A stretch of DNA of 64,000 nt. Origin: Phycisphaerae bacterium. Lineage in GTDB: Bacteria; Planctomycetota; Phycisphaerae; UBA1845; PWPN01. Both the position numbers and the translations under genes were made by a program. The notes beneath the pieces were generated by a model. It did not search any database and had not been told where the DNA came from. It worked only from the letters and a program-made list of their open reading frames with translations. Of the stretch, positions 1-64,000 are shown piece by piece (positions within the stretch are counted from its first letter, which is position 1; the number at the start of each line of letters is the position of its first letter). The DNA lies in the NCBI GenBank assembly GCA_012719955.1, contig JAAXZI010000041.1, positions 1 through 64,000 on the forward strand. Direction: 5' to 3'.

Positions 1-2
1 AG

Positions 3-116
3 CGGACCGTGGCGTCCTCAGAAGCATTCGTTCGCCTGGCCATGATCAACCTCATGCTCAACCGACTCGAACCCAAGGGAGTAGATCCCGAGTTTCGTTA
101 CCGGAAGGTGGCGTAG
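3..116 (+). mobile_element. C-terminal end of an IS transposase (IS4/IS5-like), truncated by the window edge
   Basis: Frame 3 reads RTVASSEAFVRLAMINLMLNRLEPKGVDPEFRYRKVA*, typical of DDE transposase C-termini (EAFVRLAMIxLMLxRL). Confidence 0.7.
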
Positions 117-147
117 TGCCACTTATGGGATAGACACTAAGTCGCAG

Positions 148-1305
148 TTGGCCCTTGAGTTCTTTCGCACGCATGAGGAGATCACGTTGCCAAGCAGCGA
201 AAGCAGGATGGAAATTCGGGACTTCTACTATCACCTGATGGTGGAAGGAGCGGATGAGTTCGCCATTATTATGCTTGACCCGGAAGGCCGGGTGGCGAGT
301 TGGAACCGGGGTGCCGAGCGTATCACCGGCTACACGCGCGAGGAGATTCTGGGACAGTTCATTTCGCGGCTCTTCCCACCCGAGGATGTCTGGCAGCACG
401 AGCAGGAATTGCGCCAAGCCCGCACTGAAGGCCGGGGGGCACATGAAGGCTGGTACCTGCGCAAGGACGGCCGCCGTTTCTGGGGCAGCGGGGTCGTGAC
501 GCCCATCCGCGACACGGACGGCCGGCTGGCCGGCTTTTCGAAAATCATGCGCGACATTACCGACCGCAAGCGTTTCGAGGACCAGCTCGCCCACAAGGCC
601 CGCGAATTGGCCAATATCAACGCGGAGCTGGAGCAGTTCGCGGCGGTGGTGTCCCATGACCTGCGTTCGCCCCTGCTGGCCATTGCCGGATGCGCCCAGT
701 TGCTCCGCGAGCAGTTCGCCGAGCAACTGGCGGGAGAAGGTGCCGAACTCATCTCCATGATCCAGGATGGGGTCAATCGCATGGGCCTGATCATCAAGGA
801 TCTGCTGGCCTTCGCCCGGGCCACTCCTGCCCGGGACCGCGTCGAAGAGGTCGATATGAACGAGGTCCTGAGCAAGGCCCTCTCGGACCTGAACGAGCCT
901 GTCGCGGAGAGCGGGGCCGTGATCACGCACGACCCGCTGCCGCGGGTCATGGGCAATGCGAACCAACTGGGCCAGGTGCTTAACAACCTGATCGGCAATG
1001 CCATCAAGTACCGCAGCGGTGAGCCCCCGCGCATCCACGTCAGCGCCGGGGAGCGCGAGCGGGACTGGGAATTTTCGGTGCGGGACAACGGTATTGGGAT
1101 CGACCCGGCCCATTTCGAGCGGATCTTCGCCATTTTTCAACGGCTGCATGAGGATGGGCGGTATGCCGGCTCAGGCGTGGGGCTGGCCATCTGCAAGAAA
1201 ATTGTTGAGCACCACCAGGGACGGATCTGGTTGGATTCACAGCCGGGCCGAGGCTCAACATTCTTTTTTACAGTCCCGAAGCAGACGGACGGACCGGGCA
1301 TATAA
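148..1305 (+). CDS. PAS-domain sensor histidine kinase
   Basis: PAS (GRVASWNRGAERITGYTREEILG), HisKA (VVSHDLRSPLLAIAG), HATPase (GNAIKYR, DNGIGID, GSGVGLAICKKIVEHHQGRI). Alternative start at 208. Confidence 0.93.
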   Translation: MALEFFRTHEEITLPSSESRMEIRDFYYHLMVEGADEFAIIMLDPEGRVASWNRGAERITGYTREEILGQFISRLFPPEDVWQHEQELRQARTEGRGAHEGWYLRKDGRRFWGSGVVTPIRDTDGRLAGFSKIMRDITDRKRFEDQLAHKARELANINAELEQFAAVVSHDLRSPLLAIAGCAQLLREQFAEQLAGEGAELISMIQDGVNRMGLIIKDLLAFARATPARDRVEEVDMNEVLSKALSDLNEPVAESGAVITHDPLPRVMGNANQLGQVLNNLIGNAIKYRSGEPPRIHVSAGERERDWEFSVRDNGIGIDPAHFERIFAIFQRLHEDGRYAGSGVGLAICKKIVEHHQGRIWLDSQPGRGSTFFFTVPKQTDGPGI

Positions 1306-1349
1306 TAAACTTTGAGCCGTTGTGGTTCTCGTAAAAGGAGAGACGCGGC

Positions 1350-1760
1350 GTGTACGCTGGAATGCCCAACTCACAGATGGCTGGATCCAAGGCATCCAGA
1401 ATACTGGTGGTCGAGGACCAAACCGTGCCACGGAAGGTGCTGGCTCAGATTCTCTCCCGCAACGGGTTTGAGGTTCAGTCGGCAGCCAACGCCAAAGAGG
1501 CCCTCGACGTCGGTGTTCATTTCCAGCCGGATCTCCTGCTGACCGACTGGCTGTTGCCGGGAAACACGAACGGATTGCAGGTGGCCGAGGCAATGCGGGC
1601 CACCCGACCCGAGCTGTCGGTGATCTTCCTTACCGGGTTGCCCACCGACAAGCTGGCCGCACAGGCTCAACATGTCCAGCCGTGCAAGTTCATCGAGAAA
1701 CCCTGCGATTTTGACGAATTGCTGAGGGAAATCCGGCAGATGGCGCTCAAGTCGGATTAG
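1350..1760 (+). CDS. Response regulator receiver domain protein (CheY-like)
   Basis: RILVVEDQ, LLTDWLLPG, FLTGLP, FIEKPCDFDELL; directly downstream of the kinase. Confidence 0.9.
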   Translation: MYAGMPNSQMAGSKASRILVVEDQTVPRKVLAQILSRNGFEVQSAANAKEALDVGVHFQPDLLLTDWLLPGNTNGLQVAEAMRATRPELSVIFLTGLPTDKLAAQAQHVQPCKFIEKPCDFDELLREIRQMALKSD

Positions 1761-1793
1761 CGGCAGTCTCATCCACTCTCTGTTTCAGAATGG

Positions 1794-1845
1794 CGAAACC
1801 CGAAGGACCAACCGGGCACGGCCGTGGTTCGTCCTTCGGGTTTCG
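1794..1845. terminator. Bidirectional hairpin between convergent genes
   Basis: 15-bp perfect inverted repeat cgaaacccgaaggac ... gtccttcgggtttcg. Confidence 0.75.
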
Positions 1846-1885
1846 ATGAATCCATGCTCTGGATTGGACAGGAACGCCCCCTCGC

Positions 1886-3124
1886 TTACGGGGCCACCTG
1901 TTCGAGCCAGCCGACCTTGGGCAGGTCGCCGACCAGCGGGCCGACGTACTCGCGGAAGCTGTTGAGCACGTTGTTGCCGGCCTCGTTGATGTACTCGGCG
2001 GGCATTTCCTTGGTCTTGGGCGGCTTCTCCGGGGCCACCTCGCGCAAGCCGATCAGCTTGGTTCCGACGGTGTAGGTCGTGCTGGGCAGGCGGACGAGGG
2101 CCACACTGCCGGCCGGGGTGTCATCCAGCGAGTAGGACACCGCCATCTGGCCGACCAGCCGGGCCTCCCAGGCATCCACTTCGCTCTCGTACCCGGGGAA
2201 GCTGCGCTGCAGGTAGCCGAAGGTGTCGGACCGCACGCGGGTGATGTTCTTGGAGCGATTGCGGAGCGTGCCGGCCAGGTAGTCGGCCAGCGAACCGGCC
2301 CCGGCCGAAAGCTGCAGGTTGCCGAACGCATCGCGGGCCAGATTCTCCTGGCGGAGCACGGAGACCTTCTCGGCCCAGAGTTTGCCGTCCTTGTCGGCGA
2401 TGCCTTCGGAGACCGCGACCAGGCAGCGGCCGTAGCGATCGAAAACCTCCTGAACGTCCTTGACAAACTGATCGATGTCAAACGGCCGCTCGGGCAGGTA
2501 CACCAGGTGCGGGCCGTCGTCAGGCCGCTGGCGGGCCAGGATGCTCGCGGCGGTCAGGAAGCCGGCGTTGCGGCCCATGATGATGTTGATCTTGACGCCC
2601 TTGAGGGCCCGGTTGTCGAGGTTGTCGCCGATAAAGGCGGAAGCCACGAACTTGGCCGCGCTGCCGTAGCCGGGGCAGTGGTCGGTCACCAGCAGGTCGT
2701 TGTCGATGGTCTTGGGGACGTGAATGACGCGAAGCTCATACTTGGCGTCCTGGGCCATCGTGCTGACGATGTTGGCCGTCTCGGCGGAGTCATTGCCGCC
2801 GATGTAGAAGAAGTAACGCACGTCGTTTTTGCGGAAGACGTTGAAGATCCGCTCGCAGTATTCCTTGTCGGGCTTGTCCCGGGTGGCGCCCAGCGCCGCC
2901 GCCGGCGTGCGGGCCACCAGCTCGAGCATCGACTTGGGCTGACGATTGAGATCAAAAAACTGCTCGTTGATGATGCCGCGGACGCCGTGCCGGGCGCCGA
3001 GCAGGTTCTTGATATGGGGGAACTTCTGCGCCTCTTCGATCACGCCGACCAGGGACTGGTTGATCACCACCGTCGGGCCGCCGGCTTGACCGACAACTGC
3101 ATTACCGGATGCGGGGGAAGCCAT
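1886..3124 (-). CDS. 6-phosphofructokinase, likely pyrophosphate-dependent
   Basis: AGGPTVVINQSL, YFFYIGGNDSAETAN, HVPKTIDNDL, IIMGRNAGFLTAASILA; the GGND motif suggests PPi use. Start taken at MASPASGNAV. Confidence 0.9.
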   Translation of the reverse strand: MASPASGNAVVGQAGGPTVVINQSLVGVIEEAQKFPHIKNLLGARHGVRGIINEQFFDLNRQPKSMLELVARTPAAALGATRDKPDKEYCERIFNVFRKNDVRYFFYIGGNDSAETANIVSTMAQDAKYELRVIHVPKTIDNDLLVTDHCPGYGSAAKFVASAFIGDNLDNRALKGVKINIIMGRNAGFLTAASILARQRPDDGPHLVYLPERPFDIDQFVKDVQEVFDRYGRCLVAVSEGIADKDGKLWAEKVSVLRQENLARDAFGNLQLSAGAGSLADYLAGTLRNRSKNITRVRSDTFGYLQRSFPGYESEVDAWEARLVGQMAVSYSLDDTPAGSVALVRLPSTTYTVGTKLIGLREVAPEKPPKTKEMPAEYINEAGNNVLNSFREYVGPLVGDLPKVGWLEQVAP

Positions 3125-3298
3125 GGATGCACATCTCCAGGAAAAAGCGGTCGCGGAACACCGGACCGGATCAAACTCCAGGCACGGCTCGCCGAGCCGT
3201 GGCACACAAAGAAAACCAACTCCCAGCACGGCCCTTCGAGCCGTGGCGCGCAACAAAAGCGGACCGTCTGTCCGCCGCAGGTGACGCGCGGGGAAATT

Positions 3299-4636
<1,338 letters not shown>

Positions 4637-4655
4637 GATAATCGCAAGTACTCGC

Positions 4656-5150
4656 TTACGTTCGCGGCCTGACCAACATCAGCGGCTGCCCATACTCGAC
4701 GGCCTGTTCGTTCTTGCACAGGATCCGTTCCACCCGGCCCGCCACTTCCGCCTTGATTTCGTTGAAAACCTTCATGGCCTCGATGATGCACACGGGGGTA
4801 CCGATCTCAATCTCGGTGCCGGGGCTGACAAACGGTGGGGATTCCGGGTCAGGCGCGGCATAGAAGGTGCCGACCATGGGAGAGACGATGGGAACCAGCC
4901 CCTCATCTTCGGGCGCAACCGCTTCGGGAGCCGCGGGCGCGCCCGGAGCGGGCGCCGCCTGCCCGGCCGGCAGGGCCGCCGGGAGCATGGCCGGCATCAT
5001 CGTCGTGGGGACGGGGAAGGCGGTCACGCCTTCGGGCCCCTTGCGCAAGCGAACAAACGTATCCCCCTGCCGAAGACGGATTTCCGTCAGGCCATGTTCA
5101 GCCATCAACTCGGCCAATTCGCGAACTTGTTGCACGTCGATCACGCCCAT
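4656..5150 (-). CDS. accB: Acetyl-CoA carboxylase biotin carboxyl carrier protein
   Basis: [19 protein letters not shown]...[19 protein letters not shown]; adjacent to accC. Confidence 0.95.
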
Positions 5151-5238
5151 CTCCCGTGCGAAGCCAATGGTGGGGCCCCGGCATCTTGCCGGCCCGGCAC
5201 AGGCCGGACGCCTGTGTCACACCATGCCCTTTGCTACG

Positions 5239-6351
5239 CTAAACTACGGCTGCCTCAATATCTTTGGGCAGGTGCGTGAGCACCTGGCCACCGTCCTGGG
5301 TGACCAGAACGTCATCCTCGATCCGCACCCCACCGAGACCCGGATAGTACACGCCCGGTTCCACGGTTACGACCATTCCGGGCCGCAGGACATCCTCTAC
5401 TTTCATGGCGAGGCGGGGAGATTCATGGATATCCAGCCCCAGCCCATGGCCGAGGCTGTGAGCGAAGTACTGATCCATGCCGGCCTGCTTGAGCGAGCGT
5501 CGGGCCGCCCGGTCCACCTCGAGGGCCCGGACGCCCGGGCGGATGGCCCGGATCCCGATCTCCTGGGCGGCCAGCACGTTTTCGTACATCCGCCTGAAGC
5601 GCGGCGGGATTCTACGGATGAAGACCATTCGGGTCAAGTCGCTGCGGTAGTGGTTGACGGTGGCACCCCAGTCCACCAGGACGGCACTGCCCTCCACGAT
5701 CCGCCGGTCGCCTGGGCGGTAGTGGGGAATGGAGCAGTTGGGGCCTTCGGCGACGATGGTCGGAAAGCTGGGGCCGCTGGCGCCCCGCTTGAGCATTTCG
5801 TGTTCCAGTTCGGCGGCCAGGCGGCGTTCCGTCCAGCCCGGCTTGAGGCGGCGAATCACCGCCTGAAAAGCCTTCTCGGCAACTTCAATGGCCTGCCCGA
5901 TGGCGGCCACCTCGCTAGAATCTTTTGTGAGCCGCAGTTCATCCACGATGGGCGGCATGGCCACCAGGCGGGTAGGGTGGAGGGCCTTACCCAGGACTTT
6001 GTACAGCGCGACAGAAATGGCGTTGGGCTGGAAACCCAGACGTTCCAGCCTGTTCTGTCGAACAACTTTGGCCAGGGACTCGGCCAGTGGGCCGGACGTG
6101 CGGACCACGGCCCGGGCCCAGGGGGCATCCCGCTCCACCTCTTCGCGAAAGCGTCCGTCGGTGAACAGGTAGACGCGATCGGGAAGGATCAGCGCCGCGC
6201 CGTCCTCGCCATCAAAGCCGGTGAGGTAAAACTGGTCCACCCGATTGGTGATCAGGTAGCCAGATGCCGATTTCTCCTGTATCTTAGCTCGGCAGGCTTG
6301 CAGTCGCCGGGCAATGACCGGCGGCGGTTGGAGGGAGCTGCGTTTAGACAA
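5239..6351 (-). CDS. M24 family Xaa-Pro aminopeptidase
   Basis: YLTGFDGEDGAALIL, VDWGATVNHYRSDLTRM, HSLGHGLGLDIHE, MVVTVEPGVYYPGLGGVRIEDDVLVT. Confidence 0.93.
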   Translation of the reverse strand: MSKRSSLQPPPVIARRLQACRAKIQEKSASGYLITNRVDQFYLTGFDGEDGAALILPDRVYLFTDGRFREEVERDAPWARAVVRTSGPLAESLAKVVRQNRLERLGFQPNAISVALYKVLGKALHPTRLVAMPPIVDELRLTKDSSEVAAIGQAIEVAEKAFQAVIRRLKPGWTERRLAAELEHEMLKRGASGPSFPTIVAEGPNCSIPHYRPGDRRIVEGSAVLVDWGATVNHYRSDLTRMVFIRRIPPRFRRMYENVLAAQEIGIRAIRPGVRALEVDRAARRSLKQAGMDQYFAHSLGHGLGLDIHESPRLAMKVEDVLRPGMVVTVEPGVYYPGLGGVRIEDDVLVTQDGGQVLTHLPKDIEAAVV

Positions 6352-6498
6352 GTGTCGGCTCCAATGAGACTTCGCCTCGTTTGACCTTTCAAAATCTACA
6401 GGGAGTCGGGAGCGAAGTCAAAGCCTGACCCATGCGTGGTCAAGAGTCGATTGCTGGAGTGCGGGCCTCGCGGCGCGACGCCCGGGCAGTTCTGTCCT

Positions 6499-8118
6499 AT
6501 GAGAGTTTTGGTAAAGGAAGGCGAAGCGGTACTGGCCGATCTCTCCTTTGAAGATGAGGAGATCACCATCGGCTCGGACTCCGGGTGCGGCATCCACCTG
6601 CCGGACACGCGGGTCAGCACCCGCAACGCCGTCATTTACCCGCACGACAACGGCGACTGGAGCATCGACTCGCTGGATGCCGAAAACCCGATTCTCATCA
6701 ACGGCCACAAGCTGACCGAACGATTCACCCTCCACCATGGCGATGAGATCACCATCCAGGACTTTTTACTCAAGATTTACCTGGACCAGGAGCTGGATCG
6801 GCACGTCGTCGAGGATACCCGGCTGACGCCGGAAGAACTCGCCCGGATCAAGGAGTTTCCCCTGCCGGCCGGCTCGGTGGTGAAACGCTACTTCGATCCG
6901 GTGACCCTGACGCAGGACCAGCTCGAGCGCGTCTCGCGGATCGGCCTGGAGGTCTTCCAGTGCCGCGACATCCATGAGCTGGTCGACGTGACGCTGAACC
7001 TCCTGCTGGTTCAATTCAACGCCCGCGTGGCCTGGATCGGGTTGCGGCGGCAACCCAAGGGCGAGCTGGAGGTGCTGGCCGGCAAGCTGCCCACCGGCCA
7101 GCCCTGCCCGACCACCTCGGTGGTTGAACTGCTGCAATACCGCTGCACGGAGCGCGGCCAGCACATTTGCATCCGCAAGGTCCGCGACCAGGGCGAGATC
7201 GGGTCGGCCATCGGCGTTCCGCTGACCAGCCCGAACGGGCCGCTGGGGATGCTCTACGTGGATCGGCGGATCAAGACCAAGCGCTTCCAGATCCCCGATC
7301 TGGACCTCATGTCCGCGCTCGCGGCCCAGGTAGCCGCCAAGCTGGACGCGCTGGTCCAGGGCCAACTGCAGCGCCACGCAGAGGTGACGGCCACCGAGAT
7401 CAGCGTGGTCCATACCATTCAGGCCCAGCTCGATCCGCGGCACACGCCCAACTTCGAGAACATGCAGCTTGCCGCGTACAGCCGGTCGGGGCAGGAACGG
7501 CCCGGCGACATGTACGACGTGATGAAGCACCCGGATACGCGCACGACGGCCTTCCTGGTGGGGCATGTGAACGCCACCGGGGCGCTGCTGGCCCTGTCGC
7601 TGGCCCGGCTGCACGCCACGTTCCGGGTCGCGGTGCTGCACAGCGACCCGCCGCACGCCTTCGCCCGCGAGCTCAACTGGCTCATGTATGACGAGCGCGA
7701 CCCCTCCACGGTGGACGCGCTGTACCTGCTGGTGGATCCGCCGACCGGCAAAATCCGCTACTGCCGGGCGGGCAAGATCGGCGCGCTGATCGTGAATACA
7801 CGCGGCGAACCACGGCCCCTGCAGGCCGCCGACAGCCCGTCGATCGGACAGATACGCGATTTCAAGTACATCTTCCACGAAGAGTGCCTGGCGCCCGGCG
7901 AGACGCTGGCCCTCTACACGCGCGGGGTCGCCACCTGCTGCAACGCCCAGGGCGAACGCTTCAGCGAGCGGCGTTTCATCGAGCTGGTCTGCGACGGATT
8001 CGGCCAACCGCCGTCACAAACCATCCAGGACATCACCTACGAGCTGACCTCGTTCTTTGAGGGCGGCAAACACCCGGATGACATCACCATTGTGCTGCTG
8101 CATCGAACCGAGGAATAG
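6499..8118 (+). CDS. FHA-GAF-SpoIIE/PP2C-like phosphatase domain protein
   Basis: FHA-like N-terminus (EITIGSDSGCGIHLPDTRVSTRNAVI), GAF-like middle (GSAIGVPLTSPNGPLGMLYVDRR), RsbU-like C-terminus (RPGDMYDV ... HPDDITIVLLHR). Confidence 0.85.
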   Translation: MRVLVKEGEAVLADLSFEDEEITIGSDSGCGIHLPDTRVSTRNAVIYPHDNGDWSIDSLDAENPILINGHKLTERFTLHHGDEITIQDFLLKIYLDQELDRHVVEDTRLTPEELARIKEFPLPAGSVVKRYFDPVTLTQDQLERVSRIGLEVFQCRDIHELVDVTLNLLLVQFNARVAWIGLRRQPKGELEVLAGKLPTGQPCPTTSVVELLQYRCTERGQHICIRKVRDQGEIGSAIGVPLTSPNGPLGMLYVDRRIKTKRFQIPDLDLMSALAAQVAAKLDALVQGQLQRHAEVTATEISVVHTIQAQLDPRHTPNFENMQLAAYSRSGQERPGDMYDVMKHPDTRTTAFLVGHVNATGALLALSLARLHATFRVAVLHSDPPHAFARELNWLMYDERDPSTVDALYLLVDPPTGKIRYCRAGKIGALIVNTRGEPRPLQAADSPSIGQIRDFKYIFHEECLAPGETLALYTRGVATCCNAQGERFSERRFIELVCDGFGQPPSQTIQDITYELTSFFEGGKHPDDITIVLLHRTEE

Positions 8119-8284
8119 GGTTCAGGGTTCGGGGTTCAGGGTTCAGGGCCCCGAGCGCAAGCGAGGGGTTATCCGGGAAAAAATGATGAATGTCGAAGCC
8201 CGAATGACGAATCAATGACGAATGCCCAAATGACGAAGCCGGCCCCTGACCCGTGCTATACTGCAATATCGGGAGGTAGTTGTC

Positions 8285-8557
8285 ATGGCAATTACTTTGA
8301 GCGCCGAGACAGAAAGACTGATCGAAGAGCGGATGAAAGAGACCGGCATCGCCACGCCTGATGGGCTTGTACGAATTGCCCTGCAGGCGCTGGGCGAGGC
8401 GGAAGGTGAAGATTTCGAGGACCTTGATCCCGAAACCCAGGCAGCTATCGAGAGAGGACTTGCCCAGGCAGACCGTGGCGAAGGCCGGCCATGGGAGGAA
8501 GTACGCGAGGAGATCCGCGCCCGGTTTATCGGCAAGCAAGACTCCTCCCATGACTGA
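8285..8557 (+). CDS. ParD/ribbon-helix-helix-like antitoxin
   Basis: MAITLSAETERLIEERMKETGIATPDGLVRIALQAL...WEEVREEIRARF; small, and followed immediately by ParE-like coding sequence. Confidence 0.6.
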   Translation: MAITLSAETERLIEERMKETGIATPDGLVRIALQALGEAEGEDFEDLDPETQAAIERGLAQADRGEGRPWEEVREEIRARFIGKQDSSHD

Positions 8558-8808
8558 GCACTATCGAGCAAGAAGCCCCGCAGAACGCAGCTTCCGTTGC
8601 GCAAAAGCTCCTTGAGGCAATTGACTCGCTGGAGCTTCTCCCCCGCCGTGACAGGATCCACGAGCACAGGAAAGACCCCGCGAAGACAGTTCGGTCCGTG
8701 CCCGTCCCGCCTTTCATCATCTATTGCCGTGTATTGGACAGGCACAACGTTGTTGAGGTTCTGGCCGTCCGCCACGGCAGCCGACGACAGCCGCGCCACT
8801 TCCGGTAA
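8554..8808 (+). pseudogene. ParE-like toxin remnant lacking its N-terminus
   Basis: Open frame without a start: LSTIEQEAPQNAASVAQKLLEAIDSLELLPRRDRIHEHRKDPAKTVRSVPVPPFIIYCRVLDRHNVVEVLAVRHGSRRQPRHFR*. A TGA directly precedes this frame. Confidence 0.65.
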
Positions 8809-8838
8809 GCGACTATCGCGCATTACAGCTTCACGGCA

Positions 8839-9240
8839 TCAGGGTTTCCGCAGCGCCGCCCGGATCTTCTCCGCCGACGCGTCGAGATCTTCCGGACGGG
8901 CGTTCTGGTCCTGCTTGGTAAAGTCCACCTCCGGCACCGAGTTGGCGGGGACCAGGTGGATGTGCACGTGCGGGACGACGATGCTGATGATGGTGAGGCT
9001 CACGCGAACCGGCTGATAGACCTCCGCAATCGCCCGGCCCACCTTCTGACAGGTGGCCATCAGCCGGCCGGCCAGTTCGGGGGGCAGATCCAGCCAGTTG
9101 GTGACCTCCTCGCGGGGAAAGACGATGCAGTGGCCGGGCTTGACCGGGGTGTTCGAGACAATGGCCGCCGTATCGGCATCCTGGTATACAAACCGACCCG
9201 GCTCCTGACCCTGCAACATTCTGGTGAAAACACTGGGCAT
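8839..9240 (-). CDS. HIT family (histidine triad) protein
   Basis: Start at MPSVFTRMLQGQEPG; contains HVHIHLVP triad. Confidence 0.9.
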   Translation of the reverse strand: MPSVFTRMLQGQEPGRFVYQDADTAAIVSNTPVKPGHCIVFPREEVTNWLDLPPELAGRLMATCQKVGRAIAEVYQPVRVSLTIISIVVPHVHIHLVPANSVPEVDFTKQDQNARPEDLDASAEKIRAALRKP

Positions 9241-9359
9241 GACAGCGCCTGCTCTCCAATCGCGATCTTTGATGCGGCGACTCTTGCCGCCCTGCCTGAC
9301 AGCGTACGCAAGGCTGCGCCCGAAGTAAAGGCACACAACACGGCCGATCCATCGGAGCG

Positions 9360-9545
9360 GCCATCTTACCCGCCGGTCTCGGGGGGCGGGCATCTTGCCC
9401 GCCTTTCTGAATCCGAACGTGCAGCGGGCGTTTTGTCAGGAAATCGGGTGCCCCCCAGCCTTTGCCGGGGACGCGGCCCAACTGCTACAGAAGTATGGAA
9501 AACGGCGGGTACGGAGCCCGGCCGCTACACGCGGTGCGAATCTTA
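9360..9545. repeat. Partial copy of a composite intergenic repeat (modules A-B-C)
   Basis: ggggggcgggcatcttgcccgcctttctgaatccgaacg...gggcgttttgtcaggaaa...aacggcgggtacggagcccggccgctac; related sequence at ~38.5 kb and, inverted, at ~25.9 kb. Confidence 0.7.
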
Positions 9546-9855
9546 CCCCCCTGAAATGACCGCGCGCTGATGAGACAACCAAAGCACGAATTTGTGTGCC
9601 AGGGCTCTTGAGCCGTGCATGGACAGTGCCGACGTTCAGCACTACTCACCAGCAGTGGCACCCACAGCGTGGCAGTGGCTTCGAAAGACGTGTCGCGCGA
9701 TCGCGCACGGTCATTGGGTTTCGCGCGATCCACACCAGAGAAGCTGTGCGTTTGCTCAGTTCTGCTTGCACGCGCGCCGCCAACGGAGTAAAAGGAGCTT
9801 CGTTGCGGTGTTTTTCGCGCGCAATAGGATTTCGTTTACAAAGGATGATTCAACC

Positions 9856-11532
9856 ATGGCCGGCTACAAGTTCCCCAAGATCGTTGAACCCAGGAAGGCA
9901 AAGTCAAAACAGGTCCTGCTGGTAGCCAGCGGCGACCTGCGGCTCTCGGCCAACCAGACCTGCTGGCCGGAGCAGCAGAAGATGGAGCAGGCCCTGGCCA
10001 AGGCGGTCAAGGCGGAAGGCTATCAGCTCATCCGTGCCCACCCGGTCAAGAAGGACCAGAAACACGGTTTCATCGGCTCGCAGGCCGAGGGTATCAAGGT
10101 CTTCCGCAAGATCGACCCGCAAGCCCCGCTCATCGTGGCCGAATCGGTGTGGCAGTACACCCATCACGTGCTCGCCGGGCTGATCGCGCATCGCGGGCCG
10201 ATTCTCACCGTGGCCAACTGGTCGGGCACCTGGCCTGGGCTGGTAGGCATGCTCAACCTCAACGGCTCGATGACCAAAGCGGGGGTGAAATACTCCACCT
10301 TGTGGAGCGAGGACTTCACCGACGAGTTTTTCCGCAAGGGCCTGGCCACGTGGCTGGCCCGGGGCGAGGTGAAGCACCCGACCGACCACGTGCGTCCGTT
10401 CAAGCCTGGCCGGAACGGCATCCGCATCGGCGATGCCGAGCGGCGCCTGGGCGAGGCCCTGGCCGCCCAGCTTCAGCGCGAGAAGGCCATCATGGGCATC
10501 TTCGACGAAGGTTGCATGGGCATGTACAACGCCATCATCCCCGACGAGCTGCTGATGGCCACCGGCGTGTACAAGGAGCGGCTCAGCCAGTCGGCCTTGT
10601 ACTACGAGACGACGCGGGTGTCCGACCGCGAGGCCCGGGCCGTCCGCACGTGGATGGAGGCCAAGGGCCTTAAGTTCATCACCGGCAAGAATCCCAAAAA
10701 GGATCTGACCGACGATCAGATCCTCACGCAGTGCAAGATGTACATCGCGGCCATGCGGATCGCGGATGACTTCGGTTGCGCCGCGGTGGGCATCCAGTAT
10801 CAGCAGGGCCTCAAGGACGTGCTGCCGGCCAGCGACCTGGTGGAAGGCATCCTCAACAACGCCGATCGCCCGCCGGTCCTGAGCCGGGACGGCAAGCGCG
10901 TGCTCTACAAGGGCGAACCGCTGCCACACTTCAACGAGGTGGACGAGTGCGCCGGGCTGGACGGGCTGATGACTTATCGCATCCACAAGGCCATGGGCCA
11001 GCCGGTGGAGAACACCCTGCACGACGTGCGCTGGGGCGACTGGGACCGCTCGGGAACCACGCAGGATTACGTGTGGGTCTTCCTGATCAGCGGGGCCGTT
11101 CCGCCGGCGCACCTGATCGGCGGATGGAAGGGCGCCTCCAGCGCCCGGCAGCCGAGCATGTATTTCCCAAAGGGCGGCGGTACGCTGATGGGCGTGAGCA
11201 AGCCGGGCGAGATCGTCTGGTCGCGCGTGTTCGTGGCCGACGGCCGGCTCAAAATGGATCTCGGCCGGGCCGGCGTGGTCAAGCTGCCCGAGGCCGAGAC
11301 GCAGCGCCGCCTGAAGGCCACCACGCCGCAGTGGCCGATCATGCACGCCGTGCTGTACGGCATCACGCGCGATCAGTTCATGGCCCGGCACAAGGCCAAC
11401 CACATCCAGGTGGCCTACGCGAAGGACGCCGAAGCGGCCGACCGGGCCATGCTGGCCAAAGCAGCCATGGCCGCGGCCATGGGCATGGAAGTCTCCATCT
11501 GCGGCACGCGGAAAGACGGGCAACCGTGGTAA
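9856..11532 (+). CDS. L-fucose/L-arabinose isomerase-family-like protein
   Basis: [12 protein letters not shown]...; architecture reminiscent of the fucose isomerase fold ([31 protein letters not shown]). Start chosen at 9856 rather than the upstream 9592. Confidence 0.6.
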
Positions 11533-11570
11533 CCCCTCTTTGGTAACGAATAATCCAAACAAATGTGCAG

Positions 11571-11600
11571 CGGCCGGCCCCTGTGCCGGCCGTTTTGTTG
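11571..11600 (+). terminator. Rho-independent terminator
   Basis: cggccggc-ccctgt-gccggccg followed by ttttgttg, 38 nt after the 11532 stop. Confidence 0.75.
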
Positions 11601-11613
11601 CGCGGCCGGGTGC

Positions 11614-11649
11614 CATGTCCACCCGCCCGTACTCGGGCGGGTGGACATG
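11614..11649. repeat. Perfect 16-bp hairpin with 4-nt loop
   Basis: catgtccacccgcccg-tact-cgggcgggtggacatg. Confidence 0.9.
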
Positions 11650-11820
11650 TTGAAGTCAAACAGCGTCGGGCATGCTCACCCGCGGCCACAAAACCAAGTG
11701 GTGTTCGCAGCGTCATCGGGGTTGCGCGTGTGCATGGCACCCGGTCACGATAGCATGGACCGGGCACGACCGCGTGTTCGTGATTCGCCCTTTTGCGCTG
11801 CACGGCAGGCCAGAGGATCT

Positions 11821-12771
11821 TCAGCCCATCTCGGAGTCAAACCGCCACAAGCCGGCCTGCCGGGCGAAGACGAAGGCCGTCCGGATCTCTTCCTGCGTGG
11901 GCCGACGGTTGATCGCGGCGAATCGTTCCTGACGCCCGCCGTGGCGGACAAAACCTTCGGGCCGGTATTGGCCCATGATGTTGACGAAGGTATCCCGTGA
12001 AAGTCCCCCCAGCCATTCAAAAACCCGGCGGCTCTCCTCCAGCAGGCCCGGCATAACCAGGTGTCGAACCAGCAGACCGCGGCAGGCCAGGCCCTCCGGC
12101 GTGAATTTCAGGTCGCCCACCTGACGATGCATTTCCGCGATGGCCGCGCAGGCTCGTTCGCCGTAGTCCGGCGCGGTCAGATAGAGGCCGCAGTGCTCCG
12201 GCGACCATAGCTTGAAGTCCGGCATGTAGATGTCCACCAGGCCATCCAGCAGGCGAATGGATTCCGGCGAATCGTAGGCCCCGCTGTTGTACACAATCGG
12301 AATCCGCAAGCCCCGCTCCACCGCGAGGGCGAGCGTCTCGATGATCTGCGGCACTACGTGGCTGGGTGTGACCAGATTGATGTTATGGCAGCCCTTCTCC
12401 TGCAGAGCGATCATAATGTGGGCAATGGCCTCGGCGGAACAGGCTTCCCCTTCATGGCCGTGGCTGAGGTCCCAGTTCTGGCAAAAGACGCAGCCCAGAT
12501 TACAGCCGGCAAAGAAGATGGTGCCGCTGCCGTTCCAGCCGCGCAGGCAAACTTCCTCGCCGAAATGAGCGAAAGCCGAAGCAACTCGAACGAAACGGCC
12601 GGTCCGGCAAAAGCCGAGTTCGCCCGCAACACGATCAACCTCACAATGGCGTGGACACACCTGACAGCATCGCAGTGCCTCGATGACGACCCGCGCCCGA
12701 TCGCGCAACCTCCGCCGATGCCGTTCCTGCAGGTAGGCGGGCACAAAAGACTCGACCGTAAACCGATTCAT
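11821..12771 (-). CDS. Radical SAM protein, PflA/AmmeMemoRadiSam-like
   Basis: CQVCPRHCEVDR upstream motif, FFAGCNLGCVFCQNWDLSH (CxxxCxxC), LVTPSHVVPQIIETL, DFKLWSPEH. Confidence 0.85.
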   Translation of the reverse strand: MNRFTVESFVPAYLQERHRRRLRDRARVVIEALRCCQVCPRHCEVDRVAGELGFCRTGRFVRVASAFAHFGEEVCLRGWNGSGTIFFAGCNLGCVFCQNWDLSHGHEGEACSAEAIAHIMIALQEKGCHNINLVTPSHVVPQIIETLALAVERGLRIPIVYNSGAYDSPESIRLLDGLVDIYMPDFKLWSPEHCGLYLTAPDYGERACAAIAEMHRQVGDLKFTPEGLACRGLLVRHLVMPGLLEESRRVFEWLGGLSRDTFVNIMGQYRPEGFVRHGGRQERFAAINRRPTQEEIRTAFVFARQAGLWRFDSEMG

Positions 12772-12839
12772 GGAGGCTCATGATACCGCGGCCGTACTTC
12801 CGAGGTGAGTATGGCGTGCGTATCCAGCAGCAAGCTCAC
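12768..12839 (-). pseudogene. VapC/PIN-toxin N-terminal remnant
   Basis: GTG start overlapping the antitoxin stop, then (M)SLLLDTHAILTSEVRPRYHEPP*; the PIN-like LLLDTHAIL signature is present and the rest of the domain is missing. Confidence 0.6.
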
Positions 12840-13036
12840 ATGTACTCCGCGAAATCCTTGATGTGCTCGTCGTCTTCCTGAATCACAGTCAAGATTCCCA
12901 GGGCACTCCCCGGCTTGCGCTGCTTGCGCGGTGGCTTTGGCTCCGGCAATTCCACGATGACCCGCGTCCCCTCTGGCAGCGGAACAGGCTCCTCCAGAAC
13001 CACAACACCGCCTCTGATGGTGCCGGGAATCTTCAT
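12836..13036 (-). CDS. Small antitoxin-like protein (VapB/DUF104-type)
   Basis: MKIPGTIRGGVVVLEEPVPLPEGTRVIVELPEP...; typical beta-strand antitoxin N-terminus. Confidence 0.6.
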   Translation of the reverse strand: MKIPGTIRGGVVVLEEPVPLPEGTRVIVELPEPKPPRKQRKPGSALGILTVIQEDDEHIKDFAEYM

Positions 13037-13180
13037 AACCGTATTCCTTGCACGAGACCCTGGATTGACACTGGCCTATTGTACTCCCAAGGGCATCGCA
13101 GGCCGATACCTGCGAGCCACACACTCTGACCTGGCCATGTTGGTGTTGCGGAGAATCCGCCTGCGGGCTATCGTGCCTGA

Positions 13181-14125
13181 ATGCTCAAGCAACGTTTGCT
13201 CTACGGCAGCCTCATGATCGTGGCCATCGTCGGAATCGTGATTCTCGACGGATGGCTCTCCCAATCGGCGTTGACCAGGGCCATCAGCGCGCCTGAGCTC
13301 GGCGCGCCAGGGGACACCACCCTGCTGCGCTGCGCGCTGCCCATCACGCTGCTCGTCGTGTTCCTCTGTGTTCTGGCCACCTACGAGATGTCCCATCTGT
13401 GCCAGGCGGGCGGCTTCCGCCCGGCCGCGCACTGGGCGGCCCTCGTTTCCGCCGGACTGGCCTTCCTCCCCTGGCTTGAGATGCAGAACCTCCAGGCCCG
13501 CGTCGCCATCCCGATTCACCTGAGTCTCTGGTGGCTCACCGGCGGGCTGCTGGGGACGTGTCTGGCCCTGCTTTTGCGCAAGACCACGGAGCGGGCCCTC
13601 TCCAACATGGCCCTCACCATGTTCCTGATCCTCTACCTGGGTCTGCTGGGCTCCTTCGCAGTGCGGATCCGGTGCCTGCTGCCGGGCGCGGCCGGAGCGG
13701 GGCTGGTGGTGTACTTCATTCTCACGGTCAAATCGAGCGACATCGGAGCCTATTTCACCGGCCTGGCCTTCGGCCGGCACAAGCTCATCCCCTGGCTCAG
13801 CCCCGGCAAGACCATCGAGGGCGCGGTCGGGGCGGTCGTCTTTTCCGCGCTGGTCGCGGCCGGGGGCGTGTACCTGTGGGAAAGTCTGCCGATCCTCGGC
13901 CCGGCGCCGCTGAAGATCCCACAAGCCCTTGCGTTTGGAGCAGTTATGGCCATCGCCGGCCATCTGGGAGACTTAACCGAATCGGCCTTCAAGCGCGATA
14001 TGGGGGTCAAAGACTCCGGGCAGGTGGTGCCGGCCTTCGGCGGGTTGCTGGATATCCTGGATTCACCCCTTTTTACCGCCCCGATTGCCTGGTTCGTATT
14101 CAATATTGGTATGGGGGGACGCTAA
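13181..14125 (+). CDS. cdsA: Phosphatidate cytidylyltransferase
   Basis: Multi-TM; SSDIGAYFTGLAFGRHKLIPWLSPGKTIEGAVGAVV and GDLTESAFKRDMGVKDSGQVVPAFGGLLDILDSPLF. Confidence 0.95.
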   Translation: MLKQRLLYGSLMIVAIVGIVILDGWLSQSALTRAISAPELGAPGDTTLLRCALPITLLVVFLCVLATYEMSHLCQAGGFRPAAHWAALVSAGLAFLPWLEMQNLQARVAIPIHLSLWWLTGGLLGTCLALLLRKTTERALSNMALTMFLILYLGLLGSFAVRIRCLLPGAAGAGLVVYFILTVKSSDIGAYFTGLAFGRHKLIPWLSPGKTIEGAVGAVVFSALVAAGGVYLWESLPILGPAPLKIPQALAFGAVMAIAGHLGDLTESAFKRDMGVKDSGQVVPAFGGLLDILDSPLFTAPIAWFVFNIGMGGR

Positions 14126-14220
14126 AATAGGGGGTTACCCCGGGGCAATGTGGCGCTGCCGGGAAACAGGCGGGTGAAAGGCCCGCCTCCCTGATCACCA
14201 GACAGGAGACTAACGAGAAG

Positions 14221-15198
14221 TTGGAACTGACCATCACATTGGACGATTCGGAAAAGCGAGCCACATTGTTCGGCTCTGGCGATAAAAACCTTCGACTCAT
14301 CCGTGGGGCTTTGGGCGTTCAAATCACCGCGCGGGACGCGACGGTCAAGCTTTCCGGCAACCCCCAGGCGGTCGGGCAGGCCGCTTCGGTTCTCGAAGAA
14401 TTACAACGCCTTCTGCGACACTCAGAAGAACTGACCGACCAGCAGGTGACGGATGCGATCACCTCGGTGGCCGTGGCCCACACTGCGGAGAATGGGTCGG
14501 GAGGCGTCATCGATGTCTATTCGCGCCATATCGTGATCCGGGCCCGAACGCCCGGCCAGGCGGCGTATATCAACGCGGTGCGGGAAAACGATCTGGTGTT
14601 CTGCGTGGGACCGGCCGGCAGCGGTAAGACCTACCTGGCGGTGGCCATGGCCGTGGCCATGCTCAAGTCCGGCCAGATCCAGCGTATCGTGCTCGTGCGC
14701 CCGGCGGTCGAAGCCGGCGAAAAACTGGGGTTCCTGCCCGGCGACATGGCGGCGAAGGTCAACCCTTACCTGCGGCCGCTTTTCGACGCCATGCACGACA
14801 TGATGACCTATGATCAAATCAAGCGGTTTATCGCCAATGATGTAATTGAAGTGGCGCCGCTGGCCTTTATGCGCGGCCGGACGCTCAACAATAGTGCAAT
14901 CATACTGGACGAGGCCCAGAACACGACGGTCTCCCAGATGCTGATGTTCTTGACCCGGCTGGGCAATAACAGCAAGATGATTGTGACCGGCGATGACAGC
15001 CAGGTCGACCTCGAGAAGCCCGAAAGCAGCGGCATGACCGACGCCTTGCGGCGGCTCAAGAACATTCCAGGGATCGGGATCATCCGCCTGGAGCAGCAGG
15101 ATATCGTCCGGCATCGGCTGGTACAGAATATCGTGACCGCTTATGGCAACAATAACGGGAGAGGCCGGGCATTACCGGACGTGAGCCCCCGTGAGTAA
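14221..15198 (+). CDS. PhoH family ATPase
   Basis: CVGPAGSGKTYLAVAMAVAML, RPAVEAGEKLGFLPGDMAAKVNPYLRPLFDAM, IILDEAQNTTVSQMLMFLTRLG. TTG start. Confidence 0.95.
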   Translation: MELTITLDDSEKRATLFGSGDKNLRLIRGALGVQITARDATVKLSGNPQAVGQAASVLEELQRLLRHSEELTDQQVTDAITSVAVAHTAENGSGGVIDVYSRHIVIRARTPGQAAYINAVRENDLVFCVGPAGSGKTYLAVAMAVAMLKSGQIQRIVLVRPAVEAGEKLGFLPGDMAAKVNPYLRPLFDAMHDMMTYDQIKRFIANDVIEVAPLAFMRGRTLNNSAIILDEAQNTTVSQMLMFLTRLGNNSKMIVTGDDSQVDLEKPESSGMTDALRRLKNIPGIGIIRLEQQDIVRHRLVQNIVTAYGNNNGRGRALPDVSPRE

Positions 15199-15287
15199 CG
15201 TGACGGCCCGTGGTAGACGATGAATGGATTAATCAGGACGTCCCGCCAGGCCGGGACGCCCCCACCGGCCGGACGGATTAACGAGGG

Positions 15288-17798
15288 ATGACCCCTAAAA
15301 CGTCAAGTCGAGTCACTTCCGATATGCGCCGTCAAGAGGCGCGGCGTCAACGCGGCGAAGTCTGCGGGACGCTGTGGCAGAGAATCTCCCGCACGACCAA
15401 CCCCCGCGTTCTGCTGATCTGGGCGGTATTCTATTTCGCGGTGGTGGCCATCCTGTTGGCTGGGCGCGAGTCCATGCCCTGGCGCCTGATGCAGAAGGTG
15501 GATCGCGACATCACCGCGCGGGTGAACTTCCACTTCATCGACCAGCTCGAAACCGACAGCTTGCGACAGAAGGCGCATGCCGCAGTGCCGTTCATCTATG
15601 TCAGCAACGAGGCGCCGCTGAGCGACATTCAATCGCGGCTCACGGAACTGTTCAACGTGGCCCGGGCAACGCGCGATGACACAGCAGCCTTCCTGGCCGA
15701 GGCAGCAAAGCGAAAGTGGAACCTCAACGAACACCCGGAGGCCTTTTCCGCCCTGCGGCAGTACGCCGCGAACGATGAGAGCCCCACGGCCTGGGACGAA
15801 CTGCTCAAGCGGCTGGTGGAGGGCCTGGAGGGCGAACCGCTCGTCGATCAGCTCGGCGATGCCCAACTGCGTCCGGCCGGCCACAAGTCGCAACTGCGCC
15901 GGGCGGGAGAGTCAGCCCTGGAGGTTCAGACCGCGGCGCTGGAGCTGGTAACGCCGGAGAATATCCGCAAGGTCGCCCAGCGGAGCGCGGCGGCGGTGTT
16001 TCCCGCGAATCTCTGTCCGCTGGTGGTGGACGCCATCGTTCAGTCATTGTCGGGAAGTTCCGCGGACAAAAAGCCGACCGCCCGTCCTTTGTGGCGCTAC
16101 GACACCAAGGCCACGCTCGAAGCCCAGCAACTGGCCATGGCCGCCGTCCCCAACGTGGAGCGCAGCTATAAGGCCGGGGAAACGCTGGTGACCGCCGGCC
16201 CCAACAAGCGACTCTCCGCGGCGGAACTCGACCTGCTCAAGCGCGAGCATCAGGCTTTTCTGCACGCCCGGCGGACGGACTGGGAACTGCGTCAGAAGCA
16301 CCTGCGCTTTCAGGCGGGCATGGCCGGGCTCGTGCTGCTGCTCACCCTGGGGTTGGCCTGCTACGCCATTTCGTTCGAAACGACGGGCTTTCGCAGGCCG
16401 GCCAAGAACCTGGCCCTGACGGCCCTCCTGCTGACCATGCTGGCCGGCGCCCGGCTGATCGAACTGGCGGAATGGCCCTATGATCTGCCTGTCGAGTTCT
16501 CCGTTGGGCTGGTGACCATCGCGGCGGCGCTGATGACCATCGCCTTTGGCCAGCGGTTCGCGTTCGGCGGCGGTGGAGCGTTGTGCGCGCTGGTGACCCT
16601 GGCCTCGCGGGGCGACCTGGCCCTGTTTCTGACTCTCCTGACCGCGACGACGATCAGCGTGTTCCTGCTCAAGGAGATCCGCACCCGCAGCAAGGTGATC
16701 CTGGTGGGTATGCTGGCCAGCGCAGGCGCGATGCTCGCATCGGCGTCGGCGGGCTTCCTGCTCGGCGAGGACGTGCGGTACGCCCTGGTGCACGCGGCCT
16801 GCGCCGGCATGGCCGCCGTGGTGGCCGGCTTCGTGGTGCAGGGCATTCTGCCGCAGTTCGAGCGGATCTTCGGCATCGCCACCAGCATGACGCTGCTGGA
16901 GTGGTGTGACGCGAGCCGGCCGCTGCTGCGTCTGCTGGCCCAGAACGCCCCCGGCACCTACAGCCATTCGCTGATGATCTCGCAGATGGCTGAAGAGGCC
17001 GCCGAGAGCGTCGGGGCCCGCGGCCTGCTGGCCCGGGTCGGCGCGCTGTATCACGACGTCGGCAAGGCCTCCAAACCCGACTATTTCGTCGAAAACCAGC
17101 AGCCGCGCAACAACCGGCACGACAAGCTCTCGCCGACCATGAGCATGCTGATTATCCTGGGCCACGTGAAGGACGGCATCGAGATGGCCCGGGCCTACGG
17201 CCTGCCCAAGATCCTGCATCAGTTTATCGCCGAGCATCACGGCACCACCGTGGTGCGCTATTTCCATCGGGCCGCCTGCGAAGCCGAAGCCAACGCGGTT
17301 ACCAAGCGGTTCTGCGACCGCGACGTGCCGGAGAGCGAATTCCGCTATCCGGGGCCCAAGCCACGCTCCAAGGAATCGGCCATTCTGATGCTCTGCGACG
17401 GCTGCGAAGGCGCGGTGCGGGCCTTGTCCCAGCCGACTCCGGGCCGGATCGAGAATGTGGTTCACCAGGTGGTGATGGACCGGCTCAACGATGGCCAGTT
17501 CGACGATTGCGACATTACGCTCCGCGAACTGAAGCTGCTGGAGCGCTCGCTGGTCAAGAGCCTGACCGCCATCCACCACGCACGCATCAAGTATCCGGAC
17601 AAGGTTCCGGCCAGCAACGGCCGCGCCGCCAATGGCGATGCAGGCAAGTCGACGGCCGCAAACGGCGGCGGCGCGCCCCACCGAGCCGCCAACGGCGGAG
17701 CCAACCAAAACAACAGCCACGCGGGAGCACCAAAGCGTTCGGACAAAAAGTCCGACGAGGCTTCCGAGGGTAATTCCGAGGTCTTACGTCAGGCGTGA
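15288..17798 (+). CDS. 7TM-HD family phosphohydrolase (PgpH/YqfF-like)
   Basis: 7TM region and HD domain (APGTYSHSLMISQMAEEAAES...ALYHDVGKASKPDYFVENQ, ILGHVKDGIEMARAYGLP). Confidence 0.93.
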   Translation: MTPKTSSRVTSDMRRQEARRQRGEVCGTLWQRISRTTNPRVLLIWAVFYFAVVAILLAGRESMPWRLMQKVDRDITARVNFHFIDQLETDSLRQKAHAAVPFIYVSNEAPLSDIQSRLTELFNVARATRDDTAAFLAEAAKRKWNLNEHPEAFSALRQYAANDESPTAWDELLKRLVEGLEGEPLVDQLGDAQLRPAGHKSQLRRAGESALEVQTAALELVTPENIRKVAQRSAAAVFPANLCPLVVDAIVQSLSGSSADKKPTARPLWRYDTKATLEAQQLAMAAVPNVERSYKAGETLVTAGPNKRLSAAELDLLKREHQAFLHARRTDWELRQKHLRFQAGMAGLVLLLTLGLACYAISFETTGFRRPAKNLALTALLLTMLAGARLIELAEWPYDLPVEFSVGLVTIAAALMTIAFGQRFAFGGGGALCALVTLASRGDLALFLTLLTATTISVFLLKEIRTRSKVILVGMLASAGAMLASASAGFLLGEDVRYALVHAACAGMAAVVAGFVVQGILPQFERIFGIATSMTLLEWCDASRPLLRLLAQNAPGTYSHSLMISQMAEEAAESVGARGLLARVGALYHDVGKASKPDYFVENQQPRNNRHDKLSPTMSMLIILGHVKDGIEMARAYGLPKILHQFIAEHHGTTVVRYFHRAACEAEANAVTKRFCDRDVPESEFRYPGPKPRSKESAILMLCDGCEGAVRALSQPTPGRIENVVHQVVMDRLNDGQFDDCDITLRELKLLERSLVKSLTAIHHARIKYPDKVPASNGRAANGDAGKSTAANGGGAPHRAANGGANQNNSHAGAPKRSDKKSDEASEGNSEVLRQA

Positions 17799-18283
17799 GG
17801 AAACGAAAACAACCACTCCCGACGGGGGGACGGAAGGGCCGGATCACCGTTCGGCGGTTGACCCGCGACGTGGAGGTGAGCGCGCGACAAGTTGCCGCCG
17901 CCGCCCGAGCCGCGCTGGGCGACCGGCCGATGCGCGCGCTGAGCGTGGTCCTGGTGGACGACGACGCCATAGCCGACCTGCACGAGCGGTTCATGGGGCT
18001 GCCCGGTCCGACGGACGTGTTGACTTTTGATCTGCGCGACGATCCGGACCAGGCGGAAATCGAGGGCGAAATCACGATATCGGTGGACACGGCCCGCCGG
18101 CAGGCCCGTCAGTACCGGGCCGGCCAGACTGAAGAGCTGCTGCGTTACGTCATCCATGGCGTGCTGCACCTCTCGGGCTATGATGATGATACTCCCGCTC
18201 GTCGGCGGCGGATGAGGCGCGAGGAGAATCGAGTGCTCGAGTTGCTCGGAATACGCCGGCAGGGGTTGCGTCGGCATGTATAG
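17795..18283 (+). CDS. ybeY: rRNA maturation factor YbeY
   Basis: LVDDDAIADLHERFMGLPGPTDVLTFDL, YVIHGVLHLSGYDDDT; sits after phoH-HD as expected. Confidence 0.9.
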   Translation: MRKRKQPLPTGGRKGRITVRRLTRDVEVSARQVAAAARAALGDRPMRALSVVLVDDDAIADLHERFMGLPGPTDVLTFDLRDDPDQAEIEGEITISVDTARRQARQYRAGQTEELLRYVIHGVLHLSGYDDDTPARRRRMRREENRVLELLGIRRQGLRRHV

Positions 18284-19556
18284 CGCGGAACTCTGGACGA
18301 CTCTGCTGTTGCTGGTCGTGATCGTGTTGTCCACGACGGCGAACGCGGCTTTGCGCACCGTGTCGCGCGTGCGCCTGATGGAGCGACTCACCCAGGCGGG
18401 AAAATCCCCGGACCTGCTCAACCGGCTGCTGCAACGCCGCTCGGAGCTGCTCATCGCCACCTCTACCGTGCGGCTTGGCGCGATTCTGGTCCTGGTGCTG
18501 CTGGTCGCCCGCACGGTGGGCATCCGTCCGGCACAGACTCCCCTGCAGGCCTATGCGGCCGCCTTCCTGCTGCCCATGCTGCTGATCCTGATCATGGGCG
18601 TGGCGGTTCCCAATGCCTGGGCGCGTTATGCCGGCGATGTCTTCCTGGCCCGAGCCCTGCCGGTGCTGCTGGGCCTGCGCCATGTGCTCTATCCGCTGGT
18701 GGCCTTCCTGCATCTGTTTGACGGCCTGGTGCGGCGCCTGGCCGGCGTTCCCCAGGTGAACCAGGAGCAAGCGGAGGCCGATCAGATCGAACGCGAGATC
18801 CTGGGCGTGGTCAGCGAGGCGGAGTCGGCCGGAGCGGTCAACGAGGAAGACGCCGAGATGATCGAGTCGGTCATCGAATTCCGGGACACGCAGGTCGAGG
18901 AGATCATGACCCCGCGCACGGAGATTGTGGCCGTGCCCGCCACCGCGACGCTTTTCGAGGTCAAGGAAACGATCGCCCACGAAGGCCATTCGCGCCTGCC
19001 GGTCTACGGCGAGAATATCGACGACATCAAGGGCGTGCTCTACGCCAAGGATCTCCTGAAGCTGGACGACACCCGGTTCGATCCGCTGGCCGTCATGCGC
19101 AAGGTGCCTTTCGTGCCGGAGACCAAGCGCGTGGCCGACCTGCTGACCGAGCTGCGCGAGAAGCAGGTGCACATCGCCATCGTGCTCGACGAATACGGCG
19201 GCACCGCCGGGCTGGTCACCATCGAGGACATCGTCGAGGAGATCGTGGGGGAGATCGCGGACGAGTACGAGGCCGCCCCGCCGGAGACCATCCACCGGAT
19301 CGACGAGCGCACCATCGAGGCGGACGCCCGTGTGCGCATCGACGAACTGAACGACGAGTTGGACCTCGATTTGCCCGAAGAGGAGGACTACGACACGCTG
19401 GGCGGCTTCCTCTTCAGCCACATGGGACGCATCCCGGCCACCGGCGAGGAATACCACTACGGCCAGATTCGCTTCAAGATCCTGGAGGCCGAAGAACGCC
19501 GGATCAACCGCGTCCGGGTGGAGCTCCTGGCCCCCTCGCCCAGCGCCACGGAGTGA
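18276..19556 (+). CDS. CNNM/CorC-type CBS-domain membrane protein (hemolysin family)
   Basis: EEIMTPRTEIVAVPATATLFEV, GHSRLPVYGENIDDIKGVLYAKDLL, IVLDEYGGTAGLVTIEDIVEEIVGEIADEYE, GGFLFSHMGRIPATGEE. Confidence 0.95.
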   Translation: MYSAELWTTLLLLVVIVLSTTANAALRTVSRVRLMERLTQAGKSPDLLNRLLQRRSELLIATSTVRLGAILVLVLLVARTVGIRPAQTPLQAYAAAFLLPMLLILIMGVAVPNAWARYAGDVFLARALPVLLGLRHVLYPLVAFLHLFDGLVRRLAGVPQVNQEQAEADQIEREILGVVSEAESAGAVNEEDAEMIESVIEFRDTQVEEIMTPRTEIVAVPATATLFEVKETIAHEGHSRLPVYGENIDDIKGVLYAKDLLKLDDTRFDPLAVMRKVPFVPETKRVADLLTELREKQVHIAIVLDEYGGTAGLVTIEDIVEEIVGEIADEYEAAPPETIHRIDERTIEADARVRIDELNDELDLDLPEEEDYDTLGGFLFSHMGRIPATGEEYHYGQIRFKILEAEERRINRVRVELLAPSPSATE

Positions 19557-19695
19557 CACCGCCCCGGCCACCATAAGGGCTTGAGTTTAGGGATCTTACG
19601 ATTTCGTCCGGAGAGCGGCCGCCCAGCCTTCACTCGCCATTTTGCCGGCGGCAAGCGGCTTGTTGAACGCCGATCGCTGAGCGCATAAGCGGGGG

Positions 19696-19724
19696 TTGTC
19701 TGTCCGGCTTAGGTACGATAGAAT
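19696..19724 (+). promoter_or_regulatory. Sigma70-like promoter for the tRNA
   Basis: TTGTCT - 17 nt - TAGAAT, just upstream of the tRNA at 19741. Confidence 0.5.
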
Positions 19725-19740
19725 AGCGGGCCTGATAGAC

Positions 19741-19814
19741 GGGCGATTAGCTCAGTTGGCTAGAGCGCTTGCTCGACATGCAAGAGGCCACTGGTTCGAG
19801 TCCAGTATCGCCCA
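19741..19814 (+). tRNA. tRNA-Val (anticodon GAC), CCA not encoded
   Basis: Cloverleaf: gggcgat/atcgccc acceptor, gctc/gagc D-stem, cttgc-TCGACAT-gcaag anticodon arm, actgg-ttcgagt-ccagt T-arm. Confidence 0.93.
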
Positions 19815-20036
19815 TTCCCTCTAACTGCTTGTAACTGCAAGAGTTAGAAACGACCTGAAAAACCTCGCTTTCTGCACTCCTCGCCTTTGGCGTCTTCGCA
19901 TCATTGCACACGGTTTCCGGCAGTTGCTGCACCGTTTTCTGCGCCGCAGCGGGGGCATGCCCTCAAAAGCCCAGCACGATTTGATTATCTGCCCCTTCCA
20001 GACCTGCTATGCCGCCCGCGGCAGGAAGCGGGCCTG
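19747..20036 (-). pseudogene. Degenerate C-terminal remnant of a tRNA-adjacent tyrosine recombinase/integrase
   Basis: Minus frame reads SGPLPAAGGIAGLEGADNQIVLGF*GHAPAAAQKTVQQLPETVCNDAKTPKARSAESEVFQVVSNSCSYKQLEGMGDTGLEPVASCMSSKRSSQLS. The QQLPETVCNDAKT tail plus read-through of the tRNA antisense resembles integrase C-termini; no catalytic region remains. Confidence 0.45.
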
Positions 20037-20225
20037 ACCAGTTCTCAACTTAAGCACTGTGAACAAAGTGCCTTAACCGCAACGAGCAACCAAGATGCTG
20101 GGCCGCCGCTTCGGACATTTCGACGTACGCCTGATTCACCTTTGCCGCACCTTTACAACATTCTTGCCGTGCTCTCACGACATTTTTGTTGACTTCGGAC
20201 CACTCTTGGGCGATACTTATATTGC

Positions 20226-20780
20226 TCATCCACCATGTGTGGAAGGAGTATTCGACGCCGTTCTCTCTGAGGACGGCGTTAGCCTTTTTACAGCAGCATC
20301 TCTCTCCTTTCTCAGGCGGTCAATCCTGCGTGGTCCGTCGGTGCAATAGGCGGTCTTAAGCAGGTAATATGGATTTCCATCTCTTCCCGGTCCACGCTCA
20401 GCCAACACGACCAAATACTGCTCGCAAAGCCAGAGCAGGTGGCAAACCTCTCTTCCCCGCCTGTTCGTCCAGTGGTCGATACAGGGATCGCCATAGTGAT
20501 CGATGATGGCCCGAATCCAGCCGATTCGCGCACAACGAGCGAGGTCCGGCGCGCGGTCGGATTCAATAGCCCCTTCCTGCACACAGTGCCAGAATCAAAA
20601 ACCCTTGCCCCGCGTCGGAGGGTGATAACGGACGCCTACACGACAGCCCCGATACGTGGCCTTCCGGCTGACGAAGTCCTCCACGAAGCGCGCGTATACG
20701 GCGTTCACGTAGGCATCCCAATCACCGCCAAACTGGTCAAGCTCGATAAGGGATGGAAGCCAAGCGGGCAAGGCGATCAC
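20226..20780 (-). pseudogene. Conserved phage-type (PBECR/RelE-like nuclease?) protein interrupted by one in-frame TGA
   Basis: Same frame either side of the stop: (V)IALPAWLPSLIELDQFGGDWDAYVNAVYARFVEDFVSRKATYRGCRVGVRYHPPTRGKGF*FWHCVQEGAIESDRAPDLARCARIGWIRAIIDHYGDPCIDHWTNRRGREVCHLLWLCEQYLVVLAERG...; stop at 20595-20597; GTG start overlaps the DUF3800 stop. Confidence 0.55.
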
Positions 20781-21487
20781 ATGGCACCCCCTTGAGCGAG
20801 CCACCTGAACAGATTGAACTTGGGCTCCCTCAGCCAGGTGCTCTGGTCTAATACTTTCCCTGAGCGTTGGCGGATGCGACGTATCACCGCCAGCTTGGCC
20901 GCATTATTCTGCAACCGGCGGTTGTGATAGGCGACAGCGCCTATCAGCAAGTCCGCCATCTGAATCAGGTTGGATTCGTGGGAACGAATCTGCTGCACCT
21001 TGCGGATGATCTCCCCGCTGCGGTCGTAACGGCTATTGCGAAGAACTTCCTCCAACTTGGCCCTTTTCTGCTCGCTGCGAGTGTCTTTGATGTCCAGGTA
21101 AATGTCGTAGACCTGCTTGGGGTCAATGATGGGCTCCAGCATGCGGAAGCACATCTTGTAGTACCAGTCGTCGTGCGTCTGGTTCCAGCGGCCGTGGACC
21201 AGAAGGGTCTTGTCGGGGATCAGCACGCCCCGGAAGTGCAGATCGTCATCGTCGAAGAAGTAATCCACGAGGTCCAGGTAGAATTGCTGTTTGCCGGGGG
21301 ACACCTTCGTCCACTTGATCTCGAACTCGGGCGCGAGCCCGTGCCTGCTCTTGATCTCCCGGACCCGCGTGGCAATCGCTTTCGACTCGGTTGCTTTGCA
21401 CCACACCGCGCCCAGCACCATCACGGTGATGCGGTCGTTCTCCAGGTGGCAGCTTTCATCGCAGTAGACGTTGAAGACTTCAGCCAT
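20777..21487 (-). CDS. DUF3800 domain protein
   Basis: MAEVFNVYCDESCHLENDRITVMVLGAVW...IYLDIKDTRSEQKRAKLEEVL...HESNLIQMADLLIGAVAYHNRR. Confidence 0.75.
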   Translation of the reverse strand: MAEVFNVYCDESCHLENDRITVMVLGAVWCKATESKAIATRVREIKSRHGLAPEFEIKWTKVSPGKQQFYLDLVDYFFDDDDLHFRGVLIPDKTLLVHGRWNQTHDDWYYKMCFRMLEPIIDPKQVYDIYLDIKDTRSEQKRAKLEEVLRNSRYDRSGEIIRKVQQIRSHESNLIQMADLLIGAVAYHNRRLQNNAAKLAVIRRIRQRSGKVLDQSTWLREPKFNLFRWLAQGGAM

Positions 21488-21503
21488 ACGATGCGCTCCC
21501 GCT

Positions 21504-22381
21504 TCACACTTCCGCCTGAAACTCCACTGTGGCCTGGTGAACCAGTTCCCGGATAGGCTCCTGGTGCTTCGCAAAATCAGCCGCCTTGATCGGCAGGCGC
21601 ACCGCAGCGCCACCCTTGTCCGACACCGCGGAGATGCCGGCCTCCTCGAACCGGCCGATCCACTCGGCCGCATTCGATACCCACGCCCCGATGTGGACCA
21701 GGTTTTTCCGCGGCGCGAACCAGATAAAATTCTTGCTGGTCGCACCGGCCGTGAGGCCGACGTAGTGCTTGCGGTACGCCAGTTCCTGCCGGGGGTTCGC
21801 CCTCTGGTTAATCATGTCCACCACGCGGTCACATAGCTGGAGCATTTCCGCCCACGCCCGCGTCTCCCGTTGGGCACGGCCCACCTCCTCGCCCCCTGAT
21901 TCGGCCACATCATCGCGCCGCAGCTCCGTTTGGTTCAGAACCTGGGAGAAGTTCAGCACGACATGCTCGCCCACCCGGAGAGCGTCGAGCTGGATGGCGA
22001 TCAACGGGATATTTCCCGACATGAGCGCCAGGACGTTCAGGAAGCGGGTGGTCACCTGCTCGGCGATCAGGACCGCGATATGCTCATACGCTGGATACCG
22101 GCGCCGCTCGATGTCCCAGTATTCGATGCAGCGGATGACGTGGCTGGGGTCGGTGGCCCCGAGCATGATCTCCACCTCGTACCGCCGGTCCTCCTCAGTG
22201 TCCTGGAGCAGGATGTCCAGCCGGCCGGCGCCCCCTGGACCCGCTCACGGTCCAGCACCTCCACGTCGCCCAGGCCGAGGATGGTCGGGTCCTCGCAGAT
22301 GCGGTCGTGGAGCCACTCCTCCGAGAAATCGGGGGGGTTCCGCAGGGACAGTTTCTCGTGTTTGGTGAATCGCAGGGGCAT
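21504..22381 (-). pseudogene. PD-(D/E)XK-like nuclease-domain protein split by a 1-nt frameshift
   Basis: Frame 1 MPLRFTKHEKLSLRNPPDFSEEWLHDRICEDPTILGLGDVEVLDRERVQG continues in frame 2 as GAGRLDILLQDTEEDRRYEVEIMLGATDPSHVIRCIEYWDIERRRYPAYEHIAVLIAEQ. The switch falls in a CCCCC run at 22231-22235. Confidence 0.7.
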
Positions 22382-22383
22382 GC

Positions 22384-22656
22384 TTACTCCTCTTGAGCGG
22401 GTGCCGGGCCATTGGCATTCGCGAGCGCAGTTGATTGTGCAGACTCTGCGTTGCCAACTGTTCGCACCTCCACATGGCCGGTGCCGCGGTCTCCAAAAAG
22501 CTGCGCCAGGATTACGAAAGAGAGGACGCGGGCATGGCGATGCGAACCGTTCTGCCTAAAGTGCTTTGCGATGCAAGAGGTCATTTCGTACACACCAGGG
22601 ATGCACGCCTCTATCGAGACTCCCGCCCCCAGTAGAATCATCTCTGTTTCGTCCAT
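22384..22656 (-). pseudogene. SIR2-like domain protein, N-terminal fragment
   Basis: MDETEMILLGAGVSIEACIPGVYEMTSCIAKHF... matches the GAGxSxxxGIP NAD-binding start of SIR2-like proteins; only ~90 aa remain. Confidence 0.55.
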
Positions 22657-22795
22657 CACAACATCTGTTCCGCTCTTCTCTCTGCTTTCCTCGTCCGAAC
22701 CTGACCGACAGGAGCTTCGGCAGCAGAGCATCGCGCAACCCGGCAAACGTGCTCATCTGGGCTTGATTCACGTGGATTGCCATCCAGATCGGCAA
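22656..22795 (-). pseudogene. Type I restriction specificity (HsdS) C-terminal remnant with frameshift
   Basis: QMSTFAGLRDALLPKLLS in one frame continues as GQVRTRKAERRAEQML* in the next; compare the HsdS tail LRDALLPKLLSGELRVKDAE. Its TGA overlaps the next ATG (TGATG). Confidence 0.6.
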
Positions 22796-23252
22796 CGTGC
22801 GTCATCGCCATCCCGCCCTCACGCGCGATTCCATTCACGTTGCCCATAATACCTCCAGGGCTACTGCAAGGCCAAAAACACCCTGCCGCGCCAGGCCTTC
22901 CGCCGGCACTTCTTGCTGCTCAATCATGCTCGTCCGGGTTATCTGATGGTCGAATCAACAGGTGGGTCATACCTTTCGAAACGACAGCCCACCGGACCAT
23001 ACGGGAGGCGATGCAGACATGCGGGTCACAGGAGGCATTTGTCAAAAAGACTTTTGATCGGCGGTGTCGCGTTGAGGGAATCTGCAAAATCCCCAGGCAG
23101 CGATCATCCACGGCCTGGAGGCGTTCTGTTAGCGCATCGCCCTGAGGACGAGCGATGCGATCGAACTTCGTGATCTCGGGAAGCTGGCCCCTTGCGCGCT
23201 CGCTTCGAGGTCACACGCGCTGCGGTCTCTTCGATATCAGACGTGCCGGAGA

Positions 23253-23684
23253 TCACACGTGCTGTAGCGCCGGTTCGGAGACTCTTTCCAGCACTTCGCC
23301 GCTGAGCTCATAGCTGCGCACGCGGGTGGCGAGGTCGCCCAGCGAGACGATGCCGACCAGTCGTTTGCTTCGGTTCAGGATCGGCAGCCGGCGGATTTGC
23401 CTTTCTTCCATGATCCGCGCGGCCTCGGACACGTCCTCATCCTCGAAGCAATAGATGAGCTGATCGGTCATACAGTCGCGGACCCGCGCTTCCCTGGGAT
23501 CCATGCCGCCGGCGACCGCCCGGCAGGCGATATCTCGGTCGGTGATCATGCCGACCAGCCGGTCATTGGAACAAACGGGCAATGCGCCCACGTCCAAGGC
23601 TCTCATCTTTTCGCCGGCCTCCTTCAGGAAAGCCTCGGGCGAAATGCACTCCACCTCGTGGGTCATGACGTCCTTGAGCTGCAT
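23253..23684 (-). CDS. Two-CBS-domain protein
   Basis: MQLKDVMTHEVECISPEAFLKEAGEKM...VGMITDRDIACRAVA...ARIMEERQIRRLPILNRSKRLVGIVSLGDLA. Confidence 0.92.
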   Translation of the reverse strand: MQLKDVMTHEVECISPEAFLKEAGEKMRALDVGALPVCSNDRLVGMITDRDIACRAVAGGMDPREARVRDCMTDQLIYCFEDEDVSEAARIMEERQIRRLPILNRSKRLVGIVSLGDLATRVRSYELSGEVLERVSEPALQHV

Positions 23685-23799
23685 GGCAACTCCTCTCTTT
23701 CTGCTGTTGAGCAAGCCGCCCTGCCCCGCTTGGACCTTTCCCCATTAGTAGGTCTATGGCCGCATCGGATCGAAGTCCATGCCCGAAAGCGATCAAACG

Positions 23800-23882
23800 A
23801 GCAAGCCCGGCTGAATCGGACCGAATAAGAAAAGGGCATTGAGCGCACCACAGACCGCCACCTTCAGGTGGACACACGCCCC
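23800..23882. repeat. Dispersed intergenic repeat, copy 1
   Basis: gagcaagcccggctgaatcgg...aagaaaagggcattgagcgcaccacagaccgccaccttcaggtgg; copy 2 at ~61510-61600. Confidence 0.75.
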
Positions 23883-24199
23883 GCAGGGGCGGCGTGAGAC
23901 CCCTCACCAGCATCTCACCCCGCCCGGGCCGGGGCGGGAACTTATGCGCCGGGTACTCGCAACCACCAGTTCCGCTTCGCTGCGCTGGTGGCTACTCTCA
24001 CCTGGCCCCTCTCGGGGCCACGGGCGATTAGCTGAGCGACAAACCCATCTCCAGCCTCAGACGCACTCCGGCTTCAGCCGGGCTCGCGGTTGATGCCGTC
24101 GGCACCCTCATCGGTTGTCCAAATCGTGAACCCACCTCTGGAAGAGGTGGGCCACCTGACCGATATGCCCCGTGAGATCCTGCTGCAACAGGCGATGGA

Positions 24200-24310
24200 C
24201 CAATGGCGGGCCAGCCCGCAGAGCGGACCCTCTTGGCAGCGGCAGTACGACCTCACCGGCAATGTCTCGGGCGTGTAACCGGAGTGCGGGGCGGCGGTGC
24301 CGGGCCAGAC
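24200..24310 (+). pseudogene. Zinc-ribbon fragment with in-frame stop
   Basis: WQRQYDLTGNVSGV*PECGAA; intact relative at 39145 (CGQCGYNLTGNVSGICPECGW). TAA stands where the first Cys of the second pair is expected. Confidence 0.55.
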
Positions 24311-24439
24311 TTCCGGCAATCCCGTCCAAGGGGTAAACCGATGGCATGAGTGGGCGTTGACAAGCGGGGGTTGCGGTAGGAAAGGCTTCTAAGAGGGGCG
24401 GCAATCAGCGGCACGCCCTGCTTATGGTCTGGGTGATTA

Positions 24440-25444
24440 ATGATCAGAAGATGGGTCGTAATTGCCTTCTGCGTCATCCCACACACTAACGCTTTCGGGC
24501 ACGGCTACGCCAAGTATGCTTCGACCCCCATCACCCCACCTCTGGAGTTTCGTTGGGGGTTGCCGCTGGCCGCTCTCATTCTACTGGTCTCGATGGTGAT
24601 TTCCTTCCGGGTCGTACTGGGCCACAGGCTGCGTGCTGCTGGTCTCCGTGCGATGCTCGGAATGGCTCTTTTTGCGGTCACCTTCTACATGTTCGGCAGG
24701 TGTGCAGCCACGGCTTCTACGGCACCGCCGTCTGGCCTCGGTGCCCCCCGTCCGACTTACTGGGGGCTGGATTGGGACGAAAGCGGTGCCACCTTCCTGA
24801 CCTGGAATCTGATCGGGGTGGCGTTTTTCCTCATCAGCGCGTCCCTGCTCGCCGGAAGGAAACACCCGGTTTCACAACGGCTCCTGATGACCGCCATTGG
24901 GGTTGTCGCCTACGCGGCAGCCTTGACGCCCTACTTGGCCTCAGGGGCATACCTTCACGGCTGGGCGGGCGGATATGTTCATATGGAGTGCACGAGAAAA
25001 CTGGACTGCTTGACTGAGGCAGTCTGCGACTACGCAGATGCACACGGCGGGACATTGCCCAGCCCAGCCGATATAGATGACCTGATTCGCATGGTTCAAC
25101 CGTACCTCAAAGAGGAGGGTTCTTACGTTTATTCGGCTCGTTCGGTCTCGCTTGCGATCTGCCCCTTGGGAGGTGCTTTCGAGCGTGCTCCGCAGAAGTA
25201 CCAGTGGAATGCGAAATTCTCGGGTGGGCAACTCGTTGAGATCAACGAGGACGCCCTGCTGGCTGAGGGCCTGATTACCTGTCCTTACCACAAAACCCGA
25301 GACCCGGGGAGCATGCTTCGGATCATGCAGAATTACAAGCACCCTGCCTCAAGGCCAGCCTCCAGCCGTAGCGAAGCCATGCACCGGCTCTGGCACGCGG
25401 AGAGGAAGATAATCATGGCAAGAGCCCAACCTTACGGTGGGTGA
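24440..25444 (+). CDS. Hypothetical multi-TM protein with soluble C-terminus
   Basis: 334-aa ORF, several hydrophobic segments, soluble tail AVCDYADAHGGTLPSPADIDDLIRMV.... Confidence 0.6.
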   Translation: MIRRWVVIAFCVIPHTNAFGHGYAKYASTPITPPLEFRWGLPLAALILLVSMVISFRVVLGHRLRAAGLRAMLGMALFAVTFYMFGRCAATASTAPPSGLGAPRPTYWGLDWDESGATFLTWNLIGVAFFLISASLLAGRKHPVSQRLLMTAIGVVAYAAALTPYLASGAYLHGWAGGYVHMECTRKLDCLTEAVCDYADAHGGTLPSPADIDDLIRMVQPYLKEEGSYVYSARSVSLAICPLGGAFERAPQKYQWNAKFSGGQLVEINEDALLAEGLITCPYHKTRDPGSMLRIMQNYKHPASRPASSRSEAMHRLWHAERKIIMARAQPYGG

Positions 25445-25468
25445 AGTTGCCGGGGCAGGAGCTACAGC

Positions 25469-25807
25469 ATGGACCAGCTCGGTGATCAGCACCCAGAGAG
25501 CACCAATCGCAAGTCACCATCCATCGATTACCTGTTGGCAGAGGGCTTCTTCGCAGCGGGGGCGGCACTGTCCTTCATTGCTGCATACAGTTTCTGGGTT
25601 CAAGTTCAGACCAGACCCGGTAATCCATCCAGCGAGATGCCCTTGTTTGCACCGGGGGTGGGCTGCACCGCATTTCTCTATGGGCTGGTTGATCTCCTCT
25701 GGCGGGATCGCTTGGAGCCAGTGATGGACCGCAAGACCACATGGTGCCTGCTGATCGGCCTGGGTGCGACACTCACTGGCTTCCTCTGGCCGGGGCTCTG
25801 GAGATAG
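25469..25807 (+). CDS. Hypothetical small membrane protein
   Basis: 112-aa ORF with hydrophobic segments. Confidence 0.45.
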   Translation: MDQLGDQHPESTNRKSPSIDYLLAEGFFAAGAALSFIAAYSFWVQVQTRPGNPSSEMPLFAPGVGCTAFLYGLVDLLWRDRLEPVMDRKTTWCLLIGLGATLTGFLWPGLWR

Positions 25808-25849
25808 CCCTAAGTCGCGTATCACCATAGCCGGCGGAAGTGGTTATTC

Positions 25850-26105
25850 TCCGCACTTCAGGAGCGGCCGGCCCGGGGCCTCGGGGAGAGTCGGGCGCCG
25901 GTTGTTTCCCCCGCAGCGACCGGGCTTTGTACCGGCTGTTCTCCGCTGTACCGTTCTCGCGTAGCGGCCGGGCTCTGTACCGGCCGTTTTCCGGACAAAA
26001 CGCCCGCCCCCCCCTGCATCGGCCGGACGCCGGCGCCACACTGGTTCTTCATCGGCAAGGCGCCGCTGGCGCACAGCGCGGCTCAAGAGCCGTGGCACTC
26101 AAATC
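25850..26105. repeat. Composite intergenic repeat, inverted copy
   Basis: Reverse complement carries gtgccacggctcttgagccg / gatgaagaaccagtgtggcgccggcgtccggccgatgcagg / ggggggcgggcgttttgtccggaaaa / cggccggtacagagcccggccgctac in the same order as the ~38.4-38.7 kb copy. Confidence 0.75.
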
Positions 26106-26140
26106 ACGCTCCTGCCGGTCGCACCCGCGCGCACGATCCG

Positions 26141-27031
26141 TCAGGACAGATTCACGACCTCGAAGTAGTGTTTGAAGAAGGCCTCCGGCGTCACGTCCAC
26201 CGCGACTTCGTGCGGCTTCTTCTCCGCGTTCGGATTGAAGTGCGTCAGGCCCTTGAGCCGCTCGCTCTGCAACTCCACTTCCACCCGGCCGGCCTGCCAC
26301 CGGCACAGCTCCGGCTCGAAGACCGCCGCTGCCGCCAGCGGATCGTGGAAGGTGATGACCGGGCGGCCCTTGAACCAGACCTCGGCCATCTCGCCGACGA
26401 TCCGCAGCGGCCCCTGGCTGAACCGCCGGCGACACTCCTCGGCCGGCATTGTGCAGCGGGTGGTGACCTCCAGCCCGACGGCCCGCGTGCCCGGAGCATT
26501 GGCCGCGAAGGCGATCGCGGTCGCGTGCGGGTCGAGCATCGCGTTCCACTCCAGCCCGCCGGGGGCGCTCCGGGTGAAAACGCCACCCATCAGCACCCAG
26601 CGCTTCAACAACGAGGGAATCTCCGGGTCCAGGGCAAAGAGCAGGCCGATGTTGGTCAGCGGTCCGACTGAGAGCAGAGTGATCTCGCCCGGGCGCGAAC
26701 GAATGGTCTGGCGCAGGAAATCCACCGCCAGGTTCGGCCCGAATTTATCGCGGTGCGGCCACTTCTCCAGCACCGTCCGCTGCGGCACCTCCGGCTGGCG
26801 CTGGGCGACCAGCAGCGGTCGGCCCGCGCCGGCATAAACGGGCACCTCCTTGCGGCCGAACGCCTGGCAGACCGCATCGACGAGCTGGGCGCGCACGAGC
26901 GGCTCGCCCGTAACGGTAGTCACGCCCAGCAGTTCACAGCGCGGCTGCTTGAGCAGGTAGGCCAGGGCCACGGCATCGTCGATGTCGCTGCCGATGTCGG
27001 TGTCGAACAGGACGGGGATCTTGTCGGACAT
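26141..27031 (-). CDS. Nucleoside hydrolase (inosine-uridine preferring-like)
   Basis: MSDKIPVLFDTDIGSDIDDAVALAYLLKQPRCELLGVTTVTGEP, GPLTNIGLLFALDPEI, VLMGGVF, HDPLAAAAVFEP. Confidence 0.93.
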   Translation of the reverse strand: MSDKIPVLFDTDIGSDIDDAVALAYLLKQPRCELLGVTTVTGEPLVRAQLVDAVCQAFGRKEVPVYAGAGRPLLVAQRQPEVPQRTVLEKWPHRDKFGPNLAVDFLRQTIRSRPGEITLLSVGPLTNIGLLFALDPEIPSLLKRWVLMGGVFTRSAPGGLEWNAMLDPHATAIAFAANAPGTRAVGLEVTTRCTMPAEECRRRFSQGPLRIVGEMAEVWFKGRPVITFHDPLAAAAVFEPELCRWQAGRVEVELQSERLKGLTHFNPNAEKKPHEVAVDVTPEAFFKHYFEVVNLS

Positions 27032-27177
27032 GTGCAACTCCAGTTTCAGCACGCAGATACAGCAGATACAGGGAGACGAAGATGGAGGTATTGTAACAGA
27101 TCGAGAGGAAGAGAGGAGGAAGGCGCGCATCCGGCTGCCCCCCTCTCCATCTTCAGCAAAGCCGCCGGCCGGTCCTG

Positions 27178-29742
27178 CTACTGTTCCTTCGCGACCACCG
27201 ACACCGATGCTCCGTCGCTGGGGCCGGCGCGGTTCAAGGCCTCAATCACCGCCCGCTGGGTCAGGATCTCGTTGAGCAGGATCGGCTCGTCCGGCCGGTT
27301 GGCCGGCACAACCACGTACATGGGGACGCCGGCGCGCTTGAATCGCTCCAGGTCGGCCTTGATCTCGGGATCTTCGAGCGTGTAATCGGCGCGGATCGGC
27401 ACCACGCCCAATCGACGCATGGCCTCGCGCACTGCCGGAGTGTTGATCACGACCTTCTCGTTGTACTTACAGTTGACGCACCACTCCGCCGTGTAGTCAA
27501 TGAAGACCGTCTTGCCGGCATTGACCAGCTCCAGCATCTTCGCGCGCGAATAAGGGATCCAGGGGATGGATTCGGAATCCGTCCACTCCACCTCCGCGAG
27601 TTGGCCCATTGTCTTTACCAGGGCATGCTGTTGCGCGGCCAGCTCGGGAATGCGGTTCATGTAGCCGAAGCACCACCACCACCCGCCGGCGATCAGCAAG
27701 ACGGTGCCCGTATAGCACACCGCCTGCCGGCGGGGACTGGACCCGAAGCCCGCCCGGCCATAGCACCACATTCCCGCCGCCACGAACAACAGGAATACGA
27801 TGGTCCACAGCAGGCCCTGGGCACCAAGTTGAATACCGAGCGCGTGGAGAAAATAGGCGACGGTCCCCAGGAGCAGGAAGCCCATCACGTGCTCAAAGGT
27901 TTCCATCCACGGTCCCGGCCGGGGCACAAACCGCAGCCAGGCCGGATGAGCCGCCAGCAGGATATAAGGCAAGGCCATGCCGAAACCCGCAAGCACGAAC
28001 ACCAGCATTCCGATGGCCGGCGGCTGACGCAGCGCCCAGGCGATCACCAGGCTGATAAAGGGAGCCGTGCAGGCCGTCCCCAGGATCGTGGCCAACAATC
28101 CCATCGCAAAGGCGTTCACGTGCCCCTCCGCCTCCACCCGGCCGCCCATATCCAGCACGAACCGCGGCGGCGAGAGCGTGAACACGCCGAACAGACTCAG
28201 GGCCAGGGCCGTGACCACGGCGGAAAAAGCGATGAGTAGCACGGGCTTCTGGTACTGTCCGCCCCATTCCAGTTCCAGGCCCAAGCCCTTGAGCAGGCCC
28301 AGTATCAACAGGCCCAGCACGATGAACGACACCACGATGCCGGCGGAAAACGACAGCCCCAGCGTCAGAACCCGGAGGCGGCTCTCCCTGGCCTGCTGCA
28401 CGAACGAGAGGATTTTGATGGAAATCACCGGCAAGACGCAGGGCATGAGGTTCATGACCAGGCCGCCGATGAAGGCCAAACCCAGATAACCCAACACCCC
28501 AAGGGACGTCATGTAGCCGGTGATCCGCCCCACCACGCCCATGGCCAGCCCGTCGGTCGGCGGCTCCTGCGCGGTGGTGGCCGCAACCGGGCCCTCACTC
28601 CCCTGGTCGTCCGTATCCTGCCCGGGACGGGTCGTCGGCGAACCGCTTGCGACCGCCGGCTCGCCGGCCGCCGCGTCAGCCCCCGGTAGCTTCACAACCT
28701 GGACCTCTTCCCCCGGTTTGGCCACCGGCAGGGTCAGGCTCCATTCCGCGGCGGTTGGCGGAAAGCACGCCGCAGGCATTCCTGGAGCAGCATCCCGGCA
28801 GGCCTGGTAGGTCACCACGCCGCTGATCTGCACGGAGTCGCCGGCCAGCGATCCGCTCGCCTCAACCGGCAGCACAACCACGGTCTTTCCCCGGTAGACC
28901 GACAGCTTCTCGGCCGGCGTCCGCAACCGCTCGGCCAGGCTCAGCCCCTCGGGCGGGGCCTGCTCCTCGATCTGCCCCGGAGGGAACCGCGGCCGACCGA
29001 TATCCAGACCCGGAGTATGGGCATGGAACAGGTCCGTGGGGATCAGTTCCTTGCTCAGCGGGGTATTGGAGTTGATGTGGTGACCCGGCTGAACCTCAAA
29101 GATCACCCCCACCTCAAACTTGTCGCCCGGCCGGACCTTATCCACGCTGGCCACGGCCTCAAGCGACTTCAGGTACTTGGCCTTTTCCGCGGGGGCCGGC
29201 AACGACCTCTGCGCCATCTTGAAAGTGACCGGGTCTGCGGTTTCGGCCTGGCCCTGGTCGGCAATCACCGGAAGCTGGATGGAGAGGGTTTTGTTGCCTT
29301 GGACGCAGACTTCCTTGCAGGCCAGCCACCTGACTTTCACACCCAGGGTGACTTTCTCCCCCGGCTGGGCCGAGGTGGGCACGGTGAGCTGAGTCAGGAT
29401 GACAGGCTCGCCTTCCAGGATGAAGGTGTGCAGGTCGGCCTCGTGGTCCACGTGACGCTGAGGCGCCGGGAAGCGCATGGGACCCACCTGATAGCCGGGC
29501 GGTAGCTGCCATTCGAACTCCGGCGGCATCCCCCCTTCGCCATGGTTATGCCAATAGATGTGCCAGCCGGACTCGATCTTGAAGGCTATTGCCAGACCCG
29601 TGCTTGTGCCCGGAACCAGTGCCGTATGCTCGGCAAGCAGCTCAACCTGAATCTTGGGGGCTGGGGGAGGGGAGGCCATCGCCCCAGACGCCATCAACAA
29701 CAGCAAGGCCAGCGTCGAGACGAACAAACTGCGCAGATTCAT
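27178..29742 (-). CDS. Thiol:disulfide interchange protein DsbD-like, N-terminal domain + TM region + thioredoxin domain
   Basis: DsbC-like N-terminus, TM region with GTACTAPFISL, C-terminal VFIDYTAEWCVNCKYNEKVV. Confidence 0.9.
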   Translation of the reverse strand: MNLRSLFVSTLALLLLMASGAMASPPPAPKIQVELLAEHTALVPGTSTGLAIAFKIESGWHIYWHNHGEGGMPPEFEWQLPPGYQVGPMRFPAPQRHVDHEADLHTFILEGEPVILTQLTVPTSAQPGEKVTLGVKVRWLACKEVCVQGNKTLSIQLPVIADQGQAETADPVTFKMAQRSLPAPAEKAKYLKSLEAVASVDKVRPGDKFEVGVIFEVQPGHHINSNTPLSKELIPTDLFHAHTPGLDIGRPRFPPGQIEEQAPPEGLSLAERLRTPAEKLSVYRGKTVVVLPVEASGSLAGDSVQISGVVTYQACRDAAPGMPAACFPPTAAEWSLTLPVAKPGEEVQVVKLPGADAAAGEPAVASGSPTTRPGQDTDDQGSEGPVAATTAQEPPTDGLAMGVVGRITGYMTSLGVLGYLGLAFIGGLVMNLMPCVLPVISIKILSFVQQARESRLRVLTLGLSFSAGIVVSFIVLGLLILGLLKGLGLELEWGGQYQKPVLLIAFSAVVTALALSLFGVFTLSPPRFVLDMGGRVEAEGHVNAFAMGLLATILGTACTAPFISLVIAWALRQPPAIGMLVFVLAGFGMALPYILLAAHPAWLRFVPRPGPWMETFEHVMGFLLLGTVAYFLHALGIQLGAQGLLWTIVFLLFVAAGMWCYGRAGFGSSPRRQAVCYTGTVLLIAGGWWWCFGYMNRIPELAAQQHALVKTMGQLAEVEWTDSESIPWIPYSRAKMLELVNAGKTVFIDYTAEWCVNCKYNEKVVINTPAVREAMRRLGVVPIRADYTLEDPEIKADLERFKRAGVPMYVVVPANRPDEPILLNEILTQRAVIEALNRAGPSDGASVSVVAKEQ

Positions 29743-29878
29743 GCGGGTCTCCTCGGTCCGTGAGCGGCCCATTGTAGCGAACCCCTGGGCTCGGCCCAAA
29801 TCGCATGTAATCGGTTTCACCCCGTTCATAACCTTTTATTCACCTGAAAGTTGGCGTGGAAGTGGGGTTGCCCGCGTA

Positions 29879-29906
29879 TTGACGCCGCTAAGCCTGCGAT
29901 TATAAT
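29879..29906 (+). promoter_or_regulatory. Near-consensus sigma70-like promoter
   Basis: TTGACG - 16 nt - TATAAT. Confidence 0.55.
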
Positions 29907-29921
29907 GAAAAACGAATAGGG

Positions 29922-29957
29922 AGTGAGCGTCCAATTGCTCACTAACTTTTTATTTTT
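29922..29957 (+). terminator. Rho-independent terminator-like hairpin
   Basis: agtgagc-gtccaatt-gctcact followed by aactttttattttt. Confidence 0.65.
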
Positions 29958-30629
29958 CGGGATGTTGCGGCACGCCAAGCGTTTTTGGGACGCTGGACGA
30001 TCAGGTGTGCATAAGCGTCGGGCATTGGCCGGTCGGTTTATGATCACCGGCCCTGATGAAGGAGACGGTTGGTTCTGATTCATGCCTCATCGGGGGCGTG
30101 AAAGATCACAATGCCGGCGTACGATGACGGATGTGTGCCTTCCAGGCGGCATAAAGCCTGGCCACCATCGTGAGCCAGCAGGCAACCTTCAGGTTAAATC
30201 TTCGCCACAGGCCGGTTCGGCCCGGCAGGCTGAATGTCAGGCAGGCACGTAAGGACTTCGGAGATTCGCACCTTCCTTTGAAGGGATTTTGAACTGGTGG
30301 CAGAGGACTTCATGAAATCAAACGGAACGGCCCCCCGGGGATCTGGCAGCCAGCAGATTCTCCGCTCGGCCTATCCGACCCTAAAAAGCCACTAATTCTA
30401 GACTTGCGATCATAAGAAGGCTTCTTGCGGCCCTCCTCAAACCTGAGGTTGCACGGCCGGGAAGCCGGTCTGCTCAGGTGATTATCGGAGCCTCCTTTAC
30501 CCCACCCTTGCCCTTCGGCGTCATCAACTTCCCCGAAAGAAGCTGAGAACCCCCAGAGTGCCTCCAGGCGTCTGAAGTCGCCGGCGGCTCTCATAACTCT
30601 GGGAACGCATACGGTAAGGAAGGTGAACC

Positions 30630-32216
30630 ATGGGATTACCCGCATTGCTCGCGGCGGTAAGCTCATTGGATCTCGCGTTCCTGATTCTCGGTCTCGCGAT
30701 CGGTGCTGTCGCGGTTTATATCGCGCTGAGCTTCTCCGGAAAGGGAAAGCTGGCCGCCGCGGAACGGGAATCGGAACGGATCATCAATGAGGCCCAACGT
30801 CAGGCGGATGTGATCGTCGAAAAAGCCAAGGTCGAAGCAGAAAAGGAGTACTTTCGCAAGAAGGATCAGTTCGAAAAAGAGAGCTCGGTGATCCGGGAGG
30901 AGCTGAAAGAAACCGAGAAACGGCTCGACAAGCGAACTGATCTGCTGGACAAGAAACTCGATACCCTCACGTCCAAGGAGAAGATGCTCGAACAGACGGA
31001 TGCCCGTCTGAAAGAACGCGAAAACGTTCTCAAGCAGAAGGAGCGAGAGGTTGACCTCACGCTGGAAGAGCAGCGGGCCCAGCTCCTGCGGATCAGCGGG
31101 ATGAGCGTCGAGGAGGCCCGCCAGCTTCTGCTCACCCGGCTTCAGCATGAGGTGGAGCGCGACGCGGCCGAGATGGTGGACAAGATCCTCACCGAGGCCC
31201 GCGACACGGCCCAGGAGAAATCCCGGGAGATCATCGTCACCGCTATCCAGCGCTTCGCCACCGAGCACACCAGCGCCAGCACGGTCAGTACGGTGGACAT
31301 CCCCTCCGACGACATGAAAGGCCGGGTCATCGGGCGTGAAGGGCGGAACATTCGGGCCTTTGAGAAGGCCACCGGCGTGGATGTGATCGTGGACGACACC
31401 CCCGGGGTGGTGGTGGTCAGCGCGTTCGACCCTGTCCGGAGGGAAATCGCCCGGCTGTCGCTCGAACGGCTCATCCAGGATGGACGAATTCATCCCACGC
31501 GTATCGAAGAGATCGTCGAGGAAGTCGGCGTGGAGGTCGCCCGCCAGATTGTCGAGCGCGGCAAGAAGGCTGCCGTCGAGGCAAACATCGGCGGTCTGCA
31601 TCGCAAGCAGATCGACCTGCTGGGCCGATTGAGCTACCGGACCAGTTACGGCCAGAACGTCCTTCAGCACAGCATCGAGGTCGCCTTCCTGTGCCAGATG
31701 ATGGCCGACGAACTCGGCCTGGACGGCGCCCTGGCCCGGCGATGCGGCCTGTTGCACGACATCGGTAAGGCCGTGGACCACGAAGTGGAGGGCGGCCACC
31801 CCCAGATCGGGGCCGACATCTGCAAGCGCTTTGGCGAGCGACCCGAGGTGCTGAACGCCATCGCCGGTCACCACGGCGATGTTGAGGCCATCAGCCCGTA
31901 CACGCCCCTCGTGGCGGCGGCCGACGCGATCAGCGCAGCCCGGCCGGGCGGACGCCGGGAGTCGCTCGAACGCTATATCAAGCGCCTCGAGCAGCTCGAA
32001 GGCATCGCCAACAGCTTCCCGGGCGTGAAACAATCCTATGCCGTCCAGGCCGGCCGGGAGGTCCGTGTGATCGTGGACGCCAACCGGGTCGATGATCACG
32101 TGGCCGCCAAGACTGCCTATGACATCGCCAAGCGCATCGAGCAGGAGATGACTTACCCCGGCGAGGTCAAGGTCACGCTCATCCGCGAGGTGCGAGCGAC
32201 GGAGTACGCCCGGTAG
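30630..32216 (+). CDS. rny: Ribonuclease Y
   Basis: N-terminal TM + coiled coil, KH ([65 protein letters not shown]), HD ([24 protein letters not shown]). Confidence 0.97.
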
Positions 32217-32324
32217 AGACGGCTTTTCGCCATGAAGGCACGGAGCGCGGCTTTTGGCCGCGAGTCGTCAGTTTTCAGTTCTCCGGGGCCGTTGGGTTCG
32301 TTTTTTCAAGTTTGAGAGACCAAA

Positions 32325-32357
32325 ACCGCACTGGCGTCGCGCCAGTGCGGTTTTTTT
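32325..32357 (+). terminator. Rho-independent terminator downstream of rny
   Basis: accgcactggcg-tcg-cgccagtgcggt followed by a T-tract. Confidence 0.85.
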
Positions 32358-32595
32358 GGCTTCGTTTGGCGCTGGGGGTTTCTGGCCGGCTGCGCCGGCA
32401 GGTTGTCAGTTGTCAGTTTTCAGTTTGTCCAGATGAAAACCGCTCCCGTCGGTGCAGGGGAACCCCCTGTGTGACGGAGCACGGCGGAATTCCGTCTGGC
32501 CGGGTATTCAGTTGGAAAAGAGCGCTGACTGCTCGATCAATATACTCCCCGTTTGGGCGGGGTGACGGGTGAAGTTTGTAGATTGTTTGGGTTGA

Positions 32596-33399
32596 TCATC
32601 TCTCGACGAAAACATGCTCGCGGTGGTAAGCCATTGCCGCCGGGTCGGGGGTGAAGCGGGTGGGTAGGCGGAGTTCACGGCCCTCCAAGTCCAGCAGGGT
32701 CTGGCGGTGGAAGACGGGTGGATCGTCGATGTGCACGCGCCGTGAAATGACCACCCGGAGTGACGCGTCAAACGTGATCAGGCCCCGGTCGAAGGCGCGG
32801 TCGTAGAGGGCATTCAGGGCAATGCCGTTGCGCGGATCGGCGCGGCGGTTGGCGTTGACTTTCCAGGGGATGATGTGGCTGGCGTTGAGCAGTTCGGGAA
32901 TAGCAAGGTCGGAGAGGGCGCATCGGCCCTCGTAACTTGCCAGCACGGCCGTGCGGAAAAAGGCCTGGACGCGGCGGGCTCGGATGGTGCGCTCCACCTC
33001 CGTCGGGCCTTCCGGCAACTCAAGCTCTGTCTCCAGAACGGGGGCATCCTTGCCCGTCAATCGCGCATAAGCGGCCTCGGCTTCGGCGGCAACCTGCTCG
33101 GCGTTTTCCTCGAACTCCTGCCAGAGCGTGCGGTCCTCATCGCTGGCGTTCCCCAGGCCGGCAATGTTACGCGCCTGCTGCACGGGGTCGAGGCTGGCGA
33201 AATTGACGGCTTTCATGGCGACCGCTGATGGCGTGCGCCCGATCAGTCGGGCCAATTCGATGATCTCGGGGTTGTTCCGATGCAGCCTGCCGAAAGGTGT
33301 CCGGCAATACAGCCGGAAGGTCACCAGCCGCTGATCCCGGGACCATCGAACCCGTTTCGACATGAGGTGTATCATGCGGTCAAAGGGCATGTGTGACAA
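32596..33399 (-). CDS. HNH endonuclease family protein
   Basis: RCALSDLAIPELLNASHIIPWKVNANRRADPRNGIALNALYDRAFDRGLITF. Confidence 0.85.
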   Translation of the reverse strand: MSHMPFDRMIHLMSKRVRWSRDQRLVTFRLYCRTPFGRLHRNNPEIIELARLIGRTPSAVAMKAVNFASLDPVQQARNIAGLGNASDEDRTLWQEFEENAEQVAAEAEAAYARLTGKDAPVLETELELPEGPTEVERTIRARRVQAFFRTAVLASYEGRCALSDLAIPELLNASHIIPWKVNANRRADPRNGIALNALYDRAFDRGLITFDASLRVVISRRVHIDDPPVFHRQTLLDLEGRELRLPTRFTPDPAAMAYHREHVFVER

Positions 33400-33417
33400 G
33401 ATGGCTCTTTAGTTCAG

Positions 33418-33636
33418 CCGTTGGTGAGGGTACCGGCGCTTGGCGGATCTTTCCGCCGGTGAGGGCACCGGCGGCACTTTGATGGCCAGTTCCTTCCGGT
33501 GGTGGGGACGCCGGTGCTTGGCGGGCCCCTCCGCGGGTGAAGGCACCGGCGCTTGGCGGGGTCTTTCCGCCGGTGAAGGCACCGGCGCTTGGCGGGGTCT
33601 TTCCGCCGGTGAGGGCACCGGCGGCACTTAGGGAGG
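33418..33636. repeat. Degenerate ~36-bp tandem repeat array
   Basis: gccggtgaaggcaccggcgcttggcggggtctttcc-type units; two near-identical adjacent copies, ~4 degenerate ones, no spacers. Confidence 0.85.
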
Positions 33637-33720
33637 TTGGCCTGATCGGTCGGGCACCCGAATCCGGCCGTCGGCGCGACGGGGCTAAACATTGGGATCG
33701 GTCCGGGCTATAATGTCGGT

Positions 33721-33768
33721 CATGGGTAGCGAATCGGGACATGCTCATGGGTAGCGAATCGGGACATT
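33721..33768. repeat. Direct repeat catgggtagcgaatcgggacat x2, 25-bp period
   Basis: catgggtagcgaatcgggacatgctcatgggtagcgaatcgggacatt. Confidence 0.9.
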
Positions 33769-34082
33769 CCGGTTTGCAGGCCGGGCCGCGGTACGAGGCC
33801 GTATCGGCCGTGGGGCTGGCGACGCTGGTGGCGGCGCTGCATCTGGCGCTGGTGGCCGGGAGGGTGCCCGTGCGCTGCCCGCGGGGGCGGCAGGCGGACA
33901 CGCTCATCTGGCGGCCGCCGGAGAGCCCCCAGACCGAGGTCCAGCACGACGGCGACCGAGTTCCCTCCAATCCCACCCGCCTCTTCAGCGCCGGCCGGCT
34001 GGCCTTGACCGCCGGCATGGTGATCATCGCCCTGGCCTTCCGGGTGCAGGTCATGCGCGTCGGGGCGGCGCTGGCCCGGTAG
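33741..34082 (+). CDS. Possible hypothetical membrane protein
   Basis: 113-aa ORF with two hydrophobic stretches; an antisense ORF of similar length also exists. Confidence 0.25.
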   Translation: MLMGSESGHSGLQAGPRYEAVSAVGLATLVAALHLALVAGRVPVRCPRGRQADTLIWRPPESPQTEVQHDGDRVPSNPTRLFSAGRLALTAGMVIIALAFRVQVMRVGAALAR

Positions 34083-34087
34083 CCCTC

Positions 34088-34256
34088 CAGGTTTCCAGTT
34101 TCCAGTTACCGGTTCCCAGTTTCCAGTTCTGACAATCACGAAGACACGGAAAAAACTGAGAACCGAGGGCTGGCAACCAACGACCGGCGATTCACAACTG
34201 ACAACCGACGACTGACAACCGACCACCGACAACCGACCACTGACAACTGACCATTC
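34088..34256. repeat. Low-complexity intergenic repeats (ccagtttccagtt / gacaaccgac series)
   Basis: Tandem ~11-12 nt units directly upstream of secA. Confidence 0.85.
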
Positions 34257-34272
34257 TATCGAGAGCATTATC

Positions 34273-37200
34273 GTGAACGTTCTGGAATTACCCGGCAAAG
34301 TTCTTCGCAAAGTATTCGGCACGCGTAACGACCGCCTCCTGAAACGCTACGGGGCCATCGCCGATAAAGCTCTGGCCTATGAGGATGAATATCGGGCCCT
34401 TACGCCCGAGCAACTGCGGGCCAAGACGGACGAATTCAAAAAGCGGCTGGCCGAGGGCGAGTCGCCGGCCAGCCTGCTGCCGGAGGCCTTCGCCGCCCTG
34501 CGCGAGGCCTCCGACCGGGCCCAGAAGCACCGCCACTTCCACTGCCAGCTCATCGGCGGGCAGGTGCTCTACGGCGGCAACGTGGCCGAAATGAGGACCG
34601 GCGAGGGCAAGACCATCGTCTGCCACCTGGCGGCCTACCTGAAATTCCTGGAGGGCAAGAAGGTCCACATCGTCACCGTGAACGATTACCTCGTCCGCCG
34701 TGACGCCGAGTTCGCCCAGCCGATTTTCGCCCTGCTGGGGGCCACGGTGGGCTATATCCAGTCCCAGGTGGATCCCGGCGGGCACGAGGGCATCCGCAAG
34801 CAGGCCTATGCCTGCGACATCACCTATGGCACCAACGCCGAGTTCGGCTTTGACTACCTGCGCGACAACATGAAGACCCGCAAGGAGGACCAGGTTCAGG
34901 GCCGGCTCGACTACGCGATCGTGGACGAGGTGGACTCGATCCTCATCGACGAGGCCCGCACGCCGCTGATCATCAGCGGCCCGGCCCACGACGACGTGAC
35001 CCGTTACAAGTGGGCCGACAGTCTGGCCCGTTCTCTGGTGCGCAAGCAGGTCCAGCTCAACAACGAGACCGCCCAGCGGCTCGCCGCCTGGGGCGACCAC
35101 CCGCCCGAGGAGCTGCTCAGGAATCCCAAGTTCGAGGATGCGGTCAAGCGCTTCCGCGTGGACCCGTACATGCTCACCGAGGACGAGGCGGAGGCCATCG
35201 GCCACAGGCAGCTTTTCGTCGTCCAGCGTGACCGCAAGCAGGCCCACATCACCCACGAGGGCATCGCCCTGGCCCAGGACGAGGCCGGCGTGGGCAGCTT
35301 CTACGTGGGGGCCAACATGGAGTATCCGCACCTGATCGAGAACGCGGTGCGGGCCCACACCGTCTACGAGCGCGACAAGGAATACGTGGTCCAGGACCGC
35401 CAGGTCATCATCGTGGACGAGTTCACCGGCCGGCTGATGCACGGGCGGCAGTGGTCCGACGGGCTGCACCAGGCGGTGGAGGCCAAGGAAAACGTCCCCA
35501 TCAAGGAAGAGACCCAGACCCTGGCCACCATTACCATCCAGAACTTCTTCAAGCTCTACGAGTCGCTGGCGGGCATGACCGGCACGGCCATGACCGAATC
35601 GGAAGAGTTCATGAAGATCTACAAGCTGGAGGTGGTGGCCATCCCCACCAACCGGCCGGTCAACCGCATCGATCATAACGACAAGATCTACCGCACCATC
35701 GCCGGCAAGTACGACATGATCGTGGAGGAAATCAACGAGATGCACCGCAAGGGCCGGCCCAACGATCCCTTCCTGCTGGCCGAGATCTTCCGCCGGCTCA
35801 AGCCCATCGTGGCGAAGGAGCCGGGAGCGGAGGCCCTCCGCAAGGAGAAACTGGCCCGGATCGACGAGGCCCTGGCCCGCTTCGAGGCTGCGGAAAACGG
35901 GGACACTGAGTGCATCCGCTTCATGATGGAGTCGTACGATTTCGTCATGGGGAACCTGGCCAAGGGGCGGCCCGTCCTGGTGGGCACCACCAGCGTGGAG
36001 AACTCCGAAAAACTCTCCAAGCTTCTGGAAAAAACCTACGGGATCGAGCACGAGGTGCTCAACGCCAAGAACCACGCCCGCGAGGCCGAGATCGTGGCCA
36101 AGGCCGGGCACACCCACGAGCCGACCCGCGGCACGGACAAGAGCCCGGTGGGCAACGTGACCATCGCCACCAACATGGCCGGCCGGGGTACGGACATCAA
36201 GCTCGGGCCCGGGGTGGTCTACGAGGCCTGCAAGGTGCCCGAGAACGTCCGCACGCTGGCGCCGAATTACCCGGAGCGCTCGCTGCACCTGTTCCCCATC
36301 CTGAGCACCAAGTGCTGCATCAACTGCCCGGAGTACGACCCCTCCACCAATTGCGCGCACTGCTTCAAGCCCAAGCTCGATCCGCGGTTCCCGGAGATGG
36401 GCCGCAAGATCTGCTCGCTCAACGCCCCCTGCGGGCTGCACATCATCGGCACCGAGCGGCACGAGGCCCGGCGCATCGATAACCAGCTTCGCGGGCGCGC
36501 CGGCCGCCAGGGCGACCCGGGATCGAGCCGCTTCTTCCTCTCCCTGGAGGACGACCTGCTCAAGATGTTCATGCCCGACTGGATGCTCAAGATGATGGAG
36601 AAGATGGGCTTCACCGAGGGCATGAGCATCGAGGCCAAGCAGGTCAGCAAGGGCATCGAACGGGCCCAGAAGAAGGTGGAGGAGCGCAACTTCGGCATCC
36701 GCAAGCATCTCCTGCAGTGGGACGAGCCGATGGATTACCAGCGGCGGGCGTTCTACTCGCAACGGCAGCACATCCTGGAGGGCCGAAACCTCTCCGAGCT
36801 TATCTGGCACATGATTGATGACGAGATCGACGGGGCCGTCGCGCAGTATCTCGCCGAGGACTACGTGGCCCGGCGGATCTCCGATTGGTGCCGGACGGCG
36901 CTGGACGTCAACATCGAGGCCAGCGAACTGGAAGGCGAGGAGGACGCCGCCCACCTGGAGTCGCGCATCCGCGAGAAGGCCATCGACGAGGCGACCGATT
37001 CCATCCGCACCACGCTGGGCGAGTACATCGATCCCGACGAGGAACCCTCGCAGTGGGATCTGGGCGGGCTCATGAAATGGGCCCAGCGGATGTGCAACGT
37101 CTCCATCCCGCAGAATCAACTGCGCAAGATGAGCCCCGCGGAGATCGAGGACGTGCTGCTGGAGGCCGCCAGGAAGCACTATTCGGAGGTGGATCTGTCG

Positions 37201-38289
37201 GCGGTGGAGGCCTACCTGGATCCGGGTTACGGACGGCGGGCCCTGGCCGACTGGGCGCGGGCCAAGTTCGCCATCGAGCTCAAGAGCGAGCAGATCGCCG
37301 AGGGTTCGGCCGCCGAAGTGGCCGACGTCATCCGCGAGAAAGTTCGCGCCGCCTATGCCCGCCGGGAGATCGAGTACCCCGTGGACGCCCTGCTCAACCA
37401 GGTCTTCGCCGGGGTCGGAACGGACAACACCTATGCCCTGCAGGCCGTCGTGGGCTGGGCCAACTCGAAGTACAACGCCGGCTGGACCACCGACACGCTG
37501 GCGAACAAGAGCATTCCCGAAATCCGTGGCATGTTGCTGGACCTCACGCGGTCGTTCCAGGAAGGCGGACTGGAGCGGGAGATCGAAGCGGCCCTGGCCC
37601 GCTATCCGCTCACCGGCGACGGTGCCCAAAGCGCAAGTGCGGGGTCTGAATCAGCCGCCAGCGCGAGCGAGGGCTCGAACGGAACTCTGATCGACTGGGC
37701 GAAGGAGCGCTTCGGCAAGGCCGTTGATCTTGAGGCCCTCCGTCAACCAAACGCCGATGTCCGCGAGGTGCTCCGCCAGGCCGGCCAGGAGTTGATGCGC
37801 TGGGAGCTGACCCAGCTCGAACGTTACGTTCTCCTGCGTATCTATGACCAGGGCTGGAAGGACCACCTCCTGGAGATGGATCATCTCAAGTACGCGATCA
37901 TGCAGCGGCCGTTGGGCGGCGATCAGACCCACCCGCAAAGTCAGTTCGCCATCGAGGGCCGCGACCTGTTCGAGCAGATGTGGAAGTCCGTGCGTGGTCG
38001 CGTGACCGACATGATCTTCAAGGTCTCCGTCGGCGACTCCACCGGGAGCGAGACAACCACCCGCACCATGGCCTCCGGCCCGCAAGTGCAGTTGCGCCAC
38101 GACGCTTCGACCGGAGCGGGCTTCGCTGCCGCGGGCATGACTCCCGACCAGCAGGCGGCCATGCGGGCCCAGGGCGAGGCCAAACCGGTCACCATCCGCC
38201 GCGACCAGCCCAGAGTCGGGCGGAATGACCCCTGCCCCTGCGGGTCGGGTAAGAAGTACAAGCAGTGTCATGGCAAGGGAATCAGATAG
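34273..38289 (+). CDS. secA: Preprotein translocase subunit SecA, enlarged (1338 aa)
   Basis: [122 protein letters not shown]-terminal SEC-C ([20 protein letters not shown]). Confidence 0.98.
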
Positions 38290-38382
38290 GCCGCCTCGGA
38301 CAGGTAAACAGGTTGTCTTACCGGCGCCCTTTCGCAATGATCGTGCGCGATGGTAAGTATGATAGCCAAGCCCACGACTTGT

Positions 38383-38720
38383 GGGCCGTGCCGGCTTTGT
38401 ATACCACGGCTCTTGGCCCGTGCGGCTTTGTGTGCCACGGCTTTTGAGCCGTGCTCTGTAGCACTAGCGTCTCGCCGGTGAAGAATCAGTGCGGCACCGG
38501 CGTCTCGCCGGTGCAGGAGCGGGCATCCGCCAGCATAGGGGGGCGGGCATCTTGCCCGCCTTCCTGAATCCGAATGGAGGGCAGGCGTTTTATTCGGGAA
38601 ACGGTTGGTCACCAGGCTCCCATGGAGGACACGATCCGGGCGCTACGGCGAGAACGGCCGGTACGGAGCCCGGCCGCTACGGAAGTGGGGAGAGCGACCG
38701 GTGCGGAAGTAGGGAGAGCG
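38383..38720. repeat. Composite intergenic repeat, forward copy
   Basis: gccacggctcttggcccgtg / gccacggcttttgagccgtg / gccggtgaagaatcagtgcggcaccggcgtctcgccggtgcagg / ggggggcgggcatcttgcccgccttcctgaatccgaa / aacggccggtacggagcccggccgctac. Confidence 0.8.
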
Positions 38721-38814
38721 GCCGTTCACGCAGCCCTTTGCGCGCGGGCCGGTCCGACCGCAGATCATGCGATGCCCATAGACATGGAGAAGTTGGCGTC
38801 GGGGAGAGTCACGC

Positions 38815-39501
38815 ATGGTGCCGCTATTCTTTACCACTGTTTTACTCGTTGCCTTTGCCCTGGGGTTCATCCTTTTCGCCAGAATGCTGAAGCGCAAGGA
38901 TTCGCCGCGGCAAAACCGATGGCTCCACGTGTGGGGGAGCCTGACCGGCGGACTGCTGGCCGCGGGGATGGCGGTGGAGCTCTGGAATCGCCGCTCCTCC
39001 CTGACAGCCGGTACACAGTGGATCGTGCAGGCAACCTGCGTTGTCCTGTTGGCAGGGTGCGCCCTTTACCAGGCATATCTGGCCCGCCGCCGCACAACGC
39101 CACGGGAGGCCTTGCTCAACTATGTCGCCGACTCCTCGGTGTGCGGGCAGTGCGGCTACAACCTGACCGGAAACGTGAGCGGGATCTGCCCCGAGTGCGG
39201 CTGGGCCATCCCGGCGCGCCCGCCGCTTGTCGAACGCCGCGGCTGGGTCCGGTGGTGGGAACAATGGGACATCCAGTATCTGGAGAACTGGAAAAAGTCG
39301 CTGGCGAGCATGGCCCTGCTCACCTTCAGCTTTGGCGGCCTGTTCGTCTTTGGCGCTTACAAGGGCGTTCCAGCCGTTATGGTCCTGGCGGGTCTGCTCC
39401 TGCTGAATTTCACGATTAATGTGATCCGGGTGATTGCCTATGCCCGGCGCCTGCGGGGCCAGGCCAGCCCGCCGGCACAGAGCAGCCCAGAGCAACGGTA
39501 G
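38815..39501 (+). CDS. Membrane protein with CxxC zinc ribbon
   Basis: TM segments around CGQCGYNLTGNVSGICPECGWAIPARPPLVERRGW. Confidence 0.75.
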   Translation: MVPLFFTTVLLVAFALGFILFARMLKRKDSPRQNRWLHVWGSLTGGLLAAGMAVELWNRRSSLTAGTQWIVQATCVVLLAGCALYQAYLARRRTTPREALLNYVADSSVCGQCGYNLTGNVSGICPECGWAIPARPPLVERRGWVRWWEQWDIQYLENWKKSLASMALLTFSFGGLFVFGAYKGVPAVMVLAGLLLLNFTINVIRVIAYARRLRGQASPPAQSSPEQR

Positions 39502-39792
39502 CCGCAGGTGTTGCAGTTCCTCGTAGCGGGGCGACGCGGGCCTGAGGAGGGCGTGCATCCTGCACGCCTTTGAGGCGGGCGGGATACCCGCCCCCCTGAT
39601 GCGCCAGGCCGCTTGACCCTGATCCTTTGTCAGACTCGTAGCCCCAACGGGCTGTATTGACTGGGCTAATCGGGGTAAACTATCGTAGATTTTACAGAAA
39701 CTCACAGGCCGGGGAGCGCCCCTCAGGCGTCGCTGCTTTTAGGGTTTGGGGCGCCCTCCGAGGCTTGGGGTGTAAGGGAGTATCGATCTGTT

Positions 39793-40008
39793 ATGGCCCT
39801 GGACAACCGGAGTATTGAAGGACGTTTCGACCGCAAGCGCGAAGAGAAGGAGCGCATTAAGGCCGGCCTGCCCGGCGAGGATGAACCGCCACTACCCCCG
39901 CCCGTGGAGCCCATCCACACGGACAAGAACAAGCAGGTGGGGCGCAATGATCCCTGTCCCTGCGGCTCGGGCAAGAAATTCAAAAAATGCTGTGGGAAAC
40001 AGGCATGA
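39793..40008 (+). CDS. Small SEC-C motif protein
   Basis: [23 protein letters not shown]. Confidence 0.85.
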
Positions 40009-40385
40009 TCGATTACCTGCGTCAGCTTCTCAGCGAGCTGCGCGATCCCTGGGTCTGGTTCGGGTTGGGAGCCCAAGGGCTCTTCTTCATGCGCTTCTTC
40101 TGGCAATGGGTGGTGAGCGAGCGGCGCAAGCAGAGCACCATCCCGCTGGCCTTCTGGTACCTCTCGCTGGGCGGCGCGCTCTCGACCTTTGTCTATGCGG
40201 CCGGCCGACGCGACCCGGCCATTATGCTGGGGCAGCTTCCGGCCTGCTTCTTCTATATCCGGAACCTGATGCTGATCCACGGACAGGTGGTCCGGCGACG
40301 CCGTGCCGGCCTGCCCGTGACGACGCCAAGCACGTCCAAGGTCTGGGAGACCGGAGAAACAACTGTCCAGGGCTCCCGGCCGTGA
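40005..40385 (+). CDS. Lipid-A-disaccharide synthase N-terminal-like (LAB_N) membrane protein
   Basis: [56 protein letters not shown] overlap with the preceding gene. Confidence 0.85.
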
Positions 40386-40421
40386 CGTAAGCTATTGACC
40401 GTACTTGGTTTAACAGACGGA

Positions 40422-40449
40422 TTGATTCACGTACTGGCTATCCTATAAT
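40422..40449 (+). promoter_or_regulatory. Sigma70-like promoter
   Basis: TTGATT - 16 nt - TATAAT upstream of the 40470 ORF. Confidence 0.45.
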
Positions 40450-40469
40450 TCGCTGACAGGAGCGCGCAG

Positions 40470-40850
40470 GTGCCCACCATCCTGGCGGCAACAGGCATAG
40501 CGGGTAAGGCCGGTGAGATTCTGATCGCCGGCTCGCTGCTGGTCATTTTCTTTCTGGCGTTGGGGGTGGGCCTCTGGTACTATCGGCGCTGGCGAGGGGA
40601 ACCGGATCCCCCCTCTTCCGTTCCCTGGACGTTGGATGATTTGCGCAAGTTGCGGGCCCAGGGGATGTTAACTGATACCGAATACCAGGCGCTGCGCGAC
40701 ACGATTATCGGCCTCCATACCGGGGAGCCCCCTGCGGCGGCGACGCGGGAAATCCCACGTCCGGCCGCGGCCCAGAAGGAGGCTGACGAAGAGTGGGACT
40801 GGGTCGCGGAAGAGGATCCCCGATCCGGCGGTTTTGATGTTAAGAAGTGA
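40470..40850 (+). CDS. Small membrane protein with SHOCT-like helix
   Basis: One TM, then WTLDDLRKLRAQGMLTDTEYQALRDTIIGL. Confidence 0.6.
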   Translation: MPTILAATGIAGKAGEILIAGSLLVIFFLALGVGLWYYRRWRGEPDPPSSVPWTLDDLRKLRAQGMLTDTEYQALRDTIIGLHTGEPPAAATREIPRPAAAQKEADEEWDWVAEEDPRSGGFDVKK

Positions 40851-40962
40851 AGCCTGGACTGACGATACCGTTCGCAACGGCCTGAAGCGCAGGCAGGGAA
40901 GTCAGCGAAGACAAGGGAATCAATCGCCGCCGGCCAAAAGCCGGCCGCATGGCGGGAATTAA

Positions 40963-42255
<1,293 letters not shown>

Positions 42256-42274
42256 TTACCCCCAAACAGAAAGG

Positions 42275-42325
42275 GACAACAAACGGCACGGGTGGCCCAC
42301 CTCTTCAGAGGGGGGTTCACGATTT
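42275..42325. repeat. Hairpin repeat related to 24122-24160
   Basis: Reverse complement aaatcgtgaaccccccctctgaagaggtgggccacccg versus aaatcgtgaacccacctctggaagaggtgggccacctg at ~24.12 kb. Confidence 0.75.
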
Positions 42326-43156
42326 CCGCCGTGGAAGCCTATCCCTCCCCGCCATGCTCAACACACCGGCCACGACGATGGCCAGAACCGATACAGTGAG
42401 CAGGAGGATCACACCGCCCATCACACGCACCGGCAGGTGCCGCGAAGCAAACATCAGCAGGGGCGTCAGCGAGCCGAGTATGGCGAAGGGCACGAACACC
42501 GCGGTCTCGCTGGACAGCACCTGCCACCGCGCCCAGCTCCGAGGCATCTGACCGGCGGGTACCACCGGCTCAGTTGAGCCGCACTCGTTGCACACGAGGC
42601 CGGTCGAATGGCGGCGGTCGTAGCCGCAACGCGGGCAAAGCGGGGCGTTCAGCTCCTGCCAACGTGTGCCGAGATTCTTGTAGCAGGAATGGAGTACCAT
42701 TGCGGGAAAACTCGCCAAAACCAGGACCGCGAGGGAGAGGCCCACCAGGTAATGAGAGGACCCACGTTCCAGCAGGCAGCTTACGCCAACGCTAAAGCCA
42801 ATCACCAGGAGGGCCAGCCACTCCACAGCCACGACCGACAACAGTACGCACCGCAGCGCCCGCTCGCGGGCCAGCAGATCATAAGGATGAGGCGTCTCCG
42901 CCGGGGAACCGCGCCACAGTTCCCATGTGAACAGCGGCATGAACCATTGCACAATCCGGAACCTCCGCAGGTAGCGGGCCAGCGCTTGAAGCAACAAAAA
43001 AGGCACGGGGGCAGCAACGAATACCGGCCACAGAAGCAGGGCTGCGGCAATCATCGGCGAGAGAAAGACCTCGAGCCACAGTGGCTGGCCTGATCTGTAG
43101 AATTGGACCACAAACCGAACCGGATCCAAGTCTCTCCAGGCGATCCCTTCCGACAT
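42317..43156 (-). CDS. Membrane protein with zinc ribbon
   Basis: Multi-TM ORF with CPRCGYDRRHSTGLVCNECGSTEPV. Confidence 0.7.
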   Translation of the reverse strand: MSEGIAWRDLDPVRFVVQFYRSGQPLWLEVFLSPMIAAALLLWPVFVAAPVPFLLLQALARYLRRFRIVQWFMPLFTWELWRGSPAETPHPYDLLARERALRCVLLSVVAVEWLALLVIGFSVGVSCLLERGSSHYLVGLSLAVLVLASFPAMVLHSCYKNLGTRWQELNAPLCPRCGYDRRHSTGLVCNECGSTEPVVPAGQMPRSWARWQVLSSETAVFVPFAILGSLTPLLMFASRHLPVRVMGGVILLLTVSVLAIVVAGVLSMAGRDRLPRRKS

Positions 43157-43492
43157 GATGCCTTGCCCTGCCAGTAGCGACGACTGCGGCCAGTCAACTG
43201 AGGCTCGCGACTTTCGCCCATTAATGTACCTGAAAGCTTTGAATTGTGCCCCCGCGCCATAAAATGCACTAAATTGACAGGCGGAGGAAGAATCCCCAAT
43301 ATGTGAAATTTACGGACTGGCCGGGCCGAGAACAGTGTGCTTACCCTAGTCGTGGCACCCGGACTGTGCAGACGAGCTTGATCAGGGGGCGGGAAACCAA
43401 CGAACTCCTTGGTATCGCAATGTTGCCCCCTGGCGTAGGCCGGCCCGGAGATGGGCTTCCACCCTAATTTGCTTGGAAGAGGAACAATCGCC

Positions 43493-46174
43493 ATGGCGGA
43501 TACGCAGACCGCACCGGCAGTGAACGGCGACTGGGAAGAAACGCGGGAATGGCTCGAATCGATTGACTACGTCCTCAAGACGGGCGGGCCCAAACGGGCG
43601 CTGGAACTGCTCGAAACGCTCAAAGAGCATCTGCGTCGCCGTCGCGTGCGGCTTCCCTTCACCGCCAACACGCCCTATGTCAACACCATCCCCCCGGAGG
43701 AGCAGACCCCGTACCCCGGCAATCGCACGCTGGAGCGGCGGATCAAGAGCATCATCCGCTGGAACGCCATGGCCATGGTGGTCCGAGCCAACCGGGAATC
43801 GTCCGGAATTGGCGGCCACATCTCGACTTACGCGTCCATGGCCACCCTCTACGAGGTGGGGTTCAACCACTTTTTCCACGGCAAGGACGGGGACCATCCC
43901 GGCGATATGGTGTACTTCCAGGGCCACTCCGCGCCGGGCATCTACGCGCGGTCGTTCCTGGAAGGCCGGCTCGGCGTCGAGCAGCTTGAAAACTTCCGCC
44001 GGGAGCTGCGTCCTGGAGGCGGCTTATCGTCCTATCCCCACCCCTGGCTCATGCCGGACTACTGGGAGTTTCCCACCGTCTCGATGGGGCTGGGGCCGAT
44101 CATGGCCATTTACCAGGCCCGTTTTAACCGCTACCTGCGCGACCGGGGGATCAAGGATACCAGCCAGGCGCACGTCTGGGCCTTCCTGGGGGACGGCGAA
44201 TGCGATGAGCCCGAGACGCTGGGCGCCATTACGCTGGCCTCCCGCGAGCGGCTCGACAACCTCACTTTCGTGATCAACTGCAACCTGCAGCGGCTCGACG
44301 GCCCGGTACGCGGCAACGGCAAGATCATCCAGGAGCTCGAGGCCGCCTTCCGTGGCGCGGGCTGGAACGTCATCAAGGTGATCTGGTCCAGCGACTGGGA
44401 CCCGCTGCTGGCCCAGGACGAGGAGGGCTGGCTGGTCCGGCGGATGGGCGAAGTGGTCGACGGCGAGTACCAGAAATACACCGTGGAGTCGGGCGCCTAC
44501 ATCCGCGAGCACTTCTTCGGCCGCTACCCGCAACTGCTGAAAATGGTCGAGCAGCTATCGGACGACCACATTCAGCGCATGCGTCGCGGGGGGCACGACC
44601 CGGAGAAGGTCTACGCGGCCTACAAGGCGGCCCTCGATCACAAGGGCGCACCGACGGTCATCCTGGCCAAGACCGTCAAGGGTTATGGGCTGGGCGAAGC
44701 CGGGGAAGGCCGTAACATCACCCATCAGCAGAAGAAGCTCAACGAAGACGAACTGATCGAGTTCCGCAATCGCTTCGGCATTCCCGTCTCGGACGAGGAA
44801 GTGGCCCAGGCCCCGTTCTACAAGCCCCCGGACGACAGCCCGGAGATGAAATACCTGCTCGAACGGCGCAAAGAGCTTGGCGGCTTCCTCCCCCGGCGCA
44901 AGCTCGATTGCCCGCCGCTCCAGACACCGGACGTGGAACTCTTCCGTGAATTTCACGAGGGCACCGGCGATCGCCAGGCCTCGACCATGATGGCCTTCGC
45001 CCGGCTGTTCGCCAAGCTGCTGCGGGAGCCCAACATCGGCAAGCTCATCGTGCCCATTATTCCCGACGAGGCCCGGACCTTCGGGCTGGAGCCGCTCTTC
45101 CGCCAGGTGGGCATCTACTCGCACGTGGGACAGCTCTACGAGCCCGTGGACCGCGACACCCTGCTGTACTACCGCGAGTCCAAGGACGGGCAGATTCTCG
45201 AAGAAGGCATCACCGAGGCCGGTTCGATGTGTTCGTTCATCGCCGCCGGCACGGCCTACGCCAATCACGGCGTGAACATGATTCCCTTCTTCCTCTATTA
45301 TTCGATGTTCGGCTTCCAGCGGATAGGCGACCTGGTCTGGGCCGCGGCCGACATGCGCTGCAAGGGCTTCATGATGGGCGGCACCGCCGGGCGCACCACG
45401 CTGGCCGGCGAAGGCCTCCAGCATCAGGACGGCCACAGCCCGCTGCTGATGTCGGTGGTGCCCAGCATGCAGGTCTACGACCCGGCCTTCGCCTACGAGA
45501 TGGCGGTGATCGTCCGCGACGGCATTCGCCGGATGTACGAGCTGCGTGAGGACATCTTCTACTATCTGACCATCTACAACGAAAATTATGTCCATCCGCC
45601 CATGCCCGAAGGCGCGACCGACGGCATTCTCAAGGGCCTCTACCTGTTCCGGCGGGCGCCGGAAATTCCCAACGTGCAGGGCCGCGTCCAGCTCTTCGGC
45701 AGCGGGCCGATCCTGAGGATGGTCATCGAGGCTTCCGAGCTGTTGCGCGACCGCTACCAGGTGGCGGCCAACGTCTGGAGCGCCACCAGCTACAACCTGC
45801 TGCGCCGCGACTGCCTGGAAGTCGAACGCTGGAACATGCTGCACCCGACAGAGGCTCCCAGAAGGTCTTACCTCTCTGAGCTTCTGGAGAATGAGCCCGG
45901 CCCCTATATCGCGGCCTCGGATTACATCAAGGCGGTGCCTGACCAGATCGCCAAGTGGGTGCCCGGCCGGCTGTTCACCCTGGGCACGGACGGCTTCGGG
46001 CGCAGCGAAGATCGCGACTCGCTGCGGCGCCATTTCGAGATCGATGCCGAGCATATCGCCGTGGCCGCCCTCTACGCACTGGCCGAGGAAGGCGAGATCG
46101 ACCGGAAGGTGGTGGAGAGGGCCATCCGCGAGCTGGGCGTCGATCCGGACGGGATCGATCCGGCCAGGGCATGA
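43493..46174 (+). CDS. aceE: Pyruvate dehydrogenase E1 component, homodimeric type
   Basis: GHISTYASMATLYEVGFNHFF, FLGDGECDEPETLGAI, FVINCNLQRLDGPVRGNGKIIQELEA, GRTTLAGEGLQHQDGHS. Confidence 0.97.
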   Translation: MADTQTAPAVNGDWEETREWLESIDYVLKTGGPKRALELLETLKEHLRRRRVRLPFTANTPYVNTIPPEEQTPYPGNRTLERRIKSIIRWNAMAMVVRANRESSGIGGHISTYASMATLYEVGFNHFFHGKDGDHPGDMVYFQGHSAPGIYARSFLEGRLGVEQLENFRRELRPGGGLSSYPHPWLMPDYWEFPTVSMGLGPIMAIYQARFNRYLRDRGIKDTSQAHVWAFLGDGECDEPETLGAITLASRERLDNLTFVINCNLQRLDGPVRGNGKIIQELEAAFRGAGWNVIKVIWSSDWDPLLAQDEEGWLVRRMGEVVDGEYQKYTVESGAYIREHFFGRYPQLLKMVEQLSDDHIQRMRRGGHDPEKVYAAYKAALDHKGAPTVILAKTVKGYGLGEAGEGRNITHQQKKLNEDELIEFRNRFGIPVSDEEVAQAPFYKPPDDSPEMKYLLERRKELGGFLPRRKLDCPPLQTPDVELFREFHEGTGDRQASTMMAFARLFAKLLREPNIGKLIVPIIPDEARTFGLEPLFRQVGIYSHVGQLYEPVDRDTLLYYRESKDGQILEEGITEAGSMCSFIAAGTAYANHGVNMIPFFLYYSMFGFQRIGDLVWAAADMRCKGFMMGGTAGRTTLAGEGLQHQDGHSPLLMSVVPSMQVYDPAFAYEMAVIVRDGIRRMYELREDIFYYLTIYNENYVHPPMPEGATDGILKGLYLFRRAPEIPNVQGRVQLFGSGPILRMVIEASELLRDRYQVAANVWSATSYNLLRRDCLEVERWNMLHPTEAPRRSYLSELLENEPGPYIAASDYIKAVPDQIAKWVPGRLFTLGTDGFGRSEDRDSLRRHFEIDAEHIAVAALYALAEEGEIDRKVVERAIRELGVDPDGIDPARA

Positions 46175-46324
46175 GCGCTGGTCAGAACCAGGCACTCCCG
46201 AGCCGATGAGAATGTGGAGCAGCGGTTTTCCGGGGCCGGCGGTCCCGGTCGCGAGGCGAATCACGAGCCCTCCTGCCGGGAAGGAGGGCCACCCGGCATA
46301 AATGTGGCTAACTGATGCGGGAAG

Positions 46325-47812
46325 GTGAACACCTTGAAAGACTTCAAACTACCCGACCTGGGTGAGAACATCGAATCGGGCGACATCGTTCAGGTGCTGG
46401 TCAAAGAGGGCGATGTCATCAGCCCCGAACAGCCGGTGGTCGAGATCGAGACGGACAAGGCCGTGGTGGAAGTGCCCTGCCCCTTCGGCGGCAGGATTGT
46501 GAAAGTCCACATCCAGCCCGGGCAGAAGGTCAAGGTCGGCGCAACGCTGGTCACCGTCGAAGAAGCGGAAGGCGCCGCTCCGGCCGGACCCGCGGCCGAA
46601 GCTCCCGCCCAGGCTCCGGCCAAGGCACCCGAGGCCGCCAAAGCGGCAGACGCGGAAACGGCTCAACCGGCCGTCGCCGGGAAAGCCCCGCCACCGGCCA
46701 CTCCTGCTCCCCCTACGGCCCCCCCGGCGCGAGCTGAGGAACCCGCAGCGCCGCGCCCGGAGCAACCGGCGGCCGCTCCCTACGACATTCTGAAACCCGA
46801 GCCAGCCGCGGCCACCCCGACGGGGCCTTCGCCCGGTCGGAGCAAGGTCTCCCGGCCGGTCGGCCCGCCTCCGCAACCCAAGCTGGCCGAAGGCGAACCG
46901 ATTCCCGCCGGGCCGGCCACCCGCCGCCTGGCCCGCGAGTTGGGCGTGGATCTGAGCGAGGTGGCCGCCGCCAACCCCGGCGAGCGGCTCACCGAGGAGC
47001 ACATCAAGCGGTTTGTGCGCGAGCGCTCCGCCGGGCTGCACGCGGCCCCGGCCGGAGCCGGACCGGCCGTGCATGTGCCGCCGCTGCCGGACTTCGCCCA
47101 GTGGGGGCCCGTGGAGCGCGTCCCCTTCTCGTCGCTGCAGCGCAAGACCGCCGAGCATCTCAGCGCTTCCTGGCTCATCGCTCCGCACGTGACCCAGTGC
47201 GACGAGGCCGATGTCACCGAGCTGGAGGCCCTGCGCAAGCGCTTCCAGCAGAGTGTCGCGGACAAGGGCAAGCCGATCAAGCTGACGGTCACCGCGTTCA
47301 TCCTGAAGGCCGCGACGGTGGCCCTTAAGGAATTCCCGCAGTTCAACGCCTCGCTGGATAGCGCCGCGGGGCAGTTGGTACTCAAGCGCTACTACCACCT
47401 TGGAGTGGCCGTGGACACGCCGGCCGGCCTGATCGTGCCCGTGATCCGCGATGTGGACAAGAAGACCATCCTCCAGATCGCCAACGAGATGAACGAAGTC
47501 GCCGAGCGGACGCGCAATCGCAAGATCGGTATCGAGGAGCTGCGCGGCGGGACGTTCACGATCACCAACCTGGGCGGTATCGGCGGGACCTACTTCACGC
47601 CCATCATCAACTACCCCGAGGTGGCTATCCTGGGCGTGAGCCGGGCGCGCGAGGTTCCGGTGCTGCGCGATGGGCAGCTCGCCACGAAGCTGATGCTCCC
47701 GCTGTCGCTGTCGTACGATCACCGGGTGATCAACGGCGCGGACGGCGCGCGGTTCCTGCGCCGCGTGGCCGGCTTGCTGGAAGATCCGGAGCTGCTGCTG
47801 CTGGAGGGGTGA
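46325..47812 (+). CDS. aceF: Dihydrolipoamide acetyltransferase (PDH E2)
   Basis: Lipoyl domain EIETDKAVVEVPCPFGG, Pro/Ala linker, E3BD, catalytic SYDHRVINGADGARFL. Confidence 0.95.
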   Translation: MNTLKDFKLPDLGENIESGDIVQVLVKEGDVISPEQPVVEIETDKAVVEVPCPFGGRIVKVHIQPGQKVKVGATLVTVEEAEGAAPAGPAAEAPAQAPAKAPEAAKAADAETAQPAVAGKAPPPATPAPPTAPPARAEEPAAPRPEQPAAAPYDILKPEPAAATPTGPSPGRSKVSRPVGPPPQPKLAEGEPIPAGPATRRLARELGVDLSEVAAANPGERLTEEHIKRFVRERSAGLHAAPAGAGPAVHVPPLPDFAQWGPVERVPFSSLQRKTAEHLSASWLIAPHVTQCDEADVTELEALRKRFQQSVADKGKPIKLTVTAFILKAATVALKEFPQFNASLDSAAGQLVLKRYYHLGVAVDTPAGLIVPVIRDVDKKTILQIANEMNEVAERTRNRKIGIEELRGGTFTITNLGGIGGTYFTPIINYPEVAILGVSRAREVPVLRDGQLATKLMLPLSLSYDHRVINGADGARFLRRVAGLLEDPELLLLEG

Positions 47813-47862
47813 GGGACGAGGGACGAGGGGCGAGAGCTGGAACATGAGGAAGAAGGGCACTT

Positions 47863-49314
47863 ATGGCCACCAACACGATTGAAACGGACTTAGTCGTCAT
47901 CGGCGCGGGCCCCGGGGGCTATGCCGCCGCGTTCGCCGCCGCCGACCGCGGGATCAAGACCGTCCTGGTGGACGCCGACGAGCGCCCGGGCGGCGTCTGC
48001 CTCAACCGCGGCTGCATTCCCTCTAAAACCCTCCTGCATGCCGCCCGCATCATCGCTGAAACCCATGAGGCCAAGGCCATGGGCCTGACCTTCGGTGAGC
48101 CCAAGATCGACCTCGACGCCCTGCGCAAATGGAAGAACGACGTCATCGCCAAGAATGCCAACGGCGTTCGCCAGCTCGCCAAGTCGCGCGGTGTGCAGAT
48201 CGTGCGGGCCTGGGCCCGTTTCGAGAATTCCACCACGCTGCTGCTCTCCAGCCAGCCCGGCGGCGAGCCCGACCAGGGCCGGCTGACCTACCGCCACGCG
48301 ATTCTGGCCACCGGTTCGCTGCCGGCCCGCATTCCGGCCTTCGACATCGGCAGCCCGCGGGTGATCGATTCCACCGGGGCCCTCGATCTGCCGGACATTC
48401 CGAAATCGCTGCTGGTCATCGGCGGCGGCTACATCGGCCTGGAGATGGGCACGGTGTACGCCGCGCTGGGCTCGGAAGTCACCGTGGTGGAAATGACCGA
48501 CGGGCTGCTGCCCGGCGCCGACCGCGACCTCGTGCGCGTGCTGGCCAACCGGCTCAAGAAGGATTTCAAGAACATCTACCTGAGCACCAAGGTGACCAGG
48601 CTGGAGGACACGCTCAAGAGCGTCCGTGTCCATTTCGAGAAGGCGGACAATGCCACCGGCTCCGCCCCGCCGCCCACCGAGTTCGACCGCGTGCTGGTGG
48701 CCGTCGGCCGAACGCCCAACAGTAAGAATCTGGGTCTGGAGAATACCAGGGTCAAAGTCACGCAGCGCGGCTTCGTCGAGATCGACAATCAGTGCCGCAC
48801 AGCCGACGAGTACATCCTGGCCATCGGCGATGTGGCCGGCGAGCCCATGCTGGCCCACAAGGCCCACTATGAAGCTGTCATCGCGGTAGAGGTAATTGCC
48901 GGCGTGAAGGGGGCCGCCAAGGACGCCCGGGCGATTCCCGCCGTGGTGTTCACCGACCCGGAGATCGCCTGGGCCGGCCTGACCGAGACACAGGCCGCTC
49001 AGCAGGGCATCGCCGTCGAGGTCGCCAAGTTCCCCTGGGGCGCGTCCGGGCGGGCCACGGCCATCGGGCGGAACGACGGCCTGACCAAGTTCATCGTCGC
49101 GCCGGAGTCCAAGCGCATCCTGGGCGTGGGCATCGTGGGCGTAAACGCCGGCGAGTTGATCGCCGAGGGCACCCTGGCCATCGAAATGGGGGCCACCGCC
49201 GCGGACGTGGGCATGACCATCCACGCCCATCCCACCCTGGCGGAGACCTTCATGGAAGGCGCGGAAATCGCCGCCACCGGCAGCACAACGCACATTTACC
49301 GACCGCCACGATGA
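47863..49314 (+). CDS. lpdA: Dihydrolipoyl dehydrogenase
   Basis: VVIGAGPGGYAAAFAAADRG, GGVCLNRGCIPSKTLL, AIGDVAGEPMLAHKAHYE, IHAHPTLAETFMEGAE. Confidence 0.97.
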   Translation: MATNTIETDLVVIGAGPGGYAAAFAAADRGIKTVLVDADERPGGVCLNRGCIPSKTLLHAARIIAETHEAKAMGLTFGEPKIDLDALRKWKNDVIAKNANGVRQLAKSRGVQIVRAWARFENSTTLLLSSQPGGEPDQGRLTYRHAILATGSLPARIPAFDIGSPRVIDSTGALDLPDIPKSLLVIGGGYIGLEMGTVYAALGSEVTVVEMTDGLLPGADRDLVRVLANRLKKDFKNIYLSTKVTRLEDTLKSVRVHFEKADNATGSAPPPTEFDRVLVAVGRTPNSKNLGLENTRVKVTQRGFVEIDNQCRTADEYILAIGDVAGEPMLAHKAHYEAVIAVEVIAGVKGAAKDARAIPAVVFTDPEIAWAGLTETQAAQQGIAVEVAKFPWGASGRATAIGRNDGLTKFIVAPESKRILGVGIVGVNAGELIAEGTLAIEMGATAADVGMTIHAHPTLAETFMEGAEIAATGSTTHIYRPPR

Positions 49315-49379
49315 GACTCAAGATTGCATGGGGAGATCTGCGCTACGACCAGTCGGGCTTTCACACACCCACCCCGGGG

Positions 49380-49595
49380 TCACTGGCCGCGAACGACCTT
49401 TAAGACGCGGAAATCATCCTTCGCGATGGTCACGCGCGCGCCCCCGCCGAGCGCCTCTCCCCGGGGGATGAACTCGAAGACCCAGCAGGTCCCCTGGTCT
49501 TCCACGGTCACCTCATCGTCCTTATGGATCGCGTCTGCGGCGGCACGGCGGGCAGCTTCAAGACCGTCGAGAAGTGGATTCAGGACTAAACTCAT
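49380..49595 (-). CDS. Small NTF2-fold-type immunity-like protein (tentative)
   Basis: VEDQGTCWVFEFIPRGEALGGGARVTIAKDDFRVLKVVRGQ resembles immunity proteins of polymorphic toxins; overlaps the toxin-like gene stop. Confidence 0.4.
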   Translation of the reverse strand: MSLVLNPLLDGLEAARRAAADAIHKDDEVTVEDQGTCWVFEFIPRGEALGGGARVTIAKDDFRVLKVVRGQ

Positions 49596-50026
49596 AGTGA
49601 AAGCACCTCGTCACGTCTTCCAACCACAGAAACGCGCGCGTCCGCAGCGATCTCGTAAACCAGCGTCCTGCTGATCACAAAGCCTCGCAGCCGACGACGT
49701 TCATGCCAGCGCCGATCCGACTGGCTCGGACATTGCTCCCATTCACGCCCCATCTCGTCGATGGGCGGGTTGGGGTGCGTATGGAACGCGGCAACCACAG
49801 TTCTTCCATTATAGCAATTGTTGGCGTCCAGCGGCGGCGGCACGATGCGGCACTGGTCGCCGCGCGGCTAGCGCTCAATGTCACATGAATGGTCCGGGTT
49901 TAGCACGATGTACCCGCCCTCCTCGTGACGCCCAGCGGCTTCGTCGGGCTGGGATTCGTCCCAAGCCCGGGCCATTCCGGCTATTACCGCAGGGTCCGCC
50001 AAAGGGTCCACGGGATACTCGGACAT
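49592..50026 (-). pseudogene. JAB/DUF4329-like toxin domain gene with one in-frame amber stop
   Basis: EEGGYIVLNPDHSCDIER*PRGDQCRIVPPPLDANNCYNGRTVVAAFHTHPNPPIDEMGREWEQ...LRGFVISRTLVYEIAADARVSVVGRRDEVL; TAG at 49868-49870, same frame on both sides. Confidence 0.55.
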
Positions 50027-50152
50027 GGACGCAACTCTGGCCCCGATTCCCTCTGTCGGCAAGACTCAGCAAGCGCGGGGGATACAGGCCCCTGGCGGTG
50101 TAATCGTCTTCTGACTTAGAATGTGATTGCTCGATGACTCGCGCGCTGAGGC

Positions 50153-50554
50153 TTGAAGATGAACGAATTGAAACACCTTGGCAAAACGTCAAACCAGCCG
50201 GTGGAGACGATCGATCTGATCGAATGGAAGGGCGAGCGCATTACCGTGCGCCTGGAGGTCGCAGATTTCACCTCGCTGTGCCCGGTTACCGGCCAGCCGG
50301 ACTTCGGTTCACTCGTCATCGAGTACGTGCCCCATCAGCACCTGGCCGAGACCAAGTCGGTGAAGCTCTACCTGTGGCGTTATCGCAATGAACGCGGCTT
50401 CAACGAGGTGCTCATCGACTCTATTGCCCGCGACCTGTACCGCCAGCTTCGGCCGCACTGGCTGCGGGTGACCGGCCAGTTCCACCCCCGCGGGGGGATC
50501 AGCGTCACGGCGATTTCGGAACACGGTGAGCGCTCGTATCGGCCGGAAGGATAG
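50153..50554 (+). CDS. queF: NADPH-dependent 7-cyano-7-deazaguanine reductase QueF
   Basis: FTSLCPVTGQPDFGSLVIEYVPHQHLAETKSVKLYLWRYRNERGFNEVLIDSI. Confidence 0.95.
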   Translation: MKMNELKHLGKTSNQPVETIDLIEWKGERITVRLEVADFTSLCPVTGQPDFGSLVIEYVPHQHLAETKSVKLYLWRYRNERGFNEVLIDSIARDLYRQLRPHWLRVTGQFHPRGGISVTAISEHGERSYRPEG

Positions 50555-50638
50555 TACGGGGCTGAGGTGCGGCCCATGTGAAGAGTGGGATCAAGATTGA
50601 GATTAAGAGAAGGATGACCTGCATTCGAAAGTGCGGAC

Positions 50639-51241
50639 ATGCCCGACCGCAGCTACATGATCAACGAGATCTTTTACTCCCTCCAGGGCGAGGGCGGCCG
50701 GGCGGGTACGGCCAATCTCTTCCTGCGCTTCGCCGGCTGCAACCAGACCTGCCGTAAGGAGACCCACGGCTTCGACTGCGATACCGAGTTCGCCAGCGGC
50801 CGGCGCATGACGCTGGCCGAGATCCTGGCCGAGTTCCGCCAGATCGGGCCCGGCTGCAACTGGGTCATCCTCACCGGCGGCGAGCCCGCCCTGCAGGTGG
50901 ACCGCGAGCTGATCGACGCGTTGCACGCCGCCGGCTACAAGCTCGCGATTGAGACCAACGGCAGTATCGAACTGCCCCCCGGCATCGACTGGATCACCGT
51001 CAGCCCCAAGGTGGCCGAGCATGCCATCCGCCAGCGGTTCGCCCACGAGGTCAAGTACGTCCGCGGCTACGGACAGGGCATTCCCAAGACCGTGGTACAG
51101 GCGGAACACAAGCTCATCTCGCCCGCCTTCGAGGGCAACATCCTCGATCCCCGCACGCTGGAATGGTGCATTCGTCTGGTTAAAGAGAACCCCAACTGGC
51201 GGCTATCGGTGCAGATGCACAAGAACTGGAATATACGCTGA
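50639..51241 (+). CDS. queE: 7-carboxy-7-deazaguanine synthase QueE
   Basis: MINEIFYSLQGEGGRAGTANLFLRFAGCNQTC...GFDCDTEF, VILTGGEPALQVD, LSVQMHKNWNIR. Confidence 0.93.
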   Translation: MPDRSYMINEIFYSLQGEGGRAGTANLFLRFAGCNQTCRKETHGFDCDTEFASGRRMTLAEILAEFRQIGPGCNWVILTGGEPALQVDRELIDALHAAGYKLAIETNGSIELPPGIDWITVSPKVAEHAIRQRFAHEVKYVRGYGQGIPKTVVQAEHKLISPAFEGNILDPRTLEWCIRLVKENPNWRLSVQMHKNWNIR

Positions 51242-51279
51242 GGAAGCGCCGGCGCTCATCCTGGACACTGCGCCCAAGC

Positions 51280-51442
51280 TCGTAGCGGCCGGGCTCCGTA
51301 CCGGCCGTTACAGAAAATGACTCACTTTGCGCTGTCGGGCTGGAGCAGATGACGTGTGAGAGATGGAGAGTGTGAGCGATGGAGAGAGAAGACTGTCGCT
51401 CCCTCTCTCCATCGCTCCATCTCTCCTTCTCTCCATCTTTTC
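51280..51442. repeat. Intergenic repeat: module C copy plus gagagatgg-type inverted low-complexity sequence
   Basis: cgtagcggccgggctccgtaccggccgtt; then agatggagagtgtgagcgatggagag ... ctctctccatcgctccatctctcc. Confidence 0.75.
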
Positions 51443-52501
51443 CTACCTGCGCTTGCCGCGCTCTTTCGGCTTCTCCGGCTTCTTGGCCTCTTCCTGCTCC
51501 CACGGCGGCACGTACGGCACCGCCTTGGGAGAACGAAGCGGCAACCGCCGCAGGATCACGAACAGACTCACGCCGGTGACGAAAATAAGGACACTCACGA
51601 ACTGCGAGATGGTCAGCCCGGCCGTATCGTGCGGGTTGTCCATACGAATGATCTCCTCGAATACCCGCATGATCGGATACAGCGTCAGGAACAGGGCCAG
51701 CACGATGCCCTGTCGCTTGCGCCGATAGAACACCACACTGAGCAGGAAGGCCAGCAACGCGGCATTGATGGATGCATAGAGCTGCGCGGGGTGCAGACTG
51801 CTGGAATGCATCGTCGACGCCTCCGCTACGAGCTCCTTCGGCGTTCGCCCGAACTTGCGCGCCTGGCCGGCCAAGGCATCCGCATATTTAGGGTCATCGG
51901 GAGCGGGATTGATCGGCCACGCCTGGGTTCCCGACCGCGAGACGTAAATGAACTCCGCCGGAAGGGCCACCGTCCGCTCATCCCACTGCCGAACGAAGGG
52001 CGCGCTGCCATACGGAAAATGGACCGCCCAGGGAAGATGCTCCGGACACACGCCGCCCCAGCAGCAACCGTTCAGAAAACAACCCACCCGGGTCACCGCC
52101 AGACCGAAGGCCAGCGACGGCGCAAAGATGTCCAGGTACAAGCGCCAGGAGGCCTTGTTCCACCACAGGTACACCAGCAGCGCCGATACCGCGCCCAGGA
52201 ACCCGCCGTAGAACTCCATACCCCCCGCGGTGATGTTCACGGCCGCCCAGAAGCCGCGCCCGGCGAAATGCTGGTCCCAATAGTGGATGACGTAAAAGAG
52301 CCGGGCCCCGACAATCGCCGCGATCAGGGCCACGAACCCGCAGTTCACGACCAGCTCCGGATTGGCCTTCACCCGCTGGGCGCGCCGGGCAGCCCACCAT
52401 GTGCCTCCCAGGAAGCCGATCATCAGCATCAGCCCGTAGCTGCGGATGTCGAACTCGTGGGGCCAGAACGGTAACTCAAGATGGATAATGGTCGGCCACA
52501 T
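51443..52501 (-). CDS. lgt: Prolipoprotein diacylglyceryl transferase
   Basis: DIRSYGLMLMIGFLGGTWWAARRA, GGMEFYGGFLGA, RVGCFLNGCCWGG, HPAQLYASINA. Confidence 0.93.
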   Translation of the reverse strand: MWPTIIHLELPFWPHEFDIRSYGLMLMIGFLGGTWWAARRAQRVKANPELVVNCGFVALIAAIVGARLFYVIHYWDQHFAGRGFWAAVNITAGGMEFYGGFLGAVSALLVYLWWNKASWRLYLDIFAPSLAFGLAVTRVGCFLNGCCWGGVCPEHLPWAVHFPYGSAPFVRQWDERTVALPAEFIYVSRSGTQAWPINPAPDDPKYADALAGQARKFGRTPKELVAEASTMHSSSLHPAQLYASINAALLAFLLSVVFYRRKRQGIVLALFLTLYPIMRVFEEIIRMDNPHDTAGLTISQFVSVLIFVTGVSLFVILRRLPLRSPKAVPYVPPWEQEEAKKPEKPKERGKRR

Positions 52502-52731
52502 GGATCAGCTTTCGCTCCGTGAACGGGGCAAGCCCGTCAGAGACTCACATTACTCCTGTAAGGCCACTCCCCGCGCCCGCCACAGTTTAGGTCCTTCAGC
52601 GCGACCGTGCCAGAAGAGCGCCCGGCCGGAGCAGCTCCTGGAGAACACGTGGGCACGCCGGTCCGGCCAGCGGCGCCCTCGCCGTCAACCTCGTCAGCAT
52701 CGCCGGCACAAATCTCGAACCCTGAACCCGC

Positions 52732-53583
52732 TCACCCCTCGACCACCATGTTGTCTATCAAGCGCGTATTCCCGATCCGCACCGCCAGCGCGATCAGGCA
52801 GCGCCCCTCCACCACCGCTTTGGGCCTGAGATCGTCGGCATCCACGATTTCAATGTAATCAATGCCGCAAGGCCCGGCCGCGTCGATCTGCCTGCGCATT
52901 TCCCGCACCAGGCTCTCGACGTCGCGCTGCCCGGCCCGCACTTGGGCCTCGGCCCAACGCAGTGCCGCCGAAAGGCTGAGCGCCTGGGCCCGCTCACCGG
53001 CCGAGAGATAGCTGTTCCGGCTGGATATGGCCAAGCCGTCCGGCTCGCGCACCGTCGGACAGACCACGATCTCCACCGGCATGCACAAGTCGCGGACCAT
53101 GCGACGGATAACCGCCGCCTGCTGGGCGTCCTTCTGGCCGAAAAAGGCGACATCCGGCTGCACGATGTTGAACAGCTTGGTCACCACCGTGGTCACGCCG
53201 TTGAAGTGCCCGGGCCGATGAGCACCACACAGCCCCTCGGTCAGACGCGAAACCGTCACCGTCGTGACGGAATCGGGCGGATACATTTCCGCAACGGACG
53301 GGCAGAATGCGGCTCCCACCCCCTCTTCCCGGCAAGCGGCCAGATCCGCCTCCAGCGGGCGCGGATAGCGCTCAAAATCCTCTCCCGGTCCAAACTGCGT
53401 GGGGTTCACAAAGATGGACACTATCACTTCATCACAGGCCGCCCGCGCCGCCCGCATCAGCGAGCGGTGCCCCTCATGCAGCGCCCCCATGGTCGGCACA
53501 AACCCGATCCGCCGCCCGGCCTTGCGCGCCTCCCCCACGTATTTGCGAACCTGTTCGATCGTCTCTAACTTGTTCATTTTCAA
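52732..53583 (-). CDS. panC: Pantothenate synthetase
   Basis: GFVPTMGALHEGHRSLMRAA, VNPTQFGPGEDFERYPR, FGQKDAQQAAVIRRMVRDL, RNSYLSAGER. Confidence 0.97.
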   Translation of the reverse strand: MKMNKLETIEQVRKYVGEARKAGRRIGFVPTMGALHEGHRSLMRAARAACDEVIVSIFVNPTQFGPGEDFERYPRPLEADLAACREEGVGAAFCPSVAEMYPPDSVTTVTVSRLTEGLCGAHRPGHFNGVTTVVTKLFNIVQPDVAFFGQKDAQQAAVIRRMVRDLCMPVEIVVCPTVREPDGLAISSRNSYLSAGERAQALSLSAALRWAEAQVRAGQRDVESLVREMRRQIDAAGPCGIDYIEIVDADDLRPKAVVEGRCLIALAVRIGNTRLIDNMVVEG

Positions 53584-53793
53584 TAACCTGCGTCAAATTG
53601 AAGCCACAGGATCCGTCCCCGCTCTTCGTTTGCGGTCTTCTACGTCCGATAAAGCCAATCCTCGGGGCCACTGCGCTGCGGCTCCAGCAGCCTCATCCAG
53701 GATTGACAGCCTGACCGATAAACCCCTAAGCTTCAAGGGCCGCGATCTACCTTTGACCACTAACCCGATCGCCCGCTGGGGTGTCTATATCCT

Positions 53794-54414
53794 ATGACGA
53801 GACCAGAGCGGCCGCTTTTCACAGAGGACACCGGCCAACGGGACGCCGCTTGGGTGCGCGCCGCCGTGGCTGGTGATACTCAGGCGTTCGGTCGCCTTGT
53901 GGAGGCATACCAGCGCCCGGCCGTCTCGAAAGCCTATCGGCTGCTGGGCAACAGTGAGGATGCCGCTGAGGTCGTGCAGGAAGCATTTCTGCGGGCCTAT
54001 CGGGCTCTCCAGCGCCTCAACGAACCCAGCCGCTTTGGTCCCTGGCTGATGCGGATCGTCAGCAATCTCTCGCTGAACGCCCGGCGATCGCGCAAATCGG
54101 CCAGCATGTTGACGCTTGAAGAGGAACGTGGAACTGAGAAACTGACCAGCGGCGAGGGGGAGCCGGTGGTTGCCGCTTTTGGACCTGAACTCGAGGCCCA
54201 GGGGCGCGAACTGCAGCAGGCCCTGGACGCGGCCCTGCAGACGCTACCCGAGAAGCAGCGCCTTTCCCTGGTGCTCTTCACCATCGAGGGATGGGCCCAA
54301 AAGGACATCGCCGAGTTCCTCGAGTGCAGTGTGGAGAACGTGAAATGGAATGTGTTCCAGGCCCGCAAACGGCTCCGCGAGCAGCTTGGCGGGCTGTTGG
54401 AAGACGAAGAGTGA
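53794..54414 (+). CDS. ECF-type RNA polymerase sigma factor
   Basis: Region 2 AYRLLGNSEDAAEVVQEAFLRAYRAL; region 4 LPEKQRLSLVLFTIEGWAQKDIAEFLECSVENVKWNVFQARKRLREQL. Confidence 0.95.
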   Translation: MTRPERPLFTEDTGQRDAAWVRAAVAGDTQAFGRLVEAYQRPAVSKAYRLLGNSEDAAEVVQEAFLRAYRALQRLNEPSRFGPWLMRIVSNLSLNARRSRKSASMLTLEEERGTEKLTSGEGEPVVAAFGPELEAQGRELQQALDAALQTLPEKQRLSLVLFTIEGWAQKDIAEFLECSVENVKWNVFQARKRLREQLGGLLEDEE

Positions 54415-54527
54415 GCATCGCATTCAGGAACGTGGCACCGGCGTCCGGCCGGTGATGGGGACGGGCGTTTCGCCCGTCGTGGGTCGAGCCAGTGAAGGCT
54501 CATGCCTGAAAGCGTGAGGGCATTACG

Positions 54528-55166
54528 ATGAACCGGCCTCTGAACGAACAAGACGAATTCCTGTTGAGCCGGCTACTGGATAACGATCTGTCGCCGGAAG
54601 AGGCCGCTTCGCTGCGCACGCGAATGGAGCGCGAAGCCGATCTGCGCAATGCTTACCAGGAGATGAGCCGGATCGATTCTCTGCTGGCGGCCCGCCGAGC
54701 CGACCAGCCCCGGATTGATTGGTCTCACTTCCATCAGCAGGTCATGGACCAGGTTGAGGCCCAGGCCGCCAGCGGACGTACCATCCGGCTGGCGGATTTC
54801 CTGCGCGTGGCTCTACCTCTGGCCGCCGCGGCCTCCATCGCCCTCGTGGTATGGTTCTGGCCGCGCGGAACGGAATTCGCCCCCGGGGACGGCTTGCCCG
54901 CACCCCGGATCGTGCAGCATTCTGACGAGGCGCTGCCGACTCTGGCTGACGGGCGGCCGCACGATTCGGAACTCGTGATTCAGTTCCATCGCCCGGAGAT
55001 GCCCGAGACCGAGGAGGCCATCCGTATCACCTACGCCCGGTCCGACAGCCTCTACGAGGAATATCGGGCCATGGATGAACGGAATCGACGCCGCGAATCC
55101 GGACGGATTCTGCTGGCCAGCAACGTACGTCTGGATGAGCCGATTCAACAGGGCCTGTTTGACTGA
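54528..55166 (+). CDS. Anti-sigma-factor-like membrane protein
   Basis: Zf-HC2-like region without Cys (LLSRLLDNDLSPEEAASLRTRMEREADLRNAYQEM), one TM, downstream of the sigma gene. Confidence 0.65.
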   Translation: MNRPLNEQDEFLLSRLLDNDLSPEEAASLRTRMEREADLRNAYQEMSRIDSLLAARRADQPRIDWSHFHQQVMDQVEAQAASGRTIRLADFLRVALPLAAAASIALVVWFWPRGTEFAPGDGLPAPRIVQHSDEALPTLADGRPHDSELVIQFHRPEMPETEEAIRITYARSDSLYEEYRAMDERNRRRESGRILLASNVRLDEPIQQGLFD

Positions 55167-55218
55167 GGCCTGATCGCCGGTGAGAGGACCGGGCCGTCAG
55201 CCTGGTCGGGAGTTTTAC

Positions 55219-56517
55219 ATGCCGTCCAATCCTGTGATCCGCTGCCTGCCCGTGGGAATTGTCGCCATTTTCGCGATTTTGACCGGCACAATCGTTGCCC
55301 AGGTTGTGCCGGCTTCGCGTACGCCCGAGAATCCAGCACCCGAGCCGCCACATCCGGGGCAAGTTCTTTTCGGTTCGCCTCAACCCGCACCCAAGCCCGC
55401 TCCCATCGCCCGACAACACGATGAAGACGCCAGAATGGAGGGATTGATCGCCGCGGCACTCGATCAGAAGACCGACCTTAACATCAAGGACAAGCCCATC
55501 CTGGAAGCGTTCGAAATGCTCGCAGAGCAGACCGGCGTCCAGATCGAGGTCGAGGCCGGTACCGTTGGGCTGTTGCCTTATGACGCCGGCACCAGGGTGT
55601 CGGCCAGCATCAAGGGGCGGCCGCTGCGCGAGAGCCTCATCGCGCTGCTCCGGCCCATCGGCCTGCAGTTTGACGTGGAGAACCGGCGCGTGGTCATCCG
55701 GCCTACCCCCCCGCTGCGCCGTTGCGTAGAGCGAGTCACCTGGAAGGAGCTGGCCCTCCTGGAACGGCTCTCCACCACGCCCTGGAATGACGAGCTGGCC
55801 GAATCCCTCAAATTCCAGTTTCAGGACTCGCCCGTGACGTCCGCCTCGGTGAACCGCGATACCCTGTTGCGTCTGGCGCGCAACGTCGGTCAGGGCACGG
55901 CCGCCGAAGTCCTCGAACAGGCCACCGACCAGTTCGGCTGGACTTGGCGTCCGAAGGGCGATCTGATCATCGTCCTGCCCAAAACCCGGCAGATCGAGCA
56001 GCAGTTGCAGAAGCGCATCTCCGTCGATTACACCCGGACCAGCCTGGAGGATGCCCTCCTCGATCTGGCCACCAAGGCCCACGTTGCCTTGCGTTACGAA
56101 CCCGGCACGCTGGCTTCGCTGTCCCCCTTCATCGCCGAGCGCTTCAGCCTCTCCGTCGAGAACATGCCCATCCGCCAAGTACTGGAGCTCATGGCCGGGC
56201 AGACCGGTTTGGCTTACTACATCGAGCAGGATGGCGTCCGCATCACCGCCAACCCGTTGAGTTCCGCGGGGTCCGCGCAGGCGGGTGCCGACGATACCGC
56301 CAAGATCGCCGACGCCATCGTGCGTTCGCGTTACACCAACTCGGTGGTCGGTCAGATCCTGCTGCCGGCCGCCAAGAACAAGCCCCAGATCGCGTTCTTC
56401 ATTCGTGAGAACGATTTGTCGCCTGAGATGAACGAGCAACGCAAGGCGCTGCTCCGCGATTTTGCCGGCCAGTCGGTGCAGGCCAGCCTCCAGGCCATGA
56501 CCCAACCCCACGACTGA
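55219..56517 (+). CDS. Exported protein with two STN/secretin-N-like repeats
   Basis: LNIKDKPILEAFEMLAEQTGVQIEVEAG and VDYTRTSLEDALLDLATKAHVALRYEPG / VENMPIRQVLELMAGQTGLAYYIEQDGVRITAN. Confidence 0.6.
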   Translation: MPSNPVIRCLPVGIVAIFAILTGTIVAQVVPASRTPENPAPEPPHPGQVLFGSPQPAPKPAPIARQHDEDARMEGLIAAALDQKTDLNIKDKPILEAFEMLAEQTGVQIEVEAGTVGLLPYDAGTRVSASIKGRPLRESLIALLRPIGLQFDVENRRVVIRPTPPLRRCVERVTWKELALLERLSTTPWNDELAESLKFQFQDSPVTSASVNRDTLLRLARNVGQGTAAEVLEQATDQFGWTWRPKGDLIIVLPKTRQIEQQLQKRISVDYTRTSLEDALLDLATKAHVALRYEPGTLASLSPFIAERFSLSVENMPIRQVLELMAGQTGLAYYIEQDGVRITANPLSSAGSAQAGADDTAKIADAIVRSRYTNSVVGQILLPAAKNKPQIAFFIRENDLSPEMNEQRKALLRDFAGQSVQASLQAMTQPHD

Positions 56518-56816
56518 GCGTCAGCCCCGCAAGAGCGTGTACCCCGCCCTTGCGCGGTGCCAGACCGCGCCGGTCGATGCCGCAACCCCATGAGCGGCCC
56601 CAGAGTCTGATTCAATGCCGGGTTATCGGAACAAATTCCGAAACAGATCGCATCCCGCCAGGAACGCCCCCGGGGCAAACCCCGTAATGTGAAGCACGGC
56701 GCGCCAGTCTCGCTCATCAGTGCGTAGTATCCACATGTACCGCACGCCTGAGAAAGCGGCGCGGAAGGGAGCACCGTACATTAACGCCAATATGTACGCG
56801 CGGGTGTTGCACACCA

Positions 56817-56845
56817 TTGACTCTGCGCAAGTTAGTGGTTACTAA
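56817..56845 (+). promoter_or_regulatory. Sigma70-like promoter upstream of the activase gene
   Basis: TTGACT - 17 nt - TACTAA. Confidence 0.35.
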
Positions 56846-56905
56846 TTACGGGTTGGGGTTCTAGGGACCACGAGAAAGGGAGCCGGCCAGCGACTCGGCC
56901 GGCGG

Positions 56906-59900
56906 GTGTTAAACGAGATGGAAGCCTATCTGGGCGTGGACGTCGGCGCGGTCGGCGTCAAGGCCGCCCTCTTCTTACGCGGCCACGATGTCGATATTTC
57001 AGGTCTCAAGCTCTTTCGCGCGCTGGGTGATGATGCCCCTCGCGCCGCCACCGGCACCAACGGCCGGGCCGGCAGCAACGGCCAGGCGTCGCGCAACGGT
57101 GACGGCAAGGCCGGCAGGCTGTTTGTGGCCGCGGCCCGTCGGACGCGCGGTCGTCCGCTGGAGGCGGTGCGCAGCCTGATCGAGGAGCTGCTCCGCGAAA
57201 TTCCCGCTGAAGCCATTGCCGGTGTGGCCCTGACCGGGTCCGGTTCGTTCCTGGCCGCCAAGGCGCTCGGCGTGCGCCGGGTGAATGACTTCCAGGCCAT
57301 CGCACGGGCCCTGGCCCGGCTGCACCCGGAGATCCGCTCGGTGTTCGAGATGGGCGGTGAGACCAGTAAATACATCCGCCTGGAACCCGATCCCTCCGGC
57401 ACGGGCCTGAACATCGTCGACTACGGCACCAACGGCGACTGTGCCGCTGGCACCGGCTCGTTTTTGGACCAGCAGGCCGGGCGGCTCAAGTACCGCGTGG
57501 AGGAAATCGGCGAGATCGTCGAAGCCGCCCAGCGGGCCGCCCAGGTGGCCGGGCGCTGCAGCGTCTTCGCCAAGAGCGACATGATCCACGCCCAGCAGAA
57601 GGGCTTCACGCCGCCGGAGGTATTAAGAGGTCTCTGCCGGGCGGTAGCCACCAATTACAAGTCGGCCGTGGTCAAGGGCCGCACGCCCAAGGCGCCCATG
57701 GCCTTCCTGGGGGGGGTCTCCGCCAACGCGGCTGTCGTCCGCGAGTTGTGCGAGGCTTTCGAGCTGGAGGAAAACGACCTCCTGGTGCCCGAAGCGGCCG
57801 ATTCCTATGCGGCCATCGGCGCGGCCTTGATGGCGGCGGAGGAAGCCAGGAAAGACAGACAACCTGTCCGCCCGGAGGCAGTTTCCCAGCCTGTCGACAA
57901 GGCGGGCACGACGCCCGCCCCCCAGCCGGCCGGATGCAGTTCCTGCACAAGCGGCTGTTCGCAGGCCTTCGATCTGACCCGCCGCTTCGCCGAACTCACC
58001 ACCGCGGCCGGGGCCGACAGTCACAATTTCCCCACATCGCCGCCGCTGGATCTCTCCAACGTGCTGCTTTTGCGCGACAAAGCCCGGCGCTACACCCTGC
58101 CCGCCGAAGGCGAGCCCGTGGATGCCTACCTGGGTCTGGACATCGGCTCCGTCGGTACCAAGCTGGTCGTCATCGACGCCGAAGGCGCGGTGATCCACGA
58201 AATCTTCACCCGCACCGAGGGCCGGCCCATCGAGGTCGTCTCGCGCAGCCTGCGCGAGCTGGAAGAGGCCATCGGCGGTCGGGTGCGCATCCGCGGCGTC
58301 GGTACCACCGGCAGCGGCCGCGAGTTGATTGGCGAACTGGTCGGGGCCGACGCCATCACCGACGAGATCACCTGTCATAAGACCGGAGCGACGTTTGTCG
58401 GCGACATGCTGCTGGGCAAGCGTCCGGACACCATCTTTGAGATCGGCGGCCAGGACAGCAAGTACATCAGCCTCGCGCCTGAGGGCGGCGGCTCCACGGA
58501 TACGGTGGTGGTCGACTTCACCATGAACGAGGCCTGTGCCGCCGGCACCGGCAGCTTCCTCGAGGAGCGCGCCGCCGAGCTGGGCGTGTCCATCAAGGGT
58601 GAGTTCTCGCAGTTTGCCCTGAGCTCCAAGGCCCCCATCAAGCTGGGCGAGCGCTGCACCGTGTTCATGGAGCGCGACGTCAACACATACATGCAGCGCG
58701 GCGCGAAGCGCGAAGACGTCATCGCCGGCCTGGCCTACTCGGTGGTGTACAACTACATCAACCGCGTGGTGCGCGGCCGGCCCATCGGCCAGTGCATCTT
58801 CTTCCAGGGCGGTACCGCCTACAACGATGCGGTCGCCGCCGCCTTCAGCAAGGTCTGCGGCAAGCAGATCATCGTTCCCCCGCACAACGCGGTGCTGGGC
58901 GCGATCGGCGCGGCCCTGGTGGCCCGGGAGAAAGTCGCCGCCACCGGCGAGGAAACCCGCTTCCGCGGCTTCGACATGAGCCAGGTGAATTACACCCTCC
59001 GAGAGTTCACCTGCAAGGCCTGCGGCAACAACTGCTCGGTCCAGGAATTCAACGTCGAAGGCGAGAAGACCTACTGGGGCGACAAGTGCTCCGACCGCTA
59101 TCGCAAGCGGACCAAGACCGCCCGCCAGGCCATCATTCCCGACCTGATCACCCTGCGCCAGCAACTCCTCGCCGAGGACGACCACGGCGATCCGCCCGGC
59201 GCCACCAAGACGGTCGGAATCCCCCTGGCCATGTACACCCTGGACCTGCTACCCCTCTGGCGGCGGTTCTTCCGCGACTGCGGCTTTGCGGTGGTGACGT
59301 CCACGCCCACCGACCGGCGCATCGTGCGGGCCGGGCAGGACAGCATCGTGGCTGAGCCGTGCTTCCCGATTATCGTGGCCCACGGCCACATCGCCGACCT
59401 GGTGGCCCGGGGAGTGGACTACCTCTTCATTCCCAACGTCCTCTCGCAAGCCACGAAGTTCATGCAGAATGAGAGCCACGTCTGCCCCTGGGGTCAGACG
59501 CTGCCTTTCGTGACCCGCCAGGCGCCGGCCTTCAGCGGCTGGAAAGATCGCATTCTCTGTCCCACGATTCGCTTCCGCGAAGGCCCCAAGGCCGTCTGCA
59601 AGGCCCTGGTGGACATGGTTGTTCCCCTGGGCGTGAGTCCCAAGGTGGCCCGCCGGGCCTACGAGGCGGCCCAGGCGGCCCAGGACCGCTTCAAACAGCA
59701 GTATGAGCAGGCCGGCCGCGAGGCCGTCGAGATGCTCCAGCGCACCGGCGAGCCGGGCATGGTGCTGGTCGGCCGCCCCTACAACATCCACGACACCGGC
59801 GTGAATCTCTCGGTGGCGCGCAAGCTGCGCGACTACTACGGCGTGAACGTCATCCCCATCGACGCCCTGTCGCTGGCCGACATCGATGTGCGCGACGTGA

Positions 59901-60238
59901 ACAACAACATGTTCTGGGACTACGGGCGGAAGATTCTCGCGGCCGGCAAGGTGGTGAGCCAGTATCCGAACCTGCACATCATCTACATCACCAATTTCAA
60001 GTGCGGGCCGGATTCGTTCGTGAAGGGCTTCCTGGGGCTGGCCAGCGGCAAGCCCTTCCTGGCGCTGCAGTTCGACGGGCATTCCAACGATGCAGGCATG
60101 ATGACGCGGTGTGAAGCATACCTGGACAGCAAGGGAATCCTGCGATGGTGGCGACAACCCAAGAGCAAACCGACAGGCGAAGTCTCAAGGGCCGGACAAT
60201 CTATATCCCCCAAATGGCCTACGCGGGCGCGCGCCTAG
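56906..60238 (+). CDS. Acyl-CoA dehydratase activase with duplicated ASKHA domains and a DUF2229-like C-terminus
   Basis: YLGVDVGAVGVKAAL and YLGLDIGSVGTKLVVIDAEGAVI; FEMGGETSKYIRLE and FEIGGQDSKYISL; CAAGTGSFLDQQAGRL and CAAGTGSFLEERAAEL; C-terminal VGRPYNIHDTGVNLSVARKLRDYYGVNVIP. Confidence 0.9.
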   Translation: MLNEMEAYLGVDVGAVGVKAALFLRGHDVDISGLKLFRALGDDAPRAATGTNGRAGSNGQASRNGDGKAGRLFVAAARRTRGRPLEAVRSLIEELLREIPAEAIAGVALTGSGSFLAAKALGVRRVNDFQAIARALARLHPEIRSVFEMGGETSKYIRLEPDPSGTGLNIVDYGTNGDCAAGTGSFLDQQAGRLKYRVEEIGEIVEAAQRAAQVAGRCSVFAKSDMIHAQQKGFTPPEVLRGLCRAVATNYKSAVVKGRTPKAPMAFLGGVSANAAVVRELCEAFELEENDLLVPEAADSYAAIGAALMAAEEARKDRQPVRPEAVSQPVDKAGTTPAPQPAGCSSCTSGCSQAFDLTRRFAELTTAAGADSHNFPTSPPLDLSNVLLLRDKARRYTLPAEGEPVDAYLGLDIGSVGTKLVVIDAEGAVIHEIFTRTEGRPIEVVSRSLRELEEAIGGRVRIRGVGTTGSGRELIGELVGADAITDEITCHKTGATFVGDMLLGKRPDTIFEIGGQDSKYISLAPEGGGSTDTVVVDFTMNEACAAGTGSFLEERAAELGVSIKGEFSQFALSSKAPIKLGERCTVFMERDVNTYMQRGAKREDVIAGLAYSVVYNYINRVVRGRPIGQCIFFQGGTAYNDAVAAAFSKVCGKQIIVPPHNAVLGAIGAALVAREKVAATGEETRFRGFDMSQVNYTLREFTCKACGNNCSVQEFNVEGEKTYWGDKCSDRYRKRTKTARQAIIPDLITLRQQLLAEDDHGDPPGATKTVGIPLAMYTLDLLPLWRRFFRDCGFAVVTSTPTDRRIVRAGQDSIVAEPCFPIIVAHGHIADLVARGVDYLFIPNVLSQATKFMQNESHVCPWGQTLPFVTRQAPAFSGWKDRILCPTIRFREGPKAVCKALVDMVVPLGVSPKVARRAYEAAQAAQDRFKQQYEQAGREAVEMLQRTGEPGMVLVGRPYNIHDTGVNLSVARKLRDYYGVNVIPIDALSLADIDVRDVNNNMFWDYGRKILAAGKVVSQYPNLHIIYITNFKCGPDSFVKGFLGLASGKPFLALQFDGHSNDAGMMTRCEAYLDSKGILRWWRQPKSKPTGEVSRAGQSISPKWPTRARA

Positions 60239-61440
60239 TCGCGGCCGTCTTCCGCTCCTACGGGATTGACGCACGCCCCGCGCCTGACTCCGACGCCCGG
60301 ACGCTCGAGCTGGGCGGCCAGTTCGCCAGCGGCGAGGAGTGCCTCCCGCACAAGGTCACACTGGGCGACTTCCTCAAGGTGTGCCAGTCGCCGGGGTTCG
60401 ACCCCGCCAAGGCGGCCTTCTTCATGCCCACCGCCCACGGCCCCTGCCGTTTCGGCCAGTACGCCCCCTACCTGCGACGCGTCCTGAATGAGATCGGCTG
60501 CGGCGAGGCCCTGGTGCTCGCGCCGACCAGCCGGAACGGCTACGAAGAGGTCGGCATCAGCGGCAACGACATTCTTCGCCTGGGCTGGCTTGCGGTGGTG
60601 GTCGGCGACCTGGCCTTGCGTTTCCTGCTCAAGACCCGCCCGTACGAGTTGAACGCCGGCGACGCCGATGCGGCCTTCGATGCCACTGTCACAGACTGCG
60701 AACGCATCTTCGAGAAGCCCGGCCTGTCCGTGAACGAACGCCTTCGGCAACTGGTCACGGCCATGGAGCGGATGCGCGACCGCTTCCGCCGGATCCCGGC
60801 CCGGTATACGAAAGACCGCCCGCTGATCGGCCTGGTCGGCGAGATCTTCTGTCGCCTGAACACCTTCAGCAACAACGACATCGCCCGGCGCATTGAACAG
60901 CAGGGCGGGGAATGCTGGATCTCCGACATCGCCGAGTGGGTCTGGTACGTGCACCGCTTTCAGCAGTACACCGTCCGCCGCACGCAGGGGCCGGTCAACG
61001 GCACCACCCTCAAGCTGGTCATCAAGACGCATATTCAGCGTAAATACGAGCACGCCCTCACAGCCCCCGTAGAGGAGGATCTCAAGGGCTACGAGGAGCC
61101 CCACGACGTACGCGAGGTGCTGGAACTCTCCCGGCCCTACCTGCCCTGGGAAGGCTCCCTGGGCGAGATGGTGCTCAGCGTGGGCAAGGCCATTTACCTG
61201 CACGGCAAGGGCGCGGACGGCATCATCGACATCAGCCCCTTCACCTGCATGAACGGGATCATCTGCGAGGCGGTCTATCCGGCGGTGAGCGCCGCCCATG
61301 ACAACATCCCCATTCGCATCCTCTACTTTGACGGGATCGGGGCCAATGTCGATCGCGACGTGGAGATCTTCCTCGACCTGGCCCGGGCCTACAGCCGGCA
61401 GAAGAAACGGCAGCGGGTGTATCCTGATTACTTCGAGTAA
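60145..61440 (+). CDS. 2-hydroxyacyl-CoA dehydratase/activase-associated protein
   Basis: GRTIYIPQMAYAGARLVAAVFRSYGIDARPAPDSDARTLELGGQFASGEECLPHKVTLGDFLK, HGPCRFGQYAPYLRRVL, ISPFTCMNGIICEAVYPAV. Confidence 0.85.
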   Translation: MVATTQEQTDRRSLKGRTIYIPQMAYAGARLVAAVFRSYGIDARPAPDSDARTLELGGQFASGEECLPHKVTLGDFLKVCQSPGFDPAKAAFFMPTAHGPCRFGQYAPYLRRVLNEIGCGEALVLAPTSRNGYEEVGISGNDILRLGWLAVVVGDLALRFLLKTRPYELNAGDADAAFDATVTDCERIFEKPGLSVNERLRQLVTAMERMRDRFRRIPARYTKDRPLIGLVGEIFCRLNTFSNNDIARRIEQQGGECWISDIAEWVWYVHRFQQYTVRRTQGPVNGTTLKLVIKTHIQRKYEHALTAPVEEDLKGYEEPHDVREVLELSRPYLPWEGSLGEMVLSVGKAIYLHGKGADGIIDISPFTCMNGIICEAVYPAVSAAHDNIPIRILYFDGIGANVDRDVEIFLDLARAYSRQKKRQRVYPDYFE

Positions 61441-61504
61441 GATTCCCCTGATGCTGCGCGGCTCACGGAGCCGGCTTATGACTCTTGCGAAACTAAATCG
61501 GTAA

Positions 61505-61630
61505 TGGTGAGCAAGCCCGGCTAAAGCCGGCTGGGCGGGACAGAACAAGAAAAGGGCATTAAGAGCACCACGGACCACCACCTGAAGGTGGCGGCAAACA
61601 CCGGCCGGCTGAAGCCGGCCACCGCGTCCG
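61505..61630. repeat. Dispersed intergenic repeat, copy 2
   Basis: gagcaagcccggctaaagccgg...aagaaaagggcattaagagcaccacggaccaccacctgaaggtgg, then ccggccggctgaagccggcc. Confidence 0.75.
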
Positions 61631-61696
61631 CCATTACCCGATTAGCGAATCAAACGTCATAAGCCGGCCCGCGCAGTCCACTACCCGGAGGTTCTG

Positions 61697-63316
61697 ATGC
61701 GTCGGCCATTCATGAGTATTGGGCTCCTTCTGCTCACCGCCTTTCCCGTCTTCGCCGCTTCGCTGCTCGAGATTTCGCCGCCGGGCAAGCACTTCCCGCT
61801 GAACGCGGCCGCCCATCGGGGCGCGCCCTCATTCCAGTCCGGCCAGCCCATCATCGGCACCACCTACTTCTACTGGTACGACGTCTACACCGGCGCTCAC
61901 CTGCGCGATCCGGACGGCACGGACGCGCTGACCACCCACCCGCCCCTCGAAAGCATGGCCGATCTCAGTTACAAGTCGCCGCGCTGGCACTATTCGCAGC
62001 TTCAGGACGTGGCCCAGGCCGGCATCGATTTCATCCTGCCCGTCTACTGGGGCGTGCCCGGCCAATATAAAGAGGGCCAGTTCGCCTGGAGCGTCGTCGG
62101 CCTGCCGCCGCTGGTGGCCGCCCATGACCGTATGGCCCAGGAACACGCGCAGGATCCATCGCGACCTGCGCCGCCGCAGATCGGCCTCTTCTACGACACC
62201 AGCACGCTGCGCTGGAACAGCTTCGACGGGCCAAACAAGAATCGCCAGATCGACCTGACCACGCCCGAGGGCCGCGAATGGTTCTATGTCACCATCCGCG
62301 ACTTCTTCAGCCTGATCCCGCCGGCCAAGTGGGCGCGCATCGACGGGCGGCCGATCATCTTTCTCTATGCCGGCGAGTTCGCCAGGAAGATCGACGACAA
62401 GCTCTTCGATGACGCCCGCCGACGTTTCCAGGCCGACTTCGGCACCGACTTCTTTCTCGTGCGCCACTCCGACTGGCCGGGCAGGGCCGACGCCTGGTAT
62501 CAGTGGGGCGGGGCGCTGAACCTGACCATCGGCGACGTGGTTGCCGGGCTGGGACCGGGCTACGACCACTCCGCGGTGCCCAACCGAACGCCGCTGGTAG
62601 TGGATCGCCAGGGCGGGCGGTTTTACGACCAGCAGTGGGAAAAACTGCTCCGCATGAACCCCCGGCGCCGGCCCTGGATCATCCACCTTGAGACCTGGAA
62701 CGAGTGGCACGAGGGCACGGACATCGCCCGCTCGCGCAACTGGGGCGACCAGTACATCCAAGCCACGGCCCGATACGCCCGGCAGTTCAAACAGGGTATT
62801 CGACTCGAACCGAAGGGCGAATTCGTCAACGCCTCGCGCGTGCGCTGGTCCGGCGGGGCTGTGGCCGGCCTGACACTGCTGCCGCCGGCCGGCGATGGCT
62901 GCTGGGAGCAGGTGGAGGTGGACGGCGCACCGGCCATTGTCAGTACCCTGTGCGCAGGCGCCGCCGCACGGTACCTCTATTTCGATGTGGATGACGCTTA
63001 CATGTACGACGAGATGGACCGGGCCGCCGAACTGACCGTCGTCTTCCGCGAGGACGACGGCTGTGAGAGCTTCACCATCGAGTACGACAACGAGGATCCC
63101 ACCGCCGGCCCGGTGGGCGGCGCGTTCCGCGCAGGCCCCACCTTCAAAGTGGGCCAAACCGGCGTCTGGCGGACGGTCACCGTCCAACTGCCCCACGTGC
63201 GTTTTGCGAACCGCGCCAATCGCGCGGACTTTCGCCTGGCCATTCACGGCGGCCAGGGTCGGCTCACGGTCCGGGAAGTAATGGTGCGCCGCCTGCGCGG
63301 GGAGATCGTGAAGTAA
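61697..63316 (+). CDS. Secreted DUF5010/glycoside-hydrolase-like protein
   Basis: Signal peptide, then PIIGTTYFYWYDVYTGAHLRDPDGTDALTTHPP, PVYWGVPGQY, FYDTSTLRWN, HLETWNEWHEGTDIARSRNWGDQYIQ. Confidence 0.75.
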   Translation: MRRPFMSIGLLLLTAFPVFAASLLEISPPGKHFPLNAAAHRGAPSFQSGQPIIGTTYFYWYDVYTGAHLRDPDGTDALTTHPPLESMADLSYKSPRWHYSQLQDVAQAGIDFILPVYWGVPGQYKEGQFAWSVVGLPPLVAAHDRMAQEHAQDPSRPAPPQIGLFYDTSTLRWNSFDGPNKNRQIDLTTPEGREWFYVTIRDFFSLIPPAKWARIDGRPIIFLYAGEFARKIDDKLFDDARRRFQADFGTDFFLVRHSDWPGRADAWYQWGGALNLTIGDVVAGLGPGYDHSAVPNRTPLVVDRQGGRFYDQQWEKLLRMNPRRRPWIIHLETWNEWHEGTDIARSRNWGDQYIQATARYARQFKQGIRLEPKGEFVNASRVRWSGGAVAGLTLLPPAGDGCWEQVEVDGAPAIVSTLCAGAAARYLYFDVDDAYMYDEMDRAAELTVVFREDDGCESFTIEYDNEDPTAGPVGGAFRAGPTFKVGQTGVWRTVTVQLPHVRFANRANRADFRLAIHGGQGRLTVREVMVRRLRGEIVK

Positions 63317-63339
63317 CGCAGAGAGAGCAGAGGAAAACG

Positions 63340-63422
63340 AACAAACCGCAGATGAACGCAGATAGACGCAGATGTTTGGGATTTATTCCTTATCTGCGTT
63401 CATCCGCGCGCATCTGCAGTTT
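63340..63422. repeat. Inverted repeat of cgcagatgaacgcagata-type units
   Basis: accgcagatgaacgcagatagacgcagatg ... tatctgcgttcatccgcgcgcatctgcag. Confidence 0.85.
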
Positions 63423-63428
63423 CAGCTC

Positions 63429-63965
63429 TTATCGCCGCAGTTCGATCGGCGGCGCTACGAAGCATTTGGAGCAGCGCGGCTCGTACGCTTCCGATCCGCC
63501 GATCATGCTGGTGCCGGTGATCGGCGCGATCCGCTGCGTATGATCGGCCTCCCCCCCGCAGGCCGCGCATCTGCCCGTCATGTGCGTCACCCGGTCGGCC
63601 ATCTTTTCGAGGTACGGCATCGGCCCGAACGGCTCGCCCCAGGAGTCGCGATCCAGGCCGGCCAACACCACGCTGCACCCGGCCTCCGCAAGTTGCCGGC
63701 ACGTGTCCACCAGGTCGATGCCAAAGAACTGGGCCTCGTCGATCACCACCAGGCGGGCGTCACCGACCAGTCGCAAAATATGCTCTGCCGACGCGACCGG
63801 ACGCGCCGTCGCTCGCCGACCGTTGTGGGTCACCAGTTCCTCATCGTGATAACGGTCATCGCAGGCATGTTTGAAGACGGCCACCGGGATCGATTCCGCG
63901 CGGGCGACGGCCAGCCACTCCAACAGGCGCTCCGTCTTGCCGCTGAACATCGGTCCGCAGATCAA
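63429..63965 (-). CDS. tdk: Thymidine kinase; 5' end probably extends beyond the window
   Basis: ICGPMFSGKTERLLEWL, LVVIDEAQFFGIDLVDTCRQLAEAGCSVVLAGLDRDSWGEPFGPMP, zinc Cys pairs. Frame stays open upstream (SSSTRRGRIELICGPMF). Confidence 0.95.
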   Translation of the reverse strand: MICGPMFSGKTERLLEWLAVARAESIPVAVFKHACDDRYHDEELVTHNGRRATARPVASAEHILRLVGDARLVVIDEAQFFGIDLVDTCRQLAEAGCSVVLAGLDRDSWGEPFGPMPYLEKMADRVTHMTGRCAACGGEADHTQRIAPITGTSMIGGSEAYEPRCSKCFVAPPIELRR

Positions 63966-64000
63966 CTCGATCCGCCCGCGCCTTGTACTGCTACTTCCCG

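Follow-up and report, generated by a model that had tools for sequence, protein, structure and literature searches.

We find that a palindrome-rich, non-coding interval in a Phycisphaerae bacterium (GenBank assembly GCA_012719955.1) is most probably one copy of an old, dispersed hybrid BIME, in which REPs of several families are combined with half of a MITE and which has spread as a unit, probably by means of a C-type RAYT. The interval lies at positions 25850-26105 of the window, by which we mean the whole 64,000-nt stretch of contig JAAXZI010000041.1 that was analyzed; the genome is metagenome-assembled and comprises 5.29 Mb in 262 contigs. A first-pass annotation had proposed that this interval and another at 38.4 kb share modules D, E, A/B and C in the same order on opposite strands. 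Each named module was located where it had been placed or a few bases away, and the two intervals are indeed copies of one composite, with the order F-D-E-E-A-l-(A)-B-C-C. The composite is roughly 300 nt long, and at least two dozen copies are scattered through the genome.

The copy at 25.9 kb is read on the minus strand. It opens with a module that the first-pass annotation had overlooked, F, which precedes D at about 26099-26138, begins 3 nt past the stop codon of a nucleoside hydrolase gene (26141) and is a remnant of a MITE-like terminal inverted repeat, of which it retains the left part (GATCGTGCGCGCGGGTGCGACCGGCAGGAGCGTGATTT). There follow, on the same strand, the D palindrome GTGCCACGGCTCTTGAGCCGCG (26077-26098), whose head here is TGAGTGC, of the TGTGTGC type; a decayed first E palindrome, placed at 26050-26074 relative to the composite consensus; linker e (GAAGAACCAGTGTGG, 26036-26050); and a second E palindrome with a GTGG head and a CACCGGCGTCTCGCCGGTG-type hairpin (26016-26039). 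The right-hand part consists of B, an A-like degenerate palindrome (GGGCGGGCGTTTTGTCCGGAAAA, 25987-26012), the RAYT-cognate C REP (25961-25986; CGGCCGGTACAGAGCCCGGCCGCTAC on the minus strand, with the GTAG head on the plus strand), and a second, diverged C (25913-25938). Of the module originally described as A/B, B is present at this locus and A is absent. B was seen only beside A or C.

The second composite of the window (38401-38680, plus strand) reads D-D-E-e-E-A-l-B-C and lies about 111 nt past the upstream gene. Sequences elsewhere in the window had been taken for partial versions, and here the picture is mixed. The interval 9360-9545, described as A-B-C, does contain a partial composite, A-l-B-C (9381-9528, plus strand), but the D-like sequence at 9595-9620 belongs to a separate and complete MITE-like F-D-D′-F′ element that adjoins it (9556-9714; D at 9596-9617 and D′ at 9640-9661). 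The palindromes reported at 3175-3255, 51286-51310 and 54430-54480 are real, but they are stand-alone REP-type sequences rather than partial composites: two D-like palindromes in direct repeat on the minus strand, outside any composite (3175-3255), an isolated C REP (51282-51309, minus strand; GTAGCGGCCGGGCTCCGTACCGGCCGTT on the plus strand) and an isolated E palindrome (54434-54458, plus strand). The window also carries A palindromes arranged tail-to-tail as a head-out dimer with short spacing (39546-39596), and imperfect GC-rich repeats of ~36 nt in tandem (CCGCCGGTGAAGGCACCGGCGCTTGGCG, 33410-33629).

Judged by their sequence, the palindromes C, A, E and D are REP-type. Isolated copies end sharply, with conservation falling abruptly beyond a short head and a hairpin. 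The C consensus is GTAG-CGGCCGGGCTCYGTACCGGCCG-TT, and conservation is confined to it among 67 aligned copies; aligned copies likewise give GGRG-GGCGGGCATCTTGCCCGCC-T for A and TGTGTGC-CACGGCTCTTGAGCCGTG-C for D, and the weaker E consensus is GTGG-CACCGGCGTCTCGCCGGTG, with GTGG present in the majority of copies. GT(A/G)G heads are a hallmark of RAYT-associated REPs (PMC2817692), and GTAG-tagged repeats occur in Planctomycetes (PMC3733652). C has all the features of a REP, with a GT(A/G)G head beside a GC-rich imperfect palindrome, sharp ends, an extragenic location and a high copy number. The GGRG head of A differs from the classical GTRG head, and the head of D is longer; a few A-like copies in other genomes carry GTGG or GTAG.

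A fuzzy scan of 860 kb recovered 44 copies of D, 66 of C, 74 of A, 19 of F and 9 of B, compared with 0, 0, 1, 0 and 0, respectively, in a block-shuffled control. The looser patterns used for E, e and l matched 14, 14 and 11 times versus 3, 9 and 3 in shuffled sequence, and are less specific on their own. Genome-wide, C has 306 matches at ≤3 mismatches (none for the reversed control) and A has 294 copies. Clusters with A, C or D mostly lie outside composites, as singlets, direct arrays or inverted pairs, and neighboring REP copies have a REPIN-like geometry. C pairs are head-out in seven cases and head-in in none; D pairs are head-out in nine and head-in in none, seven of the nine being spaced by 21-22 nt; adjacent A and C are head-out in 10 of 12 cases; and A pairs alternate between 3-nt head-out and 22-25-nt head-in spacings. 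The modules are mainly intergenic, with none of the 44 D copies and 4 of the 66 C copies falling in genes as called by a simple codon-usage script rather than a standard gene finder. C occurs more often in convergent than in divergent gaps (22 versus 4), though divergent gaps contain more bases, and it has no preference for gene strand (17 versus 15).

To characterize the composite as a family, we assembled 25 composite-type clusters, some from similarity hits and others from the 860-kb sample. The reading F-D-E-e-E-A-l-A-l-B-C-C, with some modules absent or duplicated, applies to nearly all of them, the exceptions being joined neighbors, in which another composite or an F element follows C, and a small number of neighbors in inverted orientation. 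Order statistics were drawn from the 860-kb sample together with the hit loci. In clusters of the sample, A precedes C on the same strand 21 times and never the reverse, and the corresponding counts are 8 versus 0 for E before A, 7 versus 0 for D before E and 11 versus 0 for B before C. The left end is variable, formed by F, D, E or A, and the right end is nearly always C. The heads of D, E and A point outward to the left and those of C outward at the right end, a head-out arrangement shared with RAYT-REP units and REPINs; orientation switches once within the composite. The linkers are non-palindromic and conserved; e, l, B and the spacer between the two C copies are common to the composites, and the A/B linker junction alone has 21 matches genome-wide (10 forward, 11 reverse; none in the control). 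In being a REP cluster with recurring inter-REP segments (the linkers e, l and B), the composite conforms in this respect to a BIME.

The composite cores are clearly related, with 299 of 300 pairs aligning at E≤0.01, and their identity ranges from 66 to 89% (median 75%, maximum 89%, for alignments of ≥100 nt). In contrast, the 95-nt flanks have essentially nothing in common. Because the flanks are unrelated and the copies are only 66-89% identical, the family is old and dispersed; segmental duplication is ruled out by the same unrelated flanks. No empty site for the composite was found. These results sustain the view that the interval belongs to a dispersed, non-coding composite whose order is conserved in both orientations. 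The accompanying contrast between an element and independent palindromes holds only in its first half, since each palindrome is also an independent high-copy repeat. Similarly, a genome-wide scan could have found the modules separately and in random order; they do occur independently, but in the company of the linkers their order is essentially invariant.

Several loci connect C with a transposase. A search of the genome for PF01797 gave six matches, one of which, on contig C18, is a gene flanked by perfect C copies at 1191-1216 and 1739-1764 that face head-out. This gene is frameshifted between its HUH motif (PDHLHV) and its tyrosine region (YIANNPIRRGL), which could be an assembly error of the metagenome-assembled genome. 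A relative, G061, carries an intact RAYT with HUH (EHLH) and YIVENP motifs and with C on both sides, upstream and, as five tandem copies, downstream. The contig C18 gene and its G061 homologue score just above the PF01797 cut-off, conserve the HUH (DHLH/EHLH) and YIVxNPVRAGL motifs and are 59% identical over their shared part (loci L035 and L042). The C REPs (26 nt) at the two loci are identical, and the two genomes belong to different families. In addition, a RAYT in G046 is preceded by C and followed by diverged C-like copies, and beside one in G088 there is a C copy, with one mismatch, on a single side. For other RAYTs of the order, the bracketing repeats are mostly GTAG palindromes of their own, different from C. 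By its bracketing and its head, C is the REP of a RAYT, an IS200/IS605-type transposase. The best-scoring Y1 transposases of the genome, on contigs C118 and C161, were considered as partners and rejected, as their flanks bear other palindromes; the RAYT-like gene on C161 (L032, 20-680) is flanked by another palindrome family (AGTAGCCACGGGTGGAGCGCAGCGGAACCCGTGG).

The genes on either side of the contig C18 RAYT encode a MoxR-type ATPase and a DUF58 protein. RAYTs at L035 (G000:C18 130-2688), L046, L049, L050 and L057 appear to lie in or beside this same gene pair, in several Phycisphaerae genomes of different families and with different cognate REPs, the neighbors having been read from flanking sequence and Pfam-confirmed only in L035. 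This distribution suggests that the MoxR-DUF58 pair is a long-lived RAYT locus.

We propose that at least four families of REP-type palindrome (D, E, A and C) were joined with B and F-D on a single occasion, in a set order, and that the joined composite, as its conserved linkers suggest, was then copied around the genome as a unit. By analogy with E. coli TnpA-REP, a RAYT (a HUH single-tyrosine transposase) would bind single-stranded DNA at the C hairpin and its GTAG head, cleave next to the hairpin and re-join the adjoining segment elsewhere. The E. coli enzyme requires GTAG, and its cleavage sites in single-stranded REP are CT dinucleotides next to the hairpin (PMC8266576). An active C-type RAYT probably once mobilized C-ended segments in this way, the composite included. 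Given the variable left end and the near-constant C at the right, 5′ truncation, gene conversion or REP recombination could also have spread or trimmed the composite. The family now looks inactive, since the sole C-flanked RAYT found in the genome is frameshifted and the composite copies have diverged.

The other modules appear to have had different histories. No pair of A, D or E copies bracketing a RAYT was found at the PF01797 loci examined in this genome (G000), in G012 and in other genomes. A genome of the same family, G004, rated 100% complete, contains 107 copies of A and no PF01797 gene above the cut-off. It is thus possible that A is an orphan, or that it is moved by another mobilizer. 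High copy numbers of A are confined to the window genome and two of its family-mates, which belong to one genus, whereas C is abundant in G061 and G074, both of another family, and is absent or nearly so from the family-mates of the window genome. Hence, parts with separate histories meet in this genome. Among the best few candidates per genome in 149 other genomes, only E-E or C pieces of the composite were recovered at E≤1e-8, and the composite is lineage-specific.

On a further and rather unlikely interpretation, the composite is a single mobile unit, a multi-address REPIN, whose left end (D, E or A) and right end (C) belong to different REP families. If so, each end of the cassette could be the target of a different transposase, and unrelated selfish palindromes would have been fused and co-mobilized.

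The F module raises the question of whether a DDE transposase that recognizes F moved the composite as a MITE, with the REPs as inserted passengers. F is the terminal inverted repeat (~15 bp) of the non-coding F-D-D′-F′ element of ~160 nt, which encloses an inverted D pair, and the left end of the composite is the left half of this element. The terminal inverted repeats are near-perfect (ATGACCGTGCGCGAT ... ATCGCGCACGGTCAT), and F and F′ are 159-169 nt apart at several loci, with further copies on contigs C40 (G000:C40:15488-15648), C53 (15487-15648) and C252 (30180-30348). Moreover, on contigs C222 and C216 the F repeats on either side of a composite are 474 and 411 nt apart. Nevertheless, most composites have no F on the C side and many have no F at all. 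No gene-sized F pair that might represent an autonomous partner occurs among the matches listed for the whole genome, and no target duplication is evident by eye at complete F elements. The element thus resembles MITEs in being short, non-coding and bounded by terminal inverted repeats, but no transposase with F ends was found and the composite holds the left half only. We therefore regard F-driven movement of the composite as improbable, and retain the hybrid BIME as the better account.

It is harder still to defend the composite as a selected RNA module of mRNA 3′ ends, a cluster of terminators or stabilizing hairpins whose order reflects RNA function, even though REPs have been proposed to act in termination and mRNA stability (PMC3733652). 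Of the 25 composites, 17 are oriented with the F/D side toward a gene's 3′ end, usually no more than about 80 nt from the stop codon; composites whose F/D side lies toward a 5′ end are 100-250 nt from it. This placement fits promoter avoidance. Where the adjacent genes run in the same direction, eight composites are oriented with them and three against, which is not significant, and individual C, A and D copies have no consistent preference for gene strand. A terminator or other strand-specific regulator was rejected as the primary nature of the composite for want of a significant gene-strand bias, and the varying number of modules also speaks against an RNA function. A 200-nt copy folds no more strongly than its shuffles (z −0.73, for a single strand with DNA parameters), and a known RNA family was rejected for want of any Rfam match up to E=1 over 25600-26400. 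Covariation, which the first-pass annotation had put forward as a check, is lacking in C, and compensatory stem changes in A are modest. A was the one module to surpass every shuffle (17 cells against a maximum of 14), possibly owing to subfamilies, and with A alone passing, covariation was set aside as proof of RNA. Of the earlier alternatives, mobile or regulatory, mobile DNA of the REP/BIME type is therefore upheld, and regulatory RNA as its primary nature is not; a secondary role in mRNA 3′ ends is possible.

About equally hard to credit is an origin by repeated, independent nested insertion of mutually targeting REPs, for although the REP families are each dispersed on their own and occur in arrays (AAAAA, DDDD, CCC), and REPINs inserted into or beside other REPINs are known (PMC3116915), the shared non-palindromic e, l, B and C-C spacer would not arise anew from independent insertions.

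The hybrid BIME that we favor has its closest counterpart in Stenotrophomonas, where RAYTs bracketed by inverted REPs and hybrid BIMEs have been described (Nunvar et al. 2010, PMC2817692). Both are intergenic clusters of REPs from several families with inter-REP segments, in genomes that carry RAYTs together with their own REPs. However, the Stenotrophomonas inter-REP segments have no mutual homology and are said to have arisen repeatedly (PMC2817692), whereas the fixed order and conserved linkers of the composite recur at about two dozen places and unite four palindrome families with half of a MITE-like element. REPINs (Bertels and Rainey 2011, PMC3116915) likewise have inverted REP pairs as their basic unit and RAYTs bracketed by the same REP, but the two ends of the head-out composite come from different REP families. 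Finally, C, here in a planctomycete, resembles in its tag the GTAG-tagged palindromic repeats of Di Nocera et al. (2013, PMC3733652), of which 24 families are published; A, E and D differ from these repeats in carrying GGRG, GTGG and TGTGTGC.

This account covers many palindromes of the window at once, and it links a seemingly odd repeat, modular and without coding content, to the biology of RAYTs and REPs in a phylum that has received little study. The composite offers a clear case in which several REP families and half of a MITE are locked in one order and dispersed. What constitutes the replicating unit of REP DNA thereby becomes a question that can be tested by sequence.
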